Positions 1 through 64,000 of a stretch of 64,000 nucleotides of DNA are shown here, in pieces. The notes beneath the pieces were generated by a model. The model saw only the letters and a program-made list of their open reading frames with translations. It was not told the DNA's origin and searched no databases. This stretch comes from Bradyrhizobium sp. AZCC 2262 (lineage in GTDB: Bacteria > Pseudomonadota > Alphaproteobacteria > Rhizobiales > Xanthobacteraceae): the NCBI RefSeq assembly GCF_036924535.1, contig NZ_JAZHRT010000001.1, forward strand, positions 4,154,001-4,218,000. Reading direction: 5' to 3'. The stretch's first letter is position 1. The number at the start of each line of letters is the position of its first letter. The translations under genes and the position numbers were made by a program.

Positions 1-735
1 GCCGACGCCTTCGGCGGGCGCCAGTCCCGGCAGATCGACGGCGACGCGGAACTGCGGGTCGTGATGCGGCCCGGTGCGCTCGATCTCGCGATAGACCGGC
101 GTCGGCAATCCCTTGCTCTGGGCCCATTCCTGCAACACCGTCTTGGGATCGCGCAGCGGCCGGCGCGGCTTGCGCATCCGCTCCAGCCAGTTGCGCTCGA
201 CGAATTGCGAAGCCGCGGCATAGCCGCCGTCGAGATAGATCGCCCCGATCACCGCCTCGCAGATGTCGCCGAGCACGGATTTGCGCAGGCGCGCGCCTGC
301 GCCCGCGCCTACCGCACCGAGCTTGATGTCGTCGAGCAGCCCGAGCGATTTTGCGACGTCGGCGCAGCTTTCCTTGCGCACGAGATCGGCGAGCCGTTTC
401 GACAATTCGCCCTCGTCGGCCCGCGGATAGGCGCGATACAGCATGTCGGAGATGATCAGCCCGAGCACGTGATCGCCGAGGAATTCCAGCCGCTGATAGC
501 TGTCGGCGCGATGGCGGGTCGCGGGCTTCAAGGCGGAGACATGGGTAAAGGCGGTCGTCAGCAGCGCGGGATCGGAAAATTTGTAGCCGATGCGTCCCTC
601 GATCGCGGCAGCGGCCGCCTTGGCCCCGGCCTTGCCGCGCTTCTTTTTCGGCGCAGCGACGCCGGCGGCTTCGGCCTGCTGGCCCGGCTCACCCGAGGTC
701 GATGTATCAGGAATGGTCGCTGTCTCGTCGATCAT
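1..735 (-). CDS. rnc: Ribonuclease III (3' end beyond window)
   Basis: Double-strand-specific endoribonuclease for rRNA and structured RNA processing. The gene runs off the left edge; 245 codons are visible. Translation from ATG 735 shows a short Lys/Ala-rich N-terminal extension, then the RNase III signature RLEFLGDHVLG and the second acidic motif DICEAVIGAIYLDGG, followed by the start of the dsRNA-binding domain (DPQFRVAVDLPG) at the edge. The start codon overlaps the lepB stop (ATGA), so it is translationally coupled to lepB. The family and start are well supported; the C-terminus is not visible. Confidence 0.95.
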   Translation of the reverse strand, partial: MIDETATIPDTSTSGEPGQQAEAAGVAAPKKKRGKAGAKAAAAAIEGRIGYKFSDPALLTTAFTHVSALKPATRHRADSYQRLEFLGDHVLGLIISDMLYRAYPRADEGELSKRLADLVRKESCADVAKSLGLLDDIKLGAVGAGAGARLRKSVLGDICEAVIGAIYLDGGYAAASQFVERNWLERMRKPRRPLRDPKTVLQEWAQSKGLPTPVYREIERTGPHHDPQFRVAVDLPGLAPAEGVG

Positions 736-1490
736 CGCACGATTGTGAATAGGCGATTCCAGCGCACGGCGGTCGGCCAGCGCCAGAACATCCAGGCATG
801 TTCGCCCTCGGCAATGGAGAAGAAGATCATCTGCGCCCGGCCGACGATGTTCTCGAACGGCACATAGCCGACCGCCGACAGCACGCGGCTGTCGGTCGAG
901 TTGTCGCGGTTGTCGCCCATCATGAAGAAGTGGCCGGCGGGCACGGTGTAGACGTTGGTGTTGTCGTAGAAGCCGTTGTCGACGCAATCGAGCGATTCAT
1001 AGCTGACGCCGTTCGGCAGCGTTTCCTTCCAGCGCTTCACGCGCGCGGTGGCATCCGAGCCGCAGGGGTCTTCGCCGATGAAATCGGACAAGCGCTCGCG
1101 CTTGACCGGCTTGTCGTTGATATAGAGCAGGCCTTCCCGCATCTGGATGCGGTCGCCCGGCAGGCCGATCACGCGCTTGATGTAATCGGTGGAGTCGTCC
1201 TTGGGCAGGCGGAACACCACGATGTCGCCCCGGTTCGGCTCCGAGCCGAAGATGCGGCCCGAGAACAGCGGCGGCGACAGTGGAATGGAATAGTGGCTGT
1301 AGCCGTAGGAATATTTCGAGACGAACAGGTAGTCGCCCACCAGCAGCGTCGCCTTCATCGATCCCGAGGGGATGTTGAACGGCTGGAACAGGAAGGTGCG
1401 GATCACGAGCGCGATCAGGAGAGCGTGGATGACGACGCGGATGGTTTCGCCCAAGCCGCTTTCAGATTTTGTGCTGGAGGTCACGCTCAT
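732..1490 (-). CDS. lepB: Signal peptidase I
   Basis: Membrane serine protease that removes Sec and Tat signal peptides on the periplasmic side. The 252-residue product has one N-terminal membrane segment (about residues 17-35), the catalytic-serine box NIPSGSMKATLLVGD (Ser44) and the lysine box DYIKRVIGLPGD, then the conserved GDNRDNSTDSR box near the C-terminus. The usual SMxPT is SMKAT here. I chose ATG 1490 because GGGAAAG lies just upstream; an in-frame start 57 bases earlier has no clear ribosome site. It is followed by rnc with a 4-base overlap. Confidence 0.94.
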   Translation of the reverse strand: MSVTSSTKSESGLGETIRVVIHALLIALVIRTFLFQPFNIPSGSMKATLLVGDYLFVSKYSYGYSHYSIPLSPPLFSGRIFGSEPNRGDIVVFRLPKDDSTDYIKRVIGLPGDRIQMREGLLYINDKPVKRERLSDFIGEDPCGSDATARVKRWKETLPNGVSYESLDCVDNGFYDNTNVYTVPAGHFFMMGDNRDNSTDSRVLSAVGYVPFENIVGRAQMIFFSIAEGEHAWMFWRWPTAVRWNRLFTIVR

Positions 1491-1772
1491 CGCTTTCCCA
1501 ATTCCTGCAGGCCTTTTGCCCGCACGGTGGCAGAACGTTTTCCGCACACGAATCGCCCATCCGTTCGCGTCAGGAAAATGGTCTCATTGCTGATGTTGAG
1601 GGCCAATTCCGGCGCTAACCTGAATCGGCCCTGGCTCGAACATGTTGCTGCGGCGTTTTAGACGGTTGTTCGTGGGCGCGCAATCAAGCGCCTCGTCAAA
1701 ACTTCATAATGCATTGAAAAATCAATGATTTTTAGTTTTGTGTTAAACCTCCGGCGCAAACGCCTGCGCGGC

Positions 1773-2192
1773 TCAAGATTTGCCGGGAACGACCGCCGAA
1801 ATTATGACGAAGGCCTGCGCCAGCGGCCAGTCATCGGTGATCGACAGATCGATCCGCGCCTCGAACCCCTCCGGCGTCAACGCCTCCAGCCGGGCCAGCG
1901 CGCCGCCGGTGAGTTTCATGGTCGGCCGGCCGCCCGGCAGGTTCACCACCCCCATGTCCCGCCACCAGACGCCGCGCCGGATCCCGGTGCCGAGCGCCTT
2001 GGAACAGGCCTCCTTGGCTGCGAATCGCTTGGCGTAGGTCGCGACCACCATCTTTTCGCTGTTGGCGCGGCGCGCCGCCCTGGCGCGCTCGGCGTCGGTG
2101 AAGATACGGTCGAGGAAGCGGTCTCCATGACGTTCGATCACCTTGGCGACCCTTGTGATGTCGATCAGGTCGGAGCCGATGCCGATGATCAT
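1773..2192 (-). CDS. acpS: Holo-[acyl-carrier-protein] synthase
   Basis: Transfers 4'-phosphopantetheine from CoA to apo-ACP for fatty acid synthesis. The 139-residue length fits the family. The N-terminal motif [12 protein letters not shown] carries the metal-binding Asp, and [14 protein letters not shown] contains the second conserved Glu/Lys motif. ATG 2192 overlaps the pdxJ stop (TCATGATC), so the two genes are coupled. A longer open frame upstream is antisense noise over pdxJ. Confidence 0.94.
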
Positions 2193-2953
2193 GACCGGCC
2201 CGCGACCTTCTGGCGGCCGCGGTCCATCGCGGAGCGCATCTGCCGCACCGTCTCGCCAAGGCCTACGAACAGCGCCTCGCCCATCATGAAATAGCCGATG
2301 TTGAGTTCGGCGATCTCGGGCAGCGCCGAAATCGTCTCCGTGGTCTGGTAATCGAGCCCGTGGCCGGCATGGACCTCGAGCCCCGCGGCGCGCGCCAATG
2401 TCGCGCCTGTGACGATCCGCTGCCATTCCGCCTCGGCCTTCGCGATATGACCGTCGACCACGGCGTCGCACCAGCCGCCGGTATGGATCTCGATCACGGG
2501 CGCGCGCAATCTTGCCGCCATCTCGATCTGCTGCGGGTCGGCCGAGATGAACAGCGACACCCGGATCCCGGCATCGTTCAGTCGCGCGATGAACGGCGCC
2601 AGCGCATTGTGCTGGCCGACCACGTCAAGCCCGCCCTCGGTGGTGAGCTCTTCGCGGCGTTCCGGCACCAGGCACACGGCGTGCGGCTTGGTGGCGAGCG
2701 AAATCCGCAGCATGTCTTCGGTGGCCGCCATCTCGAAATTCAGCGGTTTGGAGATTTCGGCCTTCAGGCGGGCCATGTCGGTGTCGCGGATATGGCGGCG
2801 GTCCTCACGCAGATGCGCGGTGATGCCGTCGGCGCCCGCCTCGATCGCCAACAGCGCGGCGCGCACCGGATCCGGCCGCTCGCCGCCGCGCGCATTGCGC
2901 AAGGTCGCGACGTGATCGACGTTTACACCGAGGCGTAGCGGGGAAACGGGCAT
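2189..2953 (-). CDS. pdxJ: Pyridoxine 5'-phosphate synthase
   Basis: Condenses 3-amino-2-oxopropyl phosphate with 1-deoxyxylulose 5-phosphate in the DXP-dependent vitamin B6 pathway. The product has 254 residues and is a TIM-barrel with [18 protein letters not shown] near the N-terminus, HLREDRRHI (catalytic region), [10 protein letters not shown] and the C-terminal phosphate-binding [17 protein letters not shown] 2953 (protein begins MPVSPLRLG) fits family starts; the open frame could extend 75 bases further upstream. It is the first gene of a pdxJ-acpS pair. Confidence 0.95.
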
Positions 2954-3040
2954 TTGCTGGTCTCTCAAGCAATCTGACGTGACTTCGATAGCACAAATGT
3001 CATGCGCGGACGTGACCCGCGCATCCATCTACCTGAAAAG

Positions 3041-3100
3041 GATGGATTGCCGGGTCGTTCAGTGCAAGGACGCGCTTCGCGCTTTCATCCGGCAATGACG
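3041..3100. repeat. Palindromic REP-like element between rsh and pdxJ
   Basis: An 8-base inverted repeat (ATTGCCGG at 3046-3053, CCGGCAAT at 3089-3096) encloses a small inner hairpin GCGC-TTC-GCGC. The CCGGGT...CCGGCAATGAC composition matches the kind of extragenic palindrome common in Bradyrhizobium intergenic DNA. It lies upstream of rsh's 3' end and upstream of pdxJ, so it may also help end or stabilise transcripts. Confidence 0.5.
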
Positions 3101-3107
3101 ATACCGC

Positions 3108-5399
3108 CTATCCGTTGACGCGCTCAACCTTGGCGACGACGGCCTTGGCGCGCAATTGTGCGATAATTGCACTGAGATGCTTGAGGTCATAGACCTCGAG
3201 GTCGATGGTCAGCTCGGTGAAATCAGGCGAGCGGCGCGACATGCTGATATTGTCGATATTGCCGTCATGCTCGGCGATCACGGTAGCGACCTGGGCTAGG
3301 CTGCCGGGCTCGTTGACGTTATGGACCAGGATCCGCGCCGGGAAACGCTGCGGCATGGTCTCATCGATATCCCAGCGCACGTCCAGCCAGCGCTCCGGCT
3401 CTTCCTCAAAGTCCTTCAGCGCCGGCGACTGGATCGGATAGATCGTGATCCCCTCGCCCGGCGTGACGATGCCGACGATGCGGTCGCCCGGCACGGCACC
3501 GCCGTTCGGCGCGAACTTCACCGGCAGATCGGAATTGATGCCGCGCACCGGGATGACGGAGGCGCTGCGCGCCGGATGCGGCGGTTCCGATTTCAGCTTC
3601 AGTTTCACCGCGAGGCTCTTCCTGGCCCCGTACCGCACCATCCGCTCTTCCTTGTAGTCCGGATACATGGCGCGGGCGACGTCGGAAGCCTTGAGTTCAC
3701 CACGCCCGACGGAGGCCATCACGTCCTCGATCGAGGCGCGCGCCAGCCGGGGAAGCGCGCCCTTCAGCTTGTCGTCGGCGTATTCGATCTTGGCGCGGGC
3801 AAACAGGCGATCGATGATGCGCCGGCCAAGGCCCGCATATTGATCGCGTACCGCGGTGCGGGTCGCGCGCCGGATCGCGGCTCGAGCCTTGCCGGTGACC
3901 GCAAGCGATTCCCAGGCCGAGGGCGGCGCGGACTGCGCCTTGGAGGTCAGCACCTCGACCTCGTCACCGTTCTGCAGTTCGGACGACAGTGGTGCGAACT
4001 TGCCGTTGATCTTGCAGCCGACCGCCGAGTTGCCGACATCGGTATGCACGGCATAGGCGAAGTCGATCACATTGGCTTGCCGCGGCAGCGCGATCAGTTT
4101 GCCCTTCGGCGTGAAGCAGAACACCTGGTCGTGGAACAGTTCAAGCTTGGTGTGCTCCAGAAACTCTTCCGGATTGGCGCTGTCGGAGAGGATGCCGATG
4201 GTGTGGCGCAGCCACGCAAAGGCGTTGGACTCGTGCTTGAGCCGCTCGGTCGGCGAGCCCGCCCCCTCTTTGTAGAAGGCATGCGCGGCGATGCCAAATT
4301 CGGCGATCTGGTTCATCTCCTCGGTGCGGATCTGCAATTCGACGCGCTGGTTGCCCGGGCCGATCACGGTGGTGTGGAGCGAACGGTAATCATTCTGCTT
4401 CGGCGTCGAGATGTAGTCCTTGAAGCGTCCGGGCACCACCGGCCAGGTGGTGTGCACCACGCCGAGCGCGCGGTAGCAGGATTCGAGATCGCCAAGGATG
4501 ATGCGGAAGCCGTGGATGTCGGACAGTTGCTCAAACCCGACCGATTTGCGCTCCATCTTGGTCCAGATCGAAAACGGCTGCTTGCGGCGGCCATAGACGC
4601 GCGCGGTGATGCCATTCTTCTGCAAATTCTTGGAAAGCTGGTTTTCGATCTCGCCGATCAGATTGCGGTTGCGCTCGGCGAGCGCATCGAGCCTTTGCTT
4701 CACCACCGCATACGCTTCAGGGTCGAGCACGTGGAACGACAGGTCTTCGAGCTCCTCGCGCATTTCGTGCATGCCCATGCGGCCGGCGAGCGGCGCATAG
4801 ATGTCCAGCGTCTCCTCGGCGATGCGGCGGCGCGAGGCGTGCGGCACGAATTCCAGCGTGCGCATGTTGTGCAGGCGGTCGGCGAGCTTGATCAAGAGCA
4901 CGCGGACGTCGTCGGCGATCGCCAGCAACAGCTTGCGCAGGTTTTCGGCCTGCTTGGCTTCGCGCGACACCAGCTCCAGCCGCTTCAGCTTGGTGAGCCC
5001 TTCGACCAAGGCGCCGATCTCGTGGCCGAAGATGTTGTCGATCTCGGCGCGCGTCGCCTCGGTGTCCTCGATGGTGTCGTGCAGCAGGGCCGCTACGATG
5101 GTGGCGTCATCGAGCTTGAGGTTGGTCAGGATCGCCGCCACCTCGAGCGGATGCGAGAAATAGGGATCGCCGGACGCGCGCGTTTGCGTGCCGTGCGCCT
5201 TCATCGCGTAGACGTAGGCCCGGTTGAGCAGGTCTTCGTTGGTGTCGGGATTATACGAGCGGACGCGTTCGACCAGATCGTATTGCCGCATCATGCGCGA
5301 GCGCGATTTCGGCTTCTCCGTCACAGGCGAGGTCGGCGCCACCGCGACCTGACCGGTCGCGGCCTGCATTTGCCGGGAGCTGCGGCGCCAATACGCCAT
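3108..5399 (-). CDS. rsh: Bifunctional (p)ppGpp synthetase/hydrolase (RelA/SpoT family)
   Basis: Makes and degrades the stringent-response alarmone. From ATG 5399 the product has 763 residues. In order: an HD hydrolase domain with HDTIEDT and KLADRLHNMRTL; the synthetase domain with RKQPFSIWTKMERK, DIHGFRIIL and DYISTPKQNDYRSLHT; a TGS domain (VFCFTPKGKLIALP); and a C-terminal ACT domain. Intact HD and synthetase motifs argue for both activities, as in other alphaproteobacterial Rsh. The frame is open to 5597, but the extra residues have low complexity; AGAAGG lies about 10 bases before ATG 5399. Confidence 0.93.
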   Translation of the reverse strand: MAYWRRSSRQMQAATGQVAVAPTSPVTEKPKSRSRMMRQYDLVERVRSYNPDTNEDLLNRAYVYAMKAHGTQTRASGDPYFSHPLEVAAILTNLKLDDATIVAALLHDTIEDTEATRAEIDNIFGHEIGALVEGLTKLKRLELVSREAKQAENLRKLLLAIADDVRVLLIKLADRLHNMRTLEFVPHASRRRIAEETLDIYAPLAGRMGMHEMREELEDLSFHVLDPEAYAVVKQRLDALAERNRNLIGEIENQLSKNLQKNGITARVYGRRKQPFSIWTKMERKSVGFEQLSDIHGFRIILGDLESCYRALGVVHTTWPVVPGRFKDYISTPKQNDYRSLHTTVIGPGNQRVELQIRTEEMNQIAEFGIAAHAFYKEGAGSPTERLKHESNAFAWLRHTIGILSDSANPEEFLEHTKLELFHDQVFCFTPKGKLIALPRQANVIDFAYAVHTDVGNSAVGCKINGKFAPLSSELQNGDEVEVLTSKAQSAPPSAWESLAVTGKARAAIRRATRTAVRDQYAGLGRRIIDRLFARAKIEYADDKLKGALPRLARASIEDVMASVGRGELKASDVARAMYPDYKEERMVRYGARKSLAVKLKLKSEPPHPARSASVIPVRGINSDLPVKFAPNGGAVPGDRIVGIVTPGEGITIYPIQSPALKDFEEEPERWLDVRWDIDETMPQRFPARILVHNVNEPGSLAQVATVIAEHDGNIDNISMSRRSPDFTELTIDLEVYDLKHLSAIIAQLRAKAVVAKVERVNG

Positions 5400-5609
5400 T
5401 ACATCACTGCCTTCTTCCACCAGACCCGGACGGGTCCCGCCCTTTACGTATCTAATGCGTTTTCGAACGGCGATGCACGCCGCTCTGGCCACGAAATGGT
5501 TCAATTTCGCTTGGGCCAGCGGACATCCAACGCCCAACCCGGTGACCGGCCGGCCAGGCAAGTCAGCCGATTTCGGCCGCGCCGGCCAAGGACGCATTGT
5601 AACCGCAAA

Positions 5610-5652
5610 ATTGTCAACAAAAGCAAAGGCCCGGACAGAGGTCCGGGCCTTT
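5610..5652 (-). terminator. Rho-independent terminator after rpoZ
   Basis: A perfect 12-base stem (AAAGGCCCGGAC at 5625-5636, GTCCGGGCCTTT at 5641-5652) with a 4-base loop is followed on the minus strand by GCTTTTGTTG. It sits 39 bases beyond the rpoZ stop and ahead of rsh, so rsh probably has its own promoter in 5400-5600. Confidence 0.85.
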
Positions 5653-5690
5653 GACAGATCGGGAGTTCGGGACGGCCCGGATGTTCCGGA

Positions 5691-6083
5691 TTATTCGTCC
5701 TCTTCGGGCTGCTCTTCAGGCGGCGCCAGGCCTTCCAGACCCTTGAGGAGTTCCTCCTCGGTCATGCGCTCGACCGCGACCTCGGTATCGTCGGCATCGA
5801 CGCTGGCGCCGGCCGAGCCGATCAAAGGCACGGTATCGGGCTCTGGCTCGTCGACCTCGACGAATTTCTGCAGGGAATGAACCAGTTCCTCGCGGAGGTC
5901 TTCCGGGGAAATAGTGGAATCGGCGATTTCCCGGAGCGAAACGACCGGGTTCTTGTCGTTATCCCGATCAACCGTGAGTTGTGAGCCGGACGAAATCATA
6001 CGGGCGCGATGTGCAGCCAGCAAAACCAGATCGAATCGGTTGTCGACCTTATCAATGCAATCTTCCACGGTGACGCGCGCCAT
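5691..6083 (-). CDS. rpoZ: DNA-directed RNA polymerase omega subunit
   Basis: Small subunit that assists beta' folding and polymerase assembly; in many bacteria it forms part of a ppGpp site. The 130-residue protein begins [28 protein letters not shown], the omega signature, followed by [10 protein letters not shown]. The acidic C-terminal tail rich in Glu and Asp is usual in alphaproteobacteria. It lies next to rsh as in related genomes, with a strong terminator behind it. Confidence 0.96.
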
Positions 6084-6437
6084 AGACTGTCGCTCCGTTA
6101 TTTGGGGCCAAATATGTCGGTATTGGGGGCTAGTTATAGCGGCGGAGGCTATTTCGCAAGACTAAATTTGTGATTTGCCTTCCTAATGGGCTCTGCTACC
6201 CCAGCTTCGGGGCCAGAATGGCCGGAGCGTCCAGACGCGGCAGGGTTGCCGTACAGGACAAGTAAATCTCTTCATTGCACAGTCAAAAGTATAGGTTTTT
6301 CGCCCTCGCCGCACCATAATTGCAGTGGTGACTGTCGTGGGGCTCGATTCACCGAACTTTAGGCAACAGAACTGGAAAGTGCGCGCGGTCGATGGCCGCT
6401 GCGCTAGAAAAGCTAACAACAACGTGAGAACCATTTG
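6084..6437. other. Divergent promoter region rpoZ / NYN gene
   Basis: A 354-base gap between two divergently read genes. Only short antisense frames without family motifs occur here. It must contain promoters for both rpoZ and the NYN gene, but I could not pick out convincing -35/-10 pairs. The stretch 6110-6180 is relatively AT-rich. Confidence 0.4.
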
Positions 6438-7067
6438 ATGTCACCCGCTTCCAACAAGATTGCGCTCTTCATCGACGGCGCCAACCTCTACGCAACGGCC
6501 AAGACGCTCGGCTTCGACATCGATTACAAGCGCCTTCTCAAGGAATTTCAGAGCCGAGGGACGCTGTTGCGTGCGTTCTACTACACGGCGATCATCGAGG
6601 ATCAGGAATACTCCTCGATCCGTCCGCTGATCGATTGGCTCGACTACAACGGCTACACCGTTGTCACCAAGGCGACCAAGGAATTCATCGACGCTTCCGG
6701 CCGACGCAAGGTGAAGGGCAACATGGACATCGAGCTGGCCGTCGATGCCATGGAACTCGCCGAGCATGTCGACCAGATCGTGCTGTTCTCGGGCGACGGC
6801 GATTTCCGCTCGCTGGTCGAAGCGGTACAACGTCGGGGTGTTCGCGTCACGGTAGTCTCGACCATTTCGAGCCAGCCGCCGATGATCGCCGACGAACTGC
6901 GCCGCCAGGCCGACGTCTTCACCGACCTCGTCGAGCTGCAATCGAAGCTGGGCCGCGATCCGTCCGAACGCCCTGCCCCGCGCGAACCGCGCCATCACTC
7001 GCCGCAGTTCCTGCAGCGCGCGACCACCATGGCGCCGCGGGCCGGAGACGACGAATTCGACGATTGA
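6438..7067 (+). CDS. NYN-domain protein (LabA-like putative nuclease)
   Basis: The product has 209 residues. The NYN/PIN-like fold is shown by ALFIDGANLYATAK (first acidic site), KGNMDIELAVDAMELA, and LFSGDGDFRSLVEAVQRRG (acidic pair), then VSTISSQPPMIADELRRQAD. These Asp residues form the metal site in LabA/DUF88 proteins, predicted RNA- or DNA-cleaving enzymes. The C-terminal 40 residues are Arg/Pro-rich and probably disordered. ATG 6438 is used; the TTG just before it is in frame but less likely. The substrate is unknown. Confidence 0.85.
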   Translation: MSPASNKIALFIDGANLYATAKTLGFDIDYKRLLKEFQSRGTLLRAFYYTAIIEDQEYSSIRPLIDWLDYNGYTVVTKATKEFIDASGRRKVKGNMDIELAVDAMELAEHVDQIVLFSGDGDFRSLVEAVQRRGVRVTVVSTISSQPPMIADELRRQADVFTDLVELQSKLGRDPSERPAPREPRHHSPQFLQRATTMAPRAGDDEFDD

Positions 7068-7090
7068 GAATGAGCCAGTACGCTGCTAGA

Positions 7091-7130
7091 GCCTCGGTTC
7101 TGATTGGAACAGAACCGGGGCTTTTTGTTT
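7091..7130 (+). terminator. Rho-independent terminator after NYN gene
   Basis: The stem GCCTCGGTTCTG / CAGAACCGGGGC (one G-T wobble) with a 7-base loop is followed by CTTTTTGTTT. It lies 23 bases after the NYN stop codon. Confidence 0.85.
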
Positions 7131-7225
7131 GGCGCGCGTGAACGACGCGAAGACGCGCGTAGACGACGCGACCCGGCCTCGATCCAGGTCCGTGGCCGGC
7201 TTTCGCTCGAAATCGCTTTGGAAAC

Positions 7226-7879
7226 ATGGCTAGTCTCCCCGCTCGCGACAGTTTCGAACCCGGCCGCGATTGCCCGCTCTGCCCGAGGCTCGCCGAGTTT
7301 CGCGCTCAGACGCGCGCGAAAGCGCCGGATTGGCACAATGCGCCGGTCGACTCCTTCGGCGATCCCAACGCGCAGCTGTTGATTGTCGGGCTCGCGCCCG
7401 GCATGCAGGGCGCCAACCGGACCGGACGCCCGTTCACCGGCGACTACGCCGGCGACTTGCTGTATGCGACCCTGCTCGAATACGGCTTTGCCAAAGGCGT
7501 CTATCAGGCACGTCCCGACGACGGGCTGAAGCTGGTCGGTTGCCGGATCAGCAACGCGGTGCGCTGTGTGCCGCCGCAGAACAAACCGTTGCCTGCCGAG
7601 ATCAATACCTGCCGGCAATTCCTGGTGAAGACGATTGCGACGATGCCGAAGCTTCGCGCGATCGTAGCGCTCGGGCGAATCGCCCATGACTCGACGTTGA
7701 AGGCGCTCGGCTTGCGCAATGGCGCCGCCCCCTTCGCGCACGGCGCCGTGCACAAGGCCGACACCGTCAAGCTCTACGACAGCTATCACTGCTCGCGCTA
7801 CAACACCAACACACGGGTGCTGACGCCGGAGATGTTTCGCAACGTATTTGCGAAGGTGCGGAAAGATCTGGATTCTTAG
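7226..7879 (+). CDS. Uracil-DNA glycosylase, family 5 (UDGb type)
   Basis: Removes uracil and other deaminated bases from DNA. The 217-residue protein has an early CPLC pair and a later GCRISNAVRCVPPQNKP segment that supply iron-sulfur cluster cysteines. Motif A is GLAPGMQGANRTGRPFTGD and motif B is DSYHCSRYNTNTRVLT. The absence of a polar Asp/Asn after GLAPG and the GANRTGRPFTGD sequence point to family 5 rather than family 4. It follows a terminator and is probably monocistronic. Confidence 0.88.
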   Translation: MASLPARDSFEPGRDCPLCPRLAEFRAQTRAKAPDWHNAPVDSFGDPNAQLLIVGLAPGMQGANRTGRPFTGDYAGDLLYATLLEYGFAKGVYQARPDDGLKLVGCRISNAVRCVPPQNKPLPAEINTCRQFLVKTIATMPKLRAIVALGRIAHDSTLKALGLRNGAAPFAHGAVHKADTVKLYDSYHCSRYNTNTRVLTPEMFRNVFAKVRKDLDS

Positions 7880-8037
7880 GGTGGGCAAAGGCGTTGCACC
7901 GTACCCACCGGTTTTTGCCCCACCACTCCTGCCAGACCTCATCCTGAGGAGCGCGTCTTCGCGCGTCTCGAAGGATGAATGGCACCAGCCGGGCCGCATG
8001 GTTCGAGACGGCGCTACGCGCCTCCTCACCATGAGGG
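7879..8037. repeat. Compound palindromic repeat between UDGb and peroxiredoxin genes
   Basis: Two adjacent inverted repeats lie 3' to both convergent genes. The first pairs GGGTGGGC near 7879 with TACCCACC near 7903-7910. The second runs from CCTCATCCTGAGGAG (7937) to CTCCTCACCATGAGGG (end 8037), with inner GCGCGTCTTCGCGCG and GTCTCGAAGG/GGTTCGAGAC segments. I recognise the second as a dispersed repeat frequent in Bradyrhizobium chromosomes; copy number cannot be assessed here. Confidence 0.6.
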
Positions 8038-8055
8038 TTTAATAGTCCCTACAAT

Positions 8056-8631
8056 TCAGACCGGATTGTCCCTCAGCCACGCCAGCACGTCGCCGGCATT
8101 CCGGTCCGGCGGAAACACCGGATAGAAGACGTGCGTGATACGGCCGCCATCGACGATCAATGCGAGCCGCTTGATCAGCGTCAGGCCCGCCACCGCCATG
8201 GTCGGAAGACGCAACGCCCGGCTCAGCGCCAGCTTCTCATCCGACAGCACCGGGAACGGCAGATGCAGCCGTGACGCCATTTCGGTCTGGTAGACGTTGT
8301 CCTGCGTCGAGAGGCCGAACACGTGGTTCGCGCCGGCGGCCTTCAGCTCCGCAAACAGATCGCGGAACGAGCAGGTTTGCGGCGTGCAGCCGCGCGCGCC
8401 GGGGATCATGTCCCAGTCGTCGACCAGACTGATCTTGCCGGGCTCGCCGGTGCGGGGATAGGCGAATACGACGGTGCGGCCGGCAAGCGCGGATAGCGTC
8501 ACCGAGTTGTCGTCGGTGGCAAGCAGGCTGACCGGCGGGATCGTCATGCCGACGAGATGCGCCGCCGCGCCGTCGTCCGTCGGCGCCGGGATCTTGCTCC
8601 AGTCGACTTCGAGCAGGTTGGATTGAGCCAT
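8056..8631 (-). CDS. Peroxiredoxin (AhpC/TSA, BCP-like)
   Basis: A thiol peroxidase of 191 residues. The thioredoxin fold is seen from GRTVVFAYPRTGEPG onward, and the redox centre is ARGCTPQTCSFRD. This resembles the GCTxxxCxFRD motif of BCP-type enzymes, where the first Cys is peroxidatic and the second, five residues later, can resolve it. VLSDEKLALSRALRLPT matches the later conserved region. It converges with UDGb across a repeat; its promoter must lie in the short repeat-rich gap before smpB's 3' end. Confidence 0.88.
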   Translation of the reverse strand: MAQSNLLEVDWSKIPAPTDDGAAAHLVGMTIPPVSLLATDDNSVTLSALAGRTVVFAYPRTGEPGKISLVDDWDMIPGARGCTPQTCSFRDLFAELKAAGANHVFGLSTQDNVYQTEMASRLHLPFPVLSDEKLALSRALRLPTMAVAGLTLIKRLALIVDGGRITHVFYPVFPPDRNAGDVLAWLRDNPV

Positions 8632-8649
8632 CTCGTCTTCCTCCGGGTG

Positions 8650-8738
8650 GCGAATAGCGAATGGCGAGTAGCGAATAGGGACGCGTTCCTCAAGGTTTCC
8701 TGTTCGCTACTCGCTATTCGCTACTCCCTATTCGCCCC
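8650..8738. repeat. Inverted pair of heptad arrays at the smpB 3' end
   Basis: The left arm (8650-8677) is four tandem 7-mers, variants of GCGAATA. The right arm (8704-8738) carries five 7-mers of the complementary type (TCGCTAC, TCGCTAT...). About 25 of 30 positions pair, so a long hairpin can form. The right arm abuts the smpB stop codon; the left arm lies upstream of the peroxiredoxin gene. Confidence 0.75.
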
Positions 8739-9211
8739 TATCCTCTTGCCCGCATCAGGCGACCTTTTTCTCGGCCCCAATCGCGTTTCTTTTCACTCTC
8801 GCGCTTGTCGTGCAGCTTCTTGCCCTTGGCGATGGCCAGCAAGAGCTTGGCCCGACCGCGTTCGTTGAAATACAGCTTTAGCGGAATCAGCGTCATGCCT
8901 TCGCGATCGACCGCGCCCATCAGCTTGTTGATCTGCTTTCGGTGCAGCAGCAGCTTGCGCGGCCGTTTCGGCTCATGGTTGAAGCGGTTGGCCTGCAGAT
9001 ATTCCGGAATATTGGCGTTGATCAGCCAGATCTCGCCGTCCTTGGAATCCGCATAGGATTCGGCAATCGTGGTCTTGCCGTTGCGGATCGACTTCACTTC
9101 CGTGCCGGTCAGCGCAATGCCGGTTTCGATGGTGTCCTCGATCGCGTAGTTGAACCGGGCCTTGCGGTTTTCGGCGACAACCTTGATCGGGCGCTCGTTC
9201 TTCTCGGCCAT
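8738..9211 (-). CDS. smpB: SsrA-binding protein SmpB
   Basis: Binds tmRNA and brings it to stalled ribosomes for trans-translation. The 157-residue protein has the SmpB core: [26 protein letters not shown], then [13 protein letters not shown] and the basic tail [17 protein letters not shown] that contacts the decoding centre. Its ATG overlaps the mscL stop (TAATG), so the pair is co-transcribed. The stop lies at the edge of an inverted heptad repeat. Confidence 0.96.
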
Positions 9212-9624
9212 TAGCTCTTCTTGAGGAGATCGCGGATCTCGGTCAGCAGTTCTTCCTGGCGGGTCGGCTTCGGCGGCGCGGGCGCGGCTTCGTCCTTGCG
9301 CTTCAGTTGGTTCATGGCGCGAATAACCATGAAGAGCACGAAAGCGATGATGATGAAGTTTAGGGTCAGCGTCAGGAAACTGCCCCAAGCCAGTACGGCG
9401 CCCTGCTTTTTGGCGTCGGCCAGGTTGGTCGCCGTCACCGACTTCGACAAGCCCGTGAAATAATTGGAGAAATCGAGGCCGCCGGTAATCGCGCCGATGA
9501 TCGGCATGATCACATCGCCGACCAGCGAGGTCACGATGGCGCCGAACGCCGCACCGATGATGACGCCGACGGCGAGGTCGACGACGTTGCCCTTCATCGC
9601 GAACTCGCGGAATTCCTTCAGCAT
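9211..9624 (-). CDS. mscL: Large-conductance mechanosensitive channel
   Basis: Inner-membrane pressure-relief channel of 137 residues. The N-terminal amphipathic [20 protein letters not shown] leads into TM1 ([21 protein letters not shown]), followed by a periplasmic loop and TM2 ([18 protein letters not shown]). A charged C-terminal helix ends in [12 protein letters not shown]. The gene is followed directly by smpB and preceded by dapA in the same direction, 44 bases away. Confidence 0.96.
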
Positions 9625-9667
9625 GTTGACGCCCCCTCCTCGTGGTTCGGACGAAACCCTCGCCGGC

Positions 9668-10558
9668 TTAGTTGATCAGGCCCGCATGCACCATGGCGTC
9701 GCGGATCACCTTGCCGGTTGGAGGCGTCACGTTCATCAACGGCAGGCGCACTTCTTCTTCGAGCCGCCCCAGCAGTTTAAGGCCATGCTTGGCCCCCGCG
9801 AGGCCGGGCTCCTTGAAGACGGCATCATGCAGCGGCGTCAGGCGGTCCTGGATCTTCAGTCCGGTAGCGAAATCACCCTGCATAACGGCTGACATCAACT
9901 CGGCACACAGCTTCGGCGCCACGTTGGCGACCACCGAGATGCAACCATGTCCTCCCGCCGCCATGTAGGCCAGTGCGGTCATGTCCTCGCCGGACAGCTG
10001 GATGAAATCCGGCCCCATCGCATGGCGTTGCTGCGACACCCGGGCAAGATTGGCGGTGGCGTCCTTGACGCCGGCGATGTTCTTCAACTCGAACAGCCGG
10101 GTCATGGTCTCGACCGACATATCGACGACGGAGCGCGGCGGGATGTTGTAAATGATGATCGGGATCCCGATCGCGTCATTCACCGCCTTGAAGTGCTGAA
10201 ACATGCCTTCCTGGGTCGGCTTGTTGTAGTACGGCGTCACCACCAGCACGGCATCGGCACCGGCCCTCTCGGCGTGAACAGCAAGATCGATGGCTTCGCG
10301 CGTTGAGTTCGACCCCGCGCCGGCGATGACAGGTACGCGTCCTTTCGCCTCATCGATGCACATCTCTACTACCCGATGATGCTCGGCATGGCTCAGCGTC
10401 GGGCTTTCGCCGGTGGTACCCACGGGAACGAGACCGTGTGACCCCTGCTCGATCTGCCAGCTCACGAGCCCGCGGAAGGCCGTCTCGTCGAGCGAGCCGT
10501 TCTTGAATGGCGTGACCAAGGCGGTGAGCGATCCCCGGAACTTTGTCTTGGCTGCCAT
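9668..10558 (-). CDS. dapA: 4-hydroxy-tetrahydrodipicolinate synthase
   Basis: Condenses pyruvate with aspartate semialdehyde in lysine and meso-diaminopimelate synthesis. The 296-residue TIM barrel has GTTGESPTL (Thr48-Thr49), the active-site Tyr137 in [13 protein letters not shown] and the Schiff-base Lys165 in [17 protein letters not shown] precedes ATG 10558. It heads a possible dapA-mscL-smpB run and is divergent from slt. Confidence 0.96.
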
Positions 10559-10848
10559 GGACTTCCTCCAAACGCTTAAGAAACGGCACGACCGAACCTG
10601 GATTTCACTTCATATCGGGTCTGGCGATCAGGCGAAAGGGCTGTACGGTAAGGCGCTAGCGCTTTGTTTCGACGCTCTTTCTCAGGCTGGCCGAGGCGCC
10701 CTCCTCAGCGCGCGCCGACAGCCGCGATTTTGCCGCGGTGATGGCGCAAACAGGTCCGGGCGCGACGTTTTAACACTTTGTCCACATATTCAATCAAATA
10801 GACCTAGGGCTGGACCGATTGAATGATTCGCCGCCGCAGAGGAACGCC

Positions 10849-13077
10849 GTGATTTCTTCCGCCCGCGCCGCCGCCTTGCGATCGACCGCACTGGCCACGA
10901 GCCTGGCGCTGGCTGTTGGATTGGCGGCGCTGCCTTGGGATGCCTGGGCCAATCCAAAAGTTCCCCTGCCGAAACCGCGGCCGATCGCCCGCAACGTCGT
11001 TCCAAAGCCCGCGGCACACACCAGCGCGCCCGCCGCTGCCCATACTCCGACGGCCGCCGCGGCGCCCGCTCCTGCGCCACCCGTTCTCGCGCCTGCGACC
11101 CGCCAGCATGCCGCCTTGCCGCCCCCGCGCAAGCAGGTGCCGCAGGCAGCGGTAGCCGCGACGTCCTCGACGTCGCAGGGAGACAAGGACGCGCTGGAGA
11201 ACGTCATCGAGCTGGTGCGCAAGCAGAAGCCTGGGGATGCCACCCAGCTGCAGGCCTCGATATCGGATCCGGTCGCCCGCAAGCTTGCAGAATGGGTGAT
11301 CCTGCGCAGCGACAACAATAACGCGTCCGTCGAGCGCTACCGTGCATTCGTCTCGGCCAACCCGAGCTGGCCATCGCAGACCTTCCTGCGCCGGCGCCTC
11401 GAGGCAGCCCTATGGGACGACCGCCGCGACGACGCCGCGGTGTGGTCATGGTTCGAAAACGAATCGCCGATTTCGGCCAAGGGCAAGTTCGCCCTGGCGA
11501 AGGCCATGCTCGCGCGCGGCGACCGCACCAATGCCGAACGGCTGGTGCGCGAGGCCTGGCGCAATGATGGCATGTCGGAGGATACCGAGACCGCGGCGCT
11601 CGACATGTTCGGCGCGCTGCTGACGGCGGGCGACCACAAGACGCGGATGGACACGCTGCTTTACAGCACCGAGCAGGAAGCCGGCGGCATGCGCGCCGCC
11701 AAGCGGCTCGGCTCGGGCCATGTCGCGCTGGCCAAGGCGCGCATTGCGGCCAACAAGAAATCCTCGAACCTCCAGTCGCTGCTCGAGGCGGTGCCACGGG
11801 AGCTGCATGGCGACCCCGGCTACATGTTCGCCAGGATCCAGTGGCTGCGCCGCGAAGAGAAGTTCAGCGAGGCCGCGCAGCTCATGCTGGCCGCGCCGAA
11901 GGATCCGAACCGCCTGCACAATCTCAACGAATGGTGGATCGAGCGGCGCTTGCTGGCGCGCAAGATGCTGGACGTCGGCGAGCATCGCACCGCCTATCTG
12001 ATTGCGCGCGATGCAGCACTTCCCTCCCGCGACATCTACAAGACCGAGCAGGAATTCACCGCGGGCTGGATTGCGCTGCGGTTCCTGAAAGATCCGGCCG
12101 TCGCCGCCCAGCACTTCGCGCGCATCGGTGTCGGCAGTGCGAACCCGACCGCACTGGCGCGCGGCGGCTATTGGCAGGGCCGCGCGGCGGAAGCCGCCGG
12201 CCGCATGCAGGAAGCCCGGGCCGCCTACGGCCGCGCCGCCGAACAGTCGACCAGCTATTACGGTCAGCTCGCACGCGCCAAGCTCGGCATGCCGCAGCTC
12301 GAATTGAACGGTGCGCCGACCGGCCGCGGTCGCGGGGGTGAACGGCTGGAGATCGTCCGCGCCGTGCAGCTGCTCTATGAGCTCGACGAGCGCGAGCTTG
12401 CGATTCCGATTTTCGCCGACATGGGCGAGAATGGCGATCCCGAGGCCCTGGCCGGCCTCGGCGAACTCACCTCGCGCCACAGCGACGCCCGCGGCATGCT
12501 GCTGCTCGGCAAGGCCGCGCTCAACCGCGGCCTGCCGTTCGACCATTACGCCTATCCCGTCAACGGCATACCGTCTTTCAAGCAGATCGGACCCGAGGTC
12601 GAGCCGAGCGTCGTCTATTCGATCGCGCGACAGGAAAGCGCCTTCAACCCGGCCGTGGTCTCGCCGGCGCAGGCCTACGGGCTGATGCAGGTGACGCCGG
12701 ACGCCGGACGCTATGTCTGCAAACGGGCTGGCGTCAGCTTCGACCTCAACCGGATGAAGACCGATTCCGTCTACAACGCCGTGCTTGGCGCCGCCGAACT
12801 CGGCGGCCTGCTCGAGGACTACCGCGGCTCCTACATCCTGACCTTCGCCGGCTACAATGCCGGTCGCGGAAGCGTCAAGAAATGGATCGAGCGTTACGGC
12901 GATCCGCGCGATCCCAAGGTCGACGCGGTCGATTGGGTCGAACAGATCCCGTTCTCCGAGACGCGGAATTACGTGCAGCGGATCATGGAGAACCTGCAGG
13001 TCTATCGCGCGCGGTTTGGCGGCGGGACTAGGCTCCAGATCGAAGCTGACCTACGTCGCGGCGCCAGCATCGAATAG
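10849..13077 (+). CDS. slt: Soluble lytic murein transglycosylase
   Basis: Periplasmic enzyme that cleaves glycan strands of peptidoglycan, releasing 1,6-anhydromuropeptides. From GTG 10849 (AGAGGA 6 bases upstream) it has 742 residues. A signal peptide runs to about AWA|NP, then a Pro/Ala-rich linker, a long helical superhelix, and the C-terminal SLT domain with the catalytic Glu in RQESAFNP, AYGLMQVTP and FAGYNAGRGSVKKW. A TTG start 30 bases earlier is possible but lacks a ribosome site. The last 255 bases recur at 19183-19435. Confidence 0.92.
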   Translation: MISSARAAALRSTALATSLALAVGLAALPWDAWANPKVPLPKPRPIARNVVPKPAAHTSAPAAAHTPTAAAAPAPAPPVLAPATRQHAALPPPRKQVPQAAVAATSSTSQGDKDALENVIELVRKQKPGDATQLQASISDPVARKLAEWVILRSDNNNASVERYRAFVSANPSWPSQTFLRRRLEAALWDDRRDDAAVWSWFENESPISAKGKFALAKAMLARGDRTNAERLVREAWRNDGMSEDTETAALDMFGALLTAGDHKTRMDTLLYSTEQEAGGMRAAKRLGSGHVALAKARIAANKKSSNLQSLLEAVPRELHGDPGYMFARIQWLRREEKFSEAAQLMLAAPKDPNRLHNLNEWWIERRLLARKMLDVGEHRTAYLIARDAALPSRDIYKTEQEFTAGWIALRFLKDPAVAAQHFARIGVGSANPTALARGGYWQGRAAEAAGRMQEARAAYGRAAEQSTSYYGQLARAKLGMPQLELNGAPTGRGRGGERLEIVRAVQLLYELDERELAIPIFADMGENGDPEALAGLGELTSRHSDARGMLLLGKAALNRGLPFDHYAYPVNGIPSFKQIGPEVEPSVVYSIARQESAFNPAVVSPAQAYGLMQVTPDAGRYVCKRAGVSFDLNRMKTDSVYNAVLGAAELGGLLEDYRGSYILTFAGYNAGRGSVKKWIERYGDPRDPKVDAVDWVEQIPFSETRNYVQRIMENLQVYRARFGGGTRLQIEADLRRGASIE
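12822..13077 (+). repeat. Left copy of slt 3'-end direct repeat
   Basis: This part of slt, from CCGCGGCTCCTAC to the stop codon, is repeated in the same orientation at 19183-19435. Judged by eye, identity is close to 90 percent, and the right copy lacks one codon. The two copies enclose the phosphatase/sulfatase/FGE genes. Confidence 0.85.
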
Positions 13078-13200
13078 CGGCATTAGAACCTTGCCTCAAG
13101 CATTCTGCGACTTCGCAGCGGCAACAGCGCGGCCAACGATCGCGTGACCCGACTCAGAACAAGCGCGGCTGCTGGATGCTATATGTGGGTATCTAATTAC

Positions 13201-14238
13201 CTAATCAAATGCGAATATTCGGCTCCAGTCCTTCTTCATGTCGGCCACCGTCCACCTGTTCACCGCTGCGGCGTCCAGCGCCACGTCGAGCTTGCCGAAA
13301 TGCGATTGTCGATCGTAGGCGTATTCGCGTTCCGCGTCGGTGTGGTGCACGATCAGGCCGAACCGCGCGCCGCTGGCGCCGAGCGTCGTCCATTGCAGCA
13401 TTTCGAGATCGCCGTCGGAATTGCCGAAGGCTGCAATCGGACGGCGGCCGATATGTTCGTTGATGCCGATCGGCTTTCCCGTCTTGTCGTCGATGAAGTT
13501 GATGTCGGGCAGCCGGAAAAGCGTCGGCGCGCCGTCCTTCATCTCAAATCGAGTCTTGATCGACGATCCGACGACCTGCTCCGGCGGCACGCCGTAGATC
13601 CGCCCGGTCCATGGCCGCATGAACTCGATGCCGCCGCCTGAGACGATGAAGGTCTTGAAGCCATTGGCCCGGAGGTAGGCGAGCAGTTCGAGCATCGGCT
13701 GGTAGACCAGTTCAGTATAGGGGCGCTTGAAGCGGTGATCGCGCGCGGTCGCCAGCCAGTCCGTGACGATCTTCTCAAACTCTGCCGTGGTCATGCCGGC
13801 ATGTGTCGCGGCGATGATTTCGACCAATCCCTTTTCCCCGGACGCCGCCAGCGCCTTCAGATTGCCGTCCAGCACCGCCGCGAACGGCTGCTTGGTCTTC
13901 CATTCCGGATGCATCGGCGCCATGACCTTCACGCGGTCGAGTGCGAAGGCCAGTTGTATGTACATCGGCTGCTCGACCCATAGCGTGCCGTCATTGTCGA
14001 AGGTCGCGATGCGCTGCTCGACCGGTACGAAGAAGGGCCCACCTTGCGTCGTGACGCGCGCGACAAAGTCGAGAATTGAGGCTTTGGTAGCGCCGTCGTT
14101 CCAGGACGGTAGCGGATCGCTCTGCGCTTGAGCTTCCACCGTGGTGGAGCGAAGCGAGGCAGCGAGCAACGGAAGCATCGCCAGGAACGAAAGAAGGCCG
14201 CGACGGTTGATAGCAGGAAAACGGATGATCGGCTTCAT
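13201..14238 (-). CDS. Exported HAD-family phosphatase
   Basis: Predicted phosphohydrolase of 345 residues. The N-terminus has a twin-arginine-like signal (NRRGLLSFLAM, hydrophobic stretch, cleavage near VEAQAQ). HAD motifs follow: I in ATFDNDGTLW, II in TFIVSGGG and IV in IAAFGNSDGD. ATG 14238 has AAGGAG six bases upstream; the open frame extends 33 bases more. It is the last gene of the FGE-sulfatase operon (78-base gap). The substrate is unknown; with the sulfatases it may take part in scavenging esterified sulfur or phosphorus outside the cytoplasm. Confidence 0.8.
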   Translation of the reverse strand: MKPIIRFPAINRRGLLSFLAMLPLLAASLRSTTVEAQAQSDPLPSWNDGATKASILDFVARVTTQGGPFFVPVEQRIATFDNDGTLWVEQPMYIQLAFALDRVKVMAPMHPEWKTKQPFAAVLDGNLKALAASGEKGLVEIIAATHAGMTTAEFEKIVTDWLATARDHRFKRPYTELVYQPMLELLAYLRANGFKTFIVSGGGIEFMRPWTGRIYGVPPEQVVGSSIKTRFEMKDGAPTLFRLPDINFIDDKTGKPIGINEHIGRRPIAAFGNSDGDLEMLQWTTLGASGARFGLIVHHTDAEREYAYDRQSHFGKLDVALDAAAVNRWTVADMKKDWSRIFAFD

Positions 14239-14316
14239 GGTCGACTCCTTTCCGTTGTCAAGCGGGCGCACAGGATCTCGGCGCGCCCGCCATGAAACCA
14301 GTCGAAGCCCTGGCGG

Positions 14317-16026
14317 CTACCTGCTCACTGCCGCCCGGGCCGCCTCGATTTTCGCTTTCACGGCATCAAGGTTAAAGCTCGCGCCCTTCTGCATCGGCGG
14401 AAACTCGATCGCCGTCATCGCCAGCTTTTCCACCTGCTGCTGAACAAACACAAAGCGCCAGAATTCGTATTTGAACCAGTCGAAGTATTGCTGCGCGCCT
14501 TCTTTCGTCCCACTATCGGGCCAGCCCGTGCGCTCGAACGGATCGAGGCGAAGGTTGGTCAGGTAGGGCACGTCAGCCTTGGTTTTTTCACCGAGCCAGC
14601 CTCTGGGCTGGTCGATGAAGCGATACTTGAAGTCGTCGATGCGCACGGCACCGAGTTCGCTCTCTCCGAAGTAAAAGATTTCGTGCCGGTTCGACGGCCC
14701 CTTGCCGGTAATCATGTCCATCTGGTTATAGCCGTCCAGATAGCACTTATAGGTCGTGTCACCGATCTGTTTGCCCTTCTTCAGCTCCTCTGCAATGTTC
14801 GGGTTGCCAGCCGCCGCCAGGAAGGTCGGAAACCAGTCCAGGCCGGAAATGATGCCGTTCTCGACCTTGCCGGCCGGCACCTTGCCCGGCCAACGGATCA
14901 TGCAGGGTACGCGGAAGCCACCTTCCATGACGGTGCCTTTGCTCTGCGCGAAAGGTGTCTGTCCGCCATCAGGCCAGGTGAAGACCTCGGTGCCGTTGTC
15001 GGTGGTGAAGACCACGATGGTGTTGTCGTCCACGCCCATATCCTTGAGCTTCTGCATCACGATGCCGACGTCGTCATCGAGCTGCGCCATGCCGGCTTCA
15101 TGTATCGACCAGCCGTTCTTGGAGTTGCGCGTCGCCTCGTACTTTTGTGAAAGATGCGTGACGATGTGCATCCGGGTCGGGTTGAGCCACAGGAAGAACG
15201 GCTTGTTGTCGGCCTTGGCCTTCTCGATGAACTTCAGGGCGAGATCGCGGATTTCGTCATCTACGGTTTCCATCCTCTTGGGATAAAGCGTTCCGGCATC
15301 CTCGATCCTCTGCTTGCCGACCTTTCCCCAGCGCGGGTCCACCGTCGGGTCATCCACGTTGGTCGCATAGGTATGAAGCATGTTGCGCGGACCGACGACG
15401 TTCAGCAGATCCTGCGGGTAGTTCGGGTGCGCGGGGTCTTCCATCGCGTCGAGATGATAAAGGTAACCGAAGAACTCATCGAAGCCGTGCACCGTCGGCA
15501 AGAATTCATTCTTGTCGCCGAGGTGATTCTTGCCAAATTGGCCGGTGGCGTAACCCATTCCTTTCAACGCCGTGGCGATGGTCACAGCTTGCGCTGGTAT
15601 CCCGATAGCCGCGCCAGCCTGGCCGACCGTGGTCATGCCGGTGCGGATGGGCAACTCGCCGGTGATGAAGTTGGCGCGACCTGCCGTGCAACTCGCCTCG
15701 GCATAATAGTCGGTAAACAACATGCCTTCAGCAGCGAGCTTGTCGAGATTGGGCGTTCGGCCGGCCATCAGGCCGCGGTGATAAGCGCCGATATTCCACA
15801 TGCCGATGTCGTCACCCATGATGACAACGATGTTCGGCCGCTGTCCGGCTGACGCGGGTGCCGGTGTCGGTTGCTGCGCCTGCGCAGAACTTGTTAGCCC
15901 GACCGCGGAGAGTGCGGAAGCGGCGACAAGAGAACTTCCGCTCAACAAGAGATCGCGGCGTTTCATTCCGCTGCCCGATTGCGGGGTAACGTCGGGGGAA
16001 TCTCCAGACGGGCGCTTGTTACTCAT
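14317..16026 (-). CDS. Sulfatase with C-T-A-G-R site, Tat-exported
   Basis: Type I sulfatase-family hydrolase of 569 residues. A Tat signal (MKRRDLLLSGSSLVAAS) begins at residue 21. Metal-binding Asp72-Asp73 lie in IVVIMGDDIG, and the formylglycine site is Cys113 in EASCTAGR, a C-x-A-x-R rather than C-x-P-x-R motif. FGKNHLGD and VVFTTDNGTE carry further active-site Lys, His and Asp residues. ATG 16026 has AGAGGAG upstream. Export by Tat suits folding and FGly formation in the cytoplasm by the FGE encoded upstream. A phosphonate or phosphodiester substrate cannot be excluded. Confidence 0.85.
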   Translation of the reverse strand: MSNKRPSGDSPDVTPQSGSGMKRRDLLLSGSSLVAASALSAVGLTSSAQAQQPTPAPASAGQRPNIVVIMGDDIGMWNIGAYHRGLMAGRTPNLDKLAAEGMLFTDYYAEASCTAGRANFITGELPIRTGMTTVGQAGAAIGIPAQAVTIATALKGMGYATGQFGKNHLGDKNEFLPTVHGFDEFFGYLYHLDAMEDPAHPNYPQDLLNVVGPRNMLHTYATNVDDPTVDPRWGKVGKQRIEDAGTLYPKRMETVDDEIRDLALKFIEKAKADNKPFFLWLNPTRMHIVTHLSQKYEATRNSKNGWSIHEAGMAQLDDDVGIVMQKLKDMGVDDNTIVVFTTDNGTEVFTWPDGGQTPFAQSKGTVMEGGFRVPCMIRWPGKVPAGKVENGIISGLDWFPTFLAAAGNPNIAEELKKGKQIGDTTYKCYLDGYNQMDMITGKGPSNRHEIFYFGESELGAVRIDDFKYRFIDQPRGWLGEKTKADVPYLTNLRLDPFERTGWPDSGTKEGAQQYFDWFKYEFWRFVFVQQQVEKLAMTAIEFPPMQKGASFNLDAVKAKIEAARAAVSR

Positions 16027-16150
16027 GACGTGCTCCTCTTTGTTGTGATGCAGTTGGTTCTGTTCGCTTGATGCATCGGAAGCCCACGTGGCTTGTGGAG
16101 GTGCCGACCGGCCCGGCGCGGGCGTTATCACGTTGCTCGCTATTCCGTTG

Positions 16151-16177
16151 GCGGGCGCCCCGCCGTGGAGCGCCCGC
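16151..16177. promoter_or_regulatory. Hairpin between the two sulfatase genes
   Basis: The inverted repeat GCGGGCGC (16151-16158) / GCGCCCGC (16170-16177) lies in the 180-base gap between the sulfatase genes. There is no T-run on the minus strand, so it is more likely an mRNA-stabilising or attenuating structure than a full terminator. Confidence 0.45.
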
Positions 16178-16206
16178 TTCGTCGGATCACGCTCTGACGT
16201 TCGCAG

Positions 16207-17988
16207 CTAGTCGCTGCGACCGGCGGTTTTGGCCTGCTTGATCTGATTGTAGACCTGACTGAGGTCGTAGCTCGCCGGATCCTGTAGCGGCGGGTACGCC
16301 GAATAGCTCTCGAGTTCCTTCAGCCAGAGCGCCTGGCCGATGGGAAGCATGTTCCAGTCGTAGACGTAGGCTGTCGAAGGGGAGCCGATTACGCCGCCCA
16401 TGCCCATGAGTGTCTTGTATTGTGAACCAATCGAGGTCTCGAACGGGTCTCGCTTGATGTTGACGACCTGGGCCCAGTGATAGGGAAGCGCGCCGGCAAG
16501 AAAGCCCGCCGGGTTGTCGGACACCATCGTGAAGTAGATCTTCCAGTTCTTGTAGCGGACCGCCGAAGGGTCCTTGCCCGAATAGTAGAAGAAGGTATCG
16601 CGCGCCGACTTTTCCGAACGTCCGGAAAGGTATTCGGTCTGATCGACGCCATCGAGCGTGGTCTTCACGATGCCGGGATATTGGCCGGCCTCGATGCGCT
16701 TCTTCAGCGCGTCTCCCTTTGCGCCGCCCGCGATGTTGACAAACGTGGGCAGCCAATCGAGCGCCGCGAAGATGTCGTTCTTGACGGTCCCTGGCTTGAT
16801 GACCCCCGGCCAGCGGATGACCGCCGGAGCGCGCATGCCGCCCTCCCAGGTGCTCAGCTTGCCGCCCTTGAACGGCGTGGTGCCGCCGTCCGGAAAGGTG
16901 ATGGTCTCGGCGCCGTTGTCGGTCGTGAACACGATGATCGTGTTGTCGAGCTGACCCATGTCCTGGAGCTTCTTCAGCACATAGCCGATGTTGTCATCCA
17001 TCTGCTTCATGCCGGCCTCGTTGAGGCCCCAGTCCTTGCCGCCGGGCTCGCCGACCATGGCCGCGTACTTGTCATTCAGCACGGTCGTGATGTGCATGCG
17101 CGCAGGGTTGTACCAGACGAAGAAAGGCTTGCCCGTCGTCTTCGGATCGTTGCGATCGATGAAGTCGATGACCTTGGCCGAGATTTCTTCGTCGACACCC
17201 TTCGATCGTTCGAGCGTCAGCGGGCCCTGATCGATGCATTGCTGAGTCTTGGCTGTACCATCCGACTTGCACGACAGGACGTTGCGCGGAGGCGTCAGGC
17301 AAACCGCCGTTTTCGGATCGACCGCGCCCGGCACTTCAGGAATGCCGGGGATCGGCGTATTCTTGCATGGCGGGGCAATCGACTGCTGGGTGGGAGACTT
17401 GTTGAGGTCCGGGAAGCTCACGCCCTGCATCGCATCGAGATGATACAGGTAGCCCCAGTATTCCTGGAAGCCATGCGCGGTCGGCAGCGCATCGGTGTGA
17501 TCGCCGAGATGGTTCTTGCCGAACTCGCCGGTGTTGTAGCCGAGATCGAGCAGAAACCTGGCGAGCGCGGGCGTGCCGGGCCGCAGATAGGACGGGCTGC
17601 CGGGCAGTTGCGGAGGAATCATGCCGGTGCGCAGCGGATGCATGCCGGTGAAAAAGGCGTTCCGGCCTGCGGTGCAGCTCTGCTCGGCATAGTAGTGCGT
17701 GAAGATCGCGCCTTCGTTGCCGATGCGATCGATGTTGGGCGTCTCGCCGACCATCAGGCCGCGATGGTAGATGCTCGGCTGGTAGAGGCCGATGTCGTCG
17801 CCCATGATGAAAAGAATATTGGGCTTCTGGGCTGGCTGCTGCGCGGCTGCGGGTGTGCTGACCGGTACGGCCAGCGGCATCATCATCGTCGCGCCCAGCA
17901 GGACAGCGCGGGAACGCTTAAGCCAACCAGGCGTCTTGCGTGGCGGCGCTGCAATAAAAGATGGCTTAGCCAGCATGGTACTCAACAT
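16207..17988 (-). CDS. Sulfatase with C-T-A-G-R site (second copy)
   Basis: A 593-residue paralogue of the downstream sulfatase. The N-terminus has basic residues (LKRSR), a hydrophobic segment and a likely cleavage after STPAAAQ, without a clear twin-arginine motif. Asp64-Asp65 lie in LFIMGDDIG, Cys105 in EQSCTAGR is the predicted formylglycine residue, and FGKNHLGD and VFTTDNGAE are conserved. A Cys-containing insertion near residues 195-250 is absent from the other sulfatase. It starts 17 bases after the FGE gene. Substrate unknown. Confidence 0.84.
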   Translation of the reverse strand: MLSTMLAKPSFIAAPPRKTPGWLKRSRAVLLGATMMMPLAVPVSTPAAAQQPAQKPNILFIMGDDIGLYQPSIYHRGLMVGETPNIDRIGNEGAIFTHYYAEQSCTAGRNAFFTGMHPLRTGMIPPQLPGSPSYLRPGTPALARFLLDLGYNTGEFGKNHLGDHTDALPTAHGFQEYWGYLYHLDAMQGVSFPDLNKSPTQQSIAPPCKNTPIPGIPEVPGAVDPKTAVCLTPPRNVLSCKSDGTAKTQQCIDQGPLTLERSKGVDEEISAKVIDFIDRNDPKTTGKPFFVWYNPARMHITTVLNDKYAAMVGEPGGKDWGLNEAGMKQMDDNIGYVLKKLQDMGQLDNTIIVFTTDNGAETITFPDGGTTPFKGGKLSTWEGGMRAPAVIRWPGVIKPGTVKNDIFAALDWLPTFVNIAGGAKGDALKKRIEAGQYPGIVKTTLDGVDQTEYLSGRSEKSARDTFFYYSGKDPSAVRYKNWKIYFTMVSDNPAGFLAGALPYHWAQVVNIKRDPFETSIGSQYKTLMGMGGVIGSPSTAYVYDWNMLPIGQALWLKELESYSAYPPLQDPASYDLSQVYNQIKQAKTAGRSD

Positions 17989-18005
17989 AGCTACGCTCTC
18001 CCTGT

Positions 18006-19007
18006 TTATGATGCATCAGAGGCTGCTCGCCTGATGCACCGAAAGCCAAGATGACTCGTGGAAGTATCAACCGGCTCCGCATGACGCGCTGCCGGCCGGT
18101 AGCGTCGGCAGTAGTTCGGCGCGCACAAATGCGAGCCGCCTTTGATGACCTTTCGTGGAATTTTCACATTGGTGGTTCTGGGGTCGTAACTGTCGGCCTC
18201 GCGGCCGCCGCGCGGGTTCTCCGGGATGCAGCAGGCCTTCGCGGCATCCGCCTGATGCTTTGACGAATACCAGTCGGCCGTCCATTCCCAGACGTTACCG
18301 ATCATGTCGTACAGGCCGTACTCGTTCGGCGGGAATGCGCTGACCGGCGAGGTGCGCTCGAAGCCATCGGCATTGGTATTCTGGCGAGGGAATTCACCCT
18401 GCCAGGTGTTGGCCATGTGACGGCCAGCCGGCGTGAACTCTTCGCCCCACGCGAACTCGGCGCCGTCGAGCCCCCCGCGCGCCGCAAATTCCCATTCGGC
18501 TTCGGTTGGCAAATCCTTGCCAGCCCATTTTGCGTAGGCGAGCGCATCGCTGAAAGCCACATGCACGACTGGATGATCGTCCAGCCCGCGGATGTTACTT
18601 CCGGGTCCGTAGGGATGCCGCCAGTCCGCGCCCTTGGCGAAGGTCCACCACTGGCTGAAGTCCCGAAGACTGACCGGATGGTTGGGCGGAGAGAACATCA
18701 GCGAGCCCGCGTAGATCATATGCGGGAGCATTCCCGGATAATCCTTGGGGTCAGGTGTGATCTCGGCGACGGTGACGTGCTTGGTAGCCCTCGCGAATTC
18801 CCTGAACTGCCGGTTCGTCACGGGATGGCGGTCCATCCAGAAACCATCCACGGTGACGCGGTGCGCTGGAGCTTCTTCGGGATAGTGCTTGTCTGAACCC
18901 ATGCGGAAAGTGCCGCCGGGTATCCAGATCATCCCGCCAGGTTGCGAGGAGAGGTCATCAACCGTGACATCAGCCTTGGCAGTGGAGGCAGAGAATAGCG
19001 CCGTCAT
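18006..19007 (-). CDS. Formylglycine-generating enzyme (SUMF1/FGE family)
   Basis: Oxidises the sulfatase active-site Cys to formylglycine, using O2 and copper in the aerobic FGE family. In the 333-residue product the domain starts at GGMIWIPGGTFRMGSD. It includes HPVTNRQFREF, LPTEAEWEFAARGG, NEYGLYDMIGNVWEWTADW, and the catalytic pair Cys295/Cys300 in GGSHLCAPNYCRRYRPAAR. That pair marks a true FGE rather than a generic FGE-sulfatase fold protein. No signal peptide, so it is cytoplasmic. First gene of the operon, with GGGGG before the ATG and two FixK/FNR-type boxes about 98 and 122 bases upstream. Confidence 0.9.
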   Translation of the reverse strand: MTALFSASTAKADVTVDDLSSQPGGMIWIPGGTFRMGSDKHYPEEAPAHRVTVDGFWMDRHPVTNRQFREFARATKHVTVAEITPDPKDYPGMLPHMIYAGSLMFSPPNHPVSLRDFSQWWTFAKGADWRHPYGPGSNIRGLDDHPVVHVAFSDALAYAKWAGKDLPTEAEWEFAARGGLDGAEFAWGEEFTPAGRHMANTWQGEFPRQNTNADGFERTSPVSAFPPNEYGLYDMIGNVWEWTADWYSSKHQADAAKACCIPENPRGGREADSYDPRTTNVKIPRKVIKGGSHLCAPNYCRRYRPAARHAEPVDTSTSHLGFRCIRRAASDAS

Positions 19008-19097
19008 GTCACCCCCAGGTGATTATCGCGGTATGCTGGCCACAGACCACTCCCGCGAGCATGAGCGTGATTTCACCCGCGGGGGATATCGGGGACG

Positions 19098-19111
19098 TTG
19101 ATCTAGATCAA
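19098..19111. promoter_or_regulatory. FixK/FNR-type box 1
   Basis: TTGATCTAGATCAA is a perfect palindrome matching the FNR/FixK consensus TTGAT-N4-ATCAA. Its centre is about 98 bases upstream of the FGE start codon on the minus strand. With class II spacing (-41.5) the transcript would begin near 19063, giving a leader of about 55 bases. Confidence 0.75.
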
Positions 19112-19121
19112 TCGGCGACCT

Positions 19122-19135
19122 TTGATCTAAATCAA
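19122..19135. promoter_or_regulatory. FixK/FNR-type box 2
   Basis: TTGATCTAAATCAA matches TTGAT-N4-ATCAA exactly in both half-sites. Its centre lies 24 bases from box 1, close to two and a third helical turns. It could serve the FGE operon with box 1, or a rightward promoter that now faces only a gene fragment. Confidence 0.75.
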
Positions 19136-19144
19136 TGAGTCTGA

Positions 19145-19435
19145 TTGCGACCATTCCTTTCAAACGCTCAGGCGTACTTGGGCCGCGGCTCCTACGTCCT
19201 GACCTTTGCCGGCTACAATGCCGGCCGCGGCAGCGTCAAGAAATGGATCGAGCGTTACGGCCCGCGCGATCTCAAGATCGACGCGGTCGACCGGATCGAG
19301 CAGATCCCGTTCTCCGAGACCCGCAACTACGTGCAGCGGATCATGGAGAACCTGCAGGTGTCTCGCGCGAGATTCGGCGGCGGGACCAGGCTCCAGATCG
19401 AAGCCGACCTGCATCGCGGCGCCAGCGTCCAATAG
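19145..19435 (+). pseudogene. Fragment of slt (C-terminal SLT domain only)
   Basis: From about 19183 the frame encodes RGSYVLTFAGYNAGRGSVKK... through RASVQ, nearly the same as the last 85 residues of the complete slt gene at 10849-13077. The catalytic Glu segment (RQESAFNP) is missing, so it cannot be an active enzyme. The preceding NAQAYLG may be what remains of SPAQAYGL, implying an internal deletion; this is weaker. One codon is deleted relative to slt and several substitutions are present. Confidence 0.85.
19183..19435 (+). repeat. Right copy of slt 3'-end direct repeat
   Basis: Same-orientation partner of 12822-13077. Its presence on the far side of the sulfatase operon suggests that the operon entered within or beside slt, or that slt was partly duplicated. 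Confidence 0.85.
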
Positions 19436-19680
19436 GGGATCGCGCGTCAGCGCTGGTTGTGCAGCCGCCTCGCTCCGTTCGCGGCCAGACCTCCGTCACC
19501 CAACCTTGTTTGCGTTGAGGCTGTTAGAGCGGGATGGGTCGATTCGCCGCCAGCGCGAAGTACCAACGATCTCATGTCCGGACGCAGTGCAGATACTGGA
19601 TGACGGTACACCGCAGGGCCCAGACCCAAAATCGCGAAAACAACCCCATGCAAAGTACAATGGGCCCGGTCGCGGCACAC
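19436..19680. other. Intergenic, nothing recognised
   Basis: Lies between the slt fragment and the porin terminator. Short open frames on both strands lack ribosome sites and family motifs, and I see no repeat or RNA signature. The next 60 bases hold the porin terminator. Confidence 0.4.
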
Positions 19681-19714
19681 AAGAAAAACCCCCGGCAGTT
19701 GTCTACCGGGGGTT
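19681..19714 (-). terminator. Rho-independent terminator of the porin gene
   Basis: The stem AACCCCCGG (19687-19695) / CCGGGGGTT (19706-19714), read on the minus strand, is followed by TTTTTCTT. It lies 26 bases past the porin stop. Confidence 0.88.
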
Positions 19715-19740
19715 CTCCGAATGTTTCAAGTCTTTCGGGA

Positions 19741-21336
19741 TCAGAAGTTGCGCTGAACGCGAACGTTCAGGAACACGGTGCTCTGGTCCTTGAACTCGTA
19801 CACGGTGGTCGGCTTCGGAGCCGCCGGAGCCAAGGTGGCCGCACCAGTGAACTTCTGGTCGAGGAAGAACGCGCCGACTTCAGCCGAGAACGTCAGGTTC
19901 TTGACGGGAGTCCAGCGGGTGACCACACCAACCTGGGCAATGTTGTAGTCCGGGTTGCAGCTATAGTCTGCAGACACGGCCTTGCTGAAGTTGAAGCTCG
20001 CGCAGAACTGACCCTTGGCGGTGAGGATGTCGGTTGAACTGCCACCATAGCGCACCGAGGCGTAGCTACCCCAGAGGCTGGACGACCAGTAGGGATCCCA
20101 ATTGTGGTTGAACGCACCACGGACACCCCATGCATCCACTAGCTTGAGGTCGCCGGTAGCACCGCCGGTAAGAAACCCGGGCAGGAAAACCGCATCAGCC
20201 GTTTGGCCAAAGCCAATGCTCTGATACGCACCCAGACGGCCCGTGCTACCGAACATCGCGAAGCTCGGCGAGCCACCGCTCGTGGAGATCACGGCCTTGG
20301 TATCACCCTTGGAGTACGAGACGTCGATCTTGAAGTCGTCGCCCGCACCGGTCGGGATGTTCTTGATCTGCAACGCAGCCATCACCGCGCCACCCCACTT
20401 GTCCTCGGGATGACCGCCGATTTCCGACAGCGCCGTCGGAACGCCGCCAGCGCCGAGGATGTTGTAGGACGCGTTCACGAGGTGCGCCATACCTGAAATC
20501 TGAAACAGACCCCAAGCCTGGTCGACGCGGATGTTGCCGACGATGTCGGGAGCATGCGTGCCGCCGTAAGCGTTGGCACCAGCGGCCGTGGCTTGGCTAG
20601 AACCCGTCGCAAACCCTGCGACTGTGGCGGCCACGCCCAAGTTTAGCACGGCGGTGCGGTTGAACACGGTCGGATCATCGAGGCCGATGGTGCCCGACAC
20701 GCCGTTGCCGAACTGCGCGGTGTACTGGATGTTGTTGACGCCGGTGACGTAGTCGGCACCGCCCATCAAGAACGAGTTGTTGTTGCCCGGATAGCCGTTC
20801 CAGGGCGTCGCGTAGGCCGAAGCCGACTTACCGAAGGTGAAACCAGCGAACTGGATGAACACCATTTCAACCGCGACATAGCCGCCGCCAGCGGTGGAGA
20901 GCAGCGCGTTGTTCAGGCCAGCCTGCGATCCGACCGCGAGCGAGGGGTTGGAGCTTCCGAAGTTCTGGAACTGGAAGTCGCCCTGACCGAAGGTGCGGAC
21001 CACGCCGTATTCGGTGGCGGTACGGGTATCAACCGTGATCGCCAAACGAGAACGGGAGTTGAAGTAGTCGCGGAAACGGTTGCCCTGGCCGGCGTCGCCG
21101 TTATAGAACGGCTGGCCGTAGACGCCGCCGTTGAACGTGGTGTCGACGCGCAGATAACCACCCAGCTTGATGCAGGTGTCGGTGCCCGGGATATAGAAGA
21201 AACCCGCGCCATACAGGGAGCAGATCCTCACGTACTCGACCGCTTTGGCCTTGACGGGAAGATCGGCAGCCTGCGCTCCGCTCATGGCGACGAGACCCGC
21301 CGCTGAGCCGAGAATAAGGCTCTTAACCATCTTCAT
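19741..21336 (-). CDS. Outer-membrane porin (alphaproteobacterial Omp2 type)
   Basis: A general-diffusion beta-barrel porin of 531 residues. The signal peptide MKMVKSLILGSAAGLVAMSGAQA is followed by the family hallmark ADLPVKAKAVEYVRICSLYGAGFFYIPGTDTC, with the Cys pair IC...DTC typical of this group. LGGYLRVDTTF and alternating Gly/aromatic strands follow, and the barrel ends in a C-terminal Phe (VQRNF), the BAM recognition signal. GGAGG stands 6 bases before ATG 21336; the upstream frame extension is spurious. Monocistronic, with a strong terminator. Confidence 0.93.
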   Translation of the reverse strand: MKMVKSLILGSAAGLVAMSGAQAADLPVKAKAVEYVRICSLYGAGFFYIPGTDTCIKLGGYLRVDTTFNGGVYGQPFYNGDAGQGNRFRDYFNSRSRLAITVDTRTATEYGVVRTFGQGDFQFQNFGSSNPSLAVGSQAGLNNALLSTAGGGYVAVEMVFIQFAGFTFGKSASAYATPWNGYPGNNNSFLMGGADYVTGVNNIQYTAQFGNGVSGTIGLDDPTVFNRTAVLNLGVAATVAGFATGSSQATAAGANAYGGTHAPDIVGNIRVDQAWGLFQISGMAHLVNASYNILGAGGVPTALSEIGGHPEDKWGGAVMAALQIKNIPTGAGDDFKIDVSYSKGDTKAVISTSGGSPSFAMFGSTGRLGAYQSIGFGQTADAVFLPGFLTGGATGDLKLVDAWGVRGAFNHNWDPYWSSSLWGSYASVRYGGSSTDILTAKGQFCASFNFSKAVSADYSCNPDYNIAQVGVVTRWTPVKNLTFSAEVGAFFLDQKFTGAATLAPAAPKPTTVYEFKDQSTVFLNVRVQRNF

Positions 21337-22306
21337 GTTAAACCTCCAAGTTGCTCTGTAGGGAAGGTTCCGGATCCGCTGGGTGTAACACCCTAAGGTT
21401 GGTTCCCTTGTCCCCTGAAACCCGCTTAGTCGCTTCGCGCCTTCGGACACTCCCGCATGAACGCGAGGGACTTAAGCGAACCACCTAAAACGGGACGACC
21501 TCGGGATGCCCCCCTCCGTCGCGTGATCACAATTACCGAGGACTTCTGCACACGCAATAAAGGAACCGCTTGGGACGGGCCGGCTCCGCCCCTTTTCCGA
21601 AGGGTGTTGCACAAATAACACGTGTTTGTGATCGAAGTTTTTCTGCAAGGCATTGTTTCTATTCGGTATTTTCGAATAACTCCGGTTGACTCCCGATTGC
21701 TGTTGTGGGCGCCGCAGCAAGTGGCTCGTAGCCGCCATCGCGCGCCCTCTCGCATCGAATCGAAAGCGAGCTCGCCGAATCCGCGGCGGGCAATTTCGCA
21801 CCTATTATAGAGACACAGACGAGGCTCATCGCACGCGGGGCGCGGGCCGCAACGGATGCCTCACCGTTGACGGCCGCCCAACCAGGGCAAAAGCCGGCGA
21901 AAAATGATGAAAGCCCGATCTTTCTCGGGATCGGGGACATTTATGGAGTGTGGTGAAAGCCTGCGCTCGCGCGCCGCGATCTGGAACCGTGATTTGCGCG
22001 GTATCGAATCGGGCCGCCGGCGATATCGAATCAATTTCCCGCGATTTCGAAAGCGCATGAGGCAACCACGCGCCGAAAACTCCCCTCAGAGATCAGGCCT
22101 CGCACCCCGCCCGCCCGTGCCGATTGCCGAGCGGTCTACGTGCCACCGAGACCACAGACACCGAAAACATGCGCCCAACCGCGCGATACCGGATATCGGC
22201 CGTCCGTGAGGAATGCGCGCGACGCTCCGGCGCCTCTAAATGTCCTCGACGTAATCTGAATCTGCCGCTTGCGGCTGGCGCTCGTGTCAGGCATATCCGC
22301 GCTGAT
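21337..22306. other. 970-base non-coding stretch upstream of porin and tRNA-Ser
   Basis: No frame here has a convincing ribosome site or family motif; short frames overlap on both strands. The region must contain the porin promoter, possibly far upstream, and the tRNA-Ser promoter. The AT-richer part 21600-21700 is the likeliest promoter area. Nothing else is supported. Confidence 0.45.
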
Positions 22307-22400
22307 GGAGCTGTGGCCGAGTGGCTGAAGGCGGCGGTTTGCTAAACCGTTATAGGGTTGTAAAGCCCTATCGAGGGTTCGAATCCCTCCGGCTCCGCCA
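22307..22400 (+). tRNA. tRNA-Ser(GCU)
   Basis: Acceptor GGAGCTG pairs with CGGCTCC, followed by discriminator G and encoded CCA. The anticodon arm is GCGGT-TTGCTAA-ACCGT, giving anticodon GCU (reads AGC/AGU). A long class II variable arm (TATAGGGTTGTAAAGCCCTAT) confirms a serine tRNA, and the T-arm is GAGGGTTCGAATCCCTC. The 94-base length fits. Confidence 0.97.
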
Positions 22401-22477
22401 GGTTTCTCCAATAAGTCATTGTGATTTCTTGACAATTTGCGAGAGAAAATCGCTCGGCCCTATCATGAGCCCCAGCA

Positions 22478-23161
22478 ATGAAGTGCCCTCACTGCACTAT
22501 CAATTTCCACGATAATTGGGTGCTGGATTATTTCATCCGAAACACCAACCCTCTTAAGCAGGTGCTCGACGGCACCACCGACGACGCCGGTTATTGGTGC
22601 TATCGATCGGCGATCTGTCCTGGATGTAGGGGCTGGACGATCGAATTTTGCGTCGCAAGAAACAAGGAGCCTGTCACTAGTTGGCGGCAGATATTTCCCA
22701 TTGGCGCATCTCGCGGCCCTGTTTCTAGCGAAGTGCCAAAGCCAATAGCTGCCGACTATATCGAAGCGTGTAACGTTCTGCCGATAAGCGCTAAGGCTTC
22801 TGCTGCTTTGTCGCGACGTTGTTTGCAGAATATGCTGCATGCTGCCAACTACCGCGACCGAGATCTCGCTCGTGAGATCGATCTGTTGCTAAACGAGCCA
22901 GATCCTCGGAAAGCGCTTCCGCACCAGCTGCGTGAGACCGTTGACGCCATCCGCAACTTCGGCAATTTCTCTGCTCATCCGATCGACGACAAGACAACGC
23001 TCCAGGTCATTGATGTCGAGCCTCATGAAGCCGAGTGGTGCCTTGAAGTGATCGAAGACTTGTTCGAGCACTTCTATGTCGGTCCAGCGATGGCCGCGGC
23101 CAAGAAGGCTGCGCTTGACGCGAAGTTGGCGGCCGGCGGGAAGCCGCCATCAAAGAAGTAG
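22478..23161 (+). CDS. DUF4145 protein with N-terminal zinc ribbon
   Basis: The 227-residue product begins MKCPHC and has a second pair CPGC at about residue 48, forming a likely zinc ribbon. The later region SAKASAALSRRCLQNMLHAANY and AIRNFGNFSAHP matches the DUF4145 core, often found in defence-island and restriction-associated proteins. The tail is Lys/Ala-rich. It starts 78 bases after tRNA-Ser, a common insertion point for accessory genes. No partner nuclease or helicase is adjacent, so a defence role is not supported. Confidence 0.75.
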   Translation: MKCPHCTINFHDNWVLDYFIRNTNPLKQVLDGTTDDAGYWCYRSAICPGCRGWTIEFCVARNKEPVTSWRQIFPIGASRGPVSSEVPKPIAADYIEACNVLPISAKASAALSRRCLQNMLHAANYRDRDLAREIDLLLNEPDPRKALPHQLRETVDAIRNFGNFSAHPIDDKTTLQVIDVEPHEAEWCLEVIEDLFEHFYVGPAMAAAKKAALDAKLAAGGKPPSKK

Positions 23162-23339
23162 CCGGCGGGACGAAGCAATGGCTGCCCTGCCCGCTGGTCT
23201 GATCCAGAAAAGACTTTCGTCCGCGTCCGGTTTCACGGTAGTCCACCAGCCGTCCAGAAGTTCTTGCCGTCATGTGTGTCCAGGTTTCGACCGGGCGGAG
23301 GCAATGCCATGGACACCACCACCCAACAATCGCTGCGCG

Positions 23340-23529
23340 CGACAGCCAAGCTTGCCAGCCGCTTCTGCGCTTGTTGCGCCTTCCCTTTCAGGACCTGGAC
23401 GATCTGCTCGGCGATGCCGTTGCCGAAAGCATGGCAAAGATCGTCGCCGGCGTATTCGATGGCGACACTGATGCGCTGTTCGCCCTGATGATCGACAGTT
23501 CGATCGACGGATTCATCCGCGCCCGATGA
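23340..23529 (+). pseudogene. Remnant of a DUF1186 (HEAT-like) protein
   Basis: One frame reads LLRLPFQDLDDLLGDAVAES, then MAKIVAGVFDGDTDALFALM and IDSSIDGFIRAR before a stop. This resembles the middle of DUF1186 proteins, which are normally several hundred residues long. No start codon with a ribosome site precedes it, and neither flank continues the family. I read it as decay debris; the family assignment is from memory. Confidence 0.5.
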
Positions 23530-23586
23530 TATCGAGCGGTTCACGCAAGCCAATCTTGGTTACATCGACGGCGACCGCTCCGGTCC

Positions 23587-23853
23587 TTAATGCGCCGTCA
23601 TCCAGGCGCGGGCTTCGCGCTGCGCAGTGGCGATTTCGGCATCCGACATCATCTCGGCGACCTCGCGGCGCATGGAGATGGCATCGGCGCGTCCCTTCAG
23701 CGCGGCGAGATTGAACCATTTGTGGGCCGCGACGAGGTTCACCACGCCGGAACGGCCGCTCGCCCAATAAAGGCCGCGCTCGAACAGCACGTCCGGAATC
23801 GCCGTCGCTTCCACCGCGATGGCCGCGTCGAGATCAATCTGCCCCTGAAACAT
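23587..23853 (-). CDS. Small Sel1-repeat-like protein
   Basis: An 88-residue protein with a single Sel1/TPR-like helical unit, DLVAAHKWFNLAALKG-type (here NLVAAHKWFNLAALKG), followed by DAISMRREVAEMMSDAEIATAQREARAW. Short proteins of this form are frequent in Bradyrhizobium and have no assigned function. GGGGAGCTACCG precedes ATG 23853. It stands alone between accessory debris and a repeat. Confidence 0.75.
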   Translation of the reverse strand: MFQGQIDLDAAIAVEATAIPDVLFERGLYWASGRSGVVNLVAAHKWFNLAALKGRADAISMRREVAEMMSDAEIATAQREARAWMTAH

Positions 23854-23930
23854 CGGTAGCTCCCCTTTTTATCGTTGCCGCCCTGCCCCGAGTGCGGCCC
23901 CTGTCCACTGTTAAACCCTGTCATCCCAGC

Positions 23931-24050
23931 GCGCGATCAGCAAAAGTGGAAACCGGTTTTGCGTCCGATCGCGCGCCCTTTATCAGAAGAGCGCATGATC
24001 TAATCGCCAAACCGCCCACACTTTGGCGGATCATGCGCGTACCGTTTTCC
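23931..24050. repeat. Compound palindromic repeat
   Basis: GCGCGATC (23931-23938) pairs with GATCGCGC (23967-23974) around AAAAGTGGAAACCGGTTTTGCG. A second palindrome runs GCGCATGATC (23991-24000) to GATCATGCGC (24029-24038), with inner CGCCAAA/TTTGGCG. The AAAAGTGGAAACCGGTTTTGCG core is one I associate with dispersed Bradyrhizobium repeats. Confidence 0.6.
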
Positions 24051-24858
24051 GGTCTGTTGTTGAGGCGATCATGACCGATCAAATTTGAAGGGCAGTTTAA
24101 GGTTCGCGATGAACGGGGTGTAAACGTGCGCCTTGTGGCGTTAAACGCGAAATCGCAGAAATGCCTGCGGCACAGGGAGAAATTACCAATCGTGAAGTTC
24201 GGTTTACCCTGCGGTTTCGCAGAACGATAACCATTGCGGCAAGGCCGGTGTTGTCACCATTCGTCACCGGTCAGGCCGCAACACGCCGCGCGATGACGGG
24301 TTCCAGCGCTTGATCGGGCGTCGCGCGGCTTCTTTCGATCATTCAGGGGTTCACGGCGAGCCGGATAACGAATTCGCGCACGATGACGCGCCCGGAGCAA
24401 CAGGCGGAAACAGCCGACACCTGCGAACGATCAATATCAAATCGGGGGAAGACTTTGGCGCCGGACATCTGATGCGTGGGCTATTGGAGCACCCCGGCGG
24501 AAGCGGCGTTCCGGAGGGCAGCGTTCCGGGAACGAGGCGTTCCGGGAAAGAGAGCTTTCCGGGAACGAGGGCGTCGGCGAACACGTCAGGACCAGATTTC
24601 ATACCGGGCTTTGGCCCCGGTGAAACTGCGGGTAGTTAAGGATACCCGCACCGAACGAAGAAAACCCGTTTCTTCTGCCGGACCGGTTTTGAAAGAGCGG
24701 GCCTCTTTTAAAAGAACGCTCTTCCGAAATACGATCCAGCCGTTTGACCTGATGTCTCGCCGACACCCTCTTTTCGTCGACCAGAGCCTTCAGACTTTCA
24801 TCCGGGGCTCGTGTGACGTGCCGGCATCAAGCCGCCGGCAATTCTTGGAGAAGCGAAG
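24051..24858. other. Non-coding stretch with a 16-base tandem repeat
   Basis: No supported gene. Short open frames lack ribosome sites and recognisable motifs. The notable element is a four-unit direct repeat at 24509-24573, listed separately. The final part runs into the 3' end of the lysine-rich small gene. Confidence 0.4.
24509..24573. repeat. Four tandem ~16-base units containing TTCCGGGAA
   Basis: Units begin at 24509, 24524, 24540 and 24557. The last three contain TTCCGGGAA, itself nearly palindromic, and the first has TTCCGGAGG. Spacing is 15-17 bases. Confidence 0.7.
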
Positions 24859-24951
24859 TTACTTCTTCTTCTTCGCGACCTTGCGGGTCTTCTTCGCAGT
24901 CTTCTTCACTGCGCTCTTCGCCTTCTTTGCCTTCTTAGCTTTCTTGGCCAT
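24859..24951 (-). CDS. 30-residue lysine/alanine-rich histone-H1-like protein
   Basis: ATG 24951 follows a perfect AGGAGG at 5-base spacing. The frame encodes 30 residues, begins MAKKAKKAKKAK and ends KVAKKKK, with about half Lys. The composition resembles the C-terminal tails of bacterial H1-like proteins and would bind nucleic acid non-specifically. It is a short gene easily missed by gene finders; the strong ribosome site and low-complexity coding composition support it. Function is inferred from composition only. Confidence 0.72.
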   Translation of the reverse strand: MAKKAKKAKKAKSAVKKTAKKTRKVAKKKK

Positions 24952-25495
24952 GTTGCCCTCCTAATGTAAGTGAGATGGCTTAGTCGCTGCGTGCACTCGG
25001 GAATCGAGATGCACTACATCCCGAATACACCAACGCATTCAAAAAAACAGCTTCCCGCTTAAGGAAGTGTTGACGAGGCAATGTGAGAGGACGCGAAGCG
25101 CCGACATCAGCGACACCACAACACGCGCGCGTCTCGATGCAAAAAGTGCCGCAACGACGGGCATCGGCATTTGTCAATATTGCAGGAATTGCCTTTACTG
25201 TAGCGCTTTTTTGAATTCACGATAACGATGATCGGTGCACGATCAGTGTCGTTACGACTCAGTCATGCCGTGAAAAAGCCGCGTGCACGGACTCTGAGTC
25301 GCAAAGTTTGGCAACAAAAAAATTTTCATCGTCACAGCGCTGGGGTCTCGTCGACGCGCGCCAAAACGAACTTTTCGGACGAATCGCGACCGCCGATTCG
25401 GACGTGTGCTCGCACTCGTGACTGTTAAGTTTTGGATCGCGATAAACGATCGATGCATGCATGCGAGTATCGATCGCGACGTCGACGACGTTGCG
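24952..25495. other. AT-richer intergenic stretch before gatB 3' end
   Basis: About 540 bases with no supported gene; overlapping short frames on both strands lack ribosome sites. The stretch 25190-25450 has less G and C than the surroundings. Around 25437-25480 lie CGATCGAT...ATCGATCG palindromes with a GCATGCATGC core. Confidence 0.4.
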
Positions 25496-25516
25496 AGCGT
25501 CCCATTACGGGACGCT
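25496..25516 (-). terminator. Hairpin immediately after gatB
   Basis: AGCGTCCC / GGGACGCT form an 8-base perfect stem with a 5-base loop, directly abutting the gatB stop. There is no T-run after it on the minus strand, so it may act as a transcript 3' stabiliser or a Rho-assisted terminator. Confidence 0.5.
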
Positions 25517-27001
25517 TCAGATGCCGAGCTTCGCCTTCAGCAGATCGTTGACCGCCTGCGGATTGGCCTTGCCGCCGGATTGCTTCATCACCTGGCCGAC
25601 GAACCAGCCGGCGAGTTGCGGTTTGGCTTTTGCCTGCGCGACCTTGTCCGGATTTGCCGCGATGATGTCGTCGACGACCTTTTCGATCGCGCCCAAATCC
25701 GTGACCTGCTTCATGCCGCGGCTTTCGACCAGCTCGCGCGGGTCGCCGCCTTCCGTCCAGACGATCTCGAACAGGTCCTTTGCGATCTTGCCGGAGATAG
25801 TGCCCTCGCCGATCAGACCTATGATCGCCGCCAGCTGCGCCGCCGACACCGGCGAGCCCGCGATCTCGCGGCCTTCCTTGTTGAGACGCCCGAACAGCTC
25901 GTTGATCACCCAGTTGGCCGCGAGCTTGCCGTCGCGCGCCTTGTCGGCAAGGCCCGCGAGCACGGTTTCGTAGAACACCGCGCTCTCGCGCTCGGCCACC
26001 AGCACGCCGGCATCGTAGGGCGACAGGCCAAGGCTCTCGATGAAGCGCGCCTTCTTCTGGTCCGGCAGTTCCGGCAGCTTCGACCTGAGCTCGTCGACAT
26101 AGCTTTGCGTGAATTCGAGCGGCAGCAGATCCGGATCCGGGAAATAGCGATAGTCATGCGCTTCTTCCTTGGAGCGCATCGAGCGCGTCTCGCCCTTGTT
26201 CGGGTCGAACAGCCGCGTCTCCTGGTCGATCGTGCCGCCATCCTCAATGATCTCGATCTGGCGCCGCGCCTCGTACTCGATCGCCTGCCCGATGAAGGTG
26301 ATCGAGTTCATGTTCTTGATTTCGCAGCGGGTGCCGAGCGGACCGCCCGGCTTGCGCACGGAAACGTTCACATCGGCGCGCAGGCTACCCTTCTCCATGT
26401 CGCCATCGCAGGTGCCGAGATAGCGCAGGATCGAACGCAGCTTGGTCACGTAAGCCTTGGCCTGCTCGGCATCGCGGATATCAGGCTTGGAGACGATCTC
26501 CATCAACGCCACGCCGCAACGGTTGAGATCGACATAGGACATGGTCGGCGACTGGTCGTGCAGCAACTTGCCGGCATCCTGTTCCAGATGCAGCCGCTCG
26601 ATGCCGATAGTGGCGCTCCGGCCGCCATCGAGTTCGACCACAACCTCGCCCTCGCCCACGATCGGCGACTTGTACTGGCTGATCTGGTAGCCCTGCGGCG
26701 AGTCCGGATAGAAATAGTTCTTGCGGTCGAACACCGAGCGCAGGTTGATCTTGGCATTGAGGCCTAGACCGGTCGTGACAGCCTGTCTGACGCATTCCTC
26801 GTTAATGACAGGCAGCATGCCCGGCATCGCCGCATCGACCAGCGAGACATGGGTGTTGGGCTCGCCACCGAACTCGGTCGAGGCGCCGGAAAACAGTTTT
26901 GACTTCGAGGTGACCTGGGCGTGGACCTCCATCCCGATCACGACTTCCCAGTCGCCGGTCTGGCCCTTGATCAGTTTTCCAAGTTTGACTGACACGTTCA
27001 T
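25517..27001 (-). CDS. gatB: Aspartyl/glutamyl-tRNA amidotransferase subunit B
   Basis: GatB phosphorylates misacylated Glu-tRNA(Gln)/Asp-tRNA(Asn) and receives ammonia from GatA. The 494-residue product has [22 protein letters not shown] at the N-terminus, the family signature [25 protein letters not shown] segment near residue 160, and the C-terminal YqeY-like tail with [19 protein letters not shown] 27001 overlaps the stop of the preceding small gene by 4 bases. It closes the gatC-orf70-gatA-orf97-gatB operon, and a hairpin follows. Confidence 0.97.
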
Positions 27002-27291
27002 GCTTTTCCACTCCCGAGCAGCGCGGACACGACCCGCTCCCATTCGGCTTCCAGAGAATCCTTTGCCGCCGGCTGGCCGGCCTGGCGGTACCAGTAGCCG
27101 GCATTGCCGAGATCACCTTCGACCCGGTGCAGATAGGCATGCACCCAGGCGGCGTTCGCATCACTCTCGTCCTGCACGATCTTGTGCGCGCGATCCCAGT
27201 CGCCCTTGGCGGCCCACCACAGCGCAGCCAGCGGCGGTTCCAGTCCCGGCGCCGGGGCTGCGTCCGTCAGGCTGGCGCGGAAATCCGCCAT
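26998..27291 (-). CDS. Conserved small protein between gatA and gatB
   Basis: A 97-residue protein starting [20 protein letters not shown], with helical [20 protein letters not shown] and [24 protein letters not shown], a TPR-like two-helix layout. ATG 27291 is one base after the gatA stop, and the stop overlaps gatB's start, so it is fully embedded and coupled. I recall similar genes at this place in relatives. No enzymatic motif is visible; a role linked to the amidotransferase or chosen only by position is open. Confidence 0.8.
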
Positions 27292-27292
27292 G

Positions 27293-28765
27293 TCACCACC
27301 AGCGCGGCGGCGTGAAGCGGCCGGCCGCCTGTTCCACGACTTCGCCAAGCGAGAACAGCGTCTCCTCATCGAACGGACGGCCGATCAGTTGCAGGCCAAG
27401 CGGCAGACCTTGCGCGTCCTTGCCGGCCGGCACGGCGATGCCCGGCAAGCCCGCCATGTTCACCGTCACCGTAAAGATGTCGTTGAGATACATCTCGACC
27501 GGATCGGCGCCCTTTTCGCCAACGCCGAACGCCGCCGACGGCGTCGCAGGCGTCAAAATCGCGTTGACACCCTTGGCGAAACAATCCTCAAAATCTTTCT
27601 TGATCAGCGTGCGGACTTTTTGCGCGCGCAGGTAATAGGCGTCGTAATAGCCGGCGGAGAGCACATAGGTGCCGATCATGACGCGGCGGCGGACTTCGTC
27701 GCCAAAACCCTCGGCGCGGGTGTTCTCATACAACTCCCCAATGCTGCGCCCCGGCACGCGCAGGCCGTAGCGCACGCCGTCATAGCGCGCGAGATTGGAC
27801 GAGGCTTCCGCCGGGGCCACGATGTAATAGGCCGGCAGCGCGTATTTGGTGTGCGGCAGCGAGACCTCGACCAGTTCGGCGCCGGCCGCCTTCAGCCACG
27901 CCGCGCCTTCGCTCCAGAGTTTTTCGATTTCCGCCGGCATGCCGTCGAGGCGATACTCCTTGGGAATGCCGATCTTCATGCCCTTGACGGATTTTCCGAT
28001 CGCGGCCTCATAGTCCGGCACCGCGCGATCGACCGAGGTGGTGTCCTTGGGATCGTGGCCTGCCATCGAGCGCATCAGGATCGCGCTGTCGCGCACGGTG
28101 CGCGCGATCGGTCCGGCCTGGTCGAGCGAAGACGCGAACGCAACGATGCCCCAGCGCGAGCAGCGGCCGTAGGTCGGCTTGACGCCCACCGTCGCGGTGA
28201 ACGCGGCGGGCTGGCGGATCGAACCGCCGGTGTCGGTCGCGGTCGCGCCCATGCAGAGCTGCGCCGCCACAGCGGACGCCGATCCGCCGGACGAGCCGCC
28301 CGGCACCAGCGAGGTGTTGGAACCTTCGCGCCGCCACGGATTGACCACCGGGCCGAAGCGGGAGGTCTCGTTCGACGAGCCCATCGCGAACTCGTCATTG
28401 TTGAGCTTGCCGAGCATCACCGCGCCGTCGCGCCAGAGCTGAGAGGTCACGGTCGATTCGTAAGGCGGCACGAAATTGCCGAGGATTTTTGAGCACGCGG
28501 TGGTGCGCACGTCCTTGGTCGCGAACAGGTCCTTGATCCCCAGCGGAATGCCAGCCAGCGGTCCGCCCTCGCCCTTGGCGATCCTGGCGTCGATCGCACG
28601 CGCCATGGCGCGCGCATGATCCGGCGTTTCCAGGATGAAGGCGTTGAGCGAACGCGCCGCTTCGATTGCGGCGAGATGCGCATCCGTCAGTTCAAGCGAG
28701 GTGAAAGACTTGTTCGCGAGGCCGGCTTTGGCCTCGGCGATCGTCATCGATGTCAGGTCGGTCAT
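27293..28765 (-). CDS. gatA: Aspartyl/glutamyl-tRNA amidotransferase subunit A
   Basis: Glutaminase subunit of GatCAB. The 490-residue amidase-signature protein has the catalytic Lys in [12 protein letters not shown], the glycine/serine-rich [16 protein letters not shown] containing the cis-Ser, and the nucleophile Ser in [15 protein letters not shown] 28765 overlaps the stop of the upstream 70-residue gene. Together with gatC and gatB it supplies Gln-tRNA and/or Asn-tRNA by transamidation. Confidence 0.97.
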
Positions 28766-28974
28766 TTATTGATCGGGCTGCAGAAGAACGGAGAAAGCGT
28801 CTTGTCGTTGGCCGGGTCGTTCGATTTGGGCCGCGTTCGCTCATTGGCCTCGAGCTGATCGAGGACGGCGTCCATCGCCTTGTCGGGATCGGCGGCCTTG
28901 CCCTGCCGCTCCATCGCGTCGAGGTAGTTCATGTAGGCCTGGTAGGCCTTTTCATCGTCGCAGAGCAGACACAT
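28762..28974 (-). CDS. Conserved small protein between gatC and gatA
   Basis: A 70-residue protein beginning [26 protein letters not shown]; an N-terminal CLLC pair could bind metal. The rest is acidic and helical, ending FFCSPINK. Its stop overlaps the gatA start (AAATGA). Its fixed place within the gat operon and coupling make it a real gene, but no function is evident. Confidence 0.8.
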
Positions 28975-29000
28975 CGGACTTCCGATCTCGCAAAGAGGTT

Positions 29001-29288
29001 TTACTCAACGACCTTTGGCACCAAAAAGAAATGACTTTGCGTTTCCGGCGCGTTCCTGACGATATCGTCAGGAATCTCGCCGTCATTGACCACGTCGGCC
29101 CGCTTCTTCATTTCCATCGGGGTCACCGAAGTCATCGGTTCGACGCCGTCGATGTTCACTTCCGAAAGCTGCTCCACGAAAGCCAGCATGGCGTTCAGCT
29201 CGCCCTGCAGATGGGGAACCTCGGCCTCGGTGACCGCAATTCGCGCGAGTTGCGCAATGCGGCGAACGGTGGCGGCATCAACCGACAT
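29001..29288 (-). CDS. gatC: Aspartyl/glutamyl-tRNA amidotransferase subunit C
   Basis: GatC wraps around GatA and stabilises the complex. The 95-residue protein starts [21 protein letters not shown] and contains [26 protein letters not shown] and the C-terminal [17 protein letters not shown], all typical. First gene of the gat operon. A longer open frame upstream adds residues unlike the family, so ATG 29288 is chosen. Confidence 0.96.
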
Positions 29289-29561
29289 AAATATAGGCCT
29301 CAAACGGGGAATTCGCATCCGCCGTATAGCAGACGCCGCTTTTGCGCCGCAACCGCGGGAACAGGCGGAGCCGGGCCTTCGGACGCCGAATACCCGCTTT
29401 TTGGGATCAAAAGTCGACCCCGCCCCGACGCACAGGGTTTTGAGCGCCAAGCGCCCTTTTCCCGGCAAAGCCCCCTGACGAAACCATTTTTGGCACCTTA
29501 CGTAGTCGTCCTGAAACAGTCAGGGGATGTAGTCGCGGCCAGAACATCGGGAGGCCGTGTC

Positions 29562-29672
29562 ATGTCGACCATCAAAAATGACAGCGCGGGATCGGAAAGC
29601 TGGGATCCTGCCATTTGGTCCATCGGGACGGTGCTCGGCATCGCAATCGTCTACCTCGCCTGCTTAACCTGA
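29562..29672 (+). CDS. 36-residue single-span membrane protein
   Basis: ATG 29562 follows GGGAGG at 7-base spacing. The product starts MSTIKNDSAGSESWDPAIWS and continues into one hydrophobic segment IGTVLGIAIVYLACL. No known family. The next small gene begins 18 bases after its stop, so the two are likely co-transcribed. Support is the ribosome site, the clean membrane segment and the tight spacing. Confidence 0.6.
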   Translation: MSTIKNDSAGSESWDPAIWSIGTVLGIAIVYLACLT

Positions 29673-29690
29673 CAAGCTGGAGGGAGAGCC

Positions 29691-29855
29691 ATGTCCCAGG
29701 CCAAAATCCTGCAGGAAAAGGCAGAAATGTTCGAACGCCGTGCCGAAAGCGCGACCGATCCCATCTCAAGGCAGCATTACAAGGAGATGGCGGCGCATTA
29801 CAGGTCGCTGGCGGTCGAGCATCTTGAGGTCCACCGCGACGAACCGGCACACTAG
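29691..29855 (+). CDS. 54-residue helical small protein
   Basis: A strong GGAGGGAGAG precedes ATG 29691. The sequence MSQAKILQEKAEMFERRAES, then ATDPISRQHYKEMAAHYRSL and a short tail, predicts two amphipathic helices. The pattern (charged start, ER-A-S/R, ATD, Y-x-x-MA-x-x-YRS-x-A) resembles the broken small genes at 42055-42228 and 41674-41754, suggesting one family with several copies in the genome. Function unknown. Confidence 0.7.
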   Translation: MSQAKILQEKAEMFERRAESATDPISRQHYKEMAAHYRSLAVEHLEVHRDEPAH

Positions 29856-30087
29856 TCCGGAAGTGCGGTGCCTCTTATGCGATGCGAACGGTCGGTTTGG
29901 CCGAGAGCTGGCTCAGCGATCCCCGCGTCGCCCAACAGGCGCCAAAAAACCAGCGTGACCTCCTGCAGCCCTGCATCTCGAGAATTTGAGTTTCATATCA
30001 TCTCGGGTATCGTGGACCTCGGATTTCGAGGCTGAACGGCAAGTCGCTCGCCGTGACAAACAACAAAAAAGCACCCGGGGGCGCAGG

Positions 30088-30879
30088 ATGGATTTCAATG
30101 AGGCCAACGGCGTCGGGCTGCGCTGCGAGCTGAGCGGCGGCGGCGACCGCACGCTGGTGCTGGTTCACGAAATGGGCGGCTCGCTCGAAAGCTGGGACGA
30201 CGTCGCGCCAAGGTTCGCGAAATCGCGCCGGGTCCTGCGCTATGACACCCGCGGCGCCGGATTGTCGCAGAAGGTGCGCGGCGAACTCACCCTCGATGCG
30301 ATGGCCGACGACATCGCAGCTTTGCTCGACAAGTTCGAGATCGCCGGGAGGGTCGCGCTGGCGGGGGTCGCCGTCGGCGGTGCGATCGCCCTGCACTTCG
30401 CGGCCCGGTACAAGGAGCGCACCAGCGCCGTTGCAGTCGGCAGCCCGGCCACCGGCATCGCAGCGGAGCGTCGCGCGCCGGCGCTGGAGCGCCTCGCACG
30501 GATCGAGGCGGCCGGCATGGCGTTCGCAGTCGAGGATTCCATGTTGAACGGCTATGCCCCGGAGCTTCGCGGCGACATCGCCCGGTTCGAGCGCTTCCGG
30601 ACGCGATGGCTCGGCAACGATCCCTCGAGCTATGCCACGATCTGGCGAATGCTGGCGGCAGCCGACATGCAGGACGACCTCGCCAGGCTGGCCTGTCCGG
30701 TCCTCGTGATCGGCGGCAGCCTGGATCGCGTGCGCCCGCCGCCCCTGGCAGAAGCCGTGGCCAAATCCATTCCCGGCGCCCGCTACGTCGAAATCCGAAC
30801 CGGGCACTATATGTCGGTGCAAACCCCCGACCTGCTCTCCGATTGCATCGAAGAATTCCTGAAATCGGTCGACGCCTGA
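30088..30879 (+). CDS. Alpha/beta-hydrolase fold protein lacking the nucleophile
   Basis: The 263-residue product resembles 3-oxoadipate enol-lactonase-type hydrolases: LVLVHEMGGSLESWDDV, RVLRYDTRGAGLSQ, and the elbow VALAGVAVGGAIALHFA. The elbow normally reads G-x-S-x-G, but here Ser is Ala (GCC codon). The acid (GGSLDRVRPP) and His (RTGHYMSVQTPD) sites are kept. Start ATG 30088 is chosen by homology to the family's N-terminus. It may be non-hydrolytic or use another mechanism. The MBL hydrolase gene follows after 39 bases. Confidence 0.8.
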   Translation: MDFNEANGVGLRCELSGGGDRTLVLVHEMGGSLESWDDVAPRFAKSRRVLRYDTRGAGLSQKVRGELTLDAMADDIAALLDKFEIAGRVALAGVAVGGAIALHFAARYKERTSAVAVGSPATGIAAERRAPALERLARIEAAGMAFAVEDSMLNGYAPELRGDIARFERFRTRWLGNDPSSYATIWRMLAAADMQDDLARLACPVLVIGGSLDRVRPPPLAEAVAKSIPGARYVEIRTGHYMSVQTPDLLSDCIEEFLKSVDA

Positions 30880-30918
30880 CCGAAGTGGACCGTCCCCCTC
30901 AAGCCTCAAGGTCTTCCC

Positions 30919-31797
30919 ATGAATGCGCAACCGGCCCAGCAGATTCCCGGCATCTATCATCGCAAGATCGGCGACATCATCGTCACCGCTGTCAGCGACG
31001 GCTATCTCGATGGCACTCTCGATGTGATGCGCAATGTCGATATCGAAAAGGCGCGGCAAATCCTCAACGATGCGTTCCGGCCGGCGCGGCGAACCAGCGT
31101 CAACACCTTCCTGATCCGCTCAAAGGGGCGCATCGCAATCGTCGACACCGGGTCGGGCAACTATTTGCAGCCCACAGCCGGTTTTGTTCAACGCAGCCTC
31201 GCCGCCGCCGGGATCGATCCAAAATCGATCGATACGGTGTTGCTGACCCACATGCACCCGGATCATTCCGCCGGACTGACCGACATGTCGAATGGGCAGC
31301 TCCTGTTTCCGAACGCGGAACTGGTGATGCACGAGAACGAGCTGGCGCACTGGTTCGACGACGGCGCGATGGCCAAGGTCGACGAGCGATCGGCACAACT
31401 CTATTTTCTGGCCGGTCGTGAGCAGGTCGCGCCCTACAAGAACCGGACGCGATTGTTCAGGGAGGGTGAGGTGTTTCCCGGCGTGACCGCCGTGCCGAGC
31501 CTCGGGCATACGCCGGGCCACACCGCGTATCTGATCGCATCGGGCAATGATCAGTTGATGATTTGGGGCGACACGGTGCACGTGCCGGAAGTGCAGACCG
31601 CGTTTCCCGAGGCCGGCATGGCCTTCGATACCGATCTCGCCGCAGCCGCCGCCGCGCGAAAGCGCATGTTCGACCGCGTCGCCACCGACGGCATTCTCAT
31701 TGCCGGGATGCACCTGCACTTCCCGGCGTTCTCGCGGCTGGCCCGGCGCGGCGACGCCTACGCGCTGTTTCCCGAGGCCTGGGTTCACGCGCTGTGA
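30919..31797 (+). CDS. MBL-fold metallo-hydrolase
   Basis: A 292-residue cytoplasmic protein of the metallo-beta-lactamase superfamily. It has the zinc motif THMHPDHSAGL (HxHxDH), preceded by IAIVDTGSGN and followed by VPSLGHTPGHTAYL, IWGDTVHVPE and the terminal AGMHLHFPAF. The layout fits the lactonase/quinoprotein-relay branch (AttM-like), but AHL specificity cannot be read from sequence. It lies 39 bases after the alpha/beta-fold gene and may share its transcript. Confidence 0.85.
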   Translation: MNAQPAQQIPGIYHRKIGDIIVTAVSDGYLDGTLDVMRNVDIEKARQILNDAFRPARRTSVNTFLIRSKGRIAIVDTGSGNYLQPTAGFVQRSLAAAGIDPKSIDTVLLTHMHPDHSAGLTDMSNGQLLFPNAELVMHENELAHWFDDGAMAKVDERSAQLYFLAGREQVAPYKNRTRLFREGEVFPGVTAVPSLGHTPGHTAYLIASGNDQLMIWGDTVHVPEVQTAFPEAGMAFDTDLAAAAAARKRMFDRVATDGILIAGMHLHFPAFSRLARRGDAYALFPEAWVHAL

Positions 31798-31839
31798 GGC
31801 TGCGTCGTTGGGCTTCCAGCTATCTTGTGGCTGGGCTAG

Positions 31840-32385
31840 TCACCTGCGGAATAGTCCGCCCACCGCGCTCCCCACACCCCTCCCTACGCCGCGTACCGCG
31901 CCGCCGATCGCGCCGATTGGACCGCCGACACCACGCGAATAGCGAGCATGGCCTCCTGCGCGACGACGGTCCTGACGGTCAGATTTGCCAGCCAGCTTCG
32001 CGGCGTCCGTCAGCACCTTGTGCTGGGCGGCGTTGAGGAAGCCGGTCGAAGAATAACCGTACTCCTCCTGCCAGCGCGCAATGGCCGCGCGAGTCGATTC
32101 ATCGAACTTCCCATTGACCTTGGTGTCAAACCCGAGCCTGGTTAGCCGACGTTGCACGTCACGACGCTTTGCCTTGGTGAGGCCGATCTGTTCCTCGGTC
32201 TCCTGGGTCGCTTCGGCCGTATCGGCGGGTGCCAACGTTTCGCGGGGCGTGCTGCTCAGACCGGCCTTGGCAAAGTGCGCGCTGTCGATGATCGCCAGGA
32301 TGGACAATGTCAGGATCAAGGCGCGCACGACCCTTCCTTTGCCCTCACGTCGGCTGATGACGCGGTCTGGAAGATAAGGATACAT
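31840..32385 (-). CDS. Exported peptidoglycan-binding-domain protein
   Basis: The 181-residue product carries a signal-like segment RALILTLSILAIIDSAHFAKAG, a coiled acidic linker, then a PG_binding_1 domain (RRDVQRRLTRLGFDTKVNGKFDESTRAAIARWQ is the span at about residues 75-107). The Gly/Arg-rich tail includes GGPIGAIGGAVRGVGRGVGS. An internal GTG at 32328 gives a canonical signal peptide with AAGGAAGG just before it, so the true start may be there. Probably periplasmic; no catalytic domain. Confidence 0.78.
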   Translation of the reverse strand: MYPYLPDRVISRREGKGRVVRALILTLSILAIIDSAHFAKAGLSSTPRETLAPADTAEATQETEEQIGLTKAKRRDVQRRLTRLGFDTKVNGKFDESTRAAIARWQEEYGYSSTGFLNAAQHKVLTDAAKLAGKSDRQDRRRAGGHARYSRGVGGPIGAIGGAVRGVGRGVGSAVGGLFRR

Positions 32386-32631
32386 CGCGCCGCCCCCGAG
32401 CTATCGACATCCGGCGGCCCCACTCCGCTTCGTCGCGGGGGTAACTGTCGTCCATGGCAGACGGTTCCCCAGCCTCGCACCGATCGTCACGCCGAACATC
32501 TAGCCGATTTGAGCGCGTGGCAATATCCGCTTTTGGCGCAACTCGGACCCCTAGCCATGCATGTTAGTGCGCGGCGATCAACCGCAGAGCCGACCTCCCC
32601 CCGCACTGCGGCACGGGTTTGCGCTTATGCC

Positions 32632-33708
32632 CTATCCACCCAGCGCGCCGAGCCGCGCCAGCGCGGCACCCGCGAGCGAGCGCGTCAGTTCCGCCGCCGG
32701 CATCTCGCGGCCCATCCGCACCGCCTGTCCGGCCCAGAGATTGCTGAAATCGACCTTGCCGAGCTTTTCGGCGGCCGCCTTCAGCGGTCCGAGCGCAGTG
32801 GCGGCGTGCGGGAACGCCGGTGCATCCGGCGAAATCGGCCCGACCTCACGCATCACGCGGTTGGCGACGCCGCGTGCGGGGCGTCCCGTCATGACATTGG
32901 TGATGACGGTGGAATCATCATGCGCCTGGGCGAGCGCGACGCGTGCCGGCGCGATGACTTTGGATTCCGGGCAGCGCAGATAGGCGCTGCCGATCTGCAC
33001 GCCGGACGCGCCGAGCGCAAACGCCGCCGCGATGCCGCGCCCGTCCGCGATGCCGCCGGCTGCTATCACAGGCACTTTCACCGCATCGACCACCTGCGGC
33101 ACCAGCGCAAACGTGCCGGGCTGCTGGGTGATGTTGTCGGTCAGGAACATGCCGCGGTGGCCGCCCGCCTCCGCGCCTTGCGCGATGATGACGTCGGCGC
33201 CGTTCTCCTCCAGCCAGATCGCTTCCTTCACGATCGTCGCCGACGACATCACGATTGATCCCGCCGCCTTGACGCGCTTGACCAGCGCCGGATGCGGCAG
33301 GCCGAAATGGAAGCTGACCACTTCCGGCTTCAACTCTTCGACAACCGCGCACATCGCCTCATCGAACGGCGCGCGGTTGGCGGCGCTGATAGGCGCGGCG
33401 GGATCGATCCCCAATTCCTTGTAGTAAGAGCCAAGCCGCGCCTTCCAGCCGGCTTCGCGCACGGGATCGGCATCGACCGCCGTGTGGCAGAAGAAGTTCA
33501 GGTTGACGGGCGCGGAGACGCGCTGGCGGATGATGTTGACCTGCTCGCGCGCCTTCTCGACCGTAATCATCGCGCATGGCAGCGAGCCCAGCGCCCCGCC
33601 CTGCGCCGCTGCGATCACCAACTCGGCATCCATGATGCCGGCCATCGGCGCAAGCACGATCGGAAATTCGATCTTGAAGAGGTCGATGATCCGGCGGTCT
33701 GGCCACAT
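32632..33708 (-). CDS. Nitronate monooxygenase family flavoprotein (1)
   Basis: An FMN-dependent oxidase of the nitronate monooxygenase/2-nitropropane dioxygenase family, 358 residues. PIVLAPMAGIMDAELVIAAA at the N-terminus, VIIAQGAEAGGHRG with the catalytic-region His, and PVIAAGGIADGRGIAAAFALGASGVQIGSAYL (phosphate-binding) span the TIM barrel. The physiological substrate is often propionate-3-nitronate in this family. It follows a paralogue in the same direction after 38 bases; both are probably controlled by the divergent LysR gene. Confidence 0.88.
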   Translation of the reverse strand: MWPDRRIIDLFKIEFPIVLAPMAGIMDAELVIAAAQGGALGSLPCAMITVEKAREQVNIIRQRVSAPVNLNFFCHTAVDADPVREAGWKARLGSYYKELGIDPAAPISAANRAPFDEAMCAVVEELKPEVVSFHFGLPHPALVKRVKAAGSIVMSSATIVKEAIWLEENGADVIIAQGAEAGGHRGMFLTDNITQQPGTFALVPQVVDAVKVPVIAAGGIADGRGIAAAFALGASGVQIGSAYLRCPESKVIAPARVALAQAHDDSTVITNVMTGRPARGVANRVMREVGPISPDAPAFPHAATALGPLKAAAEKLGKVDFSNLWAGQAVRMGREMPAAELTRSLAGAALARLGALGG

Positions 33709-33746
33709 GGTTCTGCTCGCTTGAATGAAGTGGAAGGTGCAAGGCG

Positions 33747-34721
33747 TCAGGCGGCGAAGGAGTTACGCCGCCCGTTCAATATCTGCTCGGCCTCGGTGGC
33801 GATCCTGTCAACGATTTCGGCCGCCGGCGGGATATCATGGATCAGCCCGACGGCTTCGCCCGCAATGACGGCGGCGATATCGAAATTGCCTGCCGCCTTG
33901 GCCGCCGCATATTCGGCTGCGACTGCTTTGACATTTTGCATGAGTTCGACCTCCCGGCCCATCCAGCGCCGCGCATGTTCGTTAATCAGGCAACGGCCGG
34001 TAAACGGCGCTGGCCAGACATTGTTGCGCGACAGATCGAAGATGATGCCGCGGACGCTGTTGCCGCTCGACGCAGCGCAGATGCGCCGTTTCGCTTCCTC
34101 TGGGCCGTCGCATTCCTCACTGGCATAGAAGCGCGTGCCGAGCAGCACGCCGGAAGCCCCCAGCATCATCATCGCGGCGAGCCCGCGGCCGTCGCCGATG
34201 CCACCGGCGGCTGCGACCGGCACCCGGCCGGCTGCGAGATCGACGATCGCCGGCACGATGTCGATTGTCGTCCGCGACGCGCCATGGCCGCCGGCCTCGG
34301 TCCCCTGCGCGATCAGGATGTCGGCACCTGCATCGAGCGCCTGCCGCGCCATCGCCTCGTCCTGCACCTGGCAGATCAGGAGTGCGCCCGACGACTTGAT
34401 GCGCGGTGCGAAGGGCATTGGATCGCCGAACGAAAGCATGATCGCACGCGGACCGGCTTCAAGTGCGATGTCCAGCAGCGCCGGCTGCTTGGCCAGGCTC
34501 CAGGTGATGAAACCGATGCCGAAGGGATCGGAGACATCGGCAAGCTTGGCCGTCTCCTGCTCGAGCCACGCTCTGTCACCATAGCCACCGCCGAGAATCC
34601 CGAAGCTACCAGCGGCGCTGACGGCCTTGGTGAGGCGCACCCCGGCTATGACATCCATCGGGGCCGACAGGATCGGGTGCCGGATGCCCAAACGGGCGGT
34701 CAATGGTGTCGATATCGGCAT
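33747..34721 (-). CDS. Nitronate monooxygenase family flavoprotein (2)
   Basis: A 324-residue paralogue of the next gene. Core motifs are RHPILSAPMDVIAGVRLTKAVS, ILIAQGTEAGGHGASR and PVAAAGGIGDGRGLAAMMMLGASGVLLGTRF. Start ATG 34721 has GGGAGAGG five bases upstream; the frame extends 30 bases more. The divergent LysR-type gene starts 103 bases away across an inverted repeat, the classic layout of a LysR regulator and its target. Substrate unknown. Confidence 0.88.
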   Translation of the reverse strand: MPISTPLTARLGIRHPILSAPMDVIAGVRLTKAVSAAGSFGILGGGYGDRAWLEQETAKLADVSDPFGIGFITWSLAKQPALLDIALEAGPRAIMLSFGDPMPFAPRIKSSGALLICQVQDEAMARQALDAGADILIAQGTEAGGHGASRTTIDIVPAIVDLAAGRVPVAAAGGIGDGRGLAAMMMLGASGVLLGTRFYASEECDGPEEAKRRICAASSGNSVRGIIFDLSRNNVWPAPFTGRCLINEHARRWMGREVELMQNVKAVAAEYAAAKAAGNFDIAAVIAGEAVGLIHDIPPAAEIVDRIATEAEQILNGRRNSFAA

Positions 34722-34765
34722 GTCCTCTCCCTGCAGTCTGGACACCAACATTAGGACGAACTATC

Positions 34766-34792
34766 ATTCTCTAAAAATGAATACTAGAGAAT
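34766..34792. promoter_or_regulatory. Candidate LysR operator
   Basis: The perfect inverted repeat ATTCTCT (34766-34772) / AGAGAAT (34786-34792) with a 13-base spacer lies between the divergent NMO and LysR genes. A partial direct copy of its left half (CTCTAAAATGAA) occurs at 34801. Position and symmetry suit a LysR-type regulator. Confidence 0.6.
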
Positions 34793-34824
34793 GCAGACAT
34801 CTCTAAAATGAAACGGTACGTCCC

Positions 34825-35706
34825 ATGGAGTTGAGCGATCTCCTGACCTTCTCAACCGTCGCACGCCTGGGCGGCATCACCCGCGCCGCCGACGAACTCA
34901 ACACCGTGCAGTCCAATGTCACGCAACGGGTGAAGGCGCTGGAAGCTGAGATCGGCACCGCGCTGTTCGAGCGGCACAGCCGCGGCATGACCCTGACCGG
35001 CGCCGGCCGCCGTCTGTTGCCCTATGCGCAGCGGATGGCCGCGCTGTCGCGCGAGGCGCTGCTGGCCGCGCGCGATGATGGCGAACCGAAAGGACCGCTC
35101 TCCATTGGTTCAATGGAAACGACTGCGGCGGTGCGCCTGCCCTCCCTGCTCGCCGAATTCCATCGCCGCTTCCCGGCGGTACGATTGAGCTTGCGGACCT
35201 CGACCACGGCCGAACTGGTGGCCGGCGTGCTCAACGGCAGCTTTGATGGCGCCTTCGTCGCAGGTCCGATCGAACATGCCGAACTCGATGCAACGGTCGC
35301 CTTCCGCGAAGAACTGGTGCTGGTCACCGCTCAGCGCTGGAAAACTCTCGCTGCCTTGCGCGCCGGCACGTCGGAGTCGGGGCCGACCGCACTGGTATTC
35401 CGCACCGGCTGCACCTACCGCCAACGGCTCGAGCAGGTCTTCACGGAATTCGGCTGGCCGTCGTCCGCCCGGTTCGAACTCGGCACGCTCGACGGGATGA
35501 TCGGCTGCGTCGCCGCCGACATGGGCGTGACGATGCTGCCGCGCGCCGTGGTCGGGCGGAACGACACGGTCAGTATCCACACGCTCACGCCCACACAGTC
35601 CCGGGTCGAGACGCTCTTCATCACCCGCCGCAGCGCGCACCAGTATAGCGCGCTGCAGGGCTTCGCCGCTTGCCTGAACGATAATGGCGCGGTTATCGCC
35701 GCCTGA
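34825..35706 (+). CDS. LysR-family transcriptional regulator
   Basis: The 293-residue protein starts MELSDLLTFSTVARLGGITRAADELNTVQSNVTQRVKALE, the LysR winged-helix domain, then GTALFERHSRGMTLTGAGR and the substrate-binding domain from about residue 90. It is transcribed away from the nitronate monooxygenase pair and probably regulates it and itself. The inducer is unknown. The last 14 bases overlap the 3' end of the convergent small membrane-protein gene. Confidence 0.9.
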   Translation: MELSDLLTFSTVARLGGITRAADELNTVQSNVTQRVKALEAEIGTALFERHSRGMTLTGAGRRLLPYAQRMAALSREALLAARDDGEPKGPLSIGSMETTAAVRLPSLLAEFHRRFPAVRLSLRTSTTAELVAGVLNGSFDGAFVAGPIEHAELDATVAFREELVLVTAQRWKTLAALRAGTSESGPTALVFRTGCTYRQRLEQVFTEFGWPSSARFELGTLDGMIGCVAADMGVTMLPRAVVGRNDTVSIHTLTPTQSRVETLFITRRSAHQYSALQGFAACLNDNGAVIAA

Positions 35707-35908
35707 AATACCAGCGCCGCAACGCCACGCCGGCCCAGATCGCCTCGACCAGTCCGAACGGCCAGGCGCCTTGGAGAAATCCGTAAACCGATCCGAGCGC
35801 GCAAGCACCGGCGAAGGCGAGAATGTACCAATGGCTGCGGTCCTCCAGCGCGTAGGCCACCAGCATCGCGGTCACCGCGAAAAGACCGAATAGGCTCAAT
35901 GTATCCAT
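35693..35908 (-). CDS. 71-residue small membrane protein
   Basis: Starts MDTLSLFGLFAVTAMLVAYA and has about three hydrophobic segments, ending WPFGLVEAIWAGVALRRWYFRRR with a basic cytoplasmic tail. It lies downstream of the HupE-like gene in the same direction (47-base gap) and may be the last gene of that operon. A much longer open frame over the HupE gene in this frame is a shadow. Similar small proteins exist in Bradyrhizobium; function unknown. Confidence 0.75.
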   Translation of the reverse strand: MDTLSLFGLFAVTAMLVAYALEDRSHWYILAFAGACALGSVYGFLQGAWPFGLVEAIWAGVALRRWYFRRR

Positions 35909-35955
35909 CGACGAGCCCCGCCCCAAACTCCAGTGCCACAGCGCCACGACGGCAC

Positions 35956-37005
35956 TTAACCAACAAAGATACGTTCGACCAGCCAGTAGGTGCCGATCGC
36001 CGCCACCGCCAGCGAGGCGATGCGCGGGGTCAGCCGCGCGCCGCGACCGCGCGACAGCCACATCAGCGCCGGCAAGAAGACAGCGACGAAAATTAGCTGC
36101 CCGATTTCGACCCCCACATTGAAACCCACCAGCCCGCGCACCAGCGTCGCCCCCTTCAGGCCGAGTTCGCCAAGTACGGAGGCAAACCCGAAGCCGTGCA
36201 CAAGGCCGAAACCGAAACTCCAGATCCACCGCCTCCTGTCGGGCTCGGCCGCGAAAAGATTCTCCAGCGCGACCCAGACGATCGTAGCCGCAATCAGCGG
36301 CTCGATAATGCGGTCGGGAATCGTCACAATGCCCAGCGCCGCGACCGACAGCGTCACGCTGTGGGCCAATGTGAAGGCCGTGACGATGCGCACTACCGAC
36401 CACGCACCTCGCGCGGTGGCCAGCAGCGCGACCAGGAACAGCAGATGGTCGTAACCGGTGAGAATGTGCTCGATGCCGAGCTTGACGAAGTCGAACCAGC
36501 CCGTCGCGACGGTGCGGTCGATGTCCACAGTGACGGACCTCGATTCCTCCCCAAAGATCACCTGCCGCTCGCCGCTCGGCGTGCGAAGATTGCCGAGGGT
36601 TTGGTAGTGCTCGCCCAGAAAGGCGCGCCAATCCTCGGTGATGTCGAGACGGCCATGGGAAGAGTCGCAGGTGAAGTCGATCTCGATTGTTGCGCGGGTC
36701 TCGTTGGTGCCAGCCCCGCCAATGCGCACTCGCCCGGCCCGGCAGCGTCCGCCGTCGAGGTCCACCGTGACGCTCCTGCGCGCCGCTTCGGCCACCACTT
36801 CCGCCGCTCCACGGTCGGCATTGGCGGCGGCGGTGAGGATCTCCGCCGAGGCCGCCGGCAGTTCAGGCAAGGCGAGCGAGAGCGTGTAGAGCATCCGGCC
36901 GCCAGTGAATTCGATGCGCAATAGTCCCGTGGTGGTTACGTGCGCAAGCGCGCCGCAGCAGCCAATAAGCGTCAGCCAGAGGAGTGCCCATGGCGCGACC
37001 CTCAT
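35956..37005 (-). CDS. HupE/UreJ-family membrane protein
   Basis: The 349-residue product has a signal peptide (ALLWLTLIGCCGALAH), an extracytoplasmic domain of about 150 residues, then about six membrane helices with the family signature FVKLGIEHILTGYDHLLFLVALL and GFGFGLVHGFGFASVLGELG. HupE/UreJ proteins are linked to nickel or cobalt uptake, though this two-domain subgroup is uncharacterised. It is the fifth gene of the ABC-Gld operon, with its start two bases from the end of the DUF4340-like gene. Metal specificity is inference. Confidence 0.82.
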   Translation of the reverse strand: MRVAPWALLWLTLIGCCGALAHVTTTGLLRIEFTGGRMLYTLSLALPELPAASAEILTAAANADRGAAEVVAEAARRSVTVDLDGGRCRAGRVRIGGAGTNETRATIEIDFTCDSSHGRLDITEDWRAFLGEHYQTLGNLRTPSGERQVIFGEESRSVTVDIDRTVATGWFDFVKLGIEHILTGYDHLLFLVALLATARGAWSVVRIVTAFTLAHSVTLSVAALGIVTIPDRIIEPLIAATIVWVALENLFAAEPDRRRWIWSFGFGLVHGFGFASVLGELGLKGATLVRGLVGFNVGVEIGQLIFVAVFLPALMWLSRGRGARLTPRIASLAVAAIGTYWLVERIFVG

Positions 37006-37007
37006 CG

Positions 37008-37529
37008 TCACGGTGCGCCTCCCGCCCGCTCCCATTCTTCGACAACGAAGGCCGGCAACAGTGCGATCTCCTGGCTCCCGTCAAGCCTTGCATAGTGCGA
37101 CAGGCCCATCGGAGTGGTGCCGCCGAATGAAATCGCGAACACCGAAGTGCCGGGTCCGCTGACAATGACGCGCAGCCGGGGTGGCGCGAGACCGAACTGC
37201 GCCACGCCGACCCGAGCGACCTCCGCCTCGGTCAGGACGCGATCCGGTCCCGAGTTTCGAAGCAGCTTGAGCGCGCTATCGAGGCGCGCTTCGAAGCCTG
37301 CTGTGGCCGCGCCCTGCGTCGCGCGCCAGCCGGCTTGCGTGCGCACAAAATGCCAATGGCCGCGCGAGGCGATTACATCGACCTCCCGCACCTCCTCCGC
37401 CGGAATCGTCATCAGCCCCTTCGGAACGAAAGGCTCAAGCCCTGGACCACCGCGTCCGCCGGTAAACGCCAGTGCGGCGAGGAAACCGGTAGCGCCGAGC
37501 GCGGCGGCTGCCCAGGCCAGCCGGTTCAT
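37008..37529 (-). CDS. DUF4340-like membrane-anchored protein
   Basis: The 173-residue protein has an N-terminal anchor (LAWAAAALGATGFLAALAF), then a domain with VREVDVIASRGHWHFVRTQAGW, SALKLLRNSGPDRVLTEAEV and FGLAPPRLRVIVSG. The W-x-x-x-(R/T)-x(n)-L-x-x-L pattern is what DUF4340 proteins show, here as a single unit. It overlaps the upstream GldG-like gene (ATGA), so it is coupled. DUF4340 genes often accompany GldF/GldG ABC systems. Role unknown. Confidence 0.7.
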   Translation of the reverse strand: MNRLAWAAAALGATGFLAALAFTGGRGGPGLEPFVPKGLMTIPAEEVREVDVIASRGHWHFVRTQAGWRATQGAATAGFEARLDSALKLLRNSGPDRVLTEAEVARVGVAQFGLAPPRLRVIVSGPGTSVFAISFGGTTPMGLSHYARLDGSQEIALLPAFVVEEWERAGGAP

Positions 37530-39088
37530 CGCCGCCACCACCACATCGCGCTGCCGGCGAATGCTATGAGCCCGGGAATAAGCAGCACCGTGACCAGGAA
37601 GATGCCGCGCATCTGTTCGCCGGTGAGCGAGACCGTTGGAAGGACTTCGACGGGCGGTTTAATCGCCGGCGCTCTTTCCTCACGCGTGAGCCACGCGAGT
37701 CCGGCCAGCACGGCGTCGGAGTTGGCCAGATAGGGAAAGAAGGAATTGGAGGCGAAATCGGCATCGCCCGCGACAATCAAACGGAAGGCCGCTGCGGCCG
37801 TTCCATTCAACCGTCCCTCGGCGGCGAGCGCGATGATCTGTGGTGCGCGCGGGCCGGACTTGGCCTTTGTCTGGTCCCCCAGACGATTTGCGATGACATA
37901 GCTGTCGGCGCTGCTGGCGGCGAGTGGCGTCACTTTGACGCCCGGCGCCGGCAAGACCTCCAGCGGCCGCGCGCCGGGGTAGAACGATAGCGCCAGCCCA
38001 CGCGTGGCAGGGTGGGAACCGTAGCGCGATACGGCGATCATCTGCTCGTCGGTGAAGTAGTGCTCGGTCGGATCGACGATCACGCCGTCACGCACTGCGA
38101 TGCCGGCGCTTGCAAGCAGCGCCGCGATGCTCTCGTCGAGGGCATAGTCCGGCTCGATCAGGAACATCGCAGAACCGCCGCGTTCCAGATAGCGGCGCAG
38201 CACGTCGGTTTCGCCGGGGCTGTAGCGGGTTCGCGGGTTGGCTTCGACCATCGCCGCACAATCGTCCGGGATCGGCTGGCCGGTGGCGAAGGAAACCTTG
38301 CGGGCGACCAAGCCTAGCTTCTCGATGGCACGCCTCAGGCGGCCGAGACCATGCTGTTCCATCAGCACCAGACCGGTGCCGGAGGCATCGTGGCTATGGT
38401 TGTGGGCGCCTTCGAAATGCGTGTGGAACTCAAAATTGTCGATGTCGTATTGACCGTGACCCGACGCGAAACAGATCACCACGTCGCGTGTGCGCAGCAG
38501 CCGCAACACACCAAGCGCGATCTCGCGATCGTCGGTGGTGATTACTTCGACGCGGCGTTCGTCAAGCCGCAGCACGGCGGAATTGTAGGTTCGCACGCCC
38601 TGGCTGCTGGCCAACGCCGGATTCTGATCGGCGTCGATCAACCGCACGCGAAAATTCCCGTTCAGCCGCTCGAGCTGCCGCAGCATGGCGCCTAGCGCGC
38701 GAGCGGCCTCATTCTGCTTCTGGTAGAAATAGACCACCTCGACGCGTTCGCTGAGCCTGCGCACAACCTCGCGCGCCTCCGCCGACGGCGTGAAGGCCTT
38801 TTCGTGAGTGAGATCGAGATGCGCGTCGTGGCGAAACAGCGCCACATTGGCGAGGATCGTGACCGCCACGGCGGCGGTGACGACAAGCGTGGCAGAGGCA
38901 ATGCGGCTGGCGAAGGCAAGCCGCGCCGGCACCTTCAGCCCGGCCGCAAACAGCGCCGCCAGCGCGAAAACTACTCCGGCAAACCAGCCCAGATTGATCC
39001 AGTCGAGCGATTGCAGCGGCTCGAGCAGATTGTGAAGAAAGCTCGTGTCCTCGGCCGGCAGGTCGTTCGAACCTTGCTGGTCGCTCAT
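37526..39088 (-). CDS. GldG-like ABC-associated membrane protein with His-rich loop
   Basis: The 520-residue product has two N-terminal membrane helices (about residues 32-52 and 64-85), a large extracytoplasmic domain, and a C-terminal helix (GIFLVTVLLIPGLIAFAGSAMWWWRR). LTHEKAFTPSAEAREVVRRL, VYFYQKQNEAARALGAMLRQ and CFASGHGQYDI match the GldG/ABC_transp_aux type. Residues 222-234 (HTHFEGAHNHSHD) are strikingly His-rich. It overlaps the permease gene upstream and the DUF4340-like gene downstream. Confidence 0.82.
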   Translation of the reverse strand: MSDQQGSNDLPAEDTSFLHNLLEPLQSLDWINLGWFAGVVFALAALFAAGLKVPARLAFASRIASATLVVTAAVAVTILANVALFRHDAHLDLTHEKAFTPSAEAREVVRRLSERVEVVYFYQKQNEAARALGAMLRQLERLNGNFRVRLIDADQNPALASSQGVRTYNSAVLRLDERRVEVITTDDREIALGVLRLLRTRDVVICFASGHGQYDIDNFEFHTHFEGAHNHSHDASGTGLVLMEQHGLGRLRRAIEKLGLVARKVSFATGQPIPDDCAAMVEANPRTRYSPGETDVLRRYLERGGSAMFLIEPDYALDESIAALLASAGIAVRDGVIVDPTEHYFTDEQMIAVSRYGSHPATRGLALSFYPGARPLEVLPAPGVKVTPLAASSADSYVIANRLGDQTKAKSGPRAPQIIALAAEGRLNGTAAAAFRLIVAGDADFASNSFFPYLANSDAVLAGLAWLTREERAPAIKPPVEVLPTVSLTGEQMRGIFLVTVLLIPGLIAFAGSAMWWWRR

Positions 39089-39786
39089 CGCTGCGCAAGC
39101 CCCCAGGTGGTGAGGAAAAGCGCAAGCATGCTCGCGGTAACGAAGTAGCCGATGTCCGACAGGAACACCGAGCCGCTGACCATCGGTTTGAAGTGGCCGA
39201 TCAAGGAGAGGTTGATGGCAAAGCTGTCAAACGGCGGCGGCAACAGATAGGACACCGAATCGGCGAACCAGAGCATCAGGAATGCACCGATCGACAACGC
39301 CGCGGCGACGACCTGGCTCTCGGTGATGCTCGACATCAAGAGGCCGACGGCGACTAGCAGCGAGGCGTGGAGCGCGAGCGCCAGATAGCCGGCATAGATC
39401 GGTCCCCAATCCGGTTCGCCGTAGCGGCCGAGGATCGCGGCGTAAATGAGCGTCAGCGCGAAAATCCCAAGCACAAGCGTCAGCGTGGCGGCATATTTCG
39501 CCAGCACGACCGAGAGTTCGCGAACCGGCGCGGTAAGCAGCAATTCCAGCGTTTCCGACCGCCGCTCTTCGGCGAAGGTACGCATTGTCAGCACGGGGAC
39601 CAGCAGGATCGACAGCACATACATCTGGTGAAAGATGTATTGGAGGTTCGCTACCTTGGTGACGAACAGCGTCAGGCTGAACGTATAGCCCAGCACGAGC
39701 AGGAACACGGCCGCAACGGTATATCCGATCGGCGACGTCAGCGTCGCGTTCAGCTCCTTGGTGAAGAGGATGCGCAGCGCTCTCAT
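39085..39786 (-). CDS. ABC transporter permease (GldF/ABC-2 type)
   Basis: A 233-residue polytopic protein with about six helices. The N-terminal amphipathic start RALRILFTKELNATLTSPIGYTVAAVFLLVLGYTF is typical of ABC-2 permeases related to GldF and NosY; RTFAEERRSETLELLLTAPV is the cytoplasmic coupling segment. It overlaps both neighbours by four bases. With the ATPase and the GldG-like protein it forms a complete Gld-type transporter of unknown substrate. Confidence 0.87.
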   Translation of the reverse strand: MRALRILFTKELNATLTSPIGYTVAAVFLLVLGYTFSLTLFVTKVANLQYIFHQMYVLSILLVPVLTMRTFAEERRSETLELLLTAPVRELSVVLAKYAATLTLVLGIFALTLIYAAILGRYGEPDWGPIYAGYLALALHASLLVAVGLLMSSITESQVVAAALSIGAFLMLWFADSVSYLLPPPFDSFAINLSLIGHFKPMVSGSVFLSDIGYFVTASMLALFLTTWGLAQR

Positions 39787-40538
39787 GTTAGCGACAAAAA
39801 CCAGCTTTCAAGGTCCGGGGTGTCCGCGATCGCCCGGACCCCCAGCAATCGGCCACCGAGCATCACCGCTACCCGGTCTGAGGTCTTCTCCACCTCGCTC
39901 AGGATATGCGAACTCATGAGCACCGTATGGCGTCCGGCCAACGAGCGGATCAGCTCTCTCATTTCGATGATCTGGCGGGGATCAAGCCCGTTGGTCGGCT
40001 CATCGAGGATGAGGATCTCGGGATCGTGGATCAGGGCCTGGGCAAGCGCTGCCCGCTGGCGATAACCGCGTGACAGGGCCCTGGTCGGCTTGTCCACGAC
40101 AGCGCCCAATGCGAGCCGGTCGACCACCCGCTCCACGGCGGCGGCGACCGCCCGTTCGGGCAGCCCGCGAAGCCGGGCCATGAATGCGAGGAATTCGCCG
40201 ACGCGCATCTGGCGATAGAGAGGTGCCGATTCCGGCACATAGCCGATACGTCGTCGCACCTCGAGCGAATCGCGGATCGTATCGAGGCCTGCTACCGTGA
40301 GCCGCCCGGCGGAAGGCAACAGGTAGCCCGCAAGCAGCCGCATGAAGGTGGTTTTGCCGGAGCCGTTCGGTCCCAACAGGCCGAACACCTCGCCGTGGCG
40401 GATGTCAAGCGTCAGCCGGTCAAGTGCCGTGACCGAGCCGTAGCGTTTGCTTACGCCGAGCGCCGAAATAGCAGGAATATCCGTCGCTCGGGTTGGCGCA
40501 TCATCCCGCAGCGCCGCGTCGATTGACGAGATGGTCAT
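39783..40538 (-). CDS. ABC transporter ATP-binding protein (GldA-like)
   Basis: A 251-residue ATPase with Walker A GPNGSGKTT, signature LSRGYRQRAALAQAL, Walker B EILILDEPTNGLDP, and the H-loop in HTVLMSSHILSEVEKTSDR. It belongs to the ABC-2 drug/antibiotic/gliding branch. First gene of the five-gene operon; its promoter lies in the 121-base gap to the MBL gene, which is also on the minus strand. Energises the adjacent permease. Confidence 0.9.
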   Translation of the reverse strand: MTISSIDAALRDDAPTRATDIPAISALGVSKRYGSVTALDRLTLDIRHGEVFGLLGPNGSGKTTFMRLLAGYLLPSAGRLTVAGLDTIRDSLEVRRRIGYVPESAPLYRQMRVGEFLAFMARLRGLPERAVAAAVERVVDRLALGAVVDKPTRALSRGYRQRAALAQALIHDPEILILDEPTNGLDPRQIIEMRELIRSLAGRHTVLMSSHILSEVEKTSDRVAVMLGGRLLGVRAIADTPDLESWFLSLT

Positions 40539-40659
40539 GCAGCGTCCCGAAAGAGCAGCGCCTGCCCAGCGGACAAGCTTGCTGCCGCGTCGCTTCGGCG
40601 GGCTGGCCTGGAATCTGGCGCGGGCACTCCGCCTGGCACAGCCCGCGCCGGTTCAGCTT

Positions 40660-41523
40660 TCAATCGTAGAATTCGGGCGCTTTCTTCGTCGCCTTGAATA
40701 TCTCCGGATCGTGCCCGTAGAAAATCTGCGCGTTATTGGCGTCACGCATCAGCCGAATGCGCTGATAGCTGCGATAGGCGTCGCCCGGACTCTGCGTGCC
40801 CGGGATCGGCGGGATCAGGTTCTTGTCGAGGTTTTCCTTGAGATAGACAACGTCGCTGGTGAGGATCACCGAGCCGGTCTTGGGCAGCTTCACGATCGCG
40901 AACTGGCTGCCGGGGGTGTGACCGGGACCACGCATGATGCGCATGGAGCCGTCGTCGAACAGGTCCAAATCGCCGTTGAGACGGATGACGTTCATCTTCT
41001 TGGTGTCGGCGAAATCGCCCGGAATGTAATAGACGGAGAAGCCGACATCCGGCCACCAGGCAGCCTTCAGTTCGTCGTCCTGGACGACGAGGGTCGAATT
41101 CGGAAACTGACCAACGTTACCGCCGTGATCGAGATGCAAGTGACCGGCCACCACGTATTTGATGTCGTCGGTCTTGAGACCGATCTTGGCAAGCTGCGCC
41201 GGAATTGCGTCGTCCTTCGTCATCTTGAGGCCGAAGCCCTTGGCGAGCGGTCCCCACCATCCCTCGGGATCGGTTATCGTCTTGTCGTTGTTTCCGGTAT
41301 CGAAAATGACATTGCCCTTGGGATGCTTGAGCACATAGAAGCTCACCGGTGCCCAGTCGATATTGCCTTGGCCACCCATCTGCAGGGCCGCCTTCGGGAA
41401 GCCGCCCAACGAGCCGGATGTGAAGACGTAAAGTTTCGGGCCATCCTGTGCGGGGGCCGGCGCGGCAACCGCCGCAAGGCCGAGCGCGATAGCTAGACTC
41501 AGGGCAACATGCTTCATCGTCAT
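40660..41523 (-). CDS. Exported MBL-fold lactonase-like protein
   Basis: A 287-residue protein with an N-terminal signal peptide (MKHVALSLAIALGLAAVAAPAPAQ is within the first 26 residues). The metallo-beta-lactamase core has NVIFDTGNNDK, the zinc motif GHLHLDHGGNVG, RGPGHTPGSQ and ILTSDVVY, and ends with a FYGHDPE His. The family name used for such proteins is N-acyl-homoserine lactonase family, but periplasmic location and sequence alone do not prove that activity. GGAGG precedes ATG 41523 by 7 bases. Its promoter is apparently separate from the ABC operon downstream. Confidence 0.82.
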   Translation of the reverse strand: MTMKHVALSLAIALGLAAVAAPAPAQDGPKLYVFTSGSLGGFPKAALQMGGQGNIDWAPVSFYVLKHPKGNVIFDTGNNDKTITDPEGWWGPLAKGFGLKMTKDDAIPAQLAKIGLKTDDIKYVVAGHLHLDHGGNVGQFPNSTLVVQDDELKAAWWPDVGFSVYYIPGDFADTKKMNVIRLNGDLDLFDDGSMRIMRGPGHTPGSQFAIVKLPKTGSVILTSDVVYLKENLDKNLIPPIPGTQSPGDAYRSYQRIRLMRDANNAQIFYGHDPEIFKATKKAPEFYD

Positions 41524-41673
41524 AGCGTGTCCTCCTTTGCCTTCGTTTTACGGGCTGTCTGTGCAGCCACTATGCGTCGCCCCGACGCGGTCGAGGCCAG
41601 CCACCTGAGAATAGATTGGGCCTCACCAAAAGCAAGTTGGGAATGCCATCTGAAAATAGGCCACTCCCGGTCA

Positions 41674-41754
41674 ACCCCACTTTTGCCGGCCTTTTTCTTG
41701 GCCTTCGGCCCCTCCGCCTGACTGCGATAGGCCTTTGCCATACTCAAAACCCTG
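41674..41754 (-). pseudogene. C-terminal remnant of a small helical protein
   Basis: The minus frame encodes LSMAKAYRSQAEGPKAKKKA followed by GKSG, closely matching the C-terminal half of the broken gene at 42055-42228 (LSMAHAYRSQA...LKAKKK). The N-terminal half is not recognisable upstream, and the frame runs on past the family's normal end. I read it as a decayed, inverted copy. Confidence 0.55.
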
Positions 41755-41929
41755 GGCGACCTCGGCGTCTGAGGCGGACCGCGCCATCCCGCCGACATAA
41801 TCGGCAACCGGTGAAGGCGGGAAGCATTGAGTGCACGGGTGGGAGTGGAGCCGAAACGAGCCACCCCGGGGGTAAGTTGCGGCCGTCCTCAGGGAGCGCG
41901 GCCTAATGGCAGGATCGGCACGCGGCCAG

Positions 41930-41954
41930 AACCATCATCGTCGTCAAGCGTTCC
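41930..41954 (-). promoter_or_regulatory. EcfG-like promoter, leftward
   Basis: Minus-strand GGAAC (41954-41950), 16-base spacer, GGTT (41933-41930). This matches the general-stress sigma EcfG pattern GGAAC-N16/17-(C)GTT except for the first base of the -10. It points toward the inverted remnant at 41674-41754. Confidence 0.4.
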
Positions 41955-42054
41955 CGTTACATTGGCTACGATTGTTGCTTGCTTCGGGGGTGTTGACCCC
42001 CGGCGCTCTACCGTCCCGCTTTCATGCGGCGTCGCTTCTCTACCGAGGTGGACG

Positions 42055-42228
42055 ATGGTGAAGGAAACCAAGTTCTTCCGTAAGCAGGCCGACAAGGCTG
42101 AGCGCATGGCGCGATCCAGCCACCGACGTCGAAATCTCGGAACGATACCTGAGTATGGCGCATGCCTATCGCAGTCAGGCTAGGGTTTTGAAGGCCAAGA
42201 AAAAAAGGCTGAAAAGAAACTGCGCTAA
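42055..42228 (+). pseudogene. Small helical protein gene with two compensating frameshifts
   Basis: GAGG precedes ATG 42055, and the frame begins MVKETKFFRKQADKAERMAR. After codon 21 the family sequence continues in the +1 frame (ATDVEISERYLSMAHAYRSQ, then VLKAKKK). It returns to the first frame in the A-run near 42210 with AEKKLR and TAA at 42226-42228. Read straight, it stops early at 42181-42183. The net length is a multiple of three, so either two indels or two sequencing errors are present. Confidence 0.65.
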
Positions 42229-42249
42229 CGGCCTCGTGTCGGTTTCCTT

Positions 42250-42274
42250 GGAACCCTCACCTTCCGGCTAGGTT
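42250..42274 (+). promoter_or_regulatory. EcfG-like promoter before the PepSY gene
   Basis: GGAAC (42250-42254), 16-base spacer, GGTT (42271-42274). It places a start near 42281, about 20 bases before the ATG and just ahead of the GGGGAGG ribosome site. This suggests general-stress control of the small periplasmic protein. Confidence 0.45.
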
Positions 42275-42302
42275 GGTCGTTGTACGTAAGGGGAGGTTCG
42301 CC

Positions 42303-42566
42303 ATGAAAAAACTAGCGTCTGTCGCTTTCGCCGTGGCCCTTTCAGCGGGTTCGCTTAGCCTGGCAAGGGCCGATCAGCCGGGGCCGGACTGGATGCCCGC
42401 GCAGCAAGTCATCGAGCAGGTTCTCAGGTCGGGCTATACGCAAGTCACCGAACTTAAAGCCGACGATGGCCGATGGGAAGGTGAAGGTATCAAAAACGGG
42501 CAGAAGATGGACTTCCATGCCGATCCCAAGACGGGTGTAATTACCTTCGAAAAGCTCGATGACTAA
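42303..42566 (+). CDS. PepSY-like small periplasmic protein
   Basis: The 87-residue product has a signal peptide (MKKLASVAFAVALSAGSLSL, cleavage near ARA|DQ). A single PepSY-type fold follows: MPAQQVIEQVLRSGYTQVTELKADDGRWEGEGIKNGQK, then MDFHADPKTGVITFEK. Such proteins are thought to inhibit or modulate peptidases or sense the envelope; none is shown here. GGGGAGG is 6 bases before the ATG. An EcfG-like promoter lies upstream. Confidence 0.85.
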   Translation: MKKLASVAFAVALSAGSLSLARADQPGPDWMPAQQVIEQVLRSGYTQVTELKADDGRWEGEGIKNGQKMDFHADPKTGVITFEKLDD

Positions 42567-42675
42567 GCGCGCAGGTAGAAAAGCCGTCTCAGTCGAAGTC
42601 GGATAAATCCGACTTCGATCGGGAGAGGTGAAGTGAGCGCTTTGCCTGACAGGCAAGCCGGTGTTATGCGGGGTC

Positions 42676-43158
42676 ATGCCCGCCCCCATCCTCCCCCTGA
42701 TCGATGCCGTCACGCACTGGCCCGAGCGCGGAGCCCTGATTGGCCTCGATCTCGGCACCAAGACCATCGGCGTGGCCGTATCCGATCCGGACCGCCGGCT
42801 AGCGACCGGCGTCGAGACCATCCAGCGCAAGGCCTTCAAGGCCGACGCCGCGCGGCTGTTGGCGATATCGGGCGAGCGCAACGTGGTCGGCTTCGTGCTG
42901 GGTCTTCCCATCAACATGGACGGCAGCGAGGGCCCGCGCGCGCAATCGACCCGCGCCTTTGCCCGCAATTTCTCCAACCTCACCGGCCTTGCCATCGCGC
43001 TGTGGGACGAGCGGCTGTCGACGGCGGCCGTCGAGCGCGAACTGATCGGCATGGACGTCAGCCGCGCCCGCCGCGCCGAGGTGATCGACGAACATGCCGC
43101 TATCTTCATCCTGCAGGGCGCGCTGGACCGGCTGACGAAGCTGCGCGGGGACGCCTAG
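42676..43158 (+). CDS. ruvX: Putative pre-16S rRNA nuclease YqgF/RuvX
   Basis: A 160-residue RNase H-like protein. It has LIGLDLGTKTIGVAVSDPDRRLA (first catalytic Asp), VVGFVLGLPINMDGSEGPRAQ, LWDERLSTAAVER (Glu) and the C-terminal RRAEVIDEHAAIFILQG (Asp). YqgF is implicated in 16S rRNA 5'-end maturation and earlier in Holliday junction resolution. ATG 42676 fits the family better than the GTG 15 bases upstream. The AEC transporter gene follows after two bases. Confidence 0.92.
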   Translation: MPAPILPLIDAVTHWPERGALIGLDLGTKTIGVAVSDPDRRLATGVETIQRKAFKADAARLLAISGERNVVGFVLGLPINMDGSEGPRAQSTRAFARNFSNLTGLAIALWDERLSTAAVERELIGMDVSRARRAEVIDEHAAIFILQGALDRLTKLRGDA

Positions 43159-43160
43159 GG

Positions 43161-44090
43161 ATGGCGATCGTCATTGCGGCGCTGCTGCCGGTATTTTTGC
43201 TGATCGTGCTCGGCTTCATCCTGAAGCGGACGCTGATACAGCCCGAGGCGCAGTGGCATGGGCTGGAGCGGCTGACTTACTACGTGCTGCTTCCGGTGCT
43301 GCTGATCCAGACGCTGGTGAAGGCCGACTTCACCAGCGTGCCGGTTACCGGCGTCGGCGGCGCGCTGCTGCTGTCGGCACTCGCGATGTCGCTGCTGTGT
43401 CTTGCGCTGCGTCCGCTGCTCGCCCGCGTCGCAATCGACGGTCCCGCCTTTACCTCGATCTTCCAGGGCGCGACACGCTGGCAGACCTATGTGGCGCTCT
43501 CCGTCTCCGGCAGTCTGTTCGGCAACCTCGGGCTGGCGCTGGCGTCGGTCGCGATGGTCGCCATCGTTCCGCTGGTCAACGTGTTCAGTGTCGCGGTGCT
43601 TGCCCGTTACGCCTCGCCGGAAAAGCGCTCGGCCGGTTCAATCATCGTGACCGTGGCGAGCAATCCGCTGATCTGGGCCTGTGCGGTCGGGCTGGCGCTC
43701 AACGTCACGCACATTCCGCTGCCCAAACTCTGGCACGAGGTGGCGGACGCGCTCGGCCGCTCCTCGCTCGCCATCGGCCTGATGGTGACCGGCGCCGGGC
43801 TGCATCTCGAAGGCCTGCTCAGGCCGAGCCTCGCCGCCGGCGTCGCGGTGTTCCTCAAGCTGGTGCTGATGCCGGTAATCGCGGTCGCGCTGGCATCGAA
43901 ATTTGGACTTGCCGATTCCAACCTCGCCGTCGTGGCGGTCTGTTCGGCGGTGCCCGCGGCGTCAAGCGCCTATGTGCTGGCGCGGCAAATGGGCGGCGAC
44001 GCGCCGCTGCTGGCGCAGATCATCACGCTGCAGACGATTTTGGCCGCAATCACGATGCCGATCGCGATTGCACTCGCTGCGATGTGCTAG
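43161..44090 (+). CDS. AEC-family (auxin efflux carrier-like) permease
   Basis: A 309-residue protein with about ten helices. MAIVIAALLPVFLLIVLGFILKR starts the first helix pair; LERLTYYVLLPVLLIQTL, FQGATRWQTYVALSVSGSLFG and PLLAQIITLQTILAAITMPIAIAL are AEC features. Bacterial members move small organic acids such as malate or malonate; the substrate here is unknown. It begins two bases after ruvX and overlaps the convergent CPBP gene by 4 bases. Confidence 0.88.
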   Translation: MAIVIAALLPVFLLIVLGFILKRTLIQPEAQWHGLERLTYYVLLPVLLIQTLVKADFTSVPVTGVGGALLLSALAMSLLCLALRPLLARVAIDGPAFTSIFQGATRWQTYVALSVSGSLFGNLGLALASVAMVAIVPLVNVFSVAVLARYASPEKRSAGSIIVTVASNPLIWACAVGLALNVTHIPLPKLWHEVADALGRSSLAIGLMVTGAGLHLEGLLRPSLAAGVAVFLKLVLMPVIAVALASKFGLADSNLAVVAVCSAVPAASSAYVLARQMGGDAPLLAQIITLQTILAAITMPIAIALAAMC

Positions 44091-44869
44091 CCCGAGCCGG
44101 CCAGCCAGAGCGTCTGAATCGTCGCGGCCAGATTGTTGATGCCGTGCAGCACGATCGTCAGCCAGGTCGAGTTGGTGCGGTAACGCAGATAGCCCAGCAG
44201 CAGGCCGATCGAAAACACCTCGCCGAAGAAGAACCAGTCGTACTGCAGATGCAGCGAGGTCCAGGCCAGCGACGACAGCAAGATGGCGCCGGCGACGCCG
44301 AGTTTTGATTCCGACCAGCCGCGATAGAGGAAGCCGCGCGCAAAGATCTCTTCCCACATCGGCGCGGCGACGCAGAACGCGATCACCAGAAGCCACAGCG
44401 CGCCGTCGACCTGCGCGGATTTCAGCACCTCGCCCATGAAGCCCGATGTCACCTCGCGCCCGAGCGCCCGCGACAGCAGGTCCCAGCCGCCGACAAGGAT
44501 GGCCAGCGCCGCGACGCCGATGAAGAAATTGCGCCATGGGGTCCAGCGCAGCGCCAGATAATCGGCAAAAGGTATCCGCGTTGGACGGATCGCGATCCAT
44601 GTCGCCAGCAGCACGGCGGGCAATCCCAGGATGACCGAGAGCGAAATGGTCAGACCGCTGCCGACGATATGGATCGCTTCGGCGATGTCGAACGATCCGC
44701 CCTGCCGCAGCACAAAATAGGCGATGACAGCGACCTGGCCGAGGAACATCCCGACGAAGATGAACAGGCCCCACAGCGTGGTGCCCCAGAATTTCCAGAC
44801 GCGCGGCGGCCGCGGATCGGGGACTGCCGGCGGAACGGCAACAGCACTTGCGGGAGTGAGGGATTCCAT
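44087..44869 (-). CDS. CPBP-family intramembrane metalloprotease
   Basis: The 260-residue protein has about seven or eight helices and the CPBP/Abi motifs: APMWEEIFARGFLYRG (EExxxR), WTSLHLQYDWFFF (His) and VLHGINNLAATIQT (HxxxN). Known relatives include Rce1-like prenyl-protein proteases and bacteriocin-immunity proteins; its function here cannot be assigned. Monocistronic, divergent from no gene, and convergent with the AEC transporter. Confidence 0.87.
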   Translation of the reverse strand: MESLTPASAVAVPPAVPDPRPPRVWKFWGTTLWGLFIFVGMFLGQVAVIAYFVLRQGGSFDIAEAIHIVGSGLTISLSVILGLPAVLLATWIAIRPTRIPFADYLALRWTPWRNFFIGVAALAILVGGWDLLSRALGREVTSGFMGEVLKSAQVDGALWLLVIAFCVAAPMWEEIFARGFLYRGWSESKLGVAGAILLSSLAWTSLHLQYDWFFFGEVFSIGLLLGYLRYRTNSTWLTIVLHGINNLAATIQTLWLAGSG

Positions 44870-44921
44870 CAGATGACTTTCGTTAGTGAGACCATTCTTT
44901 CTCTGTCTTGCGGAGATGTAT

Positions 44922-46565
44922 TCACGGCAGCGCGCGCCCCAGCAGGCCGCTTATGTCGTCATGGGCCAGATCCACCGCGCCGTACATGCCGGCGTGATTC
45001 CCGGCAAGGCGCGTGGCGGCGAACAACTGCGCATGGCGCGGCGACACGGCGTTGAGCGCGGCAGAAGCCGCCAGCAGCGCGAGCTTCTCGACCGCCAGCC
45101 GCGCCACCCGCTCGCTGTCCGGCCGGCGGAACGCCTTGCCGATGAAGGTGATGACCTCACCCGCGCCGGGCAATCCAAGCGTCTCGCCGGTCAGTTCATG
45201 CACGATGCTGGACGCCACTTCCGGCTCGCGCGACAGCGCGCGGAGGACGTCGAGGCACATCACATTGCCGGAGCCTTCCCAGATCGCATTGACCGGCGAC
45301 TCCCGGTAATGCCGCGCCAGAATGCCCTCCTCCACGTAACCATTGCCGCCGAGGCACTCCATGGCCTCATAGAGAAAGCCGGGCGCACTCTTGCAGACCC
45401 AGTATTTGATGGCGGGCGTCAGCAGCCGCATATAGGCGGCCTCCTTGGCGTCAACGGGCGCGCGGTCGAACGACCGGCACAGCCGCATCACCAGCGCGAC
45501 TGACGCCTCGACATGCAGCGCCATGTCGGACAGCACCGCCTGCATCAGCGGCTGATCGGCGAGATGCTTCTGGAACACGCTGCGATGCCGCGCGTGATGC
45601 AACGCATGCGCAAGGCCCGATCGCATCAGGCCGGCGGAAGCAATCGCGCAATCCTGCCGCGTCAACTGCACCATCTGAATGATGGTGCGGATGCCCTTGC
45701 CTTCCGCGCCGACGCGCTCGGCATAGGCGCCGTGAAACTCGACTTCGGACGAGGCATTGGAGCGGTTGCCGAGCTTGTCCTTCAGCCGCTGAAACCGGAT
45801 CGCATTGATGGACCCATCGGGCGCAAAGCGCGGCATCAGGAAGCAGCTCAGTCCCTCCTCGGCCTGCGCCAGCACCAGGAAGGCGTCGCACATCGGCGCC
45901 GACATGAACCATTTGTGCCCGGTGATGCGGTAGGCGCTGCCGTCGCGCTCCGCCCGTGTCATGTTGGAGCGGACATCTGTGCCGCCCTGCTTCTCGGTCA
46001 TGCCCATGCCGAGCGTCATGCCGCGCTTGGTCCACCACGGCGCAAACGCCGGATCGTAGGACCGCGTGCCGAGCACCGGCATCACCCTGGCCAGCAGTTC
46101 GGGCTGTTCCGCCAGCGCGGCGACCGAGGCCCGCGTCATGGTGATCGGGCAGAGATGCCCGGTTTCGACCTGCGCAGCCATGTAGAATTTCGCCGCGCGC
46201 ATCACCTCGGACGCGCCGCCGGCCGATTTGCCTGCCGCGTCCCAGGTCGAATTATGCACGCCGGCATACGCACTGTGCGCCATCAGTTCGTGATAGGCCG
46301 GATGGAATTCGACCTCATCGCGGCGGTTGCCTCTGGAATCGAAGATGCGCAGTTTCGGTGTGTTCTCGTTGGCAACACGGCCGCGTTCCGCCATTGCCGC
46401 CGAGCCCCAATGCTTGCCGAACTCCGACAACTCGCTTTGTGCAGAAGCGCCGCCATTGGCAGCGACCGCCTCGACCAGCGGCCGGTCGGCCGCATAGAGG
46501 TCGATATCTTCGAACGGCGGCGACTGGTTGAAGACCTCGTGGGTCGCAAATGTTGCCTGGCTCAT
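44922..46565 (-). CDS. Acyl-CoA dehydrogenase family protein, AidB-like
   Basis: A 547-residue flavoprotein. The N-terminus THEVFNQSPPFEDIDLYAADRPLVEAV is characteristic of AidB, the adaptive-response protein that binds DNA and is thought to protect it from alkylation. The core has MGMTEKQGGTDVRSN, SGHKWFMSAP-type ITGHKWFMSAPMCDAF, and ECLGGNGYVEEGILARHYRESPVNAIWEGSGNVMCLDVLR. No ada or alkB gene is adjacent. An ordinary acyl-CoA dehydrogenase is less likely given the N-terminal match. Confidence 0.88.
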   Translation of the reverse strand: MSQATFATHEVFNQSPPFEDIDLYAADRPLVEAVAANGGASAQSELSEFGKHWGSAAMAERGRVANENTPKLRIFDSRGNRRDEVEFHPAYHELMAHSAYAGVHNSTWDAAGKSAGGASEVMRAAKFYMAAQVETGHLCPITMTRASVAALAEQPELLARVMPVLGTRSYDPAFAPWWTKRGMTLGMGMTEKQGGTDVRSNMTRAERDGSAYRITGHKWFMSAPMCDAFLVLAQAEEGLSCFLMPRFAPDGSINAIRFQRLKDKLGNRSNASSEVEFHGAYAERVGAEGKGIRTIIQMVQLTRQDCAIASAGLMRSGLAHALHHARHRSVFQKHLADQPLMQAVLSDMALHVEASVALVMRLCRSFDRAPVDAKEAAYMRLLTPAIKYWVCKSAPGFLYEAMECLGGNGYVEEGILARHYRESPVNAIWEGSGNVMCLDVLRALSREPEVASSIVHELTGETLGLPGAGEVITFIGKAFRRPDSERVARLAVEKLALLAASAALNAVSPRHAQLFAATRLAGNHAGMYGAVDLAHDDISGLLGRALP

Positions 46566-46586
46566 GGCTGGTCCTGGAACCGCGAT

Positions 46587-47429
46587 TCACTTCCGCGGCG
46601 TGATCGGGAAATCATAGGCCCGCCCGCCCGCGCCCGGCAGCGAAAAGTGCCACCACTCCTTCGAATAGTTTACAAATCCTCGCCGTGCCATCACCAGAAT
46701 CAGCTTCTCCCGCCAGCGGCGCTGGGCTGCGGTAATGGATTTCGCCGCCGTGTGCGACTTGACGTCGGAGCAGTCGTAGCCGGTCCCCATATCGACGCTG
46801 CCGTCCGGCGCGCGAAGGCTCACGTTGGCGGTGCAGTCGCCATAATCCTTGGCAGCATCGAACACTGCCGAATTGTCGGCTTTCAGATCAACCAGGGAGA
46901 GGTCGAGCGCGGCGCCGGTGGAGTGGCCCGAATGGGTAGCGATGTAGCCGAGGCGAAATAGGTCGCCCTTGCTGAACGCCGGATTGTAGCGCTTCTGCGC
47001 CGGTGTTTCGCGGCCGTCGCGCGACCACGCCACCATGTCGGCAACCGCCCGCGTCGGCCGGTAGCAGTCAAACATCTTCAGCGACAGGCCCTGCAGCGCG
47101 AGTTCTTCCTGAATGCTCTTCAGCAGCGCACCCACTTCGCGCTTCACCACGCATTCGGCGGCCTGATACCCCTTGAGCGGACGGCCGACGAAATTGTTGG
47201 CGCCGGCGTAGCGCATGTCCTGAATGATGGTCGGATCGATATCGCGCAGATAGACGAAGCCGGCAGGCAGTTTTGGCGCCTGCGCGGCGGCGTTCGCCGG
47301 GCAACCCGCCACGACTATCGCCGCGAGTGCCATCCACCTTCCCGCCCCCCAGCCGGCGATCGCCAATGCCCGCAACATGATCCGGACGGATTGAATGAAA
47401 TGCCGCACGTTCTTCATGGCCTGATGCAT
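46587..47429 (-). CDS. D-alanyl-D-alanine dipeptidase (M15D, VanX-type)
   Basis: The 280-residue product is exported: the hydrophobic stretch WMALAAIVVAGCPANAAAQA offers either a lipobox-like VAGC or signal peptidase I cleavage after NAAAQA. Zinc and catalytic motifs are HSGHSTGAALDLSLVD (His and Asp ligands) and KEWWHFSLPG (Glu and His). It hydrolyses D-Ala-D-Ala or related dipeptides; outside vancomycin operons this serves cell-wall recycling or nutrition. No van genes are nearby. The start may be ATG 47429 or 47417. Confidence 0.88.
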   Translation of the reverse strand: MHQAMKNVRHFIQSVRIMLRALAIAGWGAGRWMALAAIVVAGCPANAAAQAPKLPAGFVYLRDIDPTIIQDMRYAGANNFVGRPLKGYQAAECVVKREVGALLKSIQEELALQGLSLKMFDCYRPTRAVADMVAWSRDGRETPAQKRYNPAFSKGDLFRLGYIATHSGHSTGAALDLSLVDLKADNSAVFDAAKDYGDCTANVSLRAPDGSVDMGTGYDCSDVKSHTAAKSITAAQRRWREKLILVMARRGFVNYSKEWWHFSLPGAGGRAYDFPITPRK

Positions 47430-47569
47430 CGCGCCCACCCTAGCCGAAGCCAGCCGCAGGAACACCGTCCGCCGCCGTTTACCCTGCCGACGAAGCGCTA
47501 GTGGATAAGTCCGGACGCGGGATTTGACGCTTGCCCTGCGTGGCATCTCTGCCTATAGCTCTGGCTTTA

Positions 47570-48523
47570 ATGACCCCTATATCGAAATCGACCTTCGTCC
47601 TCGGGCACCGGCATCTGCTGGGAATCGAGGGGCTTTCCGCTGCCGATATTACCGGCCTGCTCGACCTTTCCGAGGAATATGTCGAGCTCAACCGCCAGGT
47701 GGACAAAAAGCGCACCTCCCTGCGCGGTCGCACCCAGGTGAACCTGTTTTTCGAGGCCTCGACCCGGACCCAATCCTCGTTCGAACTGGCTGGAAAACGG
47801 CTGGGCGCCGACGTCATGAACATGTCGGTATCCTCGTCCTCGATCCGCAAGGGCGAGACGCTGATGGATACCGCCGTGACGCTCAACGCCATGCATCCGG
47901 ACATCCTGGTGGTGCGGCACCACGCCTCCGGCGCGGTGGAACTTCTGGCGCGCAAGGTTGACGGTTCCGTGATCAATGCCGGCGACGGCAGCCACGAACA
48001 TCCGACCCAGGCGCTGCTGGACGCGCTGACCATCCGCCGGAATAAAGGCCGGCTGGAAGGGCTCGTGATCGCGATCTGCGGCGACGTGATGCATTCCCGC
48101 GTGGCGCGCTCCAATATCCTGCTGCTCAACACCATGGGCGCCCGCGTCCGCGTCGTCGCCCCCTCCACGCTGTTGCCGCGCGGCATCGAGCGGATGGGCG
48201 TCGAGGTCGCGCGCGACATGCGCGAGGGCCTCAATGGCGCCGACATCGTGATGATGCTGCGGCTGCAGCGGGAGCGAATGAACGGCTCCTTCGTGCCGTC
48301 GAGCCAGGAGTATTTCCATTATTTCGGTCTCGACCAGAAGAAGCTCGCTTACGCCAAGCCGGACGCGCTGGTGATGCACCCGGGGCCGATGAACCGCGGC
48401 GTCGAAATCGACTCGATCGTGGCGGACGGCGCGCAATCGCTGATCCGCGAACAGGTGGAAATGGGAGTGGCGGTGCGGATGGCGGTGCTCGAAGCGCTCG
48501 CCCGCAACCTGCCGAACGCGTGA
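47570..48523 (+). CDS. pyrB: Aspartate carbamoyltransferase, catalytic chain
   Basis: Second step of pyrimidine synthesis: carbamoyl phosphate plus aspartate to carbamoyl-aspartate. The 317-residue product has the carbamoyl-phosphate loop [39 protein letters not shown] and [14 protein letters not shown] 47570 is preferred; an upstream TTG would add 13 residues. pyrC' begins 4 bases after the stop. In bacteria where PyrB forms a complex with an inactive dihydroorotase-like PyrC', both come from such a pair, as seems the case here. Confidence 0.95.
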
Positions 48524-48527
48524 GAGC

Positions 48528-49829
48528 ATGCTGACTGATCGACGCCCCATCCTGCTCGCCAATGCCCGCGTCGTCGATCCCTCGAGGGACTTTGACGGCC
48601 CCGGCGACGTGCTGATTGCCGATGGCACCATCCGCGACTCCAGGCGCGGCATTGGCGCGGCCGGCGTGCCCGAAGGCACCGACATCATCAATTGCGCCGG
48701 CAAGATCGTCGCCCCCGGGCTGATCGACATGCGCGCCTTTGTCGGCGAGCCCGGCGCCAGCCACCGCGAAACCTTTGCCTCCGCCAGCCAGGCGGCTGCC
48801 GCCGGCGGCATCACCACCATCATCTGCCAGCCGGATACCTCGCCTGTTATCGATAACTCAGCGACGGTGGACTTCGTGCTGCGCCGGGCCCGCGACACCG
48901 CGATCGTCAACATCCACCCGATGGCTGCGCTGACAAAGGGCCTCGGCGGCCAGGAAATGACCGAGATCGGGTTGTTGAAGGCCGCCGGCGCGGTCGCCTT
49001 TACCGATGGCGACAGAAGCGTGACCAATGCGCAGGTGATGCGCCGCGCGCTGACCTATGCCCGCGATTTCGACGCGCTGATCGTGCACCACACCGAAGAT
49101 CCTGATCTGGTTGGCGAAGGCGTGATGAACGAGGGCGAGTTCGCCGCGCGACTTGGGCTTGCCGGCATTCCCAATGCCGCCGAAGCCGTGATGCTGGAGC
49201 GCGACATGCGCCTCGTGGCGCTGACCGGCGGGCGCTATCACGCCGCCTCGCTGTCCTCGCTGGAGTCGCTCGAAATCCTCAAGCGCGCACGCGACGCCGG
49301 CCTCGATGTCAGCGCGTCGGTGTCGATCAACCATGTCACGCTGAACGAAAACGATATCGGCCCCTACCGCACCTTCTTGAAACTGTCGCCGCCGCTGCGC
49401 ACCGAGGAGGATCGCCTGGCGCTGGTTGCGGCCGTCGCCTCCGGCCTGGTCGACGTCGTGATGTCCGACCACAACCCGCAGGACGTCGAGGTGAAGCGGC
49501 TGCCGTTCGCGGAAGCGGCTTCCGGCGCGGTCGGGCTGCAGACCATGCTGCCGGCGGCGCTGCGGCTGATTCATAATGGCGAGATGGATTTCAAGACGCT
49601 GATCCGGGCGATGTCGACACGACCCGCCGAACTGCTTGGCCTGCCCGGCGGCTCGCTGCGCGCGGGTTCCCCGGCCGACGTCGTTGTGATCGATCCCGAC
49701 ACGCCCTGGGTACTCGATCCCGCCGACCTCAAATCGCAGTGCAAGAACACGCCGTTCGACGAAGCCCGCTTCTCGGGACGCGTCGTGCGTACTATCGTGG
49801 GCGGGCGGACGGTCTATGAACATGTCTGA
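48528..49829 (+). CDS. pyrC': Dihydroorotase-like PyrC' lacking metal ligands
   Basis: A 433-residue amidohydrolase-fold protein. Where active class I dihydroorotases have DxHxHxREPG, this one reads [13 protein letters not shown]: both His become Arg and Phe, and the substrate Arg becomes Gly. The later YHxAHxST-type site is YHAASLSS (His to Ser), while the MSDHNPQD Asp is kept. It is therefore probably a structural partner of PyrB, as PyrC' is in Pseudomonas, rather than an enzyme; an active dihydroorotase would be encoded elsewhere. It follows pyrB by 4 bases. Confidence 0.85.
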
Positions 49830-49864
49830 TTCATGCGAAACGGGCCGCGGTGGGAGCTACCGCA

Positions 49865-50455
49865 ATGTCTGACGCGTTCCTCATCGTCGCCTTCCTGATC
49901 GGCTATCTGCTGGGCTCGATCCCGTTCGGGATGGTGCTGACCAAGCTTGCCGGCACGCAGGATTTGCGTTCGATCGGTTCCGGCAATATCGGCGCCACCA
50001 ACGTGCTGCGCACCGGCCGCAAGGGCCTGGCCGCGGCAACCCTGATCGGCGACATGCTCAAGGGCACGATCGCGGTCATCATCGCCGGCTATTACGGCGG
50101 CGCCAATGCCGCGATGCTGGCCGCGCTCGGCGCCTTCCTCGGCCACCTCTTCCCGGTCTGGCTCAAATTCAACGGCGGCAAGGGCGTCGCGACCTATATC
50201 GGTGTGCTGATCGGCCTGTTCTGGCCGGCGGCTTTGATGTTCTGCCTGATCTGGTTAGCTACCGCTTTCACCACGCGATACTCCTCGCTCTCGGCGCTGG
50301 TCGCCGCGTTCGTGACACCGCTGTTCCTGTGGTGGTTCGGCCACCCCGCGCTGGCGTCGCTGTTCGTGGTGCTGACGCTGCTCCTGTTCTGGAAGCACAG
50401 CGAGAACATCAAGCGGCTGCAGGCCGGGACCGAAGGGCGGATCGGGGCGAATTAG
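49865..50455 (+). CDS. plsY: Glycerol-3-phosphate acyltransferase PlsY
   Basis: Transfers acyl from acyl-phosphate to glycerol 3-phosphate, the first step of phospholipid synthesis. The 196-residue membrane protein has the three motifs [13 protein letters not shown] / [37 protein letters not shown], and [17 protein letters not shown]. It lies 35 bases after pyrC', in the usual alphaproteobacterial order before dprA, though here an amidase and a small gene intervene. Confidence 0.95.
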
Positions 50456-50467
50456 AACTCCGCCATC

Positions 50468-50543
50468 GTAGCCCGTATGAGCGCAGCGATACCCGGGACG
50501 ATGCTGGACTTTTCCCGGATGCCGCTGCGCTCATCCGGGCTAC
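50468..50543. repeat. Palindromic repeat between plsY and the amidase gene
   Basis: Arms GTAGCCCGTATGAGCGCAGC (from 50468) and GCTGCGCTCATCCGGGCTAC (to 50543) pair over about 30 bases, continuing inward through CCCGGGA/TCCCGG. It is a type of extragenic palindrome I associate with Bradyrhizobium and lies between convergent 3' ends, where it could act as a bidirectional terminator. Confidence 0.7.
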
Positions 50544-50550
50544 GGGTTCA

Positions 50551-51789
50551 TCACCGCTTGAGAGCCTGCTCCACAAACCGCGCCGCCGCCAATGCCTTCG
50601 CATCGGCGCCATATCGCGCGATGACGGTCACACCGACTGGCAAGCCGCCATCCGCAATCAGCGCGGGAACGTTGACGCAAGGCACGCCCATCAGCGTCCA
50701 GAGACGGTTGTAACGGGCGTCGCCGGTCGAACCCAATCCCTTCGGCGCGGCGCCCGGCGCCGACAAGGTCAATATCACATCGACATCATCGAATATTTTG
50801 GCGAGCGCCTGCCGCGCGCGGCCAGCAACATCCATGGCCTCGTCATAGGCGGCCGGTGTCCCGCCCTTGCTTTCGTCGAGGCGTCCGCGGAGATTCGGCG
50901 CCATCGCGTCGTAATTTTCGCGGTATTCCCAGGCGAGCGCCTGATGCGCCTCGAATTCCTGGATCACCGGATGCACGCGCCACGCCTCCGCAATGATCTC
51001 GGGCAAAGCCAGCGTCCACACCGAAGCGCCGGCACGCTCCGCAGCCTTGGTCGCCATCCGCAGCGCCTCCGCGCCTGCTGCTTCCGGCGCATCAGCAAAA
51101 TCCTGCGTCACGACGCCGATGCGCGGCGTCGGAATACCGGATGGCAGCAGCAGTTCGGGTCGGCCGGTCATCGCCGCAAGCCCGCACGCCACGTCGTTGA
51201 CGCCGGCGGCAAACAGGCCGACGGTGTCGAGCGTCCAGGAATAGCATTTGACGCCGACCGTCGGCAGCAAGCGATAGGACGGCTTGATCGCAGCCGTGCC
51301 GCAGAACGAGGCCGGCCGGATCACAGAGCCGCCGGTCTGCGTGCCCAGCGCCAGCGGGATCATGCCGGCGCCTACCGCTGCCGCCGAACCCGACGACGAT
51401 CCGCCGGGTGTATGGTCATGGTTGTGCGGGTTGAGCGTCGGCGTCGGATCCGAGGAAGCGAATGCCGTGGTCGTGGTCTTGCCCACGATGGTCGCACCTG
51501 CCGCCTTCAACAGCATCACCACGGCCGCGTCGCCGCGCGATCGAAATCCGCGGTAGATCGGCGAGCCCATCTCGGTCGGAAAATCCACCGTATCCATGAT
51601 GTCCTTGATGCCGACCGCAATGCCGCGCAACGGCCCGGCGCTTGCCGCACGGACGTCGTCCGCATGGCAGACGAAGGCGCCGATCGTCTTGTCCTGCGCG
51701 CCTATCGCCTCCAGCGATTGCGAGATTGCGGCGTCGGGCGAGAGATCGCCGGAATCGATGCGGCGCTGGAGTTCGGCGAGAGAGATCAT
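50551..51789 (-). CDS. Amidase-signature family hydrolase
   Basis: The 412-residue protein has the Ser-cisSer-Lys triad context: Lys in IAVGIKDIMDTVDF, TPGGSSSGSAAAVGAGM (cis-Ser) and TQTGGSVIRPASFCG (nucleophile Ser). It is GatA-like in the core but shorter and unlinked to gatB/gatC, so a stand-alone amidase. Substrate unknown. It is read against its neighbours plsY and dprA and interrupts their usual adjacency. Confidence 0.9.
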   Translation of the reverse strand: MISLAELQRRIDSGDLSPDAAISQSLEAIGAQDKTIGAFVCHADDVRAASAGPLRGIAVGIKDIMDTVDFPTEMGSPIYRGFRSRGDAAVVMLLKAAGATIVGKTTTTAFASSDPTPTLNPHNHDHTPGGSSSGSAAAVGAGMIPLALGTQTGGSVIRPASFCGTAAIKPSYRLLPTVGVKCYSWTLDTVGLFAAGVNDVACGLAAMTGRPELLLPSGIPTPRIGVVTQDFADAPEAAGAEALRMATKAAERAGASVWTLALPEIIAEAWRVHPVIQEFEAHQALAWEYRENYDAMAPNLRGRLDESKGGTPAAYDEAMDVAGRARQALAKIFDDVDVILTLSAPGAAPKGLGSTGDARYNRLWTLMGVPCVNVPALIADGGLPVGVTVIARYGADAKALAAARFVEQALKR

Positions 51790-51874
51790 GGTGCGTGGTT
51801 CCTGCGGCTTTTGATCGTGTCGGCCAGATGGAATATGATTGATCCGCCGCTGTCAAAATTGTCCGTGAGTTCCG

Positions 51875-52084
51875 ATGCAGCTTGAATCCGTCCTGACCTG
51901 TCCGCGCTGCAGCCACCAATCCGCTGAGCAAATGCCAACGGACGCGTGCCAGTTCTTCTACGTCTGTAAAGGCTGCAGCGAGAGGCTGAAACCGCTGGCG
52001 GGCGACTGCTGCGTGTTCTGCTCGTTCGGCTCCGTGCCGTGTCCTCCCGTGCAGGAAAGCGGCAAAGGTGCCTGCTGCAGCTAA
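51875..52084 (+). CDS. GDCCVxC-type cysteine-rich small protein
   Basis: A 69-residue protein with two CxxC-like zinc pairs ([28 protein letters not shown]) and the motif [18 protein letters not shown]. This is the family I know as GDCCVxC domain (seleno)proteins, in which some members have selenocysteine; here all positions are Cys or Ser. It is probably redox-active or metal-binding. The stop overlaps an alternative upstream GTG of dprA; the genes may be co-transcribed. Confidence 0.78.
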
Positions 52085-52151
52085 CAAAGCTCAGGACGTT
52101 TTTACCTCAAACAGGTTGATCACAATCTCAGGTTGGGCAAAGCTGCCCCGC

Positions 52152-53276
52152 ATGCACGACCGGACACCCCATACGCTTCACCTCACCGAGACCGACCGGA
52201 TCGACCGGCTGCGGCTGATCCGCAGCGACAATGTCGGGCCGCGCACCTTTAACTCGCTGCTCAACCATTTCGGCGATGCGCGCACGGCGCTGGAGCGGCT
52301 GCCCGACCTGGCGCGGCGCGGTGGCGCCAATCGTTCGGGACGCATCTGTAGCGAGGAGGAAGCGCGGGCCGAGATCGCCGCGGCGAAAAGGATCGGCGTC
52401 ACGCTGGTCGCGCCGGGCGAAGCCGCCTATCCGCCGCGGCTGGCGACGCTCGAGGATGCGCCTCCGCTGCTCGGCGTGCGCGTGCGCGCTGCGCCCGAAA
52501 TCCTGATCCGGCCGATGATCGCGATCGTCGGCTCGCGCAACGCGTCGGGCGCCGGGCTGAAATTCGCCGGCCAACTGGCGCGCGATCTCGGCGACGCCGG
52601 CTTCGTCGTCATCTCAGGCCTGGCGCGCGGCATCGATCAGGCCGCGCATCGCGCGACGGTCGAAAGCGGCACAGTCGCGGTGCTGGCCGGCGGTCACGAC
52701 CGGATCTATCCACCGGAGCATGCGGACTTGCTCTCCGCCCTGCTCGATCAAGGCGGCGCGATTTCCGAAATGCCGCTCGGCCATGTGCCGCGCGCCCATG
52801 ATTTTCCCCGGCGCAATCGCCTGATCTCCGGCGCGTCGCTCGGCGTCGTCGTGATCGAAGCCGCGCATCGCTCGGGATCGCTGATCACGGCGCGGATGGC
52901 CGCCGAACAGGGCCGCGAAGTTTTCGCGGTGCCCGGCTCACCGCTCGATCCGCGCGCCGCCGGCACCAATGATTTGATCAAGCAGGGCGCGACCCTGGTC
53001 ACCGAAGCCAGCGACGTCATCAACGCCATCCAGCCGATCATGGAGCGGCCGATTGTGCTCGAGGCGCGCGAGGACGATGACGCACCGCTCGATTTCGACA
53101 TCGATCCGGGCGAGCACGAGCGCATCGTCACGCTGCTCGGGCCTAGCCCGGTCAGCCTCGACGATCTGATCCGGATGTCGGGCCTCTCGCCCGCCATCGT
53201 TCGCACGGTGCTGCTCGAACTCGAACTGGCCGGTCGGTTGGAGCGCCATGGCGGCGGGCTGGTGTCGCTGATCTAG
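52152..53276 (+). CDS. dprA: DNA-processing protein DprA
   Basis: Loads RecA on incoming single-stranded DNA in natural transformation. The 374-residue product has an N-terminal helical region, the Rossmann-like core [69 protein letters not shown] and [22 protein letters not shown], and a C-terminal winged-helix segment. ATG 52152 matches family starts; the GTG at 52068 would overlap the preceding gene. A perfect hairpin starts at its stop codon. Confidence 0.93.
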
Positions 53277-53316
53277 AGTCCCGTTTCGATAGAATCGAAA
53301 CGGGACTCTAGATTCT
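53274..53316 (+). terminator. Perfect 17-base hairpin at the dprA stop codon
   Basis: TAGAGTCCCGTTTCGAT (53274-53290, starting with the stop codon) and its exact complement at 53294-53310 flank a 3-base loop AGA. It is followed by GATTCTTG with modest T content. It is likely a terminator for dprA, perhaps derived from a repeat, since 53310-53372 looks like a dispersed element (TTGACGCGTTTTCTT...GAAAACGCTT). Confidence 0.7.
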
Positions 53317-53370
53317 TGATTTGACGCGTTTTCTTAACGCGAACCGGTTCCCACTTCGCTCGAAAACGCT

Positions 53371-53772
53371 TTAGCCCTTCTCGTTGCGCGCGTCGAAATT
53401 GGTCCGCGCGCCCTCGATCTCGGGCAGATGTGCGAACGCCCATTGGCCGAGTGCCTGCACCGGCTGCGCCAGCCCGCGGCCGAGATCGGTCAGCTCGTAG
53501 TCGACCCGAGGCGGGATGGTCGGAAAGATCGTGCGCGTGACCAGCCCGTCGCGCTCCAACCCGCGCAAGGTGAGCGTCAGCATTCGCTGCGAGATGCCGC
53601 CGATCTTGCGCTTGAGCTCGTTGAAGCGCATCGGCCCGTCGATCAGCGTCATGATCACCAACACGCTCCATTTGTCGCCGACGCGGGCCAGTACGGAAGC
53701 CACGGCAAGGCAACTACCCTCGGCATGTGGGCCCGGAGGCATGGCAGGCACTTTCTTGTGCTCGGGTCTCAT
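53371..53772 (-). CDS. HxlR-family transcriptional regulator (1)
   Basis: A winged-helix regulator of 133 residues from ATG 53772. The HxlR core is [55 protein letters not shown]. An N-terminal Cys (GSCLAVA) sits where redox- or electrophile-sensing HxlR proteins have a reactive Cys. It is divergent from the azoreductase gene 100 bases away, the usual pairing for quinone- or aldehyde-responsive regulators. A GTG start 54 bases upstream is possible. Confidence 0.87.
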
Positions 53773-53872
53773 GGATGTGCTCGGGTGTAAAAAATGTGCG
53801 TTCTTGCGGGGGTTTGCCACAGTCACTCATATAGCGCCAGTTACAAACCTATACCGAAGGGTGACATCTACC

Positions 53873-54481
53873 ATGAAACTTCTGCACATCGACTCCAGCG
53901 TTCTCGGCCCCCACTCCGTCAGCCGCCAGGTTTCCGCCGCCGTCGTCGAACGGCTGCGTCAATCCACGCCCGGCCTTGAAGTCAGCTATCGCGATCTGAC
54001 GCTGACGCCGCTGGCGCATCTCACCGGTTCGCACCTCGCCGCCGGCCAGGGGGCCACCCCGGACGCGTCGCTGCGCGACGATATCGCCGCCGGCCAGGCC
54101 GTACTGGAAGAGTTTCTGGCCGCCGACGTCATCGTGCTCGGCGCGCCCATGTACAATTTTACGATTCCGAGCCAGCTCAAGGCCTGGATCGACCGCATTC
54201 TGGTGGCGGGCAAGACGTTCAAATACTCGGCGCAAGGCGTCGAAGGTCTGGCCGGCGACAAGCGCGTCATCGTCGCGATCTCGCGCGGCGGCTTTTACGG
54301 TCCGGGCACGCCGGCCGCCGTCGGCGAGCACCTGGAAACCTATTTACGCTGGGTGTTCGGCTTCATCGGAATCAAGGATGCGGAATTCATTTCCGCCGAC
54401 GGCATCCAGATCGGCCCCGAGCATCGTGAAAAAGCCGTGGCCGGCGCGCTGAAAGCCGCAAGCGATCTGAACGCCGCCTGA
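53873..54481 (+). CDS. azoR: FMN-dependent NADH-azoreductase/quinone reductase
   Basis: A flavodoxin-fold enzyme of 202 residues that reduces quinones and azo compounds with NADH, protecting against electrophiles. [21 protein letters not shown] (FMN phosphate loop), [29 protein letters not shown] and [11 protein letters not shown] are the family motifs. It is transcribed divergently from an HxlR regulator that probably represses it. Confidence 0.92.
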
Positions 54482-54551
54482 GTTGAGGCGTGAGCGGCTG
54501 CCGTCGCCGCGCCCGACGGCGGCCGCTTTCCGCACGATTACGAAAGCCAGA

Positions 54552-54692
54552 TCAGAAAATGCCGTGTATGCGGCAGATGTCGATGACGGTGGAAATCAGA
54601 AGGCCGACGCCGGAAAACAGCGCGATTGAAACGAACTGGGCGGTGTCCGAATCCGGCAAGGCCGATGAGGAGACGCCGGCCCTTTTCGGCAT
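54552..54692 (-). CDS. 46-residue single-span membrane protein
   Basis: ATG 54692 has GGAG at 7-base spacing. The product MPKRAGVSSSALPDSDTAQF continues into VSIALFSGVGLLISTVIDIC, one membrane helix, ending RIHGIF. The frame has proper bias at third positions. A rival frame on the plus strand has no ribosome site. No family is known. Confidence 0.6.
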   Translation of the reverse strand: MPKRAGVSSSALPDSDTAQFVSIALFSGVGLLISTVIDICRIHGIF

Positions 54693-54837
54693 GACTGTTC
54701 TCCAGTTCTCTTTGGTCAAAAGGCTCCCATCGTTCGAATGTCCGGCAATGACGACTGACGTTCAATGCGCCCTTCCGGCTCAGCGCCAATCCGCCGCAGG
54801 GCGGCGGACTGACGGCCGTCAATGACGGAGGTGCGCT

Positions 54838-55611
54838 TCACCCCCGATAGATCGGCGCACCGCTCGGCGAGGCCGTGGCGCCGCCATCGACGAACAATTC
54901 CTGGCCCTGTACATGGGCGGCATCGTCCGAGGCGAGGAACAGTACCGTCTTCGAGACGTGATCGGGTTCACCGATGCGGCCGAGCGGCGTCGACAGCCCG
55001 ATCCGTTTTTCGAAGGCCTTTTCGGCTTCCGGCGTTGCGATCGCCGCGCCCCAAATCGGCGTTCGGATCGCGCCGGGCGCCACCACGTTGACGCGGATGC
55101 CGCGCGGCGACAATTCCGACGCCATGATCCGCGCCATCGCGCGCACGCCGGCCTTTGCCGCGCCATAGGCCGAGTAGCCGGGAATGCCGAGCACGGAGAT
55201 GACAGAGCCATTGAGAATGATCGAGGCGTTGTCGTTGAGATGCGGCAGCGCCGATTGCACGGTGAAGAATACGCTGGTGAGGTTGGTGTTGATCACCCGC
55301 TCGAACGTCTCGAAGGTCGACGCACCAAGCGGCGTGTTGCCGGCGATGCCGGCGTTGGCGAACAGGATGTCGTATTTGCCGAATTTTTCGGCCCCCTTCG
55401 CGATCGCGGCTTCGGTCGCCGCGATGTCGGTGGTGTCAGCCGCGAGCGCAAGCGCATTCGGGCCCAGCTCCCTCGCGGCGGCCTCGAGCGTCGCCTGATT
55501 TCGTCCTGTAATGACGACCCTGGCGCCCTCCGCCACGAACAGTCTTGCGGTCGCAAGGCCGATGCCGCTGTTTCCCCCTGTGATCAACGCCGTCTTGTTC
55601 GCAAGCCTCAT
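54838..55611 (-). CDS. SDR-family oxidoreductase (1)
   Basis: A classical short-chain dehydrogenase of 257 residues: TGGNSGIGLATA (cofactor loop), NAGIAGNTPLG, the catalytic Ser in ILNGSVISVLG and YSAYGAAKAGVRAMAR (Tyr-x-x-x-Lys), ending EPDHVSKTVLFLASDDAAHVQGQELFVDGG. Arg at the cofactor loop end (VITGRNQ) favours NADP(H). ATG 55611 has GGAG six bases upstream. It is divergent from the second HxlR gene across a long palindrome and is likely its target. Confidence 0.9.
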   Translation of the reverse strand: MRLANKTALITGGNSGIGLATARLFVAEGARVVITGRNQATLEAAARELGPNALALAADTTDIAATEAAIAKGAEKFGKYDILFANAGIAGNTPLGASTFETFERVINTNLTSVFFTVQSALPHLNDNASIILNGSVISVLGIPGYSAYGAAKAGVRAMARIMASELSPRGIRVNVVAPGAIRTPIWGAAIATPEAEKAFEKRIGLSTPLGRIGEPDHVSKTVLFLASDDAAHVQGQELFVDGGATASPSGAPIYRG

Positions 55612-55624
55612 GGCCGTCTCCAAT

Positions 55625-55680
55625 GGTTGCATTATTAAACTAGATTGCTTACCTAGAGCATCTGGTTTAATATTGCAACC
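55625..55680. promoter_or_regulatory. 56-base palindrome, likely HxlR operator
   Basis: GGTTGCA...ATTAAACTAGA (55625-55644) mirrors TCTGGTTTAAT...TGCAACC (55661-55680), with two or three mismatches and a 16-base core. It fills the gap between the divergent SDR and HxlR genes, overlapping both promoters, and is the expected position for a dimeric regulator. Confidence 0.75.
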
Positions 55681-55727
55681 ACACAAGAGTGTGATCGACC
55701 CGCAGCGCGTTTTCGATGGAGCCCGCC

Positions 55728-56204
55728 ATGGTGAAACGGACCAGCTTTGAACATGACGATTGCCCAGTCGCGCGCGCGCTGGATGCGATCGGCGATTGGT
55801 GGTCGATGCTGATCATTCGCGATGCGCTATTCGGGGTAAGCCGCTTCAGCGAATTCCAGAAGAGACTGGGGCTGGCCAAGAACATTCTTTCGGTGCGGCT
55901 ACGCACACTGGTCGACCAGGGCATTTTGAAAACCGCGCCCGCCTCCGATGGCAGCGCGTATCAGGAGTATCTGCTGACGCCGAAGGGACGCGGCGTATTC
56001 CCGATCCTGGTCGCCATGCGGCAATGGAGCGAGGAGTTCGACGAGCGCCCGGAAGAGATCGCCACCATCCTCGTCGACAAGGAGAAGGGCCGGCCGGTTC
56101 GCAAGCTCGAACTCTATTCGCAGGAGCGGCGGCTGTTGGGTGTGGACGATACCGCGCTGAAGCCGCGACCGGCGGGGAAGCAGGGCAAGCGCGTTACGGC
56201 GTAA
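55728..56204 (+). CDS. HxlR-family transcriptional regulator (2)
   Basis: A 158-residue regulator. An N-terminal Cys in FEHDDCPVARALDAIGDWWSMLIIRDALFGVSRFSEFQKRLGLAKNILSVRLRTLVDQGI is followed by the wing and a C-terminal helical extension. ATG 55728 (GGAG six bases before) is preferred over ATG 55716. The divergent SDR gene and the palindrome indicate local control. Confidence 0.88.
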   Translation: MVKRTSFEHDDCPVARALDAIGDWWSMLIIRDALFGVSRFSEFQKRLGLAKNILSVRLRTLVDQGILKTAPASDGSAYQEYLLTPKGRGVFPILVAMRQWSEEFDERPEEIATILVDKEKGRPVRKLELYSQERRLLGVDDTALKPRPAGKQGKRVTA

Positions 56205-56218
56205 CGAAGCCGCGCGGC

Positions 56219-56521
56219 TCACGACAGCTTGTGTTTGCTCCGGGTGCGCAGGCGTTCTTCCGCCTCGAGCTGCGCCATGCCGAGCAGGTGACTGAGTACC
56301 TCCAGCCGATGGCGCTCCGCCAGCTTGACCAATTCGGCGACTGTCTCGGCAATGAAAGCCACGGCCTCGTCCGGGCCGCCCTCTCCAGCTCGTTCTTCGG
56401 TTGGCGATTCCGGTTTTTTGCCCGAAGCCTTGCGCTTCCGGCCGCCCGCAGCCTTGCTCAAAAAATTTGCATCCTGAACGACACAAAGTATGACCCAGAA
56501 ATAACCTCTTTGATGGCGCAA
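56219..56521 (-). CDS. Conserved hypothetical helical protein
   Basis: The C-terminal part AVAFIAETVAELVKLAERHRLEVLSHLLGMAQLEAEERLR is an amphipathic helical region; the middle is basic (GGRKRKASGKKPE). Proteins with this ending are common in Bradyrhizobium and unassigned. From ATG 56521 it has 100 residues, but the first ~17 are unlike the rest and hydrophobic. A shorter start near QDANFLSKAAG would need a non-standard codon, so the N-terminus is uncertain. Confidence 0.6.
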   Translation of the reverse strand: MRHQRGYFWVILCVVQDANFLSKAAGGRKRKASGKKPESPTEERAGEGGPDEAVAFIAETVAELVKLAERHRLEVLSHLLGMAQLEAEERLRTRSKHKLS

Positions 56522-56692
56522 CTCTAGGGCGTATTTCGCAACTCACTAGATATAAAGTCGACCCCAGAGGTTCCCTGACGGCATTTGTAGATTTGACAGG
56601 GGCCGCCTCACCACCCATGTTCGGGTCCAATCGGTGGGCCGCGAGTCTCGCGGAACCCGCCTTTATCTTTTCCCGTAAGCCATTGGAATGAC

Positions 56693-59470
56693 ATGAATAT
56701 CGTCATCGTGGAGTCGCCGGCGAAAGCCAAGACTATCAACAAGTATTTGGGCGCCTCCTACGAGGTTCTGGCCTCGTTTGGCCATGTCCGCGACCTCCCC
56801 GCCAAAAATGGTTCTGTCGATCCGGATGCCAATTTCCAGATGATCTGGGAGGTCGACCCGAAGGCAGCCGGCCGACTCAACGACATCGCCAAGGCGCTGA
56901 AGGGCGCCGACCGCCTGATTCTCGCAACCGACCCTGATCGCGAGGGCGAAGCGATCTCCTGGCACGTGCTGGAGGTGATGAAAGAGAAGCGCGCGCTGAA
57001 AGATCAGAAGATCGAGCGCGTGGTGTTCAACGCCATCACCAAGCAGGCGGTGACGGATGCGATGAAGGCGCCGCGCCAGATCGACGGCGCGCTGGTCGAC
57101 GCCTACATGGCGCGTCGCGCGCTGGATTATCTGGTCGGCTTCACGCTCTCGCCGGTACTGTGGCGCAAACTGCCGGGCGCGCGCTCGGCGGGCCGCGTGC
57201 AGTCGGTCGCGCTGCGGCTGGTCTGCGACCGCGAACTCGAGATCGAAAAATTCGTCCCCCGCGAATATTGGTCGCTGGTGGCAACGCTGACGACGCCGCG
57301 CGGCGACAGTTTTGAGGCGCGCCTCGTCGGCGCCGACGGCAAGAAGATCCAGCGGCTCGACATCGGCTCCGGCGCCGAGGCCGAAGACCTCAAGAAGGCG
57401 ATTGAAGCGGCGAACTTCACGGTTTCGACCGTGGAAGCAAAGCCCGCGCGCCGCAATCCGCAGGCCCCCTTCACCACCTCGACGCTGCAGCAGGAAGCCA
57501 GCCGCAAGCTCGGCTTTGCACCCGCGCACACCATGCGGATCGCGCAGCGGCTCTATGAAGGTATCGACATCGGCGGCGAGACCACCGGCCTCATCACCTA
57601 TATGCGAACCGACGGCGTGCAGATCGACGGTTCCGCGATCACGCAGGCCCGCAAGGTGATCGGCGAGGATTACGGCAACGCCTATGTGCCGGGTGCGCCG
57701 CGCCAGTACCAGACCAAGGCCAAGAACGCGCAGGAAGCGCATGAAGCAATCCGCCCGACCGATTTGTCGCGCCGGCCCGCCGAGATGCGCCGCCGCCTCG
57801 ATACCGATCAGGCCAAGCTCTATGAGCTGATCTGGATCCGCACCATCGCGAGCCAGATGGAATCGGCCGAACTCGAACGCACCACCGTGGACATCGCGGC
57901 GAAGGCCGGCGCCCGCGTGCTCGAACTGCGCGCCTCGGGCCAGGTCATCAAGTTCGACGGCTTCCTCGCGCTCTATCAGGAAGGCAAGGACGACGACGGC
58001 GATGACGAGGATTCCCGCCGCCTGCCCGCCATGAGCGCGGGCGAAGCGCTGAAGCGGCAGGATCTCGCCGTCACCCAGCATTTCACCGAACCGCCGCCGC
58101 GTTTCTCGGAAGCGTCGCTGGTCAAGCGGATGGAGGAACTCGGCATCGGCCGTCCCTCGACCTACGCCTCGATCCTGCAGGTCCTGAAGGACCGCGGCTA
58201 CGTCAAGCTGGAGAAGAAGCGGCTGCATGGCGAGGACAAGGGCCGCGTGGTGGTCGCGTTCCTGGAGAATTTCTTCACGCGCTATGTGGAGTACGACTTC
58301 ACCGCCGGCCTGGAAGAACAGCTCGACCGCATCTCCAACAACGAGATTTCCTGGCAGCAGGTGCTGAAGGATTTCTGGATCGGCTTTGCGGGTGCGGTCA
58401 GCGACATCAAGGACCTGCGCGTCTCCGAAGTGCTGGATGCGCTCGACGACATGCTGGGGCCGCACATCTACCCCGCCCGTGCCGATGGCGGCGACGTCAG
58501 GCAGTGCCCGACCTGCGGCACCGGCAAGCTCAATCTGAAGGCCGGAAAGTTCGGCGCCTTTGTAGGCTGCTCGAACTATCCGGAATGCCGCTATACCCGT
58601 CCGCTCGCCGCAGACTCTGAAGCGAGCGCCGACCGCGTCCTCGGCAAGGATCCGGAGACCGATCTCGACGTGACGGTGAAGGCCGGACGTTTCGGCCCCT
58701 ACATTCAGCTCGGCGAGCAGAAGGATTATGCCGAGGGCGAAAAACCCCGGCGCGCCGGCATCCCGAAAAACATGTCGCCCGGCGACATGGAGCTTGAGCT
58801 GGCATTGAAACTGCTGTCGCTGCCGCGCGAAATCGGAAAACATCCGGAGACCGGCGAGCCGATCACCGCCGGCATCGGCCGCTTCGGCCCGTTCGTGCGT
58901 CACGAAAAGACCTATGCCAGCCTGGAGGCCGGCGACGAGGTGTTCGACATCGGCCTCAACCGCGCCGTGACGCTGATCGCGGAAAAGATCGCCAAGGGCC
59001 CGAGCGGCCGCCGCTTCGGCGCCGATCCGGGCAAGCCGCTCGGCGAGCATCCAAGTCTGGGCGGCGTCGCTGTCAAGAACGGCCGCTATGGCGCCTACGT
59101 CACGGCCGGCGGCGTCAACGCCACGATCCCGAGCGACAAGACGCCCGAGACGATCACGCTTGCCGAGGCCATCGCGCTGATCGACGAGCGCGCGGCCAAG
59201 GGCGGCAGCAAGCCGAAGCGCGGCGCAAAGAAGGCCGCGCCGAAGAAAGCGGCCAAGAATACTGCCAAGACTGCCGCCAAGGCTGCCGATCCCGACGCGC
59301 CAAAGCCCGCCAAGAAGGCGGCGGCGAAGAAGGCCGCGGCAAAGCCGAAATCGGAAGCCGTCAGCAAGGCGCGCGCGCCGGTCGCGTCCGCCGCCAAGAC
59401 ATCGGCGGCGAAGCCCGCCACTGCACCCAAGACGCCTGCGAAGAAGAGCGCGGGCAAGGCCCGGGGATAA
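56693..59470 (+). CDS. topA: DNA topoisomerase I
   Basis: Type IA topoisomerase, relaxing negative supercoils. The 925-residue product has the Toprim domain (IVIVESPAKAKTINKYLG; DPDREGEAISWH), the active-site Tyr303 in GLITYMRTDGVQ, and the zinc-ribbon CPTCGTGKLNLKAGKFGAFVGCSNYPEC. It has further C-terminal repeats (GRFGPFVRHEKTY, GRYGAYV) and a Lys/Ala-rich tail of about 90 residues typical of alphaproteobacteria. rnr starts at the base after the stop, so the pair is an operon. Confidence 0.97.
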   Translation: MNIVIVESPAKAKTINKYLGASYEVLASFGHVRDLPAKNGSVDPDANFQMIWEVDPKAAGRLNDIAKALKGADRLILATDPDREGEAISWHVLEVMKEKRALKDQKIERVVFNAITKQAVTDAMKAPRQIDGALVDAYMARRALDYLVGFTLSPVLWRKLPGARSAGRVQSVALRLVCDRELEIEKFVPREYWSLVATLTTPRGDSFEARLVGADGKKIQRLDIGSGAEAEDLKKAIEAANFTVSTVEAKPARRNPQAPFTTSTLQQEASRKLGFAPAHTMRIAQRLYEGIDIGGETTGLITYMRTDGVQIDGSAITQARKVIGEDYGNAYVPGAPRQYQTKAKNAQEAHEAIRPTDLSRRPAEMRRRLDTDQAKLYELIWIRTIASQMESAELERTTVDIAAKAGARVLELRASGQVIKFDGFLALYQEGKDDDGDDEDSRRLPAMSAGEALKRQDLAVTQHFTEPPPRFSEASLVKRMEELGIGRPSTYASILQVLKDRGYVKLEKKRLHGEDKGRVVVAFLENFFTRYVEYDFTAGLEEQLDRISNNEISWQQVLKDFWIGFAGAVSDIKDLRVSEVLDALDDMLGPHIYPARADGGDVRQCPTCGTGKLNLKAGKFGAFVGCSNYPECRYTRPLAADSEASADRVLGKDPETDLDVTVKAGRFGPYIQLGEQKDYAEGEKPRRAGIPKNMSPGDMELELALKLLSLPREIGKHPETGEPITAGIGRFGPFVRHEKTYASLEAGDEVFDIGLNRAVTLIAEKIAKGPSGRRFGADPGKPLGEHPSLGGVAVKNGRYGAYVTAGGVNATIPSDKTPETITLAEAIALIDERAAKGGSKPKRGAKKAAPKKAAKNTAKTAAKAADPDAPKPAKKAAAKKAAAKPKSEAVSKARAPVASAAKTSAAKPATAPKTPAKKSAGKARG

Positions 59471-61810
59471 GTGAAGAGAAAACACGACAATGGTTTTCCG
59501 AGCCGGGACGCCATCGTCGCCTTTATCCGTGCGAATCCAGGCAAGATCGGCACGCGGGAAATCGCCCGCGAGTTCGGCCTGAAAAATGCCGACCGCGTCG
59601 AGCTGAAGCGCATCCTGCGCGAGCTCGCCGACGAAGGCACCGTCGCCAAGCGCGGACGGAAAATCCACGAGCCCGCCACCCTGCCGCCCACCGTGGTCGC
59701 CGACATCACCGGCCGCGACACCGACGGCGAATTGCTCGCCACGCCCACCGAATGGGACACCGAGGAAAGTGGCCCCGCGCCAAAAATCCGCATTCACGTT
59801 CCGCGCCGCCCGCAGCCGGGAACGGCCGCCGGCGTGGGCGACCGCGCGCTGATGCGCATCGAGAAGCTGGATGAGGGCGACGGCGTGCTGTATCGCGGCC
59901 GCGTCATCAAGGTGATCGATCACGCCCGCACGCGGCTGCTCGGCATCTTCCGTCAAACGCCCGGCGGCGGCGGCCGACTCGTTCCCGTCGACAAGAAGCA
60001 GGCCGGCCGTGAATTGAACATCGCGCCATCGGATACCGGCGGCGCCGAGGACGGCGACCTCGTCAGCGTCGATCTGGTGCGCACGCGCGGCTATGGCCTC
60101 GCCTCCGGTAAGGTGAAGGAACGCCTCGGGTCGCTTTCAAGCGAGAAGGCGATCAGCCTGATCGCAATCCACGCTCACGAAATTCCGCAAGCATTCTCGC
60201 CGAGCGCGGTGCGCGAAGCGGAGGCAGCCCAGCCTGCGACGCTGAAAGGCCGCGAGGACTGCCGCGAGCTGCCGCTCGTCACCATCGATCCGCCCGACGC
60301 AAAAGATCATGACGACGCGGTGCATGCCGCGCCTGATCCTGATCCAAACAACAAGGGCGGCTACATCGTTCATGTCGCGATTGCCGATGTCGCCTTCTAT
60401 GTGCGGCCGGGCTCGGCGCTGGACCGTGATGCTTTGACGCGCGGCAACTCGGTGTATTTCCCCGACCGCGTGGTGCCGATGCTGCCCGAGCGCATCTCCA
60501 ACGATCTCTGCTCGCTGGTGCCGGGAGAGGCGCGCGGCGCGCTCGCGGTGCGGATGGTGATCGGCCCCGACGGCCGCAAGCGCTCGCACAGCTTTCATCG
60601 CGTGCTGATGCGCTCGGCCGCCAAGCTGAATTACGCGCAGGCGCAGGCCGCGATCGACGGGCGGCCTGATGACTTAACCGGTCCGCTGCTGGAGCCGATC
60701 CTCAAACCGCTCTACACGGCCTATGCGCTCGTAAAACTCGCGCGCGATGAGCGCGATCCGCTCGACCTCGATCTGCCGGAACGAAAAATCCTGCTCAAGC
60801 CTGATGGCACCGTCGATCGCGTCATCGTGCCCGAGCGGCTCGACGCGCACCGCTTGATCGAGGAATTCATGATCCTCGCCAACGTCGCCGCGGCCGAAAT
60901 GCTTGAAAAGAAGGCGTTGCCGCTTATCTATCGGGTACACGACGAACCGTCCCAGGAGAAGGTTCATAATCTCCAGGAATTCCTGAAAACGCTCGATCTG
61001 CCGTTTACGAAGAGTGGTGCCTTGCGCCCTTCCCTGTTCAATCGCGTGCTCGGCCAGGTCCGCGGCGAGGATTACGAACCGCTTGTCAACGAGGTGGTGC
61101 TGCGCTCGCAGGCGCAGGCGGAATATTCGGCGGAGAATTACGGCCATTTCGGCCTCAACCTGCGCCGCTACGCGCATTTCACTTCGCCGATCAGGCGATA
61201 CGCAGACCTGATCGTGCATCGCGCGTTGATCCGCGCGCTAGGCCTCGGCGAAGGCGCGCTGCCGGAAACCGAGACGCTGGAGACGCTGAGCGAAGTAGCG
61301 GCGCAGATTTCGGTGACCGAGCGCCGCGCCATGAAGGCGGAACGCGAGACCGCCGATCGCTTGATCGCGCATTTCCTCGCCGACCGTATCGGCGCGACGT
61401 TTCAGGGTCGTATTTCCGGCGTTACCCGCGCCGGGCTGTTTGTGAAGCTTTCGGATACCGGCGCCGACGGGCTGATCCCGATCCGCACGCTCGGCACCGA
61501 ATACTTCAATTACGACGAGACGCGTCACGCGCTCGTCGGCTCACGCAGCGGTGCCATGCACCGGCTGGGTGACGTTGTCGACGTGCGTCTGGTAGAAGCA
61601 GCGCCAGTAGCAGGCGCGCTACGGTTCGAGTTGTTGTCGGAAGGCCAGGTCATTCCGCGCGGCAGAAAACGCGATGGCGGGCGCGAAGGTTCAAGAGCGC
61701 AGGCCACACCGTCGAAGGCGCATCCGGGCCGCAGCCCGCGCAAGAAGGATCGCAAGCCGGGCAAACCAAAACCCGGCAAACCGAAGAAAGGCAAGTCATG
61801 GAAACGGTGA
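59471..61810 (+). CDS. rnr: Ribonuclease R
   Basis: A processive 3'-to-5' exoribonuclease that degrades structured RNA. The 779-residue product starts at GTG 59471, immediately after topA. It has an N-terminal winged helix (IGTREIAREFGLKN), cold-shock domains, the RNB catalytic core LVTIDPPDAKDHDDAVHA with the metal-binding Asp residues and FTSPIRRYADLIVHRAL, an S1 domain (ISGVTRAGLFVKLSDTGADG) and a basic tail. It overlaps the DUF983 gene by 13 bases. Confidence 0.96.
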   Translation: MKRKHDNGFPSRDAIVAFIRANPGKIGTREIAREFGLKNADRVELKRILRELADEGTVAKRGRKIHEPATLPPTVVADITGRDTDGELLATPTEWDTEESGPAPKIRIHVPRRPQPGTAAGVGDRALMRIEKLDEGDGVLYRGRVIKVIDHARTRLLGIFRQTPGGGGRLVPVDKKQAGRELNIAPSDTGGAEDGDLVSVDLVRTRGYGLASGKVKERLGSLSSEKAISLIAIHAHEIPQAFSPSAVREAEAAQPATLKGREDCRELPLVTIDPPDAKDHDDAVHAAPDPDPNNKGGYIVHVAIADVAFYVRPGSALDRDALTRGNSVYFPDRVVPMLPERISNDLCSLVPGEARGALAVRMVIGPDGRKRSHSFHRVLMRSAAKLNYAQAQAAIDGRPDDLTGPLLEPILKPLYTAYALVKLARDERDPLDLDLPERKILLKPDGTVDRVIVPERLDAHRLIEEFMILANVAAAEMLEKKALPLIYRVHDEPSQEKVHNLQEFLKTLDLPFTKSGALRPSLFNRVLGQVRGEDYEPLVNEVVLRSQAQAEYSAENYGHFGLNLRRYAHFTSPIRRYADLIVHRALIRALGLGEGALPETETLETLSEVAAQISVTERRAMKAERETADRLIAHFLADRIGATFQGRISGVTRAGLFVKLSDTGADGLIPIRTLGTEYFNYDETRHALVGSRSGAMHRLGDVVDVRLVEAAPVAGALRFELLSEGQVIPRGRKRDGGREGSRAQATPSKAHPGRSPRKKDRKPGKPKPGKPKKGKSWKR

Positions 61811-62238
61811 GCACCGCGACGACAGTCTGGACCCGGAATTCCGCACACGCCGAAAAGCGCGACGTCTGGACCGCGATGAAGCGCGGCTTTCGCGGCCGCT
61901 GCCCGCGCTGCGGCCAGGGCAAGCTGTTTCGCGCCTTCCTGAAGGTCGATGACCACTGCTCGGTCTGCAGTCTCGACTACACGCCGCATCGTGCCGACGA
62001 CCTGCCCGCTTATCTCGTGATCGTCATCGTCGGCCACATCGTGGTACCGGCCGTGCTGTGGATCGAAACCAATTATTCGCCGGCGGTCTGGCTGCAACTG
62101 GCGATCTATCTGCCATTCACCTTCATCGCATCGCTCGCGTTGCTGCAACCGGTGAAAGGCGCCGTGGTCGGCTTCCAATGGGCCCTGCGCATGCATGGCT
62201 TTGACGAGAATGCCCCTAGCGACATTCCGCCGGTCTAG
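61798..62238 (+). CDS. DUF983 membrane protein
   Basis: A 146-residue protein with an N-terminal zinc-ribbon motif GRCPRCGQGKLFRAFLKV...HCSVCSLDY, a DUF983 hallmark, and two or three hydrophobic segments (AYLVIVIVGHIVVPAVLWIE, LQLAIYLPFTFIASLALL). The start overlaps the rnr tail, so translation is probably coupled. DUF983 proteins are often near cytochrome oxidase genes; here the context is topA-rnr. Function unknown. Confidence 0.88.
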   Translation: METVSTATTVWTRNSAHAEKRDVWTAMKRGFRGRCPRCGQGKLFRAFLKVDDHCSVCSLDYTPHRADDLPAYLVIVIVGHIVVPAVLWIETNYSPAVWLQLAIYLPFTFIASLALLQPVKGAVVGFQWALRMHGFDENAPSDIPPV

Positions 62239-62276
62239 CTAAACCGAAAAGAACAAGAGCATCAAACGGGGATGGA

Positions 62277-63014
62277 ATGACCGAAGCTGCGACCGCCGTA
62301 AAAGAAGAAAAAGAAGCCGATCACCATCCCTATTTCCGGCCCAAGGACGCGGCAACGCTGATCCTGATCGATCGCTCCGGCGACACGCCGAAGGTCCTGG
62401 TCGGCAAACGCCACGACAAGGTGGTGTTCATGCCGGGCAAGTATGTCTTTCCCGGCGGCCGCGTCGACAAGTCCGACAACCGCGTTCCCGTCGCTGCCCC
62501 GATTTCCGGCGAGCTCGAAGCCAATCTGCTCAAGGGCAGCCCGAAGATCGTACCCTCTCGCGCACGTGCGCTTGCGGTCGCCGCGATCCGCGAGGCCTGC
62601 GAGGAAACCGGCCTCTGCCTCGGCCGCAAGGTTGAAAAACCCGTGAAGCTCGAAGGCGCCTGGAAGCCGTTTGCGGAAGCTGGCCTGCTGCCCGATCCAT
62701 CCAGCCTGTTCCTGATCGCGCGCGCGATCACCCCGCCCGGCCGCGTCCGCCGGTTCGATACGCGCTTCTTCACCGCGGATGCTTCCAGCATCGCCCATCG
62801 CGTCGAAGGCGTGATCCATGCAGATGCCGAACTGGTCGAGCTGGTGTGGGTCGAGATCGGCTCCCAGCCGCTGGCCGACGCGCATGCCATGACCAAGAAC
62901 GTGCTTGCCGAACTCGACCGCCGCCTTGCCACCGGTCCGCTGCGCCACGACGCGCCGGTGCCGTTCTTTCATTTCTACGGCGGCAAGATGCAGAAGGACG
63001 TGCTGGGGGCCTGA
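62277..63014 (+). CDS. Nudix hydrolase with interrupted Nudix box
   Basis: The 245-residue product has FMPGKYVFPGGRVD then, after an insertion of about 35 residues, AIREACEETGLCLG. The REUxEExGU half is intact but is separated from the first Gly by far more than the usual spacing. This arrangement resembles NUDT7/NUDT19-type CoA or acyl-CoA diphosphatases, so that activity is the best guess. It lies 38 bases after the DUF983 gene. Confidence 0.85.
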   Translation: MTEAATAVKEEKEADHHPYFRPKDAATLILIDRSGDTPKVLVGKRHDKVVFMPGKYVFPGGRVDKSDNRVPVAAPISGELEANLLKGSPKIVPSRARALAVAAIREACEETGLCLGRKVEKPVKLEGAWKPFAEAGLLPDPSSLFLIARAITPPGRVRRFDTRFFTADASSIAHRVEGVIHADAELVELVWVEIGSQPLADAHAMTKNVLAELDRRLATGPLRHDAPVPFFHFYGGKMQKDVLGA

Positions 63015-63026
63015 GCCTGCATGACG

Positions 63027-63056
63027 ACCGGAGGCAAGCGTAGCGGCGCCTCCGGT
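63027..63056. terminator. Bidirectional hairpin between Nudix and SDR genes
   Basis: ACCGGAGGC (63027-63035) and GCCTCCGGT (63048-63056) form a 9-base stem with a 12-base loop between convergent 3' ends. No T-run on either side, so it is a likely but not strong terminator. Confidence 0.5.
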
Positions 63057-63070
63057 TCATCCGCGCTTGC

Positions 63071-63808
63071 CTAGATCGCCACCGATCCGCCATCGACAAA
63101 CAATTCGATGCCGGCGACATAGCTAGAATCATCGGAGGCGAGGAACAGCGCGGCTTTGGCTATTTCATCTGATGTGCCGATGCGCCCCAGCGGAACCAGC
63201 GATTTCATGTAAGCCCTCACGTCATCGTTGGCGAACACGTCAAATCCGGGCGTCTGGATTGGACCGGGGCTGAGAACATTGACTCGGATATTCCGCGCCT
63301 TCAGATCTGAGGTCCAGCTTCGCGCGAAGGAACGGATTGCAGCTTTGGTGGCGCCATAGACCGTGGCCGCCTCGAACCCCTTCGAACCTGCGACCGATCC
63401 GGTAAGGATGATCGAACCGCCATCGGCCATCAGCGGCACGGCCTGCTGCGCCGTGAACAGCACGCCCTTGACGTTGATATCGAACATCTTGTCGTAAGCG
63501 TCTTCAGTGATCGTTCCGAACGGCGTGAATTCGTAAATTCCGGCATTGGCGAACAGCACGTCGATCCGGCCCTTGGCCGCCTTCACCGTATCGAACAGAT
63601 GCGCGAGATCGGCGATGCTTGACGCATCCGCCCTCACTGCCACGGCCTTTGCACCGATCTCCTTCACAGCGGCGTCCAATTCGGCCTGGCGGCGGCCGGT
63701 GATGAACACGTACGCTCCCTCCTCGGCAAACCGCTTGGCCGCGGCAAGTCCAATGCCCGCGCTACCACCAGTGATAACTGCGACTTTTCCTTCCAGCTTT
63801 TTGGTCAT
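63071..63808 (-). CDS. SDR-family oxidoreductase (2)
   Basis: A 245-residue short-chain dehydrogenase: TGGSAGIGLAAAK (cofactor loop), VFITGRRQAELD (NADP preference suggested by Arg), NAGIYEF, the catalytic Ser in IILTGSVAGSKG and Tyr/Lys in VYGATKAAIRSFAR, ending LFVDGGSVAI. ATG 63808 has GGAG six bases upstream. It is divergent from a LysR gene that begins 111 bases away and likely controls it. Confidence 0.9.
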   Translation of the reverse strand: MTKKLEGKVAVITGGSAGIGLAAAKRFAEEGAYVFITGRRQAELDAAVKEIGAKAVAVRADASSIADLAHLFDTVKAAKGRIDVLFANAGIYEFTPFGTITEDAYDKMFDINVKGVLFTAQQAVPLMADGGSIILTGSVAGSKGFEAATVYGATKAAIRSFARSWTSDLKARNIRVNVLSPGPIQTPGFDVFANDDVRAYMKSLVPLGRIGTSDEIAKAALFLASDDSSYVAGIELFVDGGSVAI

Positions 63809-63919
63809 GACACTCTCCGTTGAATGAGCGGCGACGCCGCCTGTCTTGGAGAACATGATCCATTCATCCGTTAGTGGTTATAGGGTTGATCGAATATGAT
63901 TGATACGTATTATGTATGA

Positions 63920-64000
63920 ATGACGGACACGCTCTCCTTGTTTCGCGCTTTCATCCGGGTCGTCGAGGCCGGGTCTTTCACCCGTGTTGCGCACGAGCAG
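63920..64000 (+). CDS. LysR-family regulator, N-terminus only
   Basis: The last 27 codons of the window read MTDTLSLFRAFIRVVEAGSF then TRVAHEQ, the start of a LysR winged-helix domain of the type found in DhcR-like/toluene-regulator relatives. An earlier ATG at 63912 leads straight into a stop. The rest of the gene is outside the window. Probably regulates the divergent SDR gene. Confidence 0.75.
   Translation, partial: MTDTLSLFRAFIRVVEAGSFTRVAHEQ

What the first reader, a model, noticed from the sequence alone, without database searches (positions are those of the whole stretch)
19098..19135. Two perfect FixK/FNR boxes in front of an oxygen-dependent maturase operon
TTGATCTAGATCAA and TTGATCTAAATCAA both match TTGAT-N4-ATCAA and lie 24 bases apart, about 100 bases before the FGE gene. 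FixK/FNR proteins switch genes when oxygen is low, while FGE needs O2 to make formylglycine. Control of this operon by oxygen limitation would be unexpected: it may serve microaerobic (bacteroid-like) conditions, or the boxes may repress under low oxygen.
Basis: partly seen in the sequence, partly recalled or inferred. Interest (0 to 1): 0.75.

Follow-up and report, generated by a model that had tools for sequence, protein, structure and literature searches.

The report
FixK boxes before sulfatase maturase operon
In Bradyrhizobium soil and root bacteria, genes for sulfate-removing enzymes and for the oxygen-using helper that activates them often carry a conserved low-oxygen control switch, so cells probably make more of this oxygen-hungry helper just when oxygen runs short.

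Summary
TTGATCTAGATCAA (19098-19111) and TTGATCTAAATCAA (19122-19135) are the only two perfect TTGAT-N4-ATCAA sites in the window (0.03 expected), of 24 in the 9.48-Mb genome. Their centres lie 97.5 and 121.5 nt before a copper-type formylglycine-generating enzyme (FGE) gene heading an operon with two CTAGR sulfatases and a HAD protein. The box is conserved: 33 of 46 close FGE homologs (>=81.8% identity) in the genus have a perfect box upstream, against 0 of 24 more distant copies scanned. In those 46 loci 35 boxes fall in 18.4 kb upstream and 1 in 232.6 kb elsewhere. The genome encodes a FixK close to the solved FixK2. Operon and box also occur in a genome of USDA 110's length. Best reading: FixK activates the operon in microoxia, making more of an FGE whose rate falls with O2. 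The second box is a tandem duplication seen only here and in one relative. Eleven of the 13 homologs without a box carry another palindrome, TTGGACC-N2-GGTCCAA. Expression was not tested.

The parts
19098..19111 (-). proximal FixK-type box TTGATCTAGATCAA (perfect palindrome); at -40.5 it predicts a transcript start near 19064
   Evidence: a perfect box upstream in 33 of 46 close homologs; the -40.5 rule from PMC5582078
19122..19135 (-). distal FixK-type box TTGATTTAGATCAA (as read on the minus strand); part of a tandem repeat with the proximal unit
   Evidence: two boxes seen only here and in G191/L107 among 46 close homologs
18006..19007 (-). formylglycine-generating enzyme (FGE/SUMF1), 333 aa, GGSHLCAPNYCRRYR active-site pair of cysteines
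   Evidence: PF03781 E 4.7e-87; solved FGEs E down to 1.7e-76, both cysteines aligned
16207..17988 (-). type I sulfatase S1, CTAGR motif at residue 105, N-terminal export signal (by eye)
   Evidence: PF00884; best solved relative 7aj0 arylsulfatase; motif
14317..16131 (-). type I sulfatase S2, CTAGR motif at residue 148, MKRRDLLL twin-arginine-like signal (by eye); listed start uncertain
   Evidence: PF00884; motif
13201..14271 (-). HAD-IB-like hydrolase with twin-arginine-like signal (by eye), last gene of the presumed operon
   Evidence: PF12710; found downstream of FGE and sulfatase in many of the homologs
19183..19438 (+). 3'-end fragment of a lytic transglycosylase gene, a second copy of 12822-13080; lies on the far side of the boxes and is not their conserved target
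   Evidence: no such fragment detected in the 2 kb upstream of FGE held for relatives L221-L224

Best explanation
The two sites are real FixK operators of the FGE-sulfatase-sulfatase-HAD operon on the minus strand. FixK, made or activated when O2 is low, binds the proximal box at about -40.5 and recruits RNA polymerase to start near 19064, so the operon rises in microoxia. FGE turns the motif cysteine of the sulfatases into formylglycine with Cu(I) and O2. Because FGE binds O2 very weakly, its rate per molecule falls with O2; co-induction of maturase and sulfatases keeps some maturation going as long as traces of O2 remain. Shown here: the sites, their conservation, the FixK gene, the FGE class and the gene order. 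Inferred: binding, direction of control, start site, one transcript, and the dosage-compensation purpose.
For: Only two perfect sites in the window. Perfect box within 500 bp upstream (60 bases of the frame included) in 33 of 46 homologs >=81.8% identical and 0 of 24 at 72-80%; with the cut at 82% it is 32 of 45 and 1 of 25. The best upstream match is 10 of 10 in those 33 and only 7 to 9 of 10 in the other 13. In the 46 loci: 35 boxes in 18,400 bp upstream, 1 in 232,626 bp elsewhere; of 20 orders of the half-site letters, TTGAT hits 33 of 46 upstream regions and the next best 1 of 46. The four spacer bases, free in the search, are also kept: [CT]-T-A-[GA] in all 35 box loci aligned (G at the last place in 34). 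The F label sits in more than one clade of the FGE tree; L063 and L079 carry a box well outside the main clade. The genome has one FixK at E<=1e-60, 281 bits to solved FixK2 4i2o with the same recognition helix LGLTLETVSRALS; by eye it is the only Crp/Fnr protein printed with an E..SR helix. 7 of the 24 boxes lie in 27 kb around that fixK. In the USDA 110-length genome the box centre is 72.5 nt before the FGE ATG, leaving about 32 nt of leader for a start at +40.5; FixK2-type promoters with mapped starts are similar (nosR +40.5; norC start 45 bp downstream of a box). FGE O2 dissociation constant above about 1 mM in S. coelicolor (PMC12123546). No anaerobic sulfatase maturase over its cut-off (best 142 of 349 bits; the two best of four hits fit cyclophane maturases better).
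Against: 13 of 46 close homologs lack the box, so it is not essential to the operon. The homologs are related, so 33 is not a count of independent events. The 10 fixed letters of the aligned boxes are invariant by selection and prove nothing by themselves. No good -10 element is visible; the promoter scan of 13000-19300 found nothing near the start. The B. diazoefficiens microoxia paper names no sulfatase or FGE in its main text; supplements and the FixK2 regulon paper (Mesa 2008) could not be read. The sulfatase motif is CTAGR, not the textbook CXPXR.
Confidence: 0.72

Rival explanations
1. FixK represses the operon: in low O2 the protein bound at the two boxes blocks transcription, so that the O2-dependent maturase is shut off when it cannot work.
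For: A logic that fits an O2-requiring enzyme; two boxes close together could occlude the promoter; no start was mapped and no promoter-like site was found here, so the geometry is unknown.
Against: In 19 of the 33 box-bearing homologs the box centre sits 60 to 69 nt before the aligned start and in the USDA 110-length genome 72.5 nt before the ATG, which suits activation at -40.5; FixK2 is described as an activator (PMC5582078, title and passages).
Confidence: 0.13
2. The sites are used by another Crp/Fnr regulator, for example one answering nitric oxide, and not by FixK.
For: Crp/Fnr proteins share TTG-N8-CAA-type sites; 17 of the 25 HTH_Crp_2 matches in the genome pass the cut-off.
Against: By eye, of the Crp/Fnr proteins printed (not all 25 matches) only the FixK (L184) has the E..SR recognition helix; the nirK and norC boxes quoted in PMC5582078 look different; G233, with no FixK at E<=1e-60, also has no box at its FGE.
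Confidence: 0.1
3. The boxes are a chance or vestigial match without a role.
For: 13 of 46 close homologs do without.
Against: Enrichment upstream of the gene far above the rest of the loci and above every rearranged half-site.
Confidence: 0.03

Closest known systems
FixK2 regulon of Bradyrhizobium (for example nosRZDYFLX, napEDABC)
   Same: Same box type (napE box TTGATCCAGATCAA quoted in PMC5582078), FixK2-type regulator in the genome, box placed to allow a start about 40 bp downstream
   Different: Target is an O2-consuming protein maturase with its sulfatases; searches of the held papers found none with both FGE and FixK, nor with FixK2, sulfatase and Bradyrhizobium together
Aerobic FGE-sulfatase operons
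   Same: FGE with both active-site cysteines next to type I sulfatases
   Different: Low-oxygen control box; CTAGR instead of CXPXR in both sulfatases; a HAD protein in the operon
E. coli yfiD, two FNR sites giving a microaerobic peak (recalled; one search listed six papers with these words, none of which I read)
   Same: Two sites of one O2-responsive Crp/Fnr regulator in front of one promoter
   Different: Here the sites are 24 bp apart, about 2.3 helical turns; the yfiD spacing is larger (recalled). No peak has been measured here

Membership tests
FixK/FNR operator | match to TTG(A/C)-N6-(T/G)CAA, at best TTGAT-N4-ATCAA | tested here: met
   two perfect matches; FixK2 consensus from PMC5582078
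FixK/FNR operator | conserved upstream of the same gene in relatives | tested here: met
   33 of 46 close homologs; 13 of 46 lack it
FixK/FNR operator | cognate regulator encoded in the genome | tested here: met
   FixK at G000:C1:1740905-1741585, 281 bits to 4i2o
FixK/FNR operator | regulator binds and changes transcription with O2 | not testable with these tools
   needs footprinting and RNA work
FixK2-dependent promoter | transcript start about 40.5 bp from the box centre | tested here: inconclusive
   distance to ATG allows it (97.5 nt here, 72.5 nt in G027); no start mapped, no clear -10
O2-dependent FGE | SUMF1 family with the two active-site cysteines | tested here: met
FGE substrate sulfatase | CXPXR motif | tested here: not met
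   both have CTAGR; the C-X-A-X-R variant is known to me from memory only
anaerobic sulfatase maturase as an alternative route | radical SAM protein over the TIGR03942 cut-off | tested here: not met
   four matches, best 142.4 bits against 349.45; the two best were examined

The most novel reading that the evidence does not exclude
The operon has been handed from one regulator to another. An older palindromic operator TTGGACC-N2-GGTCCAA (11 close homologs with it alone) was joined by a FixK box (6 with both) and then lost (27 with FixK alone). In the window's lineage the FixK box was further doubled in tandem, which may turn plain activation into a response that peaks in microoxia and falls in full anoxia, the right shape for a maturase that needs O2. 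FixK would thus dose an O2-limited protein maturase, the reverse of the usual low-oxygen swap to an O2-independent enzyme.
Probability: 0.3. Interest if true: 0.72.

Novelty: new member of a known kind. Interest (0 to 1): 0.57.

Why it matters
Low-oxygen regulators often replace O2-dependent enzymes by O2-independent ones (general knowledge). Here a conserved low-oxygen switch sits on an enzyme that needs O2 and binds it very weakly, which suggests that bacteria may raise the dose of an O2-limited maturase instead. The same operon and box lie in the genome with the length of B. diazoefficiens USDA 110, where a fixK2 mutant exists and transcript starts have been mapped, so the question can be tested at once. 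It also ties organic sulfur release to microoxic life in Bradyrhizobium.

Tried and rejected
The lytic-transglycosylase fragment on the + strand as target: rejected, because relatives with the box (L221-L224) show no such fragment in the 2 kb upstream held. A bacteroid-like programme in this strain: weakened, no CcoN found (of the 8 matches I examined L213, L214 and L215, L216 is the same frame as L214, and L209-L212 were not examined). FixL/FixJ: the FixL family search gave only sub-threshold histidine kinases (best 262 of 850 bits), so the sensor above FixK stays unknown; a response regulator with a LuxR-type domain lies beside fixK. An anaerobic maturase backup: none over the cut-off. A gene beside some palindrome sites was thought DUF1134-like; Pfam gave no hit. 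Promoter and terminator scans were uninformative (1 promoter-like against 1.6 by chance; 6 terminator-like against 5.3). Literature searches for FixK with sulfatase or FGE, and for sulfatases of Bradyrhizobium, showed no relevant paper (listings only). Not all FGE matches were fetched: 70 were scanned (46 at >=81.8%, 24 below); the other listed ones and the unlisted ones were not. The cut of 81.8% was set after seeing the data. The fourth FGE-family match of this genome was not examined. The FGE tree has many open forks (40 of 75 inner branches), and the palindrome-only label is not clustered on it (13 changes; 146 of 500 shuffles as low), so the order of gains and losses in the novel case rests on the mere existence of all three states.

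Full report
OBSERVATION. The window is part of a 9,475,967-bp single-contig genome with 24 such sites; the reversed pattern has 1. Box centres are 97.5 and 121.5 nt before the FGE start at 19007, minus strand.

OPERON. Downstream on the minus strand lie FGE (18006-19007), sulfatase S1 (16207-17988), sulfatase S2 (14317-16131) and a HAD-IB-like hydrolase (13201-14271). FGE matches solved FGEs, with both active-site cysteines aligned to those of the human enzyme. Both sulfatases carry CTAGR, not CXPXR, and resemble arylsulfatase structures. Gaps of 17, 75 and 45 nt between the listed frames suggest one transcript; the terminator-like sites found are no more than chance. The order FGE-sulfatase(-sulfatase)-HAD recurs in many of the loci compared, with or without the box.

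CONSERVATION. FGE was searched in 265 genomes of the genus; 153 had a match at 1e-80. I scanned 500 bp upstream in 70 whole-genome loci (L102-L131, L139-L178): perfect box in 33 of 46 at >=81.8% identity and 0 of 24 below; with the cut at 82%, 32 of 45 and 1 of 25. One of the 24, L174, has 9 of 10. Best upstream scores among the 46 are 10 of 10 in 33 and 7 to 9 of 10 in 13. Across the 46 loci 35 boxes lie in 18,400 bp upstream and 1 in 232,626 bp elsewhere; among 20 orders of the half-site letters TTGAT stands out with 33 of 46 against at most 1 of 46. In 35 aligned box loci the ten searched letters are fixed by selection, but the four free spacer letters are kept as well: C or T, then T and A without exception, then G in 34 and A in 1; most flanking columns vary. 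The box is therefore very likely under selection with the FGE operon. Relatives share descent, so the 33 are not independent. On the FGE tree (78 rows) the FixK-only label needs 9 changes (shuffled mean 23.7), at least 2 of them forced by strongly supported branches, and a box in any state needs 11; L063 and L079 lie outside the main clade. Gains and losses cannot be told apart there.

REGULATOR. The genome has one FixK at E<=1e-60. This protein, L184, scores 281 bits to solved FixK2 4i2o, with an identical recognition helix LGLTLETVSRALS. At the place that I count as residue 183 in 4i2o it has serine; that FixK2's redox-sensitive cysteine is number 183 and that 4i2o carries a serine there is recalled. 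Seven of 24 boxes lie within 27 kb at 1.724-1.751 Mb around this gene, among pyruvate-formate-lyase-like, formate/nitrite transporter, phosphotransacetylase, acetate kinase, CoA-transferase, phasin and SulP genes. One further box precedes a 5-aminolevulinate synthase gene; several of the 24 lie inside or far from frames and may be chance. FixK is found in 44 of 45 genomes with these homologs; the one without, G233, has no FixK box at its FGE. Since the palindrome-only genomes other than G233 do have a FixK, the absence of the box is not explained by absence of FixK.

TWO BOXES. Single-box relatives L103-L106 have TTGATTTAGATCAA followed by GATCGCCG(A/G)TTT; G191 (L107) and the window have this 23-24 bp unit twice. 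So the 24-bp spacing most likely comes from a tandem duplication in their lineage (loss of one unit in the others is possible). In the window the spacers of the two units have diverged while both boxes remain perfect. 24 bp is about 2.3 helical turns, not a standard phasing for a second activator; what the second box does is open.

SECOND ELEMENT. Of the 13 close homologs without the box, 11 share TTGGACCACGGTCCAA (14 of 14 specified bases) 71-91 bp upstream; 6 have both this element (12-14 of 14) and the FixK box; 27 have FixK alone; 2 have neither (loci without the element score mostly 8-11). It also occurs before some more distant copies (L156, L168, L039, L030). It does not occur in the window's genome, even with one mismatch (pattern read backwards: 2). 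In 19 chosen genomes it occurs in 14, 21 sites in all, 0 to 4 each (the backwards control is 0 in most but 10 in G099 and 3 in G036). 13 of the 21 sites are the ones before these FGE genes; one (L248) lies before another sulfatase; three (L249, L251, L254) lie beside related small secreted-protein genes without a Pfam family; two (L246, L255) lie by other genes; two were not examined.

MODEL STRAIN. G027 has a 9,105,828-bp chromosome, the published size of B. diazoefficiens USDA 110 (PMC7709874 Table 1, passage seen). It has FGE (5253390-5252395), an S1 relative (82%) and the HAD gene (83%), with TTGATCTAGATCAA at 5253456, centre 72.5 nt before the ATG. A start at +40.5, as mapped for nosR (PMC5582078, passages seen), would leave about 32 nt of leader.

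WHY OXYGEN CONTROL MAKES SENSE. For S. coelicolor FGE the O2 dissociation constant is given as above about 1 mM (PMC12123546, passage seen), so in cells the rate should fall in proportion to O2 (inference). The genome has no radical-SAM sulfatase maturase over the family cut-off; the two best sub-threshold hits fit cyclophane maturases better, the other two were not examined. Raising FGE dose with its sulfatases is then a plausible microoxic response. The genome has four FGE-family matches at E<=1e-80; the two others that I examined have no box (L169, L170), so this copy looks like the low-oxygen one.

LIMITS. No transcript, binding or start-site data were available. Searches of held papers for FixK with sulfatase or FGE gave none on this (listings only), but the FixK2 regulon paper of 2008 is not held and supplements could not be read, so the link may already sit unremarked in a published table.

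Noticed in passing
12822-13080 and 19183-19438: The 3' end of a lytic transglycosylase gene is present twice as direct repeats (88-95% identical) flanking the sulfatase operon; relatives L221-L224 show no copy in the 2 kb upstream of FGE, and in G191 (L224) a gene 96% identical lies beyond the HAD end. Looks like a local duplication event.
   Followed up: partly
L108-L111, L113, L115, L116, L119, L120, L148, L153 and others: A conserved palindrome TTGGACC-N2-GGTCCAA stands in place of, or beside, the FixK box before FGE operons and is rare (0-4 copies in each of 19 genomes); its regulator is unknown.
   Followed up: partly
G000:C1:1720000-1755500 (L008, L009): FixK-box-rich cluster with fixK, pyruvate-formate-lyase-like, formate/nitrite transporter, pta, ackA, phasin and CoA-transferase genes: a candidate anaerobic island.
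   Followed up: partly
G000 whole genome: No CcoN (cbb3 oxidase) was detected although 8 COX1-family matches exist; unusual for Bradyrhizobium (recalled).
   Followed up: partly
L184:1480-2163: The FixK protein has serine where, from memory, B. diazoefficiens FixK2 has its redox-sensitive Cys183.
   Followed up: no
G000:C1:926253-927308 and 5657187-5658194 (L265, L266): Two radical SAM/SPASM proteins resembling cyclophane-forming peptide maturases; L266 passes the GrrM/OscB cut-off.
   Followed up: partly
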